Source of the DNA: Anaerolineae bacterium
Lineage (GTDB): Bacteria > Chloroflexota > Anaerolineae > Anaerolineales > DRMV01
Assembly: GCA_011176535.1 (NCBI GenBank)
Contig: DUEP01000011.1
Location: 9,984-44,807 of the forward strand
DNA: 34,824 nucleotides
Direction: 5' to 3'
How positions within the stretch are numbered: the stretch's first letter is position 1; each line of letters starts with the position of its first letter. The notes beneath the pieces were generated by a model. It made no database searches. It saw nothing but the letters and a program-made list of their open reading frames with translations, and was not told the DNA's origin. This document shows, one piece after another, positions 1 through 34,824 of this stretch. A program made the translations under genes and the position numbers.

Positions 1-561
1 TGGGGGGGCTGGCAGGTCTTCCGCGCGCGGGCTACCGCCGCGCCGGCGCCAACGCCGCCCTCGGTGTTGGAGGTGCTCTTCCCCACGCCCAGCCCTACGC
101 CCACGCTGGCGCCTTTCACCGCCACGCCCACTCCAGCCGCTCCGGGCCTGTTGCCCGGCGAGGGGCAGGCCACCGGTCAGCCGGAGGCCCAGCAGGCGGC
201 CAACGCCTCCAAGGCGCCCATTCAGGTCTATCTCGTGGTGCGCCAGCGGACCTATCTGCGGGTGGTGGTGGACGGCGAGGAGCGCCTGGCAGGCCGCGTC
301 GTGCCGGGGAGTACCTATTTCTTCGGTGGGGAGGCGCGGGTAGAATTGACCACCGGCAACGGCGCCGCTCTGCAGGTCTATTTCAATCAACAAAACCTGG
401 GCCTTTTGGGCCGTTTCGGCGAGGCCGTGACCCGCATCTACACCCTGAACGGGGTGCAGACGCCAACCCCTTCGCCAACGTCCACCCCCACGGCTACCCC
501 TCCGGTGACCCCTACCCCCACGCCCACCCCGACGCCGACCCCCACGCCCCAGGCCCCTTGA
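1..561 (+). CDS. RodZ-like protein, C-terminal part (5' end outside window)
   Basis: The reading frame is already open at base 1, so the GTG at 64 is an internal Val codon and this is the 3' part of a longer gene. The visible part has a Pro/Thr/Ala-rich linker, then a compact domain with the pattern of the RodZ C-terminal domain (DUF4115). Its signs are a Leu-Arg-Val-Val-Val-Asp-Gly strand, a Pro-Gly turn, a Thr-Gly-Asn-Gly motif and Leu-Gly-Leu-Leu-Gly-Arg-Phe-Gly. The last 30 or so residues are a low-complexity Thr-Pro tail. RodZ proteins have a cytoplasmic helix-turn-helix, one membrane helix and this outer domain, and they link MreB to cell shape. The helix-turn-helix would lie upstream of the window. 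The stop TGA is 37 bases before rimO, so the two may be co-transcribed. Confidence 0.7.
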   Translation, partial: WGGWQVFRARATAAPAPTPPSVLEVLFPTPSPTPTLAPFTATPTPAAPGLLPGEGQATGQPEAQQAANASKAPIQVYLVVRQRTYLRVVVDGEERLAGRVVPGSTYFFGGEARVELTTGNGAALQVYFNQQNLGLLGRFGEAVTRIYTLNGVQTPTPSPTSTPTATPPVTPTPTPTPTPTPTPQAP

Positions 562-598
562 TGGGGGGATTGGGCCACAAACCACGCAAAGGATGGGC

Positions 599-1966
599 AT
601 GTTAACGAGAACCTTTCACCTGATTTCGCTGGGTTGTTCGAAAAACACGGTGGATTCTGAATCCATGGCTCAGTTGCTGCAAACGGAAGGCTATCGGCCG
701 GTGGCGCATCCCGAAGAAGCCGAGGTCATCATCGTGAACACCTGCGGCTTCATCGCCCCGGCCAGGGAGGAGTCGCTGTCCGTGTTGCGCGAAATGGCCG
801 CTCAGAAGCGACCGGGGCAGGTGCTCATCGCGGCCGGATGCCTCACGCAACGCTATGGTGAGCAGGTGGCCCGTCAGGTGCCTGGTGTGGACGGCATCCT
901 GGGGGCGCGCCGCTGGATGGACATTCTGGAGGTGCTCCGACGGTTGCGCCGGGGGTCTCATCCTGAGCCGCTTTACCATCTCCCTCCTGTGCCCACGGTG
1001 AGCCAGGATGACCACGGCACCCATCGGGTCTCGATTCAGGGGGGGACGGCCTATCTGAAAATCGCCGACGGCTGCCGCCGCCCCTGCGCTTTTTGCGCCA
1101 TTCCTCTGATCAAGGGCACCCTGGTCAGTCGCCCTTTGGAGGCCATTCTGGACGATGCGCGTTATGTGCAGGACCAGGGCGTGGAGGAACTCATCCTTAT
1201 CGCCCAGGACACCACGGATTACGGGCATGATTTGGGGCTGAAAGACGGCCTGGCCGTGCTGCTGGAGGCGCTACTGCGGGAGGTCCCCGACATCCCCTGG
1301 ATCCGGGTGATGTATGCCTATCCGGGTTATGTCACCGACCGCCTGATTGAGGTGATGGCCACGTATCCCCAGATTTTGCCGTATCTGGACATGCCCTTGC
1401 AGCACGCCCATCCGGCCACGCTGCGCCGTATGCGCCGCCCGGCCAACATTGAATGGGTGTACCGTACCCTGGAGAAGATGCGACGAGCTATGCCCGACCT
1501 GGCCTTGCGGACCACCTTTATCGTGGGCTATCCCGGCGAGACCGAAGAGGAGTTTCAGACGCTGCTGGATTTCATTGCGGAGATGCGTTTTGACCGTGTG
1601 GGCGCTTTCCAGTTTTCTTTTGAGCCGGGCACGGCCAGCGAGCCTTTGGGCGACCCCATCCCGCCGGAGGTCAAGCAGGCGCGTTGGGAGCGCCTGATGG
1701 CTCTGCAGCAGGGCATCTCGTTGGAGAAGAATCAGGCGTTTGTCGGTCGCGTGTTGGATGTGCTTATCGAGGGGTTTGACGAGGAAGCCAATCTCTCCAT
1801 CGGGCGTTCGTACCGGGATGCGCCGGAAATCGACGGTCTGGTGTTGGTGGAGGGGTGTTACCCCGCCGGCCAGCGGCTACCCGTGCGGGTGACCGGTGCG
1901 ATGGCGTATGACCTGACTGGAGTAGCCGTCTCATCTTCCCAGGCTTCAAGGAGAAAAAGCGCATGA
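599..1966 (+). CDS. rimO: Ribosomal protein S12 methylthiotransferase RimO
   Basis: RimO adds a methylthio group to an Asp of ribosomal protein S12, using two 4Fe-4S clusters and SAM. The 455-residue protein has the full family layout. The N-terminal UPF0004 domain has Cys13 (LGCSKNTVDSE), Cys49 (NTCGF) and Cys81 (AAGCL). The radical SAM triad CxxxCxxC is Cys159, Cys163 and Cys166 (DGCRRPCAFC). A C-terminal TRAM-like region follows. LGCSKN at the N-terminus favours RimO over MiaB. An ATG at 593 is also in frame, but it sits inside the only Shine-Dalgarno-like run (AAAGGA, 588-593). The ATG at 599 lies five bases after that run and is preferred. The stop overlaps the next ATG (ATGA), so the genes are probably translationally coupled. 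Confidence 0.95.
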   Translation: MLTRTFHLISLGCSKNTVDSESMAQLLQTEGYRPVAHPEEAEVIIVNTCGFIAPAREESLSVLREMAAQKRPGQVLIAAGCLTQRYGEQVARQVPGVDGILGARRWMDILEVLRRLRRGSHPEPLYHLPPVPTVSQDDHGTHRVSIQGGTAYLKIADGCRRPCAFCAIPLIKGTLVSRPLEAILDDARYVQDQGVEELILIAQDTTDYGHDLGLKDGLAVLLEALLREVPDIPWIRVMYAYPGYVTDRLIEVMATYPQILPYLDMPLQHAHPATLRRMRRPANIEWVYRTLEKMRRAMPDLALRTTFIVGYPGETEEEFQTLLDFIAEMRFDRVGAFQFSFEPGTASEPLGDPIPPEVKQARWERLMALQQGISLEKNQAFVGRVLDVLIEGFDEEANLSIGRSYRDAPEIDGLVLVEGCYPAGQRLPVRVTGAMAYDLTGVAVSSSQASRRKSA

Positions 1967-2958
1967 TCCTTTCGTTCGATGCCCCTGAGGTCCGGTTTGC
2001 CGTTCAGGCGGCTCAACTGGCAGCCAGCGTGGTGCAGCGGGTACAGAAGGACCTGGCCGCGCGAGCGCTGGACAAAGGCGATCGTTCGCCGGTGACCGTG
2101 GCCGATTTTGCCTCTCAGGCGGTGGTCGCGGCGTTGTTGGAACGGGCCTTTCCCAACGATGTGCTGGTGGCCGAAGAAGATGCGGCGACCTTGCGGACGC
2201 CGCAGGGCGAACCGTTGCGCACCTTAGTGACCCGCTATGTGCGGCAACACTTCCCGCTGGCCTCGGGGGCGCAGGTGCTGGACTGGATCGACCGGGGCCG
2301 CGGTGACCCCGGGGAGCGCTTCTGGACCCTGGACCCTATCGACGGCACCAAGGGGTTTCTCCGAGGCGATCAGTATGCGGTCGCCCTGGCCTTGGTGTAT
2401 CGCGGGCGGGTAGAAATCGGAGTGCTGGCCTGCCCCCATTTGCAGGAGGCGCGCATGATGCATTCCAGCGGGCCGGGCACCCTGGCTTTGGCCGTGTATG
2501 GACTGGGCGCCTGGTGGTCCGACATGAAGGGTACCCTGGTTTGGGAGCCTTTGCAGGTTTCGCGGCAGGGCGACCCTTCGCAGGCGCGGATTTTGCGCTC
2601 CTTCGAATCGGGGCATACCAACGCCGATCAGGTGCAGGCGCTGGCCGAGGCATTGGGCGTCACGGTGGAGCCCGTGTGCCTGGATAGCCAGGCCAAGTAT
2701 GTGTTGCTGGCCGCCGGGGAAGGGGAAATTTATGTGCGGTTGCTTTCCCCCCAGAAGCCGGATTACAAGGAGAAAATCTGGGACCAGGCCGCGGGGTCGT
2801 TGATCATTCAGGAGGCCGGCGGTCAGGTGACCGATTTGGATGGTCGCCCCCTCAACTTCCGTACCGGACGCAGCCTGACCGACAATCGGGGCGTTGTGGC
2901 GACCAACGGGGTGTTACACCGGGCGGCGCTGGAGGCCTTGCGGCGCATCGGGGCTTGA
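1963..2958 (+). CDS. 3'(2'),5'-bisphosphate nucleotidase, HAL2/SAL1-like
   Basis: This 331-residue protein belongs to the Li-sensitive inositol monophosphatase superfamily. Details match the eukaryotic-style HAL2/SAL1 branch better than CysQ: SPVTVADFASQ (42-52), VAEED (69-73, metal ligands), FWTLDPIDGTKGFLRGDQYA (120-139), DSQAKY and, near the end, KIWDQAAGS. HAL2-type enzymes remove a phosphate from 3'-phosphoadenosine 5'-phosphate (PAP), the by-product of sulfate and sulfonation metabolism, which otherwise inhibits exoribonucleases. Substrate is inferred from family resemblance, and PAPS or inositol phosphates are possible. It overlaps rimO by four bases and is followed after three bases by a membrane glycosyltransferase gene, so it sits inside an operon. 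Residue spacing looks complete and nothing appears truncated. Confidence 0.88.
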   Translation: MILSFDAPEVRFAVQAAQLAASVVQRVQKDLAARALDKGDRSPVTVADFASQAVVAALLERAFPNDVLVAEEDAATLRTPQGEPLRTLVTRYVRQHFPLASGAQVLDWIDRGRGDPGERFWTLDPIDGTKGFLRGDQYAVALALVYRGRVEIGVLACPHLQEARMMHSSGPGTLALAVYGLGAWWSDMKGTLVWEPLQVSRQGDPSQARILRSFESGHTNADQVQALAEALGVTVEPVCLDSQAKYVLLAAGEGEIYVRLLSPQKPDYKEKIWDQAAGSLIIQEAGGQVTDLDGRPLNFRTGRSLTDNRGVVATNGVLHRAALEALRRIGA

Positions 2959-2961
2959 GCC

Positions 2962-4518
2962 ATGGGGGCTGGCGCGAAGGCGGCGTGGCGCTGGATGGGT
3001 GCGTGGTGGTGCCGGCAAGGCGCGTCCACCCTGGCGTTGGGGATGGTGTTGATGGCCGTGGTGGGCAGCCTCTGGGTGGCGACGCATATTTTTGAAGACA
3101 TTCCCCATCTGGAGGATGAGTTCGCCTACCTGTGGGAAGCGCAGGTGGTGGCGCAAAGGCAGGTGCGCATTCCCTCTCCCCCTGAACCGAAAAGTTTCCT
3201 GGTGCCGTTTGTCATCGACCACCAGGGGTGGCGTTTTGGCAAGTACCCTTTGGGCTGGCCGGTGATGCTTTCCTTCGGGGTGCGTTGGGGGCATCCGGCT
3301 TGGGTGAACGCGTTGCTGGCGGGCCTGGCCGTCTGGTTGACTTTTCGCCTGGGGGAGCGGTTGTGGTCGCCTGAGGTGGGGTTGTTGGCCGCTGCACTGA
3401 CGCTGACCTCCCCCTTCTTTTGGCTGAATGTGGGTTCCCTGCTCTCGCATCCTTTGGGCCTGGTGCTCAGTGCGGCCTTTGCCTTAGCCTGGCTGGATGG
3501 AATGGCGCCGCGCCGGGAGAAGGGGCCGCCATCTTGGTTGACGGCGCTCACCGCGGGAGGAGCCCTGGCGGCTCTCATCCTCACCCGCCCCTGGACCGCC
3601 GTGGGAGTGGCGCTTCCTTTTGGGTTGTGGGGCAGCGTAGGGATGCTGCGTGGCCCGGGCAGGGTCCGGCGCTGGGTGCTGGCCGTGGGGATGGTGGCCC
3701 TGTTAGGGGTGGGGGGACATTTGTGGTGGCAGACAGTGCTCACGGGGAGCCCCTGGACGAACCCTTACACGCTCTGGTGGCCATATGACAAAGTGGGCTT
3801 TGGGCCCGATGTGGGGCGCCATGGGCACACCTTGCATCAGGCTTGGGTGAACACCCGGTTTAGCCTGCGGGCGGGAAGCGCAGACCTGTTCGGTTGGGGA
3901 TGGTATTCCTGGCTTTTCCTCCCCCTTGGTTTGTGGATGGCACGGAAGAACCGCCAGAGTTGGCCTGTGCTGGCCGTGTTTGGCAGTTTGGTGCTGGTTT
4001 ATCTGGCTTATTGGGTGGGGGCGTGGCTGTTCGGCCCGCGTTACTATTTTGAGGGGTTGTACAGTTTGACTTTGTTGACCGCTTTGGGGGTGTTTAGCGC
4101 GGCGGGATGGCCGGTAAAGCGTCGCCCCTGGCCCCGAAGGCGGGGCTGGCGGCCTTTGGCCGTGACCGCTTTGCTGGCTTTGCTGGTGGGGCTCAACGTG
4201 GCTTTTTACCTGCCTCTGCGCCTGGGAGGGATGCGTGGCCTCTACACCATTCGGCGGTCGCGATTGGCGCCTTTTCTCTCCGCCGAGGCCCAGCGTTTGA
4301 CCCCTGCCCTGGTGATTGTGGACACGGAGCATTGGATGCCTTACGGCAACTTGTTGGTGCTGGAGGACCCCTGGCTGACGACGCCCTGGATCTTCGCCTG
4401 GAGCCGGGGGGCCGGGCCGGACCTCCGCGTGGCTCAGGCGTTCCCCGACCGCACGATCATACGGTACAATCCTGAAGAGCCTTACCGTTTTGTGATCTGG
4501 CGTTACCCCCAGCGTTGA
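2962..4518 (+). CDS. Polytopic membrane protein, GT39/ArnT-like glycosyltransferase
   Basis: This is a 518-residue integral membrane protein with roughly ten hydrophobic segments. After the first helix comes an outside loop with an acidic motif (HLEDEFAYLWEA), the position of the catalytic Asp in GT39/PMT-type enzymes that use a polyprenyl-phosphate sugar. A KYPLGWP motif follows, as in many such proteins. The C-terminal quarter is a soluble-looking domain. The family call rests on topology and the DEFAY motif only, so the sugar donor and acceptor are unknown. The ATG at 2962 follows the nucleotidase stop by three bases, with no clear Shine-Dalgarno apart from a GGGGCTTGAG stretch, so translation probably depends on coupling. 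A strong terminator lies about 145 bases after the stop. Confidence 0.7.
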   Translation: MGAGAKAAWRWMGAWWCRQGASTLALGMVLMAVVGSLWVATHIFEDIPHLEDEFAYLWEAQVVAQRQVRIPSPPEPKSFLVPFVIDHQGWRFGKYPLGWPVMLSFGVRWGHPAWVNALLAGLAVWLTFRLGERLWSPEVGLLAAALTLTSPFFWLNVGSLLSHPLGLVLSAAFALAWLDGMAPRREKGPPSWLTALTAGGALAALILTRPWTAVGVALPFGLWGSVGMLRGPGRVRRWVLAVGMVALLGVGGHLWWQTVLTGSPWTNPYTLWWPYDKVGFGPDVGRHGHTLHQAWVNTRFSLRAGSADLFGWGWYSWLFLPLGLWMARKNRQSWPVLAVFGSLVLVYLAYWVGAWLFGPRYYFEGLYSLTLLTALGVFSAAGWPVKRRPWPRRRGWRPLAVTALLALLVGLNVAFYLPLRLGGMRGLYTIRRSRLAPFLSAEAQRLTPALVIVDTEHWMPYGNLLVLEDPWLTTPWIFAWSRGAGPDLRVAQAFPDRTIIRYNPEEPYRFVIWRYPQR

Positions 4519-4663
4519 ATCGTATCCTTTGCAGGTTAAAGCGCGTCTTGCAGTGGCTTGTCTAGTGATGTCACCGTCATGATAGTGGACATTAATCCCC
4601 TTAGCGTACATGTCTCCGGTAGAATGAGCCTCAAGGCAACCTGCTGATACGCTGAGTTGGGAG
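4519..4663. other. Non-coding stretch between GT39 gene and terminator
   Basis: No credible ORF or RNA gene is seen in these 145 bases. Base composition is more even than in the neighbours. It contains two similar short motifs, GTGGACATTA near 4585 and GTACATGTC near 4608, plus TGATGTCACCGTCATGATA near 4566. Such motifs can occur at insertion-sequence ends, but no transposase or matching second end is nearby, so no element is called. Confidence 0.3.
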
Positions 4664-4699
4664 AAAAGAGCCCCCTTAACCCAACAAGGGGGCTCTTTT
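4664..4699. terminator. Strong bidirectional intrinsic terminator
   Basis: A perfect 14-bp inverted repeat has arms AAAAGAGCCCCCTT (4664-4677) and AAGGGGGCTCTTTT (4686-4699) around an 8-base loop. A T-run ends the stem in either direction, so it can stop the plus-strand rimO operon and anything reading out of the minus-strand SRP RNA gene. Confidence 0.93.
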
Positions 4700-4716
4700 G
4701 TGCTACCGTACCGGAG

Positions 4717-4837
4717 AAAAAAGAACGCTCCGGGCAGGCAACCCGGCGGCACCCGAAGACACCTCCTTAGGGCTGCTTCCTCTCGGACCTGACCCGGTTC
4801 GGAGGGCTTCGCCGCGCCGGACCCACCCGGAGCGCCC
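4717..4837 (-). ncRNA. ffs: Signal recognition particle RNA (4.5S-type, small bacterial form)
   Basis: Read on the minus strand, the region contains the conserved SRP domain IV core: GGTCAGGTCC, then a short loop, then GGAAGCAGCC. This is the apical helix bound by the Ffh M domain. The ends close with a perfect 9-bp stem, CGCTCCGGG (4834-4826 on the minus strand) with CCCGGAGCG (4734-4726), followed by TTCTTTTTT, which doubles as a terminator. The predicted RNA is about 120 bases, the size of the short form without an Alu domain. A consensus promoter lies directly upstream at 4840-4868. Its partner Ffh is encoded at 30080. The exact 5' end is inferred from promoter spacing, probably near 4833-4837. 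Confidence 0.93.
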
Positions 4838-4839
4838 TA

Positions 4840-4868
4840 AGCATACCGCGAGGTCTTGGTCTTGTCAA
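4840..4868 (-). promoter_or_regulatory. Consensus housekeeping promoter of SRP RNA
   Basis: On the minus strand there is a perfect -35 TTGACA (4868-4863), a 17-base spacer and -10 TATGCT (4845-4840). The start is expected about seven bases on, at the first bases of the SRP RNA. Confidence 0.9.
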
Positions 4869-4906
4869 TGGCAACGAAGCCCTGTTCGTTTGTCTCGAAC
4901 ACCAGG

Positions 4907-4912
4907 TATACT
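4907..4912 (+). promoter_or_regulatory. -10 element of glk, giving a leaderless start
   Basis: TATACT at 4907-4912 places the transcription start near 4919, which is the A of the glk ATG. No Shine-Dalgarno precedes that ATG. The -35 is weak (TTCGTT at 4885, 16-base spacer). The promoter faces away from the SRP RNA promoter about 40 bases away. Confidence 0.55.
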
Positions 4913-4918
4913 ATACCT

Positions 4919-5875
4919 ATGACCATGACCCGCTCTTTTGCGTGCTATGACCTGGCCGTCGATATCGGCGGCACGCACATCCGTGCGGCTTTGTACCCTG
5001 CCGGCCGCAGGCAACAAGTCGCGCGAGGCGATATCCCCACGCAGGGGGAGCAGCCTCCCCATGAGCGCCTGGCGGCGTTGCTGCGCGATCTGTGGCCTTC
5101 CCAGGGCACGGTGCAGGGCATCGGCGTGGCTTCGCCCGGGCCGTTGGACCCTTACCGGGGGGTGATCCTGGCCACCCCCAACATCCCGCAATGGCGCGAC
5201 TTCCCTCTGGTGCGTTTCCTGCAAGAGCGGTTTGCCGTGCCGGTGGTGCTGGACAACGACGCCAACGCGGCGGCCCTGGGCGAATGGCGCTACGGAGCGG
5301 GCGTGGGGCATCACCACCTGCTTTACTTCACCGTCAGCACGGGCATCGGTGGCGGGGTCATCGTAGAGGATCGCCTGCTACGGGGGGCTGCCGGATTGGC
5401 GGGCGAGTTGGGCCACATCACGGTGCTACCCGATGGCCCGCTTTGTGGCTGCGGTCAACGAGGGCATTTGGAGGCGGTGTCCTCCGGCACGGCCATCGCC
5501 CGTGCTGCCGAGGAGGAGTTGGCCCGCGGTGTGCCTTCGCGGCTGGCCAGGGCGCCTCGCCCGCTCACCGCTGCCCTGGTGGCCGAGGCCGCTCACCAGG
5601 GGGATGCCCTGGCCCAGGCCGTGCTGTCCCGCGCGGCGCATTTCCTGGGCCGTGCCATCGCCGACTATCTGCACATTTTCAACCCCACCATCGTCATTTT
5701 GGGCGGGGGCGTCGTTCGCGCCGGGGAGGTGTTCCTCCGCCCGCTACGCGAGGCGCTTCACGCCTCGGTGATGACGCCGGCTTACCTGGATGGCCTCACC
5801 ATGACCACCGCCCGCCTGGGCGATGACGCCGGTCTCCTGGGCGCCCTGGCCCTGCTACGCGAATCCCAACCCTGA
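4919..5875 (+). CDS. ROK-family glucokinase
   Basis: A 318-residue sugar kinase of the ROK family, expected to phosphorylate glucose or a related hexose with ATP in the cytoplasm. Visible motifs are the phosphate-binding AVDIGGTHIR (residues 13-22), the catalytic-base region VVLDNDANAAALGE, STGIGGG, and the ROK cluster GELGHITVLPDGPLCGCGQRG. The usual CxCGxxGC zinc motif reads CGCGQRGH, with His in place of the last Cys. A second ATP-site glycine run, ILGGGVV, is near the C-terminus. An in-frame GTG at 4856 would add 21 residues, but it lies inside the divergent SRP promoter region, and the DIGGT motif sits at the usual distance from the ATG at 4919. True sugar specificity cannot be read from the sequence. 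The next gene starts 15 bases later. Confidence 0.88.
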   Translation: MTMTRSFACYDLAVDIGGTHIRAALYPAGRRQQVARGDIPTQGEQPPHERLAALLRDLWPSQGTVQGIGVASPGPLDPYRGVILATPNIPQWRDFPLVRFLQERFAVPVVLDNDANAAALGEWRYGAGVGHHHLLYFTVSTGIGGGVIVEDRLLRGAAGLAGELGHITVLPDGPLCGCGQRGHLEAVSSGTAIARAAEEELARGVPSRLARAPRPLTAALVAEAAHQGDALAQAVLSRAAHFLGRAIADYLHIFNPTIVILGGGVVRAGEVFLRPLREALHASVMTPAYLDGLTMTTARLGDDAGLLGALALLRESQP

Positions 5876-5890
5876 GCGGATTGGAGTCTC

Positions 5891-8536
5891 ATGCGCGTGA
5901 TCCTCACCCACGACAACGCCGATTTCGACGCCATCGCCTCTTTGCTGGCCGCCCACTTGGGGGATGAGCGGTACATTCCCGTGCTTCCGCCACGGGTGAA
6001 CCGCAATGTGCGGGCTTTTCTCACCCTCTATGGGGCCGAATTGCCGCTACATCCGGCCGAGGATCTGCCTGACGAACCGGTCGAAGCGGTGCTGCTGGTG
6101 GATACGCAGACCCTGCCCAGCCTGCGCAACATGTCCCCCGAGGTGCCGGTGCGGGTCATTGACCACCATGCGGCCAAAGCACGCCTCAAACCCCACTGGC
6201 AGGTCTACCTGGAGCCGGTCGGGGCGACCGTCACTTTGCTCCTCGCCCCTCTCCAGGAGCGCGATGTTGCCCTGACGCCCCTGCAGGCCACCCTGTTGTT
6301 GTTGGGGATTTACGAGGACACCGGGTCTTTGACCTATCCCAGTACCACGCCGCGCGATGTGCGCGCCGCGGCTTACCTGTTGGAACGGGGCGCCGATTTG
6401 CAGTTGTTGGCCGACTATCTTTTCCCGCCTCTGACGCCGCAGCAGCGTATGCTCTACGACATTCTGCTGGCCAACACCGAAGCACGCCGCCTTCAAGGGG
6501 CCACCGTTGCTGTGGCTCACGCCCGGGTGGAGGGCCTGACCGACGAAGTGGCCTCTGTGGCGCACAAACTGCGGGATACCCTGGAAACCGATGCGTTGTT
6601 CATCCTGGTCACGGTGCCCGGGGGCATCCAGTTGGTGGGGCGGGCGACTTCGGAACGGGTGGATGTGGGCAGCGTGGCGCGTCATTTCGGCGGAGGCGGG
6701 CACCCTCGCGCGGCGGCAGCCCTGGTCAAGTCCCGTGACCTGGAGGCTGTGCGCCGGCAACTTTGGGAGGTCATCCCGCGCTATGTACGCCCGGGCCTCA
6801 CCGTGGGGCAGATCATGTCCCGGGGGCCTCAGGTGCTCGCCCCCGATACCCCGGCCAGAGAAGCCGCCCACCTCATGCAGACCTTTGGCTACGAGGGCTA
6901 CCCCGTGGTGCAGGATGGCAAGGTGACCGGTTTGCTCACCCGCCGCGCCGTGGACCGTGCTTTGGCCCATGGCCTCAACCTCCCTGCCCGCCGCTTGATG
7001 GAGGCCGGCAGCGTGACCGTGCGGCCCGAAGATTCCATCGAAACCCTCCAGCAAATCATGACCGACACCGGCTGGGGGCAGGTGCCCGTGGTGGACGAGA
7101 CGGGGCGCATCATCGGCATCGTTACCCGTACCGACCTCATCAAGACCCTGGCGCCGCGCCCCCGTCTGCCGGGGCGCCTCAACCTGGCCGCTCGTCTGGA
7201 AGCCAGCCTGCCGCCTGCCCGCCTGGCCCTGTTGCGCGCTGTGGCCGCGCTGGCAGAAGCGCAGCATTTCGCCCTTTACATCGTGGGGGGCTTTGTCCGC
7301 GATTTGCTCCTGGAGCGCCCCAGCCCTGATTTCGACCTGGTGGTGGAGGGCAACGCCATCGCGCTGGGCCGCGCCCTGCAGAAGCGCTTCGGGGGACGGT
7401 TGACCACCCATCGTCGCTTTGGGACGGCCAAGTGGCATCTGGAGGACATCCGGGAGGATTTGGCCCAGGCCCTGGAGGAATACCTGCCCGCGGGAGTTCG
7501 GCCCACCTCTCTGGACCCTGCTGACCTGCCCGCGGCCCTGGATCTGGTCACCGCCCGGACCGAGTTCTACGCCCACCCCACGGCCTTGCCCACCGTGGCC
7601 AAGGGTTCCATCAAGTTGGATTTGCACCGCCGCGACTTCACCATCAACACCTTGGCCATTCGCCTAGACGGGCGGCACTACGGCGAGGTGCACGACTACT
7701 GGGGCGGCCTGGACGACCTGCGGAAGGGCGTCATCCGCGTGCTTCACTCCCTCTCGTTTGTGGACGACCCCACGCGCATGTTGCGCGCCGTGCGGTTTGA
7801 GCAACGTTTTGGCTTTACCATCGAGCCGCGCACGCTCCAGTTGTTGCAGGAAGCCCGCGATTTGCTCGACCGGGTCTCCGGCGACCGAGTGCGCCACGAA
7901 TTGGAGGCCATGTTTCGCGAGGAGCGGGCCGAGGCCATGCTGGACCGTCTGCGGCAATTGGGCCTGCTCTCGGCCATCCACCCCCGCCTGTTTTGGGATG
8001 CTGGGGCCGCCCGACGCTTCGCGCGCCGTCACACACCCCCGGAGGACAGTTGGGGGGATCTGCCCCGACCACGCAGGATGCCCCTGCCCATCGTGCTGGG
8101 GTATACCCTCTGGCTGATGGTGCTGCCTCCCAAAGAAGTGGAAGCCATCCTCAGGCGGCTCCTGGCCCCCAAACGCTTGCTGGACATTGCCGTGGGCGCC
8201 GCCACCCTGTGGGCGCAACGGGAGGCCCTGCGTGCAGGGCGGCCCAGCAAGGTCACCATGACCTGTGAGACCTACCCGCTGACCTCCTCCTACGCTCTCT
8301 ATCTGGCCTGTCCGGAGGAGGACCCCCTTCACGAGAAGTTGGCCCGTTTTGCCGCGGAATGGCGGCATGTGTGCCCCACCGTTACCGGCGACGATTTGCG
8401 CCGCCTGGGCCTGCCTCCGGGGCCGGTGTACAAGCGCATTTTGCGTCGCCTGCGGGCCGCTTGGCTGGACGGCGAAGTGCGACACCTCGAGGAGGAGCAC
8501 GCTTTTCTGGACCGCCTGCTCGCCGAGGTCGCCTGA
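5891..8536 (+). CDS. DHH phosphoesterase - CBS pair - tRNA nucleotidyltransferase fusion
   Basis: A large 881-residue multidomain protein. Residues 1-300 form a DHH/DHHA1 phosphoesterase: THDNADFDA (6-14), VIDHH (89-93), and the DHHA1 motif FGGGGHPRAAA near 265. Two CBS domains follow (about 305-420), which typically sense adenine nucleotides. The rest is a class II CCA/poly(A) polymerase head: IVGGFVRDLLL near 463, the metal-binding DFDLVVEG, and RRDFTINTLAIR near 580, then the RNA-binding region. This architecture is known in several bacterial phyla, where members add A or CC to tRNA 3' ends. Between RFGTAKWH and the LDLVTAR strand there is an extra segment of about 25 residues that the core fold does not need. 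Whether it adds CC, A or CCA cannot be told from the sequence. The DHH part may process RNA ends or oligonucleotides. Confidence 0.9.
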   Translation: MRVILTHDNADFDAIASLLAAHLGDERYIPVLPPRVNRNVRAFLTLYGAELPLHPAEDLPDEPVEAVLLVDTQTLPSLRNMSPEVPVRVIDHHAAKARLKPHWQVYLEPVGATVTLLLAPLQERDVALTPLQATLLLLGIYEDTGSLTYPSTTPRDVRAAAYLLERGADLQLLADYLFPPLTPQQRMLYDILLANTEARRLQGATVAVAHARVEGLTDEVASVAHKLRDTLETDALFILVTVPGGIQLVGRATSERVDVGSVARHFGGGGHPRAAAALVKSRDLEAVRRQLWEVIPRYVRPGLTVGQIMSRGPQVLAPDTPAREAAHLMQTFGYEGYPVVQDGKVTGLLTRRAVDRALAHGLNLPARRLMEAGSVTVRPEDSIETLQQIMTDTGWGQVPVVDETGRIIGIVTRTDLIKTLAPRPRLPGRLNLAARLEASLPPARLALLRAVAALAEAQHFALYIVGGFVRDLLLERPSPDFDLVVEGNAIALGRALQKRFGGRLTTHRRFGTAKWHLEDIREDLAQALEEYLPAGVRPTSLDPADLPAALDLVTARTEFYAHPTALPTVAKGSIKLDLHRRDFTINTLAIRLDGRHYGEVHDYWGGLDDLRKGVIRVLHSLSFVDDPTRMLRAVRFEQRFGFTIEPRTLQLLQEARDLLDRVSGDRVRHELEAMFREERAEAMLDRLRQLGLLSAIHPRLFWDAGAARRFARRHTPPEDSWGDLPRPRRMPLPIVLGYTLWLMVLPPKEVEAILRRLLAPKRLLDIAVGAATLWAQREALRAGRPSKVTMTCETYPLTSSYALYLACPEEDPLHEKLARFAAEWRHVCPTVTGDDLRRLGLPPGPVYKRILRRLRAAWLDGEVRHLEEEHAFLDRLLAEVA

Positions 8537-8572
8537 GCCGCCCTGGCCAATCCTCATTCGTTCAGGATCCCC

Positions 8573-9748
8573 ATGGCCATAGATGTTGCTCAGGCCCGTG
8601 CCGAGACACCCGGCTGCGCCCATGTGGTGCACTTCAACAACGCTGGCGCGGCGCTCATGCCGCAGCCGGTGTTGGAAGCGCTCCACGATTATCTGGATTT
8701 GGAGGCTCGCCTGGGGGGCTACGAGGCCGCCGATGCCCGGGCCGAGGACCTGGAGCGGTTCTATACCACCGCTGCCCGCCTGCTCAACGCCTCGCCCGAT
8801 GAAATCGCCTTCGCCGAGAGCGCCACGCGGGCTTTCCAGATGGTGTTTTACGCTTTCGCCTTTCGTCCCGGCGAGCGCATCGTCACCTGTCTGGCCGAGT
8901 ACGGAAGCCAGGTGATTGCCTATTTGCAGCAGGCGCGGCGTTACGGGGTGGAGGTGGTGTTCGCCCCTAACGACGGCTCAGGGCAGGTGGATGTGGCCGC
9001 CCTGGACGACTTGCTCGACGAGCGCACCCGTCTCATCGCCGTGGCCCATATCCCCACAGGCAACGGGCTGGTCAATCCGGTGCACGAGGTGGGACGGATC
9101 GCCCGTGCCCATGGGATCCCCTTCTTGCTCGACGCCACCCAGAGTGTGGGCCAACTCCCCGTGGATGTGCAGGCCATTGGCTGCGATATGCTGGTCACCA
9201 CGGGGCGTAAATATCGGCGCGGGCCGCGAGGTACGGGACTGCTCTATGTGCGCCGGGATTTGCTGGCGCACATAGAGCCCCCAATGCTCGACTTGCACGC
9301 GGCCACCCTGACCTCCCCCTCCACGTATCAGGTCCGTCCGGACGCCCGGCGGTGCGAGGCCTGGGAGCAGAACCTGGCGGGCAAGGTCGCCCTGGAAGCC
9401 GCCATGGCGTATGCCATGCGCTGGGGATTGGAAGCCATCCGGGAGTGGGTGTTCACTCTAGGTGAGATGTTGCGCCAGCGGCTCCGGCAGGTACCGGGGG
9501 TCCGGGTGACCGATGTGGGCGCGCAGAAAAGCGGGATCGTGACCTTTGTCCCCGGGGCGCGTTCGGCCGCCGAGGTCCGGGATCGGCTCCGAAGGCAGGG
9601 GATTCATGTCTCGGTATCCCGAGGCTCAGGGAGCCTGGTACTCTTTCGGGAATTGGCGCTTAGGGAGGTGGTGCGGGCCTCGGTGCACTACTACAACACC
9701 GAGGAGGAAGTAGAACGGTTCGTCGCTGCATTGAGGGGGATGTTATAG
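8573..9748 (+). CDS. Class V aminotransferase-fold PLP enzyme
   Basis: A 391-residue PLP enzyme of the aminotransferase V / cysteine desulfurase superfamily. Visible motifs are the PLP-phosphate Ser/Thr region FAESATRAFQ, the ring-stacking and Asp region FLLDATQSVGQLPVDV, and the Schiff-base lysine in TTGRKYRRGPRGTG. The C-terminal small domain ends with the SVHYYNTEEEVERF strand. GRKY-xx-GPRGTG is typical of the branch that includes isopenicillin-N-epimerase-like and EgtE-like C-S lyases, rather than NifS/IscS. No active-site Cys loop of IscS type is evident. Substrate is unknown. It follows the DHH fusion by 36 bases and is the last gene before a convergent boundary. Confidence 0.82.
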   Translation: MAIDVAQARAETPGCAHVVHFNNAGAALMPQPVLEALHDYLDLEARLGGYEAADARAEDLERFYTTAARLLNASPDEIAFAESATRAFQMVFYAFAFRPGERIVTCLAEYGSQVIAYLQQARRYGVEVVFAPNDGSGQVDVAALDDLLDERTRLIAVAHIPTGNGLVNPVHEVGRIARAHGIPFLLDATQSVGQLPVDVQAIGCDMLVTTGRKYRRGPRGTGLLYVRRDLLAHIEPPMLDLHAATLTSPSTYQVRPDARRCEAWEQNLAGKVALEAAMAYAMRWGLEAIREWVFTLGEMLRQRLRQVPGVRVTDVGAQKSGIVTFVPGARSAAEVRDRLRRQGIHVSVSRGSGSLVLFRELALREVVRASVHYYNTEEEVERFVAALRGML

Positions 9749-9749
9749 G

Positions 9750-9773
9750 GGGGCGACCCTGCCGGGCCGCCCC
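9750..9773. terminator. GC-rich hairpin at convergent gene ends
   Basis: GGGGCGACCC and GGGCCGCCCC (arms 9750-9759 and 9764-9773) pair with one mismatch around a 4-base loop. It lies between the convergent stop codons at 9748 and 9779. There is no T-run, so terminator function is a guess. Confidence 0.4.
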
Positions 9774-9778
9774 ATGGC

Positions 9779-12121
9779 TTAGCCGCGGTAGGCCAGCAAA
9801 CGCAGGCCGTTGAGCACCACGAGCACGGTGCTGCCTTCGTGGCCGACAACCCCCAGGGGCAGGGGCAGGTCGGCGCCAAAGGCCAGGGCCACCAGGAGCA
9901 CGATGACGGCCAGCGAGAAGGTAAGGTTCTGCCACACCACACGCCGGGCGCGGCGGGCCAGGCCGATGGCGTAGGGCAGGTGGCTCAGGTTGTCGGCCAT
10001 GAGCACCACATCGGCGGTCTCTAAGGCCACATCGGTGCCGGCACCCCCCATGGCGATGCCCACATCGGCCGTGGCCAGGGCCGGGGCGTCGTTCACGCCG
10101 TCGCCCACCATGGCCGTGGGGCCGTAGCGCCGGCGGAGGCTCTCCAACACCGTGACCTTGTCTTTGGGCAACAGACGGGCGTAGGCTTCGTCCACGTCGA
10201 CCTGGCGGGCGATGGCCTGGGCCACCCGCTCGTTGTCCCCGGTGAGCATGACCACCCGCTCAATGCCCAGTTTCTTGAGCCGGACCACCACCTGGGGCGC
10301 GTCGGCGCGGATGGTGTCGGCCACGGCCACCACACCCAGCCAGGTCTGGGCAGTGGCGTCGTAAGCCAACATGGCGGTCTGGCCCTGCTCTTCCAGTTGA
10401 TGCAGCCGTTCGCGCAGGGCGGTGGGCAGCACCACATCGCGCTCGGCGAACAGGCGTTCGTTGCCGATCCAGAGGAGGTGCCCATCGACCCACCCCTCGA
10501 CCCCCTGGCCCACCAGGGCGCGGAAGTCCTCGGCCGCGGGCACTTCCAGACCGCGCTGCTGTGCCTCGTGAACGATGGCGCGGGCGATGGGGTGTTCGGA
10601 GCGGGCTTCCACGGCGGCCACCTGGCGGAGGAAGGCGTCTTCACGAACGTCATCGTAGGGGTACAGGCCAGTCACCTTGGGCTCCCCCTCGGTCAGGGTG
10701 CCGGTTTTGTCAAAGGCCACCACTTTGATCAGGGCCGTCTGCTCCAGGTAGGCCCCACCTTTGAAGAGCACGCCGTGGCGCGCGCCGTTGGCAATGGCCG
10801 AAAGGATGCTGGCCGGGGTGGAGATGACCAGGGCGCACGGGGAGGCCACCACCAGCCAGGTCATCGCCCGGTAGAAAGTGCGGTCGAAGGGAGTGTGGAA
10901 GCCCAACACCGGCACGACCACCAGGAGCACGGCCCCCAAGAGCACCAGTTTGGCATAGACCTGCTCGAAGTCGTCCAGCATGCGCTGGGTGCGCGCCTTG
11001 GCTTCCTGAGCCTTTTCGACCAGTTGCACGATTTTGGCCAGAGTGGTGTCCTGGGCCAGGTGGGTGACACGCACCTCCACGGCACCGGTGGTGTTCACCG
11101 TGCCGGCGAACACGGGGTCGCCAGGGCGCTTGGGCACAGGCACGGATTCGCCAGTGATGGGCGATTGATCGACTTCGGTCTCACCGCTCACCACCTCGCC
11201 GTCGATGGGGAAGCGTTCCCCAGGACGCACCAGGACGATGTCTTCCAGGCGCAGGGCTTCCACGGGGCGCTCGACCCAATCCGCGCCCTCTTTGACCAGC
11301 GCGATGGGCGGGCGGAGTTCGAGTAGTTTTTCGATGGCCTGGCGGTTGCGCCCCAGGGCGTATTCCTGCAAGGTGTTGGAAAGGGAAAACAGGAAGAGCA
11401 GGATGGCGCCTTCGGTGGGCTGCCCGATGAAGGCGGCCCCCAAAGCGGCCAGGATCATCAGCAGGTCCACATTGAATTCGCCGCGACGGAGGGCGCCCAC
11501 GCCCTCGATGGTGCCTAACAACCCCCCTGCGCCATAGGCCACGACGTACAGGGCGGTGATGCTCCGGGCAGGCAGGCCGATCCGCGCGCCGAAGGCGGCC
11601 AGCAGAAGGGTGATCAGGGTGATTGTGGTGAACATGGCCTGGGCGCGGATGCCCGTCAGCCCCCAGCGCTCCCAGATGGGGAGGCGTTCCTCGGTCCCTG
11701 CAGAGGGGGCAATCGTGACCTCGGCCGTGGCACGGGCGCTGTCGGTTTGCGGACCGATGTGGACTTCAATTTGTCCGTCCTGATAGGTGGCCGCAGGTTG
11801 GAAGGCCCCTTGGGCCAGGGCCTGAAAATGGGCGGTGAGTTCCTTGCCCAGGTCGGCCGCGCAGTCGGCGCAGGCCGGCGTGTTGGCCAGGGCGCAGCGT
11901 TGCACCTGGGCCCAGGCTTTTTCCCCGGCGCGGCGCACCACGCTCAGAGCCTGACCCCGATCCATCACCCGCGGGTCGTAGACGATCTTCAGCCGGCCTT
12001 GCTGGAGGTCTAACTTGGCTTCCTGGATGCCTGCGTGCCCGCGCAGGGCATCGCTAAGGACATCGGTACACCGCAGATGTGGTGGGGCGACGGGCGTTTT
12101 CTCCAGGGTTTTGGTCGTCAT
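9779..12121 (-). CDS. P1B-4-type heavy-metal ATPase, probable Fe(II)/Co(II) efflux
   Basis: A 780-residue P-type ATPase that exports metal ions across the inner membrane. Motifs are TGES in the actuator domain (near 323), the transmembrane metal site SPCALV (near 430), the phosphorylated DKTGTLTEGEP (near 471), GDGVNDAPAL, and HEGST in the last helix (near 760). SPC in place of CPC, together with HEG in the last helix, is the signature of the P1B-4 group (CtpD, CoaT, PfeT), whose members move Fe(II), Co(II) or Zn(II) rather than Cu. The N-terminal ferredoxin-like domain lacks the usual CxxC, but a CADC pair lies in the linker before the first helix. The PerR-like regulator just upstream favours iron, as in the Bacillus PerR-PfeT pair. 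A GGGAG run precedes the ATG. Confidence 0.92.
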   Translation of the reverse strand: MTTKTLEKTPVAPPHLRCTDVLSDALRGHAGIQEAKLDLQQGRLKIVYDPRVMDRGQALSVVRRAGEKAWAQVQRCALANTPACADCAADLGKELTAHFQALAQGAFQPAATYQDGQIEVHIGPQTDSARATAEVTIAPSAGTEERLPIWERWGLTGIRAQAMFTTITLITLLLAAFGARIGLPARSITALYVVAYGAGGLLGTIEGVGALRRGEFNVDLLMILAALGAAFIGQPTEGAILLFLFSLSNTLQEYALGRNRQAIEKLLELRPPIALVKEGADWVERPVEALRLEDIVLVRPGERFPIDGEVVSGETEVDQSPITGESVPVPKRPGDPVFAGTVNTTGAVEVRVTHLAQDTTLAKIVQLVEKAQEAKARTQRMLDDFEQVYAKLVLLGAVLLVVVPVLGFHTPFDRTFYRAMTWLVVASPCALVISTPASILSAIANGARHGVLFKGGAYLEQTALIKVVAFDKTGTLTEGEPKVTGLYPYDDVREDAFLRQVAAVEARSEHPIARAIVHEAQQRGLEVPAAEDFRALVGQGVEGWVDGHLLWIGNERLFAERDVVLPTALRERLHQLEEQGQTAMLAYDATAQTWLGVVAVADTIRADAPQVVVRLKKLGIERVVMLTGDNERVAQAIARQVDVDEAYARLLPKDKVTVLESLRRRYGPTAMVGDGVNDAPALATADVGIAMGGAGTDVALETADVVLMADNLSHLPYAIGLARRARRVVWQNLTFSLAVIVLLVALAFGADLPLPLGVVGHEGSTVLVVLNGLRLLAYRG

Positions 12122-12202
12122 CTTTCACTCCCGATGTGCTCAGGTTCGTCAACCGGGTTTTCGAGAAAAATGGGGTGGGTTCCACGAGGCGTGCGAAACA
12201 GC

Positions 12203-12228
12203 CCTCAAGGGTCGCTGAAGCCTTGAGG
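12203..12228 (-). terminator. Hairpin between regulator and metal ATPase genes
   Basis: On the minus strand CCTCAAGG and CCTTGAGG (12228-12221 and 12210-12203) form a perfect 8-bp stem in the 144-base gap. Only a weak T-rich tail follows. It may attenuate read-through from the regulator into the ATPase gene or separate two units. A TTGACG about 35 bases before the ATPase start could be its own -35. Confidence 0.4.
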
Positions 12229-12265
12229 TTGGCCGATTTTCGCGATGAGGGAAGGAGGACGTGGG

Positions 12266-12766
12266 TTAGTTTTGGGTTTCCTGAGCCTGTGAGGTCATGG
12301 GCTCAGGATGGGGAGTGTCCGTTTCCCGCTGGCAGTCGGGGCACAGACCGTAATACATGATGCGGGCCCCCAACATGCGGTACCCCGTCAGGCGCTGGGC
12401 TTCCTCCTCCAGAGCGGAAAGTTGCGCCAAAGGCAGATCGACGATGCGGTGGCATCGCACGCAGGCCAGGTTGAGATGGGGATCGATGTCGGCGTCGTAG
12501 TGCATGGTGTTGTCGCCTGCGTCGCCTAAGGCGTGGACCGCGCCCAGTTCGACCAACGCCTCCAGGGTGTTGTAGACTGTGGCCAGGGAAAGCGAAGGGA
12601 AAGAGGGTTTCAGGTCCTCGTAAATCTGTTGCGCCGTGGGATGGGTCTCTTTGGTGGCCAGATAGCGACAAATGACCCGTCGCTGCGCGGTAAGGCGCAG
12701 CCCACTGGCTTGCAGGGTTTCCAGAAGGCGCTTCTCGATGGCTTGGATGGTTTCGGCTGTTCGCAT
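12266..12766 (-). CDS. Fur-family regulator, PerR-like
   Basis: A 166-residue metal-dependent repressor. The N-terminal winged helix is clear (LTAQRRVICRYL, THPTAQQIYEDL, SLATVYNTLEALVE). The dimerisation domain keeps both structural-zinc CxxC pairs (CVRC and CPDC). In the regulatory site the Asp six residues before the His is present (HYDADIDPHLN). This is the Asp of PerR that favours Fe(II)/Mn(II) sensing by His oxidation. The second oxidisable His of Bacillus PerR is Asn here (PHLN instead of HxH). I chose the ATG at 12766 because GCGAGG precedes it. An in-frame extension to 12880 would run through the promoter and is rejected. Likely targets are itself and the downstream ATPase. Confidence 0.9.
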   Translation of the reverse strand: MRTAETIQAIEKRLLETLQASGLRLTAQRRVICRYLATKETHPTAQQIYEDLKPSFPSLSLATVYNTLEALVELGAVHALGDAGDNTMHYDADIDPHLNLACVRCHRIVDLPLAQLSALEEEAQRLTGYRMLGARIMYYGLCPDCQRETDTPHPEPMTSQAQETQN

Positions 12767-12810
12767 GGGAACCTCGCTCTCGGTGTGGAACAGTTTTTTC
12801 TTTGTCTTCA

Positions 12811-12849
12811 TTCTAAAGAAAATTGTACCAGAAACGCGGGAGTTGGCAA
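12811..12849 (-). promoter_or_regulatory. Promoter of PerR-like gene with possible operator
   Basis: On the minus strand there is -35 TTGCCA (12849-12844), a 16-base spacer and -10 TACAAT (12827-12822). Just after it, at the expected start, lies the inverted repeat TTCTTTAGAA (12820-12811) in an AT-rich setting. This could be an autoregulatory Fur/PerR-type box, although it does not match the classical Per box well. Confidence 0.7.
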
Positions 12850-12922
12850 CTGTATAGAAAAAGGATACCGCATGTTGCATTTTTCACCTCCCTCGTTTTC
12901 CCCCTGGTGGGAACGAATGCAG

Positions 12923-12928
12923 TATAAT
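12923..12928 (+). promoter_or_regulatory. Possible -10 element for the deaminase-CYTH gene
   Basis: TATAAT at 12923-12928 is a perfect -10, but no good -35 is seen 16-18 bases upstream. It would give a leader of about 120 bases before the ATG at 13058. Confidence 0.5.
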
Positions 12929-12951
12929 CAACCAACCAGCAGAGCACCGGT

Positions 12952-13010
12952 ACCCTGATGACCACGCCATCAGGGTGGCAACGCGAGGCCGACTTTTCGC
13001 CTTTTTGGAA
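12952..13010 (+). promoter_or_regulatory. Structured leader with T-box-like core
   Basis: ACCCTGATG (12952-12960) and CATCAGGGT (12968-12976) form a perfect 9-bp hairpin. Overlapping it, 12972-12985 reads AGGGTGGCAACGCG, one mismatch from the T-box consensus AGGGTGGNACCGCG. A GCGA/TCGC pairing and a T5 run follow (13000-13007), as in T-box terminators. No Stem I or specifier loop fits upstream in the roughly 20 bases after the -10, so a full T-box is not supported. It could be a remnant, a different riboregulator, or chance. Confidence 0.35.
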
Positions 13011-13057
13011 GACCATTCGACTTGTCAGGGGGCATGCTGAGAAGAAGGAGGTTGTCG

Positions 13058-15040
13058 ATGAAATCATCGGTAGACTGGTTGTTGACCAACGCGCTGGTCC
13101 TCACCATGGACACTGAGATGCGCATCTACGAACCCGGCGCGGTCGCCGTGCAGGGCGAGACCATTGTGGCCATGGGCCCGGAGGCGGAGATCACGGCTGC
13201 CTATCAGGCCCGGCACACCCTGGACTGTGGGGGCAAAGCCTTGCTCCCCGGCCTGGTGAACGCCCACACCCATGTGCCGATGACCCTGCTGCGGGGGCTG
13301 GCCGACGACCTGCGCCTGGATGTCTGGCTGTTGGGCTACATGATGCCGGTGGAACGGGAGTTCGTCTCACCGGAGTTCGTGCGCCTGGGCACTTTGCTGG
13401 CTGCTGCTGAACTCATCCGCTCCGGCGTGACGGCTTTCGCCGACATGTACTACTTTGAAGAAGAAGTGGCCCGCGCCACGGCCGAAGCCGGGTTGCGAGC
13501 CGTGGCCGCTCAGACGGTGCTCAAATTCCCCACCCCGGATGCGGCCTCTTATGAGGAGGGCCTCGAACGGGCCGAGGCCTTCATCCGCCAGTGGAAGGGC
13601 CACCCGCTCATCGTCCCCGCGGTGGCGCCTCACGCCCCTTACACCACCACGCCGGAAATCCTCAAAGCCTGCACGGATCTGGCTGTGCGCTATGATGTAC
13701 CCCTGCACATCCACCTTTCCGAGACCGCCCAGGAGGTCGAGGAGATGCGCCAGGCCACGGGCATGCCGGTGATCCCCTATGTGAAGAAGCAGGGCCTTTT
13801 TGAGGCCAAGGTGATCGCGGCGCACTGTGTGCACATCGACGAGGGCGAGATGCACACGCTGGAGCACAACGCGGCCGGGGTGGCGCACAACCCTACCTCC
13901 AATCTCAAACTGGCCTCGGGTATTGCGCCGGTAGCCAAGATGCTCGAGGTGGGCGTCAAGGTGGGCATCGGCACCGACGGCACGGCCAGCAACAACGACC
14001 TGGACATGTTCGAGGAAGTGCGCCTGGCCGCCCTTCTGGCCAAAGGCGCCACGGGGGACCCCACGGCCCTGCCGGCTTCCACGGCCCTGCTCATGGCCAC
14101 CCGCATGGGCGCTGAAGCCCTGCACATCGATCACCTGGTGGGCTCCTTGGAGCCGGGCAAGCGGGCCGACCTGATTTTGGTGGATATCTCTCCGGTGCAC
14201 AACAGCCCTCACTTCCGCCACGACCCCAACGCGCCTTACGCCCAACTCATCTACGCCGCCAAATCCACTGATGTCACCGATGTGATGGTCAACGGGCGCT
14301 GGCTGATGCGCGAGCGCCAACTGCTCACCGTGAATGAGGAGGACCTGTTGGCCCAGGCGGCCGAGTACGCCCGCCGTATCGACGCCTTCCTCATCCGCCG
14401 CGAGCAGTCGGTGCTTTCCAAACTGGTGGCCATCGAAAGCGCCACCGAAGAGGAGAGTTTCGAAGTGCAGGTCAAGGTGCGCGTGGCCGATCGGGAGGCC
14501 GTGCGGCACGCCATTTTGGAGCATCCCGACCTACGCATCCTCTACAGTCGCCACTACCGCCAGTACGACACCTACTTCGAGTTCGCCGACCCGGCCGAAG
14601 GGCGGTTGCGCTACCGCGAGGACGAGTTCATCGCTCCCGATGGCTCGGTGGAGCGGGTGCGTTATCGCCTCACCCTCATCGGCCCGGCCCACGAGCGCAC
14701 CTTCCCCCACGCCGTGGTGCTCAATCGCAGCCGCTACCTGGCCCAGGCCACCCACAGTCTGCGCTTCTATCGGGAGTACTTCAAGCCGGTGCGCGAGTTT
14801 ACCGTGGAGAAGGACCGCCTGCGCTGGAAGGTAGCCTTCCGCGACACGGAGTTCTACATCAACCTGGACCACCTCCTTCAACCTCCGCTGGGTGATTTCA
14901 TCGAGATCAAGGCCCGCACCTGGGCCCGCCGCGACGCCGAGAAGAAGGCGCAACTGGTGGCCGAATTGTTGACCACCCTAGGCGTCCAGGCCGAGGCGGC
15001 GTTGGAGGAGGATTACGCCGACCTGGTGGGCGCGGACTGA
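13058..15040 (+). CDS. SAH/MTA deaminase-like amidohydrolase fused to a CYTH domain
   Basis: A 660-residue two-domain protein. Residues 1 to about 435 form a metal-dependent amidohydrolase of the S-adenosylhomocysteine / methylthioadenosine deaminase group: NAHTHVP (His70, His72), HIHLSE near 218, AAHCVH, and the catalytic Asp in GTDGTASNNDLD near 307. The C-terminal 210 residues look like a CYTH (adenylate cyclase IV / triphosphatase) domain: a first strand FEVQVKVRV in the ExExK position (here Glu-x-Gln-x-Lys), QYDTYFEF, LRYRED, a middle YRLTLIGP strand and FIEIKART. CYTH enzymes act on triphosphates such as ATP, ThTP or PPPi. Other in-frame starts exist at 13022, but the ATG at 13058 has a perfect AAGGAGG six bases upstream. 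The activity of either half is inferred. Having both in one chain is unusual. Confidence 0.88.
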   Translation: MKSSVDWLLTNALVLTMDTEMRIYEPGAVAVQGETIVAMGPEAEITAAYQARHTLDCGGKALLPGLVNAHTHVPMTLLRGLADDLRLDVWLLGYMMPVEREFVSPEFVRLGTLLAAAELIRSGVTAFADMYYFEEEVARATAEAGLRAVAAQTVLKFPTPDAASYEEGLERAEAFIRQWKGHPLIVPAVAPHAPYTTTPEILKACTDLAVRYDVPLHIHLSETAQEVEEMRQATGMPVIPYVKKQGLFEAKVIAAHCVHIDEGEMHTLEHNAAGVAHNPTSNLKLASGIAPVAKMLEVGVKVGIGTDGTASNNDLDMFEEVRLAALLAKGATGDPTALPASTALLMATRMGAEALHIDHLVGSLEPGKRADLILVDISPVHNSPHFRHDPNAPYAQLIYAAKSTDVTDVMVNGRWLMRERQLLTVNEEDLLAQAAEYARRIDAFLIRREQSVLSKLVAIESATEEESFEVQVKVRVADREAVRHAILEHPDLRILYSRHYRQYDTYFEFADPAEGRLRYREDEFIAPDGSVERVRYRLTLIGPAHERTFPHAVVLNRSRYLAQATHSLRFYREYFKPVREFTVEKDRLRWKVAFRDTEFYINLDHLLQPPLGDFIEIKARTWARRDAEKKAQLVAELLTTLGVQAEAALEEDYADLVGAD

Positions 15041-15084
15041 TCCCCTGGGATGGCCTGTCCCCTGGGTTCTGGCCGGGATAGCGA

Positions 15085-15168
15085 GCCCCACCACTCCCCC
15101 TGTACCCCCCTCTCCTTCCCTTCCTAAGGGGAGGAGAGGGGGGAGCGGCGCAGGGGGGTGAGGTGGGT
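15085..15168. repeat. Imperfect palindromic REP-like element
   Basis: The inner stem is perfect: CCCCCCTCTCC (15105-15115) with GGAGAGGGGGG (15133-15143). The flanks CACTCCCCCTG and CAGGGGGGTG extend it with mismatches. C-rich/G-rich palindromes of this kind are often dispersed in Chloroflexota and cyanobacterial genomes. It may also terminate the upstream transcript. The neighbouring 15180-15215 is an ACGAAGTAC-type degenerate repeat (ACGAAG occurs twice). Confidence 0.65.
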
Positions 15169-15227
15169 ATCCTCGAAGACGACCCACGAAGTACGAATAC
15201 ACGAAGTCACGCACATCGAGGTGCTCT

Positions 15228-16394
15228 ATGAAGCCAGCCGTCAAGACGGCCTCTGGGGTAGGGATTTTCCCTTTCTTCAAAGTGTTCGTTGTGTCCTTTG
15301 GTCACTTCATCCACGACACCTTTTCGGCCTTTCTGGGCCCTTTGTTGCCCTGGCTCATTGAAAAGTTTGACCTGAGTTACGCCCAGGCGGGGAGCCTGAC
15401 GGCGTTCATTCAGGCTCCTTCGGCGCTCAACCCCTTCATCGGCTACCTGAGCGATCGCCTGGCGCTGCGTTATTTTGTCTCCCTGGCCCCGGCTGTGACG
15501 GCCACAGGCATGGTGTTGCTGGGGGTGATGCCCAACTACGTGGCCCTGGCGGCGTTGTTGTTGGTCACGGGGTTCAGCGTGGCCGCCTTCCATGCGCCTG
15601 CGCCGGCGTTGGTGGCCCACCTGGCGCCCAGGCAGGCTGGCCGGGGGATGAGTTTCTTCATGGCGGGCGGCGAGATGGGCCGGGTGGTGGGCCCCTTGCT
15701 GGCCGTGTGGGCCGTCGGGCTGTGGGGGCTGGAAGGATTGCCGCGCTTGCTGGTTCTGGGGTGGGGGGCGTCGTTGCTCCTTTTTTGGCAGGTGCGCCGT
15801 TTGCCTGTGAACATGCCCAGCCGCCCGGTGAGCGAGTTGTGGCCTGTGTTGCGTCGCCTGGCTTTGCCGCTCATCGTGCTGGTGATTGGACGCAGCCTGC
15901 TGCTGGGCTCCATGCAAACCTTCCTGCCCACCTATCTGAGCCAGACGGGGTTTTCCAAGGTGATGGGCGGCGTAGGTTATGCCTTGCTTTACGAATTGCC
16001 CGGCGTGGCGGGAGCCTTGATCGTGGGGCCGTGGAGTGACCGGGTGGGTCGCCCTCTCGCCATCGTGGGGGCCGTGGGCGTGGCCACGGGGGCTTTGCTC
16101 GGCTTTCTGTTCACCCCAGGCATGCTGCGCCTGGCTTGGCTGCCGGTGGTGGGTTTTGCGGCCCTTTCGGTGCAGCCAGTGATGCTGGCCCTGGTGCAGG
16201 ATCACGCCCCCCGGCACCGCGCCACGGCCAACGGCGCGTATTTGGGGCTGAGTTTTCTCATGCGTCCCCTTTCCGTGACCACCATCGGGGCGCTGGCCGA
16301 CCTGATGGGGTTGCGCTGGGCCTTTGTCCTGAGCGCCGGGGCCTCGCTGCTCGCCCTGCTCGCCCTTCCCTTCTTACCGGATGTGGAAGGATGA
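15228..16394 (+). CDS. MFS transporter, fosmidomycin-resistance (Fsr)-like
   Basis: A 388-residue major facilitator with about twelve hydrophobic segments. The first helix contains FGHFIHDTFSAFLGPLLPWL, matching the H-x3-D-x5-L-x-PLLP pattern of Fsr-like exporters. The fourth-helix motif VAAFHAPAPA corresponds to the family's GxGxAxFHP-type signature. Fsr pumps export fosmidomycin, but many relatives have unknown substrates, so drug efflux is not claimed. The ATG at 15228 has a weak CGAGG about six bases upstream. The stop overlaps the ATG of the next gene (ATGA at 16391-16394), so the two are coupled. Confidence 0.83.
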   Translation: MKPAVKTASGVGIFPFFKVFVVSFGHFIHDTFSAFLGPLLPWLIEKFDLSYAQAGSLTAFIQAPSALNPFIGYLSDRLALRYFVSLAPAVTATGMVLLGVMPNYVALAALLLVTGFSVAAFHAPAPALVAHLAPRQAGRGMSFFMAGGEMGRVVGPLLAVWAVGLWGLEGLPRLLVLGWGASLLLFWQVRRLPVNMPSRPVSELWPVLRRLALPLIVLVIGRSLLLGSMQTFLPTYLSQTGFSKVMGGVGYALLYELPGVAGALIVGPWSDRVGRPLAIVGAVGVATGALLGFLFTPGMLRLAWLPVVGFAALSVQPVMLALVQDHAPRHRATANGAYLGLSFLMRPLSVTTIGALADLMGLRWAFVLSAGASLLALLALPFLPDVEG

Positions 16395-17215
16395 CGCTCC
16401 CCCATCCCACGCCTGAAAAGGCCCTGGCTGTGGCCCGCCCGCTGACCGAGGAGGTGGGGCGTGTCTTGCTGGCGCGCTTCGTCGCCGGGGAGCGCACCGC
16501 CCGCCAAAAGGCCGACACCACCCTGGTCACCGAGGCGGACCGCGAGGCCGATCGCCGGCTGGTGGAGGGATTGCGGGCGGCTTTTCCCGGTTTGCCCGTG
16601 CTCAGCGAGGAGGGCGCCACCCGCTGGCCCGCCGCTGCGCCCGCCGGTTGGGTGGTGGATCCCCTGGACGGCACCACGAACTTTGCCGTGGGCTGGCCGA
16701 TTTGGGGGGTGAGCGTGGCCTATGTGGTGGAAGGCTGGCCCGTGGCCGGGGTGCTGCACTACCCCACCCTGGGCCTGACGGTTACGGCCACCCGCGGCGG
16801 CGCCTGGATGGGGAAGCGCCGCATCACGGTGCAACGGACGACCCAGCCCGGCGGTGGGGCCTTGGTGGCACTGTGTTCGCGCACGGCGCGGCGTGTGCGC
16901 GTGCTGCCCCCCTGGAAGGCGCGTATCTCCGGTTGCGCCACCTACGACTTTCTCAGCGTGGCTGCCGGGCAAACGGTGGCCGCGTTGCATGCTTCGCCCA
17001 AGGTGTGGGATCTGGCCGCCGTGTGGCTCATCGTGCGCGAGGCAGGGGGCCTGTGGCGGCCCTGGGGCGAAGCCCGGGCCGGGGAGCCCTTCCCCCTGCA
17101 TCCCGGCGAGGATTACGCCAGCCGGGCCTTTCCTCTGCTGGCTGCGGCGAGTGAGGAGGCGCTGGCGCGGCTTGGCAGGCAACTGGCCCCCTGGGCGGGT
17201 GAGGCTTTGGTATAA
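16391..17215 (+). CDS. Inositol-monophosphatase-family phosphatase
   Basis: A 274-residue Mg-dependent phosphatase. Motifs are TTLVTEADREAD (substrate and helix region), VLSEEGA (metal Glu pair), WVVDPLDGTTNFAVGWP (metal Asp, Asp, Thr) and, towards the end, SPKVWDLAAVWLIVREAGG (the WD-x-AA motif). The family hydrolyses inositol-1-phosphate, fructose-1,6-bisphosphate or similar sugar phosphates, and substrate cannot be told apart here. The frame is open upstream to 16136, but that part shadows the MFS gene. The ATG at 16391 overlaps the MFS stop and has GGAAGG just before it. The last codons overlap the -10 element of the next gene. Confidence 0.87.
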   Translation: MTLPHPTPEKALAVARPLTEEVGRVLLARFVAGERTARQKADTTLVTEADREADRRLVEGLRAAFPGLPVLSEEGATRWPAAAPAGWVVDPLDGTTNFAVGWPIWGVSVAYVVEGWPVAGVLHYPTLGLTVTATRGGAWMGKRRITVQRTTQPGGGALVALCSRTARRVRVLPPWKARISGCATYDFLSVAAGQTVAALHASPKVWDLAAVWLIVREAGGLWRPWGEARAGEPFPLHPGEDYASRAFPLLAAASEEALARLGRQLAPWAGEALV

Positions 17216-17216
17216 T
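17211..17216 (+). promoter_or_regulatory. Extended -10 promoter for GT2 gene
   Basis: TGGTATAAT (17208-17216) is an extended -10 without a recognisable -35. It contains the TAA stop of the preceding gene and predicts a start near 17223, with a leader of about 50 bases. Confidence 0.6.
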
Positions 17217-17275
17217 CCCTGCGTTCCACGGCGTGGCCCCGCTGACGCCGTTATTTTTCAGGTGTGAGGTCATTG

Positions 17276-17974
17276 ATGGAGAAAAACGGACGCATATCGG
17301 TGTTGATCCCCGTTTACAACGAAGAGGAGACCGTAGCCGAAATCCTGCGCGAAGTGGCGGCCACCGGGGTTCCTGACGAAATCGTCGTGGTGGACGACGG
17401 CTCCACCGACCGCACGCGCGAGATCCTGGCCCAACTGGAGGGCAGCATCCCCGGGCTGCAAATCGTTTACCACGAGCGCAACCAGGGCAAGGGCGCGGCC
17501 CTGCGCACCGCTTTCCAGCATGCCACCGGCGACATTTTCATTATCCAGGACGCCGATTTGGAGTACGACCCGCGCCATTACCCCTTCCTGCTGCAGCCGA
17601 TTTTTGAGGGCAAGGCCGATGTGGTGTACGGCTCCCGGTTCCTGGGCGCACCCCGGCGTCCCATTCTATTCTGGAACATGGTGGCCAACAAAATCCTCAC
17701 CCTGATCACCAACCTGCTCTTCAATACCATCCTTTCTGATATGGAAACCGGTTACAAGGTGTTCAAGCGCGAGGTGATTGAAGACATGCCCTTGCACGCG
17801 CGCGGGTTCGAGTTCGAGCCGGAGTTTACGGCTAAGGTGCTCAAACGGGGGTATCGCATCTTCGAGGTGCCCATTGCCTTCAATCCACGGGATTACACCG
17901 AGGGCAAGAAAATCAAGGCCAGAGATGGCTTTATTGCGTTGTGGACGCTGTTCAAGTACCGCTTCGTGGATTAA
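17276..17974 (+). CDS. GT2-family glycosyltransferase, polyprenol-phosphate sugar synthase type
   Basis: A 232-residue soluble GT-A enzyme: SVLIPVYNEEETV at the N-terminus, VVVDDGSTDRTRE, the GKGAALRTAF loop, the metal-binding QDADLEYDP and VVYGSRFLG. The MVANKILTLITNLLF to DMETGYKVFKR region is characteristic of the dolichyl/undecaprenyl-phosphate mannose or glucose synthase branch. It would charge a lipid carrier with a sugar at the membrane's inner face, and GT39-type proteins such as the one at 2962 use such donors. No C-terminal membrane helices are present. The ATG at 17276 follows TGAGGT by five bases. An in-frame GTG at 17264 lies upstream of that site and is less likely. A terminator follows nine bases after the stop. 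Confidence 0.88.
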   Translation: MEKNGRISVLIPVYNEEETVAEILREVAATGVPDEIVVVDDGSTDRTREILAQLEGSIPGLQIVYHERNQGKGAALRTAFQHATGDIFIIQDADLEYDPRHYPFLLQPIFEGKADVVYGSRFLGAPRRPILFWNMVANKILTLITNLLFNTILSDMETGYKVFKREVIEDMPLHARGFEFEPEFTAKVLKRGYRIFEVPIAFNPRDYTEGKKIKARDGFIALWTLFKYRFVD

Positions 17975-17982
17975 ACAAAAAA

Positions 17983-18007
17983 AGGCAGGCCTCTCAATGG
18001 CCTGCCT
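17983..18007. terminator. Bidirectional terminator between GT2 gene and recJ
   Basis: AGGCAGGCC and GGCCTGCCT (17983-17991 and 17999-18007) form a perfect 9-bp stem with a 7-base loop. An A-run lies on the left and a T-rich stretch on the right, so both convergent genes can end here. Confidence 0.85.
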
Positions 18008-18013
18008 CTTCGT

Positions 18014-19720
18014 TTATTCGCTGGGTCGAATGTCCTTGATGTTCAACTGGGGGGTTCGCCGGCCGTTGTATTCGTTCCATTCAAAAGTGAAAAGAATGTC
18101 CACCTCGGGGGGCAAATGGTCCAACCAGTGCCCCTGACGGAAGGCGATGGCCTCGTGGCGGGTGGTGCCGTCGCTGAGGATGAGTTTGAGGTGGTTGCCG
18201 TCGCTGCCCACGGCGCGGGCGCTGAGCACCCGTGCTCCCCGGACGACAAAGCGGGGGCGCGGGTTGCCGAAGCCTGTGGGCTCCAGCCAGCGCAGATGGC
18301 TGAGCAATTCGGGCGTCAGGTCGCTCAGCCGCACCTCGGCGTCGGCCTTCAGCGTGGGCCGCAGGTCCAACGCGCCCAGTTGCTCGGCGGCGATGGCTTG
18401 CATCCGGGCGACGAATTCGGGCAAGTGTTCGTTGAGCACGGTGAATCCTGCCGCCGCAGCGTGGCCGCCGTAGTGGGTCAGCAGGTCGGCGCACTGTTCC
18501 AGCGCCTGGGTGATGTGAAATTCGGGGATGCTGCGGCACGACCCTCGGGTGAACTCCGGGCCCTGTTGCGCCACGATGGCCGGCCGGTAGTAGCGCTCCA
18601 CCAGGCGTGAAGCAGCCAGCCCCACCACGCCGGGGTTGAACCCGGGATGGGCGGCGAAGAGCAGCCAAGGGACTTCGTCGCCCTCGCCGAGGGCCAGCCG
18701 CTCCGCCGCCTGCTCCACCTCTTTGGTCAGCCGTTGCCGTTCACGGTTCTGGCGGTCCAGTTGCAGGGCCAGGGGACCGGCCTCGGCCGGGCTGCGGGCC
18801 AGTAGCAGGTTCAACGCCGCCAGGGCCGATTCTAAGCGCCCGGCGGCGTTGAGCCGTGGCCCCAACATAAAGCCAATGTGGGCGGCGGTGAGCCGCTGGG
18901 GCTGCAGGCCGGCCACGCGGATGAGCGAGTAAATCCCCTGTCGCTGCGCTTGCCGCAGGCGGTGCAGCCCGCTACGCACCAGGTGACGGTTTTCGCTCAC
19001 CAGGGGGGCCAGGTCGGCCACGGTGCCTAAGGCCACCAGGTCCAGGTGCTTCTGCACGGCCTCCGCCGCCTGGGGGCGCAGGCGGCGGACCAGGGCTTGG
19101 GCCAGTTTGTAGGCCAGCCCCACCCCGGCCAGGTCTTTTTCGGGGTACGCGTCGCCCGGCTGCTTGGGGTTGATCACCGCCGTGGCCAGGGGAAGTTCGC
19201 CGCCCGGCACATGGTGGTCGGTCACGATGAGGTCCATCCCCAGGCCGCGGGCGTGGGCCACTTCGTCCAGCGAACGAATGCCGCAGTCCACTGTCACCAC
19301 CACTCGGACGCCGGCATCGTGGAGGGCGCTCAGGGCCTCGTTGTTCAGGCCGTAGCCCTCATCGAAACGGTTAGGGATGTAGGGCTGCACCTGAGCGCCC
19401 AGGGCCTGCAGCGCTTCCACCAGCAGGGCGGTGGCCGTCACCCCATCCACATCGTAATCGCCGTACACCGCGATGGGCTCGTTGTGACGGATGGCGTGGC
19501 TCAGGCGCTCCACGGCGGCTTCCATGCCCCGCATGGCGAAAGGGTCTTCGCTGCCAGGGGGCGGGGCGGCCTCCAGGAAGGCGCGGGCGGTGGTGTAGGT
19601 GGTGTGGCCGCGGTTGTAAAGCAGCGTACGCAGCACCGGCGGGAAGCGATGCAACGCCTCCTCGGCTTCAGGAGGAGGCGGAGGGGCAATGTGCCAGCGG
19701 GGGGAAGGGGAAAGGGGCAT
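18014..19720 (-). CDS. recJ: Single-stranded-DNA-specific exonuclease RecJ
   Basis: RecJ degrades single-stranded DNA 5' to 3' in recombination and mismatch repair. The 568-residue protein has the standard layout. The DHH core has VYGDYDVDGVTATAL (near residue 88), VTVDCGI and VTDHHVPGG (near 165). The DHHA1 part has the GGHAAAAGF motif. A C-terminal OB-fold region ends with HWLDHLPPEVDILFTFEWNEY. Length is typical of the short RecJ form. The ATG at 19720 is preceded by GGAG at a somewhat long distance (about 11 bases). The upstream region has a CGGGCA/TGCCCG hairpin near 19750-19765, in the probable promoter area. Confidence 0.94.
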   Translation of the reverse strand: MPLSPSPRWHIAPPPPPEAEEALHRFPPVLRTLLYNRGHTTYTTARAFLEAAPPPGSEDPFAMRGMEAAVERLSHAIRHNEPIAVYGDYDVDGVTATALLVEALQALGAQVQPYIPNRFDEGYGLNNEALSALHDAGVRVVVTVDCGIRSLDEVAHARGLGMDLIVTDHHVPGGELPLATAVINPKQPGDAYPEKDLAGVGLAYKLAQALVRRLRPQAAEAVQKHLDLVALGTVADLAPLVSENRHLVRSGLHRLRQAQRQGIYSLIRVAGLQPQRLTAAHIGFMLGPRLNAAGRLESALAALNLLLARSPAEAGPLALQLDRQNRERQRLTKEVEQAAERLALGEGDEVPWLLFAAHPGFNPGVVGLAASRLVERYYRPAIVAQQGPEFTRGSCRSIPEFHITQALEQCADLLTHYGGHAAAAGFTVLNEHLPEFVARMQAIAAEQLGALDLRPTLKADAEVRLSDLTPELLSHLRWLEPTGFGNPRPRFVVRGARVLSARAVGSDGNHLKLILSDGTTRHEAIAFRQGHWLDHLPPEVDILFTFEWNEYNGRRTPQLNIKDIRPSE

Positions 19721-19968
19721 TCAGGTGACTCCAATGCAAAAAGGGATGCGGGCAGTTTTATGCCCGTCTGTGGTTCGGAGCGGCAGGGTGTGCTGTTCCG
19801 CTTGCTTTTCCCTGCAAGCCTTGCCTGTCAGGCCGCTCCATGGCGATTTGGAAGTCCGCACAGGCGGAACTTCACAAACCGTGGCCCGCGGTTTCAACCG
19901 CCGGGGCGATAAGGACGCGGATGAACATGGTTGGAGCGGATAAACGCGGATATTGGGATGGAACACGC
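19721..19968. repeat. Intergenic region with two palindromes and GCGGAT repeats
   Basis: No gene is seen. Palindrome one pairs GAAGTCCGC (19851-19859) with GCGGAACTTC (19864-19873). Palindrome two pairs CCCGCGGTT (19885-19893) with AACCGCCGGG (19896-19905). Next come three GCGGAT copies between 19917 and 19952, the last two four bases apart. This arrangement resembles a dispersed, non-coding repeat family rather than a unique regulatory region. Confidence 0.6.
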
Positions 19969-21345
19969 TTATTCTCTTTGCCTTGCCGGCTGCACGATAA
20001 GGTGCATCTTTTCCACGCGCACCACTTCAACCGGCGCACCGGAGGGCAAGGGCGGCGCGTCGGGCACCAGTTCCGCCGTCCACAATTCGCCGCCCACCTG
20101 CACGGTGCCGCGCCCGCCCGACTGGATGGGGGTGCGGGTGTAGCCCACCTTGCCAATCAGCCTCTCTACCTGCTCCTCACCGGTGCGCACAGGCCGCTTT
20201 TGCGCCCGCAACGCTAAGGTGACCACTGCGACGCTCAGCGCGGCGAAGAAAAGCGCAGTACCGATGACCAGGGGCAGCGAGAGGGGAGGGATGCCCGGCG
20301 TGGGTGGAGGGCTGCCCGGGAGGATGGGCGCGTGGAACAGCAGCAGCGCGCCGAAGACGAAAGTGAGCAGGCCGGCCACGGTCAGGGCCCCATGGGTGGT
20401 CGCCTTCACATCCAGCACAAAGAGCACAAAGGCGGTCAGCAGGAGCACCAGGCCAAACCAGTTCACATCCAGCACGCCCAGCCCGTAGGCGGCCAGGGTC
20501 AGGCTGACGACACCCACGAACCCCGGCACCCAACCGCCGGGATGCGAGAGTTCAATGAGGAGCGCTTGGAAACCGATGGCCAGGAGTAGAAAGACGATGT
20601 TGGGGTTGGTGAGCAAGGCCAGCAGGTCTTCCAGCAGGGTGGGATTGATGCGGCGCAAAGGGGCCTGGGCCGTGTGCAGGGTCACGGTGCCGGCGGTGGT
20701 TTCCACCGTGCGCCCGTCCAGTTCGCGCAGCAGGTCGTCTAAGGTGGGGGCGATGACATCGATGAGCCCGGCGTCCAGCGCTTCCCGGGCGTACACGGCG
20801 CGTGCCTGGGCGATGGTTGCTTCGGCCAGGCGCACGGCCCGCTCGCCGCGGCGCCGGGCCAGACTGCGGGCCTGGGCCTGCAAAACCTGTTTCGTCTTGT
20901 GGGCCAGGGCGTCGCCCAGATCTTCGCCCTGCAGCCCCACAGGAGCGGCCGCGCCGATGGTGGTTTCGGGGGCCATGGCGGCCAGGTGCCCGGCCAGGGT
21001 GATCAGCGTCCCGGCGCTGGCGGCCATAGCGCCGCGTGGCGCCACATACACCACCACGGGGATGGGGCTGTTGCGGATGGCCTGGATTATGTGCTGCATG
21101 GTCTCCACGCTGCCGCCGGGGGTGTCGAGTTCCAGAATGACGACCTGGGCTTGCAGCCGTTGGGCTTCCTGCAACCCGCGGTCCAGGTATTGCGCCATAG
21201 CCGGGGTCACGGCTCCCTGCAGGTGGAGTATGACCACCGGGGGCAGTGCAGATTCCTTGGGGGTCGGTTGCGGGATACACCCCATGGCCGCAAGCAGAAC
21301 CCAAAGGAACAGCACCACCCCACGGACGCGCCTGATCCTCACCAT
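19969..21345 (-). CDS. NfeD-family membrane serine protease (ClpP class, NfeD1b type)
   Basis: A 458-residue membrane protein. An N-terminal signal segment ends in AAMGC (residues 19-23), only a weak lipobox. Residues 35-240 form a ClpP/crotonase-like protease domain: ELDTPGGSVETMQ (72-84) and GAMAASAGTLIT with the likely nucleophile Ser110. A Lys near 150 is the probable general base. Four or five hydrophobic segments follow (about 260-385), then a C-terminal NfeD OB-fold. Known relatives cleave stomatin-like partners, and the partner gene is usually adjacent. No stomatin/slipin gene is next to this one, so the partner must be elsewhere or absent. AGGAGG lies five bases before the ATG, and a TATAAT is just upstream on the minus strand. 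Confidence 0.9.
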   Translation of the reverse strand: MVRIRRVRGVVLFLWVLLAAMGCIPQPTPKESALPPVVILHLQGAVTPAMAQYLDRGLQEAQRLQAQVVILELDTPGGSVETMQHIIQAIRNSPIPVVVYVAPRGAMAASAGTLITLAGHLAAMAPETTIGAAAPVGLQGEDLGDALAHKTKQVLQAQARSLARRRGERAVRLAEATIAQARAVYAREALDAGLIDVIAPTLDDLLRELDGRTVETTAGTVTLHTAQAPLRRINPTLLEDLLALLTNPNIVFLLLAIGFQALLIELSHPGGWVPGFVGVVSLTLAAYGLGVLDVNWFGLVLLLTAFVLFVLDVKATTHGALTVAGLLTFVFGALLLFHAPILPGSPPPTPGIPPLSLPLVIGTALFFAALSVAVVTLALRAQKRPVRTGEEQVERLIGKVGYTRTPIQSGGRGTVQVGGELWTAELVPDAPPLPSGAPVEVVRVEKMHLIVQPARQRE

Positions 21346-21362
21346 GGTTCCTCCTGGTTTTG

Positions 21363-21397
21363 ATTATACCCGTTTGCCGGGGCTTTCGCCGTATAAT
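21363..21397. promoter_or_regulatory. Back-to-back -10 elements of nfeD-like and sigma-factor genes
   Basis: TATAAT on the minus strand (21368-21363) serves the NfeD gene, whose leader is about ten bases. TATAAT on the plus strand (21392-21397) serves the sigma gene, whose ATG is only seven bases further on. Neither has a consensus -35, so an activator or a special sigma may be involved. Confidence 0.65.
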
Positions 21398-21404
21398 AGA
21401 GGAG

Positions 21405-22028
21405 ATGCGCTTGCCCAACGAACCCGACCTGTTGACGGCGGCCCGCCGGGGTGACCTGGAGGCCTTCAACCGCCTGGTGCTGGCATACCAGGAGGAGGTG
21501 TACGCTTTGGCCTACCGGATGTTGGGCGATCCGGAGGCGGCCGCCGACGCGACCCAGGAGGCCTTTCTCTCGGCCTGGCGACACCTGAAAGGCTTTCGCG
21601 GCGGGTCATTTCGAGGCTGGTTGCTGCGCATCGCCACCAACGCCTGCTATGACGAGTTACGCCGGCGGGGGCGGCGGCCTCAAGTGCCGCTGGAAGGCAC
21701 CGACGAGGAAACGGAAGCCGACGCCTTGCCCTGGATGACCGACCCTAACCCGGCCTCCTCGCCCGAAACCATGCTCCAACGCCGTGAGGTGCAACAGGCG
21801 CTGGAGACTTGCATTCGTCGTTTGCCGCCCAAGTTGCGCACTGTGTTGCTGCTGGTGGATGTGCACGGTCTGGACTATGCCCAGGCCGCGGCCAGTCTGG
21901 ATGTCCCGTTAGGCACGGTGAAAAGCCGTCTGGCCCGGGCGCGTCGGGCGATGCGGGACTGTTTGGGCGCCTTTGCGGAACTTTTGCCCGCCCTGTACCG
22001 TCCAAAGGACGATGAGCATCATGCCTGA
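21405..22028 (+). CDS. ECF-type RNA polymerase sigma factor
   Basis: A 207-residue sigma-70 family protein of the ECF class. Region 2 spans about residues 5-80 (DLEAFNRLVLAYQEEVYALA, ATQEAFLSAWRHLKGF, WLLRIATNACYDELRRR). An acidic linker follows, then region 4 (RRLPPKLRTVLLLVDVHGL, YAQAAASLDVPLGTVKSRLA). The gene after it overlaps and looks like its anti-sigma factor. The ATG at 21405 comes directly after AGAGGAG, which is too close for an ordinary Shine-Dalgarno. With TATAAT ending at 21397 the transcript would start at or next to the ATG, so it is probably leaderless. The in-frame extension up to 21360 is therefore rejected. The inducing signal is unknown. Confidence 0.9.
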   Translation: MRLPNEPDLLTAARRGDLEAFNRLVLAYQEEVYALAYRMLGDPEAAADATQEAFLSAWRHLKGFRGGSFRGWLLRIATNACYDELRRRGRRPQVPLEGTDEETEADALPWMTDPNPASSPETMLQRREVQQALETCIRRLPPKLRTVLLLVDVHGLDYAQAAASLDVPLGTVKSRLARARRAMRDCLGAFAELLPALYRPKDDEHHA

Positions 22029-22653
22029 ACCTTCCCCCAAAGATTGGGAAGCCTTGTCGGCTTATCTGGACGGGCAATTGTTGCCCCGTGAGCGGGCGCG
22101 GCTGGAGGCCCGCCTGGCGGACGACCCCGCGTTGCGCCAGGCCCTGGCCGAACTGCGGGCCTTGCGGGCTGCCCTGCGTCATCTGCCGCCGCCGCGGGTG
22201 CCGCGCAATTTCACTCTGCGTCCCGAGATGGTGGCGCCCACGCCGTGGTGGGCGGGCTGGTGGCGTTGGGCCACGGCGCTGACGGCGCTGTTGCTGGCGT
22301 TGGTGGTGCTAGCCGATTGGGGATTGGGGCGAACGCTGAAGATGGCCGCCGCGCCGCCAGAAATGGCCCCCGCTCCGACGCCTTCGGTGGAAGCCCTGGC
22401 CCCGGCCCCCAGGGAGGAACAGGCTCTGGGCATGGCTGCGGCCGAGGGCCAGGCCACCGCCTCCGAGGCGCCGCAGGGTGCCAAAACAAGGCCCAACACG
22501 CCAACACCGATGCCCACGCCCACGCCCGAACCGGTCGGCGGGCGATCCCCTGCAAGGGCGGCGCCGGTTTCGCCGTGGCGCGTGATGGAAGGCGTGCTGT
22601 TGGGGGTGTTGCTGGCGTTGCTGGTGGGCCGACGGTGGCTGGGGCGAAGATGA
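22021..22653 (+). CDS. Anti-sigma factor-like single-pass membrane protein
   Basis: A 210-residue protein. The N-terminal 60 residues (WEALSAYLDGQLLPRERARL, DPALRQALAELRALRAAL) have the shape of an anti-sigma domain, but the HxxxCxxC zinc ligands of ZAS proteins are missing. A transmembrane helix follows (TALTALLLALVVLADWGL, about 90-107), then a Pro/Ala/Thr-rich outer linker and a second hydrophobic segment near the C-terminus. It would hold the sigma factor at the membrane. The overlap with the sigma gene is 8 bases for the ATG at 22021, or 17 for the in-frame ATG at 22012. AAAGGA at 22004-22009 is too close to 22012 and rather far from 22021, so the start is uncertain by three codons. Confidence 0.75.
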   Translation: MPEPSPKDWEALSAYLDGQLLPRERARLEARLADDPALRQALAELRALRAALRHLPPPRVPRNFTLRPEMVAPTPWWAGWWRWATALTALLLALVVLADWGLGRTLKMAAAPPEMAPAPTPSVEALAPAPREEQALGMAAAEGQATASEAPQGAKTRPNTPTPMPTPTPEPVGGRSPARAAPVSPWRVMEGVLLGVLLALLVGRRWLGRR

Positions 22654-22681
22654 GGGCCGCTCCGGGGGAGGCAGGATTTGA

Positions 22682-22687
22682 TACAAT
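22682..22687 (+). promoter_or_regulatory. Extended -10 promoter of uvrC
   Basis: TGATACAAT (22679-22687) has the TGn extension and TACAAT. Start is expected at about 22694-22697, at or next to the uvrC ATG at 22697. There is no Shine-Dalgarno in the nine bases between them, so the uvrC mRNA is probably leaderless. Confidence 0.6.
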
Positions 22688-22696
22688 TACCCCGCT

Positions 22697-24577
22697 ATGG
22701 CGCGCACGAAGGATTCCCTGCCAACGCACCTTCAGCAACTGCTGAACGCGCTCCCTGAACGACCCGGTTGCTATCTGTTCAAAGACGAGCAGGGGGAAGT
22801 GATTTACGTGGGCAAGGCGGTCAACCTACGCAACCGGGTGCGTTCCTATTTCCATGCTTCGGCCCAACAGCACCCGAAAACCCGGCGGCTGGTGCAACGC
22901 ATCGCCGACCTAGAGTGGATTGTGGTCGGCAGTGAGTTGGAAGCCCTCATCCTGGAAATGCAACTCATCAAGCGGCATCGGCCGCGTTACAATGTGCGCC
23001 TCAAGGACGACAAGCGGTACCCCTACATCAAGGTGCACTGGGCCGACCCCTTCCCCAAGGTGAGCGTCACCCGGCAGCCGGTCAAAGATGGCTCCCGTTA
23101 TTACGGCCCGTACACCTCGGTATGGGCGGTGCATCAAACTCTGGATGTGCTGCGGCGCATTTTCCCCTACCTCACCTGCAACCGCACCATTACCGGCCAA
23201 GATGAGCGGGCGTGTCTGTATTACGACCTGGGGCTGTGCGCTGCCCCCTGTATCGGGGCCATCTCCCAGGAAGATTACCGCCAGATGATCGAGCATTTGT
23301 GTCAGTTTCTGGAAGGGCGCACCGAGCCGGTGATCCGGCGTCTGGAAACCGAGATGCGGGAGGCCGCAGCCGTGCTGGGTTTTGAGCGGGCGGCCCGGCT
23401 CCGGGATCAAATCCGCGCTATCCGGGAGGTGGTCCAGAAACAGCGGGTGGTCTCGCAAAAGATGCTGGACTCCGATGTGCTGGCCCTGGCGCGGGACGAT
23501 GGCGAAGCGGTGGTGCAGGTGTTTTTCATCCGCGGCGGCAAGTTGATCGGCCATGAACACTTCGTGCTGGAGAACACGGAGGGGGTTCCGGATGAAGAGG
23601 TGTTGGCCGACTTCCTCAAACAGTTTTACGAGTCCCATGCTGCCCTGCCGCGCCAGGTGCTGTTGCCGCACGAGGTGGAGGAGGCGCGCCTGATCACCCA
23701 ATGGCTGCGGCAGCGGGGGCGCGGCGAGCGGGTGGAAATCGTGGTCCCCCAGGACGAGGAGCAGCAGGCCCTGGTGGCGTTGGCCGCTCAGAACGCCGCC
23801 GAGACTCTGCGCGTGCTCCGGGCCCGCTGGGAGGCGGAAAAGCACCGCCAGACCGAGGCCCTGGCGGCCCTGCAGGAGGCTCTGGACCTGGAGCGCCCGC
23901 CCAATCGCATCGAGGGCTACGATATCTCCAACCTGCAGGGCACGGCCATCGTGGGCAGCATGGTGGTGTTTGAACAGGGCGTGCCCAACAAGCGGTTGTA
24001 CCGGCGGTTCAATATCCGCTCGGTGGTGGGTCACCCCGACGATTTCGCCAGCATGGAAGAGGTGCTCACCCGGCGCTTCCGCCGCTGGCAGGGCGCCCAG
24101 GCCAGGGCAGGGGCGCCGGGGGCAAACCCCGACCCTGCTTTTGGCCGGTTGCCCGATTTGTTGCTCATCGACGGTGGCAAAGGCCAGTTGGCGCGCGCGG
24201 TGCAGGTGCTGGAACGTTTTGGTTTGCAGGAGCGTGTGGCTGTGGTATCCTTAGCCAAGCGCGAAGAGGAAGTGTTCCTCCCCGCTCGTCCTGCGCCGTT
24301 GAAGTTGCCGCGCGATCACGCGGGCCTCTTTCTGCTCCAGCGGGTGCGGGATGAGGCCCATCGCTTCGCCGTGGCCGGGCATCGTGCCCGGCGGCAGCGG
24401 CAAAACCTGCGTTCGTTGTTGGAGGAGGTACCCGGCGTGGGGCCTAAACGGCGGCAGGCGTTGCTGGCCCGTTTCGGCTCCCTGGAAGCCATCCGTCAAG
24501 CCTCCGTTGAGGAGTTGGCCCAGGTGCGGGGTATTTCCCAGGCGTTGGCCCGCCAGATCAAGCAGGCTTTGGAGTGA
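22697..24577 (+). CDS. uvrC: Excinuclease ABC subunit C
   Basis: UvrC makes the two incisions around a lesion in nucleotide excision repair together with UvrA and UvrB. The 626-residue protein is complete: GIY-YIG domain (GCYLFKDEQGEVIYVGKA, residues 21-38), a Cys-bearing region (YYDLGLCAAPCIG), UVR motif for UvrB binding (about 200-240), RNase H-like 5' nuclease domain (IEGYDISNLQGT, LLLIDGGKGQLARA, RDEAHRFA), and a C-terminal helix-hairpin-helix pair (VPGVGPKRRQALLARFG). Between the IRSVVGHPDDFASMEEV segment and the LPDLLLIDGG strand there is a short Ala/Gly/Pro-rich insertion that looks non-conserved. The gene is the first of a row with short gaps running to rsmA. Confidence 0.96.
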   Translation: MARTKDSLPTHLQQLLNALPERPGCYLFKDEQGEVIYVGKAVNLRNRVRSYFHASAQQHPKTRRLVQRIADLEWIVVGSELEALILEMQLIKRHRPRYNVRLKDDKRYPYIKVHWADPFPKVSVTRQPVKDGSRYYGPYTSVWAVHQTLDVLRRIFPYLTCNRTITGQDERACLYYDLGLCAAPCIGAISQEDYRQMIEHLCQFLEGRTEPVIRRLETEMREAAAVLGFERAARLRDQIRAIREVVQKQRVVSQKMLDSDVLALARDDGEAVVQVFFIRGGKLIGHEHFVLENTEGVPDEEVLADFLKQFYESHAALPRQVLLPHEVEEARLITQWLRQRGRGERVEIVVPQDEEQQALVALAAQNAAETLRVLRARWEAEKHRQTEALAALQEALDLERPPNRIEGYDISNLQGTAIVGSMVVFEQGVPNKRLYRRFNIRSVVGHPDDFASMEEVLTRRFRRWQGAQARAGAPGANPDPAFGRLPDLLLIDGGKGQLARAVQVLERFGLQERVAVVSLAKREEEVFLPARPAPLKLPRDHAGLFLLQRVRDEAHRFAVAGHRARRQRQNLRSLLEEVPGVGPKRRQALLARFGSLEAIRQASVEELAQVRGISQALARQIKQALE

Positions 24578-24582
24578 GCATC

Positions 24583-24948
24583 ATGGCGACGGCTTGGGTG
24601 GTCGACGACGACCGTGAGATGTGCGAGGCTATGGGGTTGATGCTGCGCTTGTTGGGCTACGCGCCTCGCGCCTTTTTCGATGCCCGCAGCGCAGCTAAAG
24701 CCTTGTTGGCCGGGGAACGCCCGGATCTGGTCCTGCTCGATCTCAACATGCCCGAGGTGGGCGGCGATGACCTGCTGGAATTCATCCGCAGTCGTCAGCG
24801 CTGGCAGAACATCCCTGTGGTCATGTTGACTTCCGAATTCGCTGAAACCGAACAGGCGCGCCTGTTGCAGTTGGGTGCCAATGGGTATTTGACGAAGCCG
24901 GTGACGCTGGAAGAACTGCAAGATGTCTTATCTCAACTTTTTCGTTAG
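24583..24948 (+). CDS. CheY-like single-domain response regulator
   Basis: A 121-residue stand-alone receiver domain. It has the acidic cluster VVDDDRE, the phospho-acceptor Asp in LVLLDLNMPEVGG, the switch Thr in VVMLTSE and the conserved Lys in YLTKPVTLEEL. There is no output domain and no histidine kinase gene nearby, so its partner lies elsewhere. Two starts are possible: GTG at 24574, overlapping the uvrC stop, and ATG at 24583. GGAG at 24571-24574 is well placed for the ATG, which is chosen. Its stop codon overlaps the Shine-Dalgarno of the next gene. Confidence 0.88.
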   Translation: MATAWVVDDDREMCEAMGLMLRLLGYAPRAFFDARSAAKALLAGERPDLVLLDLNMPEVGGDDLLEFIRSRQRWQNIPVVMLTSEFAETEQARLLQLGANGYLTKPVTLEELQDVLSQLFR

Positions 24949-24957
24949 GAGGACGGC

Positions 24958-25110
24958 ATGGCCAAGAAGAAAGCCAAGAAGCGTAACCCGCAAAAGCAGA
25001 CCAAGCCCCGCATGACGGCCCGCGAGCGGGCCATGCGCCGGCAGCAGATCATCTTCGGGGTGATCGGCTTGCTGATCATCCTCTCCTTTGTGGTGACCCT
25101 GGTGCGCTAA
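24958..25110 (+). CDS. Small membrane protein, 50 residues
   Basis: A short ORF with a very good ribosome site: AGGAGG at 24947-24952, five bases before the ATG. The N-terminal half is strongly basic (MAKKKAKKRNPQKQ, then RMTARERAMRRQQ). The C-terminal half is one hydrophobic helix (IIFGVIGLLIILSFVVTLV) ending in Arg. It would sit in the membrane with the basic tail in the cytoplasm, free to touch RNA, DNA or ribosomes. I do not recognise a named family. Its position between a receiver gene and a cell-wall gene, with tight spacing, suggests co-expression with one of them. Confidence 0.8.
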   Translation: MAKKKAKKRNPQKQTKPRMTARERAMRRQQIIFGVIGLLIILSFVVTLVR

Positions 25111-25134
25111 GGTGCCCCCTGGCTGCTCTGCCGG

Positions 25135-26400
25135 GTGGAGGATATGGGCGAACGCTGGCGAAAAGGGTTGCCCTACCTCGGGTTGTTGTGGGCCCTGGTG
25201 GGAGGAGGGCTGTTGCTGCTGTGGAGTTGGCTTCCGCCGCCGGCGCCCCCAGCCGAGGCGGAGCCCACGGCCTGGGTGCGGGTCTGGGCCGATGGGCAGG
25301 CGCGTCTGGCGCCGCAGCGCTCCCCCTTCCCGGCGGATGTGGTGGCGGCGGGCGGCGCGCCGCTGTTCTCCGGCGACCGGGTGCGCTGCGACGGTCGCCT
25401 GGTGGACCCCTTTGCGCCCCAGGATTGCGCCGTGCTGCAGGTGGTGCGGGCGGAGCCGATGCGCCTTTACACGCCCAACGGCCCGCGGGAGGTGTTCACC
25501 ACCGCCGCCACGGTGGGCCAGGCGGCCTGGGAGGCCGGCTGGCGCTGGCGGGTGAACGCCGTGTTCTTCCCCTCCACGATCACCCCTCACGCCTGGGCCT
25601 CGGCGGTGCGTTACCGGCCCTCGCGGGCGGTGACGGTGCGCACGCCCCAGGGCGAGGCGCAACTGTGGAGCGCCGCGGCCACGGTGGGCCAGGCCCTCGC
25701 CGAAGGCGGCATGGCGTTGACCGGGCTGGATTTGAGCAACCCGCTGCCCGACGCCCCGCTGGCCGAAGAGGAACCGAATGTGGAGGTGGTGCAGGTTCGG
25801 GAGGAGGTGCTCTTAGAACAGCGCCCCCTGGCCTATGAGGTGCGCTACGAGGCGGTGCCCGACCTGGAAATTGACCACATGAAGGTGGTGCAGGAGGGGG
25901 CGTTGGGGATCGAGGTGCGGCGGGTGCGGGTGCGCTACGAAAACGGCAAAGAGGTTGCCCGGCAGGTCGAGGCGACCTGGGTGGCCCGGCCTCCGCAAGA
26001 CCGCATCATCGGCTACGGCACGAAAATCGTCATTCGCACTTTGGATACCCCTGCCGGGCCCATCCGCTACTGGCGGGCGGTGCGGGTCTATGCCACTTCG
26101 TACTCCCCCTGCCGCCTGGGAACCGGGTATTGCAATGACATCACGGCCAGCGGCCGCGTGCTGCACAAGGGCATCGTGGCTGTGGTGCGTTCCTGGTTCT
26201 ATGCGATGAACGGTATGCAGGTGTATGTTCCGGGTTACGGAGTGGGCGTCATTGGCGACATCGGCGGCGGGATTCCGGGGCGCCCCTGGATCGACCTGGG
26301 GTACGATGACGACAATTATGTGTCCTGGCACCAGTGGGTTATGGTGTATTTTCTCGCCCCGCCCCCTCCACCGGAGAACATCCTATGGATTCTGCCTTGA
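25135..26400 (+). CDS. YabE-like protein with DUF348, G5 and 3D domains
   Basis: A 421-residue exported or membrane-anchored protein. A signal-anchor helix (LLWALVGGGLLLLWSWL) lies near residues 18-34. Two DUF348-like repeats follow (the second around VTVRTPQGEAQLWSAAATVG), then a G5-like domain (about 220-305). The C-terminal 3D domain has YATSYSPCR, NDITASGR, VIGDIGGGIPGRPWIDLGY and the closing strand WVMVYF, with the three conserved Asp residues visible. 3D domains are linked to peptidoglycan lytic transglycosylase action. The neighbour rsmA matches the yabE-ksgA and rpfB-ksgA pairing known in Firmicutes and Actinobacteria. Start choice is weak: GTG 25135 has no clear Shine-Dalgarno, and ATG 25144 has GGAGG only two bases away. 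Confidence 0.86.
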   Translation: MEDMGERWRKGLPYLGLLWALVGGGLLLLWSWLPPPAPPAEAEPTAWVRVWADGQARLAPQRSPFPADVVAAGGAPLFSGDRVRCDGRLVDPFAPQDCAVLQVVRAEPMRLYTPNGPREVFTTAATVGQAAWEAGWRWRVNAVFFPSTITPHAWASAVRYRPSRAVTVRTPQGEAQLWSAAATVGQALAEGGMALTGLDLSNPLPDAPLAEEEPNVEVVQVREEVLLEQRPLAYEVRYEAVPDLEIDHMKVVQEGALGIEVRRVRVRYENGKEVARQVEATWVARPPQDRIIGYGTKIVIRTLDTPAGPIRYWRAVRVYATSYSPCRLGTGYCNDITASGRVLHKGIVAVVRSWFYAMNGMQVYVPGYGVGVIGDIGGGIPGRPWIDLGYDDDNYVSWHQWVMVYFLAPPPPPENILWILP

Positions 26401-27242
26401 ATGTCCCCCAGTTGTTGCGTCAGTACGGCCTGACGCCGGACAAGCGCCTGGGGCAGCATTTTCTGGTGGACCCTGTGGCGTTGGGCCGCATTGTGGAGGC
26501 GGCGGACCTGTCCCCCCGGGCTCAGGTGCTGGAAGTGGGGCCGGGTGTGGGCAGTTTGACCGTGGCCTTGGCGCCGCATTGCCGTCGGCTGGTGGCGGTG
26601 GAGGTGGACCCGCGTTTCCGCCTGGTGTTGGAGCGGGTGCTGCATCCCTACCCCCATGTGGAGGTGATCTTCGGCGACATCCTGGCCCAGGACCCGGCGG
26701 CGCTGATGGGGGATGAGCCGTACCTGGTGGTAGCCAATCTGCCCTATTACATCACCGGGGCGGTGGTGCGCCACCTGCTCACCGCGCGCCGACGGCCCCG
26801 GCGCATGGTGCTCACCGTGCAGCGTGAGGTGGCGGCGCGGATCACGGCCACGCCCGGGCAGATGAGCCTGCTCAGCGTGAGTGTCCAGGTGTTCGGAGAA
26901 CCGCGCGTGGTGGCGCGCGTCCCTCGCGGAGCGTTTTACCCCTTGCCCGAGGTGGAATCGGCGGTGGTGCGGGTGGAGATGTATCCCGAGCCGCGCGTGC
27001 CCGAGGCGCAGTTGCCCGTGTTCTTTCGCGTGGCCCGGGCGGGGTTCGCCCAACGGCGGAAGAACCTGCGCAATGCCCTCAGCGCGGGGCTGGGCCTGAC
27101 GAAGCAGGAGGTCGAGGCAGTGCTTCGTCAGGCGGCCATCGAGCCTACCCGTCGGGCGGAGAGCCTGAACATGGAGGAATGGCAGCGCCTGACGGCTTTG
27201 TTTGTGCAACGGCTGGTGGGGGAGGGCAAGGCTAAGGGGTAG
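26385..27242 (+). CDS. rsmA: 16S rRNA dimethyladenosine transferase RsmA/KsgA
   Basis: RsmA dimethylates two neighbouring adenosines in the 3'-terminal hairpin of 16S rRNA during 30S maturation. The 285-residue protein has KRLGQHFLVDP near the N-terminus, the SAM-binding VLEVGPGVGSLT, an acidic AVEVDPRF, the catalytic VVANLPYYITG (NLPY motif), and the C-terminal RAGFAQRRKNLRNALS helical region. The ATG at 26385 overlaps the end of the YabE-like gene by 16 bases and has GGAG nine bases upstream. The upstream in-frame extension to 26334 lacks any ribosome site. Its 3' end overlaps the convergent GT2 gene by 11 bases. Confidence 0.95.
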   Translation: MDSALNVPQLLRQYGLTPDKRLGQHFLVDPVALGRIVEAADLSPRAQVLEVGPGVGSLTVALAPHCRRLVAVEVDPRFRLVLERVLHPYPHVEVIFGDILAQDPAALMGDEPYLVVANLPYYITGAVVRHLLTARRRPRRMVLTVQREVAARITATPGQMSLLSVSVQVFGEPRVVARVPRGAFYPLPEVESAVVRVEMYPEPRVPEAQLPVFFRVARAGFAQRRKNLRNALSAGLGLTKQEVEAVLRQAAIEPTRRAESLNMEEWQRLTALFVQRLVGEGKAKG

Positions 27243-27963
27243 GGCGACGGAGATCGCGGTAGGCTCGCCTCAGTTGCCACACCCGGAAGGCGGCCTCGAT
27301 TTGGATGCGCAGCGTCATTTTGGATTCCCCCCAGCGGCGGTCGGCAAAGTAAATGGGCACCTCGGCCACCCGCAGGCCCAGCAGATGGGCCAGGTAGGCC
27401 AGTTCTACCTGGAACACATACCCTGTCGAGCGGACGCGCGCTAAGGGGAGACGCTCCAGGGCCTGGCGGCGATACAGGCGATATCCGCCGGTGACATCGC
27501 GGATGGGCAGGTTAAGGATGGTACGGGCATAAAAATTGCCAAAGGCCGAAAGGGCTTTGCGCCAGAAGGGCCAGCGTTCGTCCACACCGCCTCCCGGTAC
27601 ATACCGGGAACCGATGACCAAATCGTAACCCTCTTGCAGGGTGTGCCACATCACCGGCAGGCGCTCCGGAGGATGGGAAAAGTCGGCGTCCATTTCGCCC
27701 ACGGCTTCGGCGCCCCAGTCCAGCGCGCGGCGAAAGCCGGCCAGATAGGCCGGCCCCAGCCCGCCTTTGCGGGTGCGATGGAGAACCTCGAGGCGTCCCA
27801 GATGCCGGGCTTTGAGGGCTTCGGCGATCTCGCCGGTGCCGTCGGGGCTGTTGTCGTCCACCACCAGCACGCGCAGCGGCAGGTCTAAAGCGAACAAAGC
27901 GGAGACCAACCGGGGGAGGTTCTCCGCTTCGTTGTAGGTCGGAAGCACGATGACCAGACTCAA
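27232..27963 (-). CDS. DPM1-like polyprenol monophosphomannose synthase (GT2)
   Basis: A 243-residue GT-A enzyme close in pattern to eukaryotic DPM1 and actinobacterial Ppm1: IVLPTYNEAENLPRLV, LVVDDNSPDGTGEIAE, the KGGLGPAYLAGF loop, the metal-binding EMDADFSHPPE, VIGSRYVPGGG, and the RDVTGGYRLYRRQAL segment. It would transfer mannose (or glucose) from a nucleotide sugar to polyprenyl phosphate. No membrane helix is present. This is the last gene of the minus-strand signalling operon. Its ATG overlaps the stop of the receiver gene by four bases (27960-27963), so it is co-translated with that gene. Its 3' end overlaps rsmA. Confidence 0.88.
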   Translation of the reverse strand: MSLVIVLPTYNEAENLPRLVSALFALDLPLRVLVVDDNSPDGTGEIAEALKARHLGRLEVLHRTRKGGLGPAYLAGFRRALDWGAEAVGEMDADFSHPPERLPVMWHTLQEGYDLVIGSRYVPGGGVDERWPFWRKALSAFGNFYARTILNLPIRDVTGGYRLYRRQALERLPLARVRSTGYVFQVELAYLAHLLGLRVAEVPIYFADRRWGESKMTLRIQIEAAFRVWQLRRAYRDLRRPTP

Positions 27964-28841
27964 GCTGTTGAACCTTTTTGGGGGGTACCGCCCAGGGCGG
28001 CCTTGAGGGCTTCGAGGGAGGAGAAGGGGCCTTGAGTGGGGTCCAGGGTGGTGATGCGGGCGCTGAGTTTGTGGGGGCCGAAGTTGCCCGCCTCACGGTC
28101 TTGCAGGGGGTAGAAGTAGTCAATGGATTGCGTCAGCCGCTCACGGATGCGCGTTTCCAGATTAGGGAGACGGTCTGGGGTGGAGATGATGATGAAATCG
28201 GTGGCCGAGAGATGGCCGAGGAAGTCGTCTTTGTTCCCCATATCCCGCACCGCGTTTTGGAGCATCAAGGTGATGGCGCGGAGCACATCGTCGGCGGCGA
28301 TGAAGCCATAGCGGTCGCGGAAGACATCCAGGTGGCGCAGCGCGACGCCGATGAGCGCCCAGGGCTGATCGCTTTCCAGGGTCATCTGCAGGCGCTCATC
28401 CACCACCGGCCCCTCGGGGAGGTTGGTCACCGGGTTGGCCAGGGGGCCCATGCGGGCGCGGCGCAACGCATTGCGCACCCGCAAACGGAGTTCCTGCAGG
28501 TCGAAGGGCTTGGTGATGTAGTCGTCGGCCCCCAGTTCCAGCCCGTGCAGGCGGTCGGCGCGTTCGCGTTTCTCGGTGAGAAAGATGATGGGGATGCGGG
28601 CTGTGTGGATGTTTTGGCGCAGGCGCCTGGCGACCTCGAAGCCGTCAATGTCCGGCAGGCGAATGTCCAGGATGACTAAGTCTGGATGGGCTATCTGGCA
28701 CAGCCGGATGCCGTCTTCACCCCAGTTCGCCGTCTGCACCTCGTAGCCCTGCACCTGGAAGTAGGCCATCAGCATATCAGCCACATCCAGGTCGTCTTCG
28801 ATGATCAGCAGTTTGGCTGGGGTCTTTGCTGGGATGTCCAT
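27960..28841 (-). CDS. Response regulator with degenerate GGDEF-like output
   Basis: A 293-residue protein. Residues 8-125 are a complete receiver: IIEDD (13-17), phospho-acceptor Asp59 in LVILDIRLPDIDG, Thr89, and Lys111 in DDYITKPFDL. The rest has the outline of a GGDEF domain but not its chemistry. The entry motif reads NPVTNLPEGPVVDERL instead of DPLTGLPNR. A FRDRYGFIAADDVLRAI helix follows, and the active-site position reads LSATDFIII where GGDEF is expected. It is therefore unlikely to make cyclic di-GMP, but it could bind a nucleotide or act as a dimer switch. It lies 21 bases after the V4R gene and overlaps the DPM1-like gene. Confidence 0.85.
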   Translation of the reverse strand: MDIPAKTPAKLLIIEDDLDVADMLMAYFQVQGYEVQTANWGEDGIRLCQIAHPDLVILDIRLPDIDGFEVARRLRQNIHTARIPIIFLTEKRERADRLHGLELGADDYITKPFDLQELRLRVRNALRRARMGPLANPVTNLPEGPVVDERLQMTLESDQPWALIGVALRHLDVFRDRYGFIAADDVLRAITLMLQNAVRDMGNKDDFLGHLSATDFIIISTPDRLPNLETRIRERLTQSIDYFYPLQDREAGNFGPHKLSARITTLDPTQGPFSSLEALKAALGGTPQKGSTA

Positions 28842-28862
28842 GGGCCTACGCCTTCGGAAGGG

Positions 28863-29501
28863 TTAACTGAGAGGTTCTTTGTGAATGATGAATTCGCAGA
28901 CATCATCGCCTTTGGCAATGCACTTGGATTCATCCACGCGGAATTCGCTTCCACCGGAGACCCATTTCAGACCTTCCTGGAGCAGGCCCACGGCCATGAA
29001 GCATACCGGCTTATCGGAGGTGCCATGGCGTCCCCAGCAGACCGGGCAGCGGTGGATGGTGTACACGTACACGTGTTCTTGCTCTTCCACTGTGGATATT
29101 TGGTCGCTGAACTGGCTGAAGATTTTGGCCATGGCCGAGAGGCCGATGCGCAATTTGGCTTGGAGAGGTAGTACTTTGAAGGCTAGATCCCCCACGCCAG
29201 CTAGCGCGCCGAAATTGCGCAGACCTTCAGAGAAAGCCGCTCGCCCTGCTCGCAGGGCCAATGCCCGGCCTCCGCGCGGGCCGTACATCTCTTCCAGCGC
29301 CAGGTTGAGGGCCGAGAAGTCGGCGAAGTCAAAGGCTTTCTCTAAGTTGTCCGGTGGAAGATCATCGATGAGATGGGAAAGATGGGCCAGGTTGAGGATG
29401 GCCTTGAGGCCGTTAGGGCCCATCACCTCTTCCAGAGCCTCCAGAGTGATCCGGGCGATTTTGTTGGGGTAGTACAAACCGCTTTTGGGGATGGGGTCCA
29501 T
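28863..29501 (-). CDS. V4R-domain protein with Cys-rich ligand site
   Basis: A 212-residue protein with an N-terminal helical half and a C-terminal V4R (4-vinyl reductase-like) domain. The V4R signs are the strand VYVYTIHRCPVCWGR (His150, Cys152, Cys155), Cys167 in DKPVCFMAVG, and the closing SKCIAKGDDVCEFIIHKEP (Cys194, Cys202). V4R domains bind small hydrophobic molecules or metal and occur in XylR/PoxR-type sensors and in bacteriochlorophyll biosynthesis. They are related to Bet3-type subunits of the eukaryotic TRAPP complex. The Cys cluster could bind zinc or a cofactor. The gene lies 14 bases after the roadblock gene and 21 before the receiver gene, so it is probably the sensor of this operon. 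The ligand is unknown. Confidence 0.87.
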   Translation of the reverse strand: MDPIPKSGLYYPNKIARITLEALEEVMGPNGLKAILNLAHLSHLIDDLPPDNLEKAFDFADFSALNLALEEMYGPRGGRALALRAGRAAFSEGLRNFGALAGVGDLAFKVLPLQAKLRIGLSAMAKIFSQFSDQISTVEEQEHVYVYTIHRCPVCWGRHGTSDKPVCFMAVGLLQEGLKWVSGGSEFRVDESKCIAKGDDVCEFIIHKEPLS

Positions 29502-29515
29502 GGTTCCCTGCCCTT

Positions 29516-29887
29516 TTAGATGAATTTGGCGATATCTTCGGCTGCTCGGCGCATGTCGAGGAAAATCAGGCCCAACTTGGCCTGGTCGCGGGCCAAAGCG
29601 GTGAGCACGGCCTCTTCTCCGATGGCCATCAGCACGACATAGCCGTTCTGGCCTTTGATGAAAACCTGCTCCAGCGCGCCCCGTCCGAGTTCCGAGGCGA
29701 TGCGTTCGCCCAGGCTCAGCATGGCGGCCGACATCGCGGACACGCGGTCTTCTTCGATGCCCTGGGGCAGGGCCGAGGCAATGGTGAGGCCGTCAACGCT
29801 CACCACGGCCGAGGCTTCAATGTCGGGCGAAGAAGCCTGTAATTCACGCAGGCGGTCAACCAGTTGTTGAGTGCGGGATTTGGCCAA
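29516..29887 (-). CDS. Roadblock/LC7-domain protein
   Basis: A 123-residue single-domain protein of the roadblock/LC7 fold: a long N-terminal helix (TQQLVDRLRELQ), strand SAVVSVDGLTIASAL, the helix VSAMSAAMLSLGERIASEL, and strands QVFIKGQNGYVVLMAIG and VLTALARDQAKLG. Bacterial relatives such as MglB regulate small Ras-like GTPases, but no GTPase gene is present in the window. I place the start at TTG 29887: a perfect AAGGAGG lies six bases upstream, while the in-frame codons further upstream have no ribosome site and run into the promoter. It is the first gene of the operon with V4R, the receiver and the DPM1-like enzyme. Confidence 0.88.
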   Translation of the reverse strand: MAKSRTQQLVDRLRELQASSPDIEASAVVSVDGLTIASALPQGIEEDRVSAMSAAMLSLGERIASELGRGALEQVFIKGQNGYVVLMAIGEEAVLTALARDQAKLGLIFLDMRRAAEDIAKFI

Positions 29888-29945
29888 GGCTTCCCTCCTT
29901 AGGTGAAGCATGCGTGGGAACATGTGCAGCAGCAGGGCTGGCTCA

Positions 29946-29974
29946 AATGTAGCACAACCACAGTTAACTGTCAA
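29946..29974 (-). promoter_or_regulatory. Consensus promoter of the roadblock-V4R operon
   Basis: On the minus strand there is -35 TTGACA (29974-29969), a 17-base spacer and -10 TACATT (29951-29946). Start is expected near 29939, giving a leader of about 50 bases. A GTTAAC palindrome sits directly after the -35. Confidence 0.85.
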
Positions 29975-30009
29975 GTTGGAAAGGTTGTAAGGTCGATGGC
30001 AGAGGAACC

Positions 30010-30038
30010 TTGACCCCTTCCTTGCCTCAGGCTACAAT
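30010..30038 (+). promoter_or_regulatory. Promoter of ffh
   Basis: -35 TTGACC (30010-30015), a 17-base spacer and -10 TACAAT (30033-30038). The predicted leader is about 35 bases. It is divergent from the roadblock promoter only 36 bases away. Confidence 0.85.
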
Positions 30039-30079
30039 CGAAGGGTCGAAGCAGGCCACTTTGTGCGTTGAGGGATGAC

Positions 30080-31399
30080 ATGTTTGACACTTTGACCGAA
30101 CGGTTGAACACGGTTTTTCAGAATTTGCGCCGCCGGGGGAAACTCTCCGAGCAGGATGTGGATGCGGCTTTGCGCGAGGTGCGCCTGGCGCTGCTGGAAG
30201 CCGATGTGCATTACAAGGTGGTCAAGGATTTCCTCGCTCGGGTGCGCGAACGGGCCATCGGGCGTGAGGTGAGCCGGGCGTTGAACCCCGCCCAGCAGGT
30301 GGTCAAAATCGTCAACGAAGAACTCATCGCCACGCTGGGAGATGCCGCCCCGTTGAACCTCAAAGGCCCTCGCCCCCGGGTGGTGATGCTGGTAGGGTTG
30401 CAGGGCTCAGGCAAGACCACCACGGCGGCCAAACTGGCTTTGCGCTTGAAGCAGCAGGGGCAGCGGGTGTTGCTGGTGGCGGCCGACCCCTACCGCCCGG
30501 CGGCCGTGCAGCAGTTGCAGACCCTGGGCCAACAGTTGGATGTCCCTGTGTACCATGAAGGGGGGACGCCGCCGCCGGAGTTGGCCGCCCGCGCCCGGGA
30601 AAAGGCCGCTCAGGGGGGCTTTGATACCGTCATCGTGGACACGGCGGGCCGCTCCCAGTTGGATGAGGCGCTGATGGACGAAATCCGCGCCATGGCCGAG
30701 CGGGTTCAGCCCAGCGAGGTGTTGTTGGTGGTCGACGCCATGGTGGGCCAGGAGGCGGTACGGGTGGCCGAAAGTTTTCGCGACGCCGTGCCCCTCACCG
30801 GGCTGGTGCTCACCAAGATGGATGGCGATGCCCGGGGCGGCGCAGCCATTTCCATCCGTTCGGTCACCGGCGTGCCCATCAAACTGTTGGGCACCGGGGA
30901 GCGGGTTGAGGATTTGGAGGTGTACGATCCCGCGCGTCTGGCCTCGCGCATCCTGGGGATGGGCGATGTGCTGGGGCTGATCGAGCGCGCCGAGCAGGCC
31001 CTGGACGCCGAAGAGGCGGCCCGCCAGGCCGAACGGATGCTTTCGGGCGAGTTCACCCTGGAGGATTTTGCCGTTCAGTTGCGTCAGTTGCGTCGTCTGG
31101 GCTCCCTGGGGCAGATTCTGGAGATGCTCCCCGGCCAGTGGGGAAAGGCCGCGCGCCAGATTTCGCCCCAGGAAGCCGAACGCCAATTGAAGCGGGTGGA
31201 AGCCATCCTGAACTCCATGACCCCTGAGGAGCGCCGACACCCCGACATCCTCAACGCCAGCCGGAGGCGCCGCATCGCTCGCGGTTCCGGCACCACGGTA
31301 GAGGAAGTGAACCGTTTGATGAAGCAATATCGGGAGATGCGTCGCTTGATGAAGCATCTCAAGAAGACGGGGCTCCGAGGCTTTCCGGGCCTGTTCTAA
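30080..31399 (+). CDS. ffh: Signal recognition particle protein Ffh
   Basis: Ffh is the GTPase of the signal recognition particle. With the 4.5S RNA it delivers nascent membrane proteins to FtsY. The 439-residue protein has the N domain (residues 1-90), the G domain with GLQGSGKTTTAAKLA (about 104-118), VDTAGR, TKMDGDARGG and the closing GTGERVEDLE. The C-terminal M domain (from about 295) has the RNA-binding MTPEERRHPDILNASRRRRI segment and a short Met/Lys tail. Length is normal. The ATG at 30080 follows GAGGG by five bases. The TTG at 30068, which would add four residues, is less likely. The cognate SRP RNA is encoded at 4717-4837 in the same window. Confidence 0.96.
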   Translation: MFDTLTERLNTVFQNLRRRGKLSEQDVDAALREVRLALLEADVHYKVVKDFLARVRERAIGREVSRALNPAQQVVKIVNEELIATLGDAAPLNLKGPRPRVVMLVGLQGSGKTTTAAKLALRLKQQGQRVLLVAADPYRPAAVQQLQTLGQQLDVPVYHEGGTPPPELAARAREKAAQGGFDTVIVDTAGRSQLDEALMDEIRAMAERVQPSEVLLVVDAMVGQEAVRVAESFRDAVPLTGLVLTKMDGDARGGAAISIRSVTGVPIKLLGTGERVEDLEVYDPARLASRILGMGDVLGLIERAEQALDAEEAARQAERMLSGEFTLEDFAVQLRQLRRLGSLGQILEMLPGQWGKAARQISPQEAERQLKRVEAILNSMTPEERRHPDILNASRRRRIARGSGTTVEEVNRLMKQYREMRRLMKHLKKTGLRGFPGLF

Positions 31400-31421
31400 C
31401 ACCGAGGGCGGCGGTTTCCCT

Positions 31422-31450
31422 TTGCAAGTTAGGGGGCTTTAAGGTAAAAT
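31422..31450 (+). promoter_or_regulatory. Promoter of the rpsP operon
   Basis: -35 TTGCAA (31422-31427), a 17-base spacer and -10 TAAAAT (31445-31450). Transcription would start near 31457, leaving a leader of about 105 bases before rpsP, so rpsP can be made independently of ffh. Confidence 0.75.
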
Positions 31451-31471
31451 AGACCGCCGTGAATACCGCAA

Positions 31472-31519
31472 CCTGCGGGCGGCCGACGGTTCCTTCCCCG
31501 TCTCCCTCTCCCCCGCAGG
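31472..31519 (+). promoter_or_regulatory. Hairpin in the rpsP leader
   Basis: CCTGCGGG (31472-31479) pairs perfectly with CCCGCAGG (31512-31519) across a 32-base, C/T-rich loop. An alternative stem pairs CCGCC (31454-31458) with GGGCGG (31477-31482). Mutually exclusive stems in a ribosomal-protein leader could serve feedback control. No known leader motif is recognised. Confidence 0.4.
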
Positions 31520-31562
31520 CCAGCGAGAATTGGTTGAACCCTTGGAAGGAGAGGAAAACCTT

Positions 31563-31910
31563 ATGGTCCGTATTCGTTTACGCCGCGTAGGTGCGCGAAA
31601 TCAGCCGAGTTATCGGATTGTGGCAGCCCCGCAGGGCGCCAAGCGCGATGGGAAGTTCCTGGAGATTTTGGGGCATTACAACCCTCGCACCAATCCGCCG
31701 ACCGTGGTGCTGAAGGAAGACCGGGTGTACGACTGGCTGAGCAAGGGCGCCCAGCCCTCGGAGTCGGTGGAAAAGATTTTCCGGATGATCGGCTTCCATG
31801 AGCGCTATGAGCGTTTCAAGCGGGGCGAGCCGGTAGAGAAGTTGCTCGAGGAAGCCGCTGCGGCCCAGGCCAAGTTCCAGGCCAACCCCAAGACCACTCA
31901 GGTGGGGTGA
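31563..31910 (+). CDS. rpsP: 30S ribosomal protein S16
   Basis: A 115-residue ribosomal protein that binds the 5' domain of 16S rRNA. The N-terminus MVRIRLRRVGARNQPSYRIV and the block GKFLEILGHYNP are diagnostic of S16. The C-terminal 35 residues (KLLEEAAAAQAKFQANPKT) are a Lys/Ala-rich extension found in many longer S16 forms. The ATG at 31563 has a long AAGGAGAGG site about ten bases upstream. An in-frame TTG at 31530 lies before that site and is rejected. The gene is followed after 25 bases by khpA, as in many bacteria. Confidence 0.96.
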   Translation: MVRIRLRRVGARNQPSYRIVAAPQGAKRDGKFLEILGHYNPRTNPPTVVLKEDRVYDWLSKGAQPSESVEKIFRMIGFHERYERFKRGEPVEKLLEEAAAAQAKFQANPKTTQVG

Positions 31911-31935
31911 TGGGGCGTCGAGCAAGGAGAATCCT

Positions 31936-32172
31936 GTGAAAGAGTTGGTGGAATACATCGCCCGTTCGCTGGTGGATGACCCCACCGAGGTCTCGGTGCG
32001 CAAGGTCCAGCGCGGCAACCTGCTGGTCCTGGAGTTGCAGGTGGCGCAGGAGGACATGGGCCGCGTGATCGGGAAGAAAGGTCGGGTGGCCAACGCCATG
32101 CGCACTTTGCTGGAGATCGCCGCAGCGCGCAGTGGCAAACGGGTTCGCTTAGAGGTGGTGGAGCCCCAATGA
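31936..32172 (+). CDS. khpA: KH-domain RNA-binding protein KhpA
   Basis: A 78-residue protein made of a single type II KH domain. The RNA-binding GxxG loop is GKKG inside GRVIGKKGRVANAMRTLLE. KhpA, with KhpB/EloR, binds many RNAs and affects cell elongation and division in Gram-positive bacteria. Its place between rpsP and rimM is the usual one. Start is GTG at 31936, with AAGGAG seven bases upstream. The stop overlaps the rimM ATG (ATGA at 32169-32172), so rimM is translationally coupled. Confidence 0.93.
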   Translation: MKELVEYIARSLVDDPTEVSVRKVQRGNLLVLELQVAQEDMGRVIGKKGRVANAMRTLLEIAAARSGKRVRLEVVEPQ

Positions 32173-32747
32173 GTCTTCGGAGAACGCAACGCGTGGCTCG
32201 TTCGTATCGTTTACCGTCTAACGCAGGCTCGCCCCAGGGCGAGCCTTTGTATTTGGCGGTGGGAAAACTGCGTCGCCCCCACGGCATCCGGGGGGAGATG
32301 GTGATGGAAGTGCTTACGGACTTCCCCGAGCGTTTCCGGGCAGGCGCCGTGGTGTATGTCGGCCCCCGGCGGGTGCCGCTGACCATCCGCTCGGTGCGCC
32401 CCCATCGGGATTTGCTCCTGGTGGCCTTTGAGGGGTATGAAGACCGCAATCAGGTGGAGGCGTTGCGCAACATGCTGGTCGCCGTGCCCGCCGAGGAGGC
32501 CCCTCCGGCGGATGAGGGGGAGGTGTATCTCCACCAGTTGTTGGGTCTGCGGGTGGTCACCGATGAGGGCGTGGCCCTGGGGCGCCTGGTGGAGATTCTG
32601 GAAACCGGGGCCAACGATGTGTATATCGTCGAGCCTGAAGAAGGCGGAGCGGAGATCCTGCTCCCGGCCATTGACGAAGTGGTGTTGCGCATCGACCTGG
32701 AACGCGGGGAGATGACGGTGCACCTCTTGGAGGGCCTGCTTGAATGA
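32169..32747 (+). CDS. rimM: Ribosome maturation factor RimM
   Basis: RimM assists late assembly of the 30S head by binding S19. The 192-residue protein has the N-terminal domain motif YLAVGKLRRPHGIRGEMVME and a PRC-barrel C-terminal domain (YLHQLLGLRVVTDEG, LPAIDEVVLRIDLERGEMTV). The family usually starts just before the YLAVGK strand. Here a 26-residue extension, basic and without obvious fold, precedes it. That stretch carries a perfect 10-bp inverted repeat (32225-32246). An in-frame TTG at 32247 would give a family-normal start but has no Shine-Dalgarno. The ATG at 32169 is chosen because it overlaps the khpA stop. No trmD follows, although rimM-trmD is the common order. Confidence 0.92.
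   Translation: MSLRRTQRVARSYRLPSNAGSPQGEPLYLAVGKLRRPHGIRGEMVMEVLTDFPERFRAGAVVYVGPRRVPLTIRSVRPHRDLLLVAFEGYEDRNQVEALRNMLVAVPAEEAPPADEGEVYLHQLLGLRVVTDEGVALGRLVEILETGANDVYIVEPEEGGAEILLPAIDEVVLRIDLERGEMTVHLLEGLLE
32225..32246 (+). promoter_or_regulatory. Perfect inverted repeat inside the rimM 5' region
   Basis: AGGCTCGCCC (32225-32234) and GGGCGAGCCT (32237-32246) form a 10-bp stem, or 9 bp with a CCAG loop, followed by TTTG. It looks like an intrinsic-terminator stem with a very short T-run, located within codons 19-26. It may act as a pause or attenuator. Confidence 0.5.
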
Positions 32748-32773
32748 GGGTTTAGAACCGTACCGCCGCGGTC

Positions 32774-33718
32774 ATGGAACGCACCCCTTTCCTTCTCCCA
32801 TCGCAGGCGTTTGAACCGGCCTACTTGCGCTTGTATCGAAGCGGCGAACTTCAGCGACGGGCTGCCCGGGCGCAGGAAGCATTGGCCGCCTGCCGCTTGT
32901 GCCCCCGCGCCTGTGGCGTGAACCGCCTAGCCGACGAACGGGGCGTTTGCCGCACCGGGCGGCGCGCTGTGGTGAGCAGTGCCTTCCCTCATTTTGGGGA
33001 GGAGGATTGCCTGCGCGGCTGGCGAGGCAGCGGCACCCTTTTCTTTGCCTGGTGCAATTTGCGCTGCGTCTTTTGCCAAAACGAGGAGATCAGCCATCGG
33101 GGGCAGGGCCGCGAGGTGACCGCCGAGGAACTGGCCGCGCTGATGCTTGCCCTTCAGGAGGAGGGAGTACACAACCTCAACCTGGTGACCCCGGAGCATG
33201 TCGTCCCCCAGATTTTGGAGGCCTTGGTTCTGGCTGTCGAGCAGGGCCTGCGGCTGCCCATCGTGTACAACACCTCGGCTTATGATGGCCTGGAGAGTTT
33301 GCGGCTGCTGGATGGGGTGGTCGATATCTACATGCCGGATTTCAAGGTGTGGAGTACGCAGGCCGCCCGCCGTTACCTCAAGGCGCCCGATTACCCTCAG
33401 GTGGCGCGCCAGGCGTTGCGGGAGATGCACCGCCAGGTAGGGGATTTGCAACTGGACGAGCATGGCCTGGCCAAACGGGGTTTGTTGGTGCGTCACCTGG
33501 TGATGCCCGGACTTTTGGAGGAGACCCGCGCCATCATGCGGTTCCTGGCCTCGGAGATCTCCCCGGATACCTGTGTGAACTTGATGGCGCAATACTATCC
33601 TGCCGGGGAGGTGAGTGCCGGGCGTTACGCGGAAATCAACCGCCGGATCACCCCGGAAGAGTTTCGCCAGGCCGTGGCGTGGGCGAAGGCGCAGGGCTTG
33701 TGGCGCTTTGCCGGTTAA
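32774..33718 (+). CDS. PflX/PflA-like radical SAM protein
   Basis: A 314-residue radical SAM protein of the COG1313 type (PflX, similar to pyruvate formate-lyase activase). The cluster motif CxxxCxxC is Cys94, Cys98 and Cys101 in AWCNLRCVFCQN. Before it lies a second cysteine set, Cys40, Cys43, Cys47 and Cys59 (CRLCPRACGVN, RGVC), which may hold another metal or cluster. Later motifs are NLNLVTPEHV, IVYNTSAYDG, DIYMPDFKVW and LVRHLVMPG. No glycyl-radical enzyme gene is nearby and the true target of this family is unknown. It takes the position where trmD often lies after rimM. The ATG at 32774 has no clear Shine-Dalgarno, with a 26-base gap from rimM. Confidence 0.85.
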   Translation: MERTPFLLPSQAFEPAYLRLYRSGELQRRAARAQEALAACRLCPRACGVNRLADERGVCRTGRRAVVSSAFPHFGEEDCLRGWRGSGTLFFAWCNLRCVFCQNEEISHRGQGREVTAEELAALMLALQEEGVHNLNLVTPEHVVPQILEALVLAVEQGLRLPIVYNTSAYDGLESLRLLDGVVDIYMPDFKVWSTQAARRYLKAPDYPQVARQALREMHRQVGDLQLDEHGLAKRGLLVRHLVMPGLLEETRAIMRFLASEISPDTCVNLMAQYYPAGEVSAGRYAEINRRITPEEFRQAVAWAKAQGLWRFAG

Positions 33719-33749
33719 AAAGCGCGCCCTGGCCGGGAAAGGCAGGGCG
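33717..33749 (-). terminator. Intrinsic terminator downstream of the tRNA-Arg remnant
   Basis: On the minus strand CGCCCTG (33749-33743) pairs with CAGGGCG (33731-33725), then CGC and TTTTT (33721-33717). It sits right after the tRNA 3' end, and its T-run overlaps the stop codon of the radical SAM gene. Confidence 0.75.
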
Positions 33750-33756
33750 TTGGGGA

Positions 33757-33821
33757 TGCCCCCACCGCGACTCGAACGCGGGTCTTCGGCTCCGGAGGCC
33801 GACGCTCTATCCACTGAGCAA
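33757..33821 (-). pseudogene. tRNA-Arg(CCG) remnant lacking the 5' acceptor strand
   Basis: Read on the minus strand, the body is intact. The D-arm is GCTCAGTGGATAGAGC, the anticodon stem-loop TCGGC-CTCCGGA-GCCGA has anticodon CCG, the T-arm is CCGCG-TTCGAGT-CGCGG, and the 3' acceptor strand is TGGGGGC plus discriminator A (33764-33757). CCA is not encoded. The 5' strand should read GCCCCCA, but the seven bases in that place read CCTTTGC and cannot pair. A CCCCC run occurs eight bases too far upstream. The gene is therefore broken at about 33821. The adjacent transposase remnant offers a cause. An intact tRNA with an unusual insertion is less likely. Confidence 0.7.
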
Positions 33822-33905
33822 GCAAAGGGAGGGGGTATGTCCCCCTGGTGTTATACTTTGCCCCTTGCTTACGACTTGGTCAAGGCGCCGGTGGGGAAGG
33901 GAAAG

Positions 33906-34824
33906 GTGTCTCTCAGTCCCGACCCGTTATTGACGTTGCTGTTTACCGAAGCCTAAGATGGTTTGCGTCTGCTCATGGAGCGGTTGCTCAACCTGCTCAT
34001 GCTGGCCGAGGGCCAGGCCTATCTTCAAGCCGAACCTTACCAACGCACACCGGAGCACCGCGATCAAGCCAATGGCTTCAAGCCCAAGACCCTCAAGACG
34101 CGGTTGGGGGGCCCTGGCCTTGCGGGTACCCCAGGTACGCAAGGGTGCTTTCTACCCCTCCGTGCGAACCAAAGGGAGGCGAGCGAGCGTGCGGCGTGGC
34201 TTATCCTGGCCGAGATGGATGTCCATGGGGTGTCCACCCGCAAAGTCGCGGCTTTGGTCGAAGAGGTCTTGGGGTTCGAAGTTTCCTCGACCATGGTGAG
34301 CCGGGCGGCCCAAGACCTGGACGAAACTCTGCAGGCCTGGCGGGGACGGCCCTTGGGTGAACAGCCTTGTCGCTATCTCTGTTTGGAGGCTCCCTATGAG
34401 CATGTGCGCGTGGATGGGCAGATCCGGGATGCGGCCGTGTTGGTGGCGGTAGGGAAAGGTGTGGGCGGATGGCCACCGGCGGGTGTTGGGCGTGGAGGTA
34501 GCCTTGGGCGAGCAGGAAGTCCACTGGCGGCAGTTCTTGCAGTGCCTGGTGGCGCGCGGGGGGTGCGGGGCGTGCAGTGGATTGTCGGCGATGACCATGC
34601 CGGGCTGCGGGCTGCGCGACAGGCGGTTTTCGGCGGGGTCCCGTGGCAGCGATGCCAGTGCCACCGGCAGCAAAACGCCCAGGCCTATGTGCCCCGCAAA
34701 GCGATGCAGGCGGAAGTGGCTGCACGCATACGAGAGATGTTCAATGCCCCCAACCGTGCCCAGGCTGAACAGCCGTTGAAGGCTTGGGTCTCCGAGATGG
34801 AAAAGCGCGCGCCACGCCTGGCCC
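33906..34824 (+). pseudogene. Degenerate IS256-family (Mutator-type) transposase, runs off window
   Basis: Translation shows an IS256-type transposase: SLSPDPLLTLL, then DGLRLLMERLLNLLMLAEGQ, EPYQRTPEHRDQANGFKPKT, LAEMDVHGVSTRKVAALVEE, WRGRPLGEQP, VGDDHAGLRAARQAVFGGVP and WQRCQCHRQQNAQAYVP. It is damaged. A TAA at 33954 interrupts the N-terminal part. Two blocks fit the family only in another frame: GALALRVPQVRKGAFYPS (34110-34188) and GHRRVLGVEVALGEQEVHW (34470-34540). This implies four compensating indels, two of them near G6 runs (about 34109 and 34558). The first catalytic Asp, normally in a LDA-x-YE motif, is Glu (CLEAPYE). From 33957 the main frame stays open to the window's end. The 3' end and right terminal repeat lie outside. 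Its left end is probably at 33822-33860, abutting the tRNA remnant. Confidence 0.85.

Follow-up and report, generated by a model that had tools for sequence, protein, structure and literature searches.

A tRNA-Arg(CCG) fragment beside an IS256-type transposase remnant in an Anaerolineae bacterium: a probable displaced attachment site of an integrative element that targets tRNA genes

Near the end of a contig of an Anaerolineae bacterium, a tRNA-Arg(CCG) gene without its first bases lies close to an IS256-type transposase, which raises the question of what broke the tRNA gene: the transposon itself, or the recombination of an integrative element with its tRNA target. The stretch of DNA analyzed, here called the window, has 34,824 nucleotides and corresponds to G000:C11:9984-44807, where G000 is the genome of the bacterium itself, other G numbers are genomes of relatives and C numbers are contigs. 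All four- and five-digit coordinates without a contig label are window positions (Table 1), and the window ends at the end of contig C11 (44,807 bases). The original prediction put forward a simple insertion of the IS256-type element into the tRNA gene, and offered as the alternative that the remnant is a copy of an attachment site from the integration of an element. Our analysis sides with this alternative: the broken tRNA is most likely an ordinary element boundary and not a gene broken by a transposon, which corrects a tempting misreading of the locus.

The tRNA-Arg(CCG) fragment and its edge

Own-genome DNA comparison showed that the window fragment and an intact tRNA-Arg(CCG) located at G000:C97:326-397 are identical in 65 of 65 bases (E 8.4e-27), a match far above chance. 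The identity spans positions 10 to 74 counted from the start of the 72-base tRNA, and stops sharply at position 10. At this boundary the intact gene shows GCCCCCATA and then GCTCAG, while the window shows CCTTTGCTT and then GCTCAG; the acceptor strand GCCCCCA is thus missing, as predicted, and has been replaced by CCTTTGCTT. A short string CCTTTGCTT common to C97 and the window was noticed by eye and ascribed to chance. The rest of the prediction for the tRNA, a body with an intact 3' end and terminator, is borne out by ARAGORN (33754-33830), by Rfam (RF00005, 33757-33823, 41.4 bits) and by the terminator-like stem-loop at 33744-33725. When folded alone, the window sequence gives -24.8 kcal/mol with a z of +0.69 and loses the cloverleaf, compared with -36.8 kcal/mol and a z of -2.97 for the intact tRNA of C97. 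Judged from these predicted folds, the window tRNA reads as a pseudo-tRNA, although both ARAGORN and Rfam list it. The radical SAM protein encoded on the 3' side of the fragment has its best relatives among uncultured Anaerolineae and other Chloroflexota, with around 72% identity.

Table 1. Features of the window around the tRNA-Arg(CCG) fragment and elsewhere in the stretch
Feature	Position	Strand	Remarks
Small SRP RNA gene	4729..4828	-	RF00169, 67.8 bits
Four genes	27232..29974	-	Homologues directly 3' of intact tRNA-Arg(CCG) in G003 and G007
Radical SAM protein gene	32774..33718	+	PF04055; converges on the tRNA fragment
Terminator-like stem-loop with T run	33725..33744	-	Follows the tRNA 3' end; interpreted as the original terminator of the gene
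tRNA-Arg(CCG) 3' fragment	33755..33819	-	tRNA positions 10-72 plus 2 bases downstream; 65/65 against G000:C97:326-397
Nine bases CCTTTGCTT	33820..33828	-	In place of tRNA positions 1-9; no normal acceptor stem in the predicted fold
98 bp from tRNA edge to first IS homology	33820..33917		Read as element right-end sequence
Terminator-like hairpin AGGGGGACATACCCCCT	33830..33846	-	Oriented towards the tRNA fragment
IS256/Mutator-type transposase remnant	33918..34824	+	PF00872; left-truncated, frame-broken, runs off the contig end

Intact tRNA genes and 3' fragments in this and related genomes

The CCG-reading tRNA is present intact on C97, with flanks unlike those of the window fragment; cover by another copy was one of the possibilities raised in the original prediction. 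The same contig carries genes which, from their translations, we take to be lysS and kinase genes. A gene that extends over two frames starts less than 100 bases downstream of the C97 tRNA. It is decayed, with a frameshift and an apparent loss of its central part ahead of the contig end, and is the one mobile-element gene seen on the 3' side of the intact tRNA. In the same genome, tRNA-Pro(CGG) on C117 is immediately followed by a homologue that stays open to the contig end; another homologue, of 180 amino acids, follows tRNA-Asn(GTT) in G004:C46. In PHROG, the homologues match recombination directionality factor/excisionase families weakly (best E-values 7.9e-6 and 8.8e-6), and the G004 protein matches a MerR-like regulator best (3.4e-6). 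In Pfam, HTH and MerR models were obtained: all of them were below the curated cut-off for the C117 protein, and MerR_1 was just above it for the G004 protein. The C97 gene and its homologues are therefore described here as putative excisionase/RDF-like genes, a weak annotation. A scan of IMG/VR with the excisionase-like protein confirmed no relatives.

Both tRNAs followed by a homologue have a second copy that contains only the 3' part. The second copy of tRNA-Pro(CGG), on C38, covers positions 32-78 (47 bp), and that of tRNA-Asn(GTT), on G004:C8, covers positions 40-113 (74 bp), of which the final 38 lie downstream of the gene and continue into the terminator. In these searches, weaker matches were set aside as presumed other tRNA genes: those on C127 (84%) and C3 (76%) for tRNA-Pro, and four for tRNA-Asn. 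The fragments of C38 and G004:C8 each adjoin a tyrosine integrase gene (PF00589), and in C38 the last codons of the integrase extend into the tRNA-Pro fragment. C117:34052-34653, with tRNA-Pro and the excisionase-like gene, and C38:24825-25362, with the fragment and the integrase, are probably the two ends of one element; likewise, G004:C8 at approximately 16480-16600 and G004:C46 are probably the two ends of a tRNA-Asn(GTT) element. The window fragment looks like a third case of this arrangement, in which one end has an intact tRNA with an excisionase-like gene and the opposite end a tRNA 3' fragment. In all three, Arg, Pro and Asn, the two ends are on different contigs.

The same tRNA-Arg(CCG) gene is used in G001, which belongs to another genus of the same family. 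Contig G001:C52 shows an intact tRNA-Arg(CCG) at 31815-31889 and a 3' fragment at approximately 2732-2790 with 55 bp of identity, and the genes between them encode an integrase (PF00589, E 8.8e-36), a terminase large subunit, a tape measure protein and a GH25 endolysin. This prophage of approximately 29 kb is apparently complete, and sits in tRNA-Arg(CCG) with the 55-bp fragment at its far end on the same contig. In G001:C52 the integrase adjoins the intact tRNA, whereas in the tRNA-Pro element of G000 and the tRNA-Asn element of G004 it adjoins the fragment. Second tRNA-Arg matches found in G005, G010, G013, G015 and G016 were set aside as presumed other tRNA-Arg genes, and a second copy in G055 (66 bases, 90%) gave no clean fragment when read. 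tRNA-Arg(CCG) is an integration site in one genus of the family, that of G001, and G000 is a probable second case.

The integrases at the far ends of the Pro and Asn elements are the more divergent part, with 31.7% identity, the Pro integrase being partial, against 62.6% for the HTH genes. Tentatively, from these protein comparisons, an excisionase/RDF-like module present in two genera of the family might end elements that use Arg-CCG, Pro-CGG and Asn-GTT, with the target switched by integrase swap and the left-end module kept; we regard this as possible and rather doubtful.

Four PF00589 matches are present in the own genome, on C32, C38, C29 and C58, and none of them is on C97 or C11. As a separate observation made by eye, the last 135 bases or so of C111, downstream of tRNA-Arg(TCG), resemble the reverse complement of the start of C32, and the C32 sequence concerned is the start of a tyrosine recombinase gene.

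Integration into the tRNA gene and the order of neighboring genes

It is an established pattern that integration splits a tRNA gene while sequence of the island restores it, so that a regenerated target and a displaced fragment mark the two ends (PMC4383910, PMC6917214, PMC10865867). With this pattern and the parallel cases above, we consider it very probable that 33755-33819 is a displaced 3' piece of tRNA-Arg(CCG) and represents the distal attachment site of an integrative, phage-like element that targets tRNA genes. In this scenario, a tyrosine integrase would have recombined an attP bearing the tRNA 3' end with the host tRNA gene. Joined together, the 5' part of the host gene and the 3' part of the element would have given an intact tRNA again, at the end now on C97, and the original 3' part would have been left at the other end, in the window, beside its old downstream genes. 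The window-side end would have decayed later, and a truncated IS256-type transposase would now lie where the sister elements have the integrase. Both contigs, C11 and C97, break off within the presumed element, which counts against this reading: that they flank one element is an inference, as are the membership of the C97 excisionase-like gene in this element and the former presence of an integrase at the window end, where none is seen and the truncated IS is found instead. A search of the own genome for terminases of family PF03237 gave none; instead of a phage, the element may therefore be a decayed island.

The arrangement resembles Islander-type tRNA islands and prophages, as outlined in an excerpt of PMC4383910, in that an intact tRNA and a displaced 3' fragment form the two ends, and in that tyrosine integrases and an excisionase-like gene are found at the ends of the sister elements. 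It differs from them in that the element side of the window fragment shows a truncated IS and no visible integrase, and in that the ends are on separate contigs. Counted against the attachment-site reading is the length of the identical block, 65 bp, which exceeds the 30-45 bp that an excerpt of PMC10865867 gives as the typical common core of mycobacteriophages. Among the titles listed as matches on Anaerolineae prophages and tRNA integration, none deals with integrative elements of this family. The window adds a probable further member to a known kind of tRNA-element boundary.

Gene order in relatives agrees with the orientation expected for a displaced part. In G003 and G007, homologues of the four window genes at 29516-29974, 28863-29501, 27960-28841 and 27232-27963 follow immediately on the 3' side of the intact tRNA-Arg(CCG), with order and orientation kept. 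In the window they are also 3' of the fragment, with the radical SAM gene and three genes intervening which we take from their translations to be ffh, rpsP and rimM. As the 3' neighbors in G003 and G007 match genes of the window, the fragment is on the ancestral 3' side, as a displaced part would be. One end of a probable mobile element is placed beside the presumed ffh-rpsP-rimM genes. Furthermore, G008 shows the tRNA-Arg and the lysS and kinase genes approximately 9 kb apart on one contig, and in G011 approximately 6.2 kb separate the lysS and kinase genes from ffh; given this linkage, C97 and C11 may plausibly lie on either side of a single locus. Against this, a distance of at most 6.2 kb or so between lysS and ffh was found in only one of the seven relatives compared, some of which have these genes on short contigs (G017, G016); an eighth, G007, where the contig has 3.5 kb, was left out of the count.

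A further point against the attachment-site reading is that an empty site with the order lysS, tRNA-Arg, radical SAM gene was found neither among the radical SAM loci (matches in 17 of 61 genomes, and the best 80 loci of 575 relatives) nor among the lysS loci. From the latter, 30 of 54 matches were kept and run through ARAGORN with flanks of up to approximately 1.5 kb; one was that of the own genome, and none of the 29 loci of relatives showed a tRNA.

A second explanation, a tRNA duplicate or pseudogene produced by some other rearrangement that lost its first nine bases, with the IS arriving later by chance, takes its support from the 5' side of the gene. In g4 and several g5 genomes of the family, tRNA-Arg(CCG) is preceded on its 5' side by a cluster recG-coaD-168aa (recG and coaD being the names we presume for these genes). 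In the own genome this cluster lies at G000:C46:19342-22960, with one internal TAG in the recG match, and ARAGORN detected no tRNA on C46 past it. The tRNA has therefore left its usual place in this lineage, and with its usual 5' neighbors on C46 and no tRNA there, the locus has been rearranged in some other way too, which also counts against the attachment-site reading. A 5' half of the tRNA left behind at the old locus was considered and rejected, since C46 carries no tRNA after the cluster according to ARAGORN. A -10-like TATAAC noticed by eye approximately 30 bases 5' of the fragment also fits a duplicate. This explanation, however, leaves unexplained both the excisionase-like gene next to the intact tRNA and the like arrangement at tRNA-Pro and tRNA-Asn with their integrase-flanked fragments, and we judge it improbable.

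The transposase remnant and the 98 bp beside the tRNA

The presence of an IS256-type element near the tRNA, also part of the original prediction, was confirmed: the open frame 33963-34823 matches Transposase_mut (PF00872) with an E-value of 1.7e-45. In DNA, the window IS is 86% identical to C81:1-379 and 89% identical to C66:16982-17264 of the same genome. The conserved blocks of the transposase are scattered over more than one frame. An in-frame TAA near the transposase start (33954-33956) is common to the C81 copy, though the copies differ by approximately 14%. Similarity to the C81 copy begins at 33918, which in C81 corresponds to a point around ten codons past the ATG. Further upstream, the C81, G011 and G004 copies have a left end whose core is TTCTGTAAAA; the complement of this end is carried by the C66 and G011 copies at their right ends. 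The window IS lacks the left inverted repeat and the first codons present in the C81 copy, and the 17-base form of the TTCTGTAAAA end had no match in the window at up to three mismatches. As the left end of the other copies is absent, the window IS is a truncated, frame-broken remnant.

The claim that the acceptor strand is lost exactly where the IS begins fails, since the IS homology starts 98 bp away from the tRNA edge and within the coding region. No second copy of these 98 bp was found in the own genome; the part at 33826-33917 found no match in 60 other genomes, in most of which seven first-look candidates were scored, and the whole compared with the regions upstream of three IS copies showed a similarity no better than that of shuffled sequences.

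Under a simple insertion of an IS256-type element, the acceptor half and an 8-9 bp duplication would lie past the right end of the IS. This is suggested by the closeness of an IS256/Mutator transposase to a broken tRNA, and the far side of the IS does lie beyond the contig end. However, no inverted repeat is found near the tRNA, the homology begins inside a transposase gene that is itself frame-broken, an intact CCG tRNA with different flanks is present on C97, and the sharp inner edge on a tRNA 3' piece is the pattern also seen in the three other attachment-site fragments examined. The locus shares with IS256/Mutator-family insertion sequences the transposase homology (PF00872), and differs from them in a copy that is truncated and does not touch the tRNA. 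Simple insertion was rejected as the main reading and is very unlikely, and the displaced attachment site, which was the alternative in the original prediction, gains from the two parallel tRNA cases and from the G001 prophage, which occupies the same tRNA gene.

An assembly artefact, with a repeat end wrongly joined on as the last kilobase of C11, is hardly credible: C11 does end inside an IS, and IS are common break points in draft assemblies, but with 86-89% similarity to the two other copies of the genome the window IS is not a collapsed identical repeat, and the 98 bp beside the tRNA are single-copy in the own genome.
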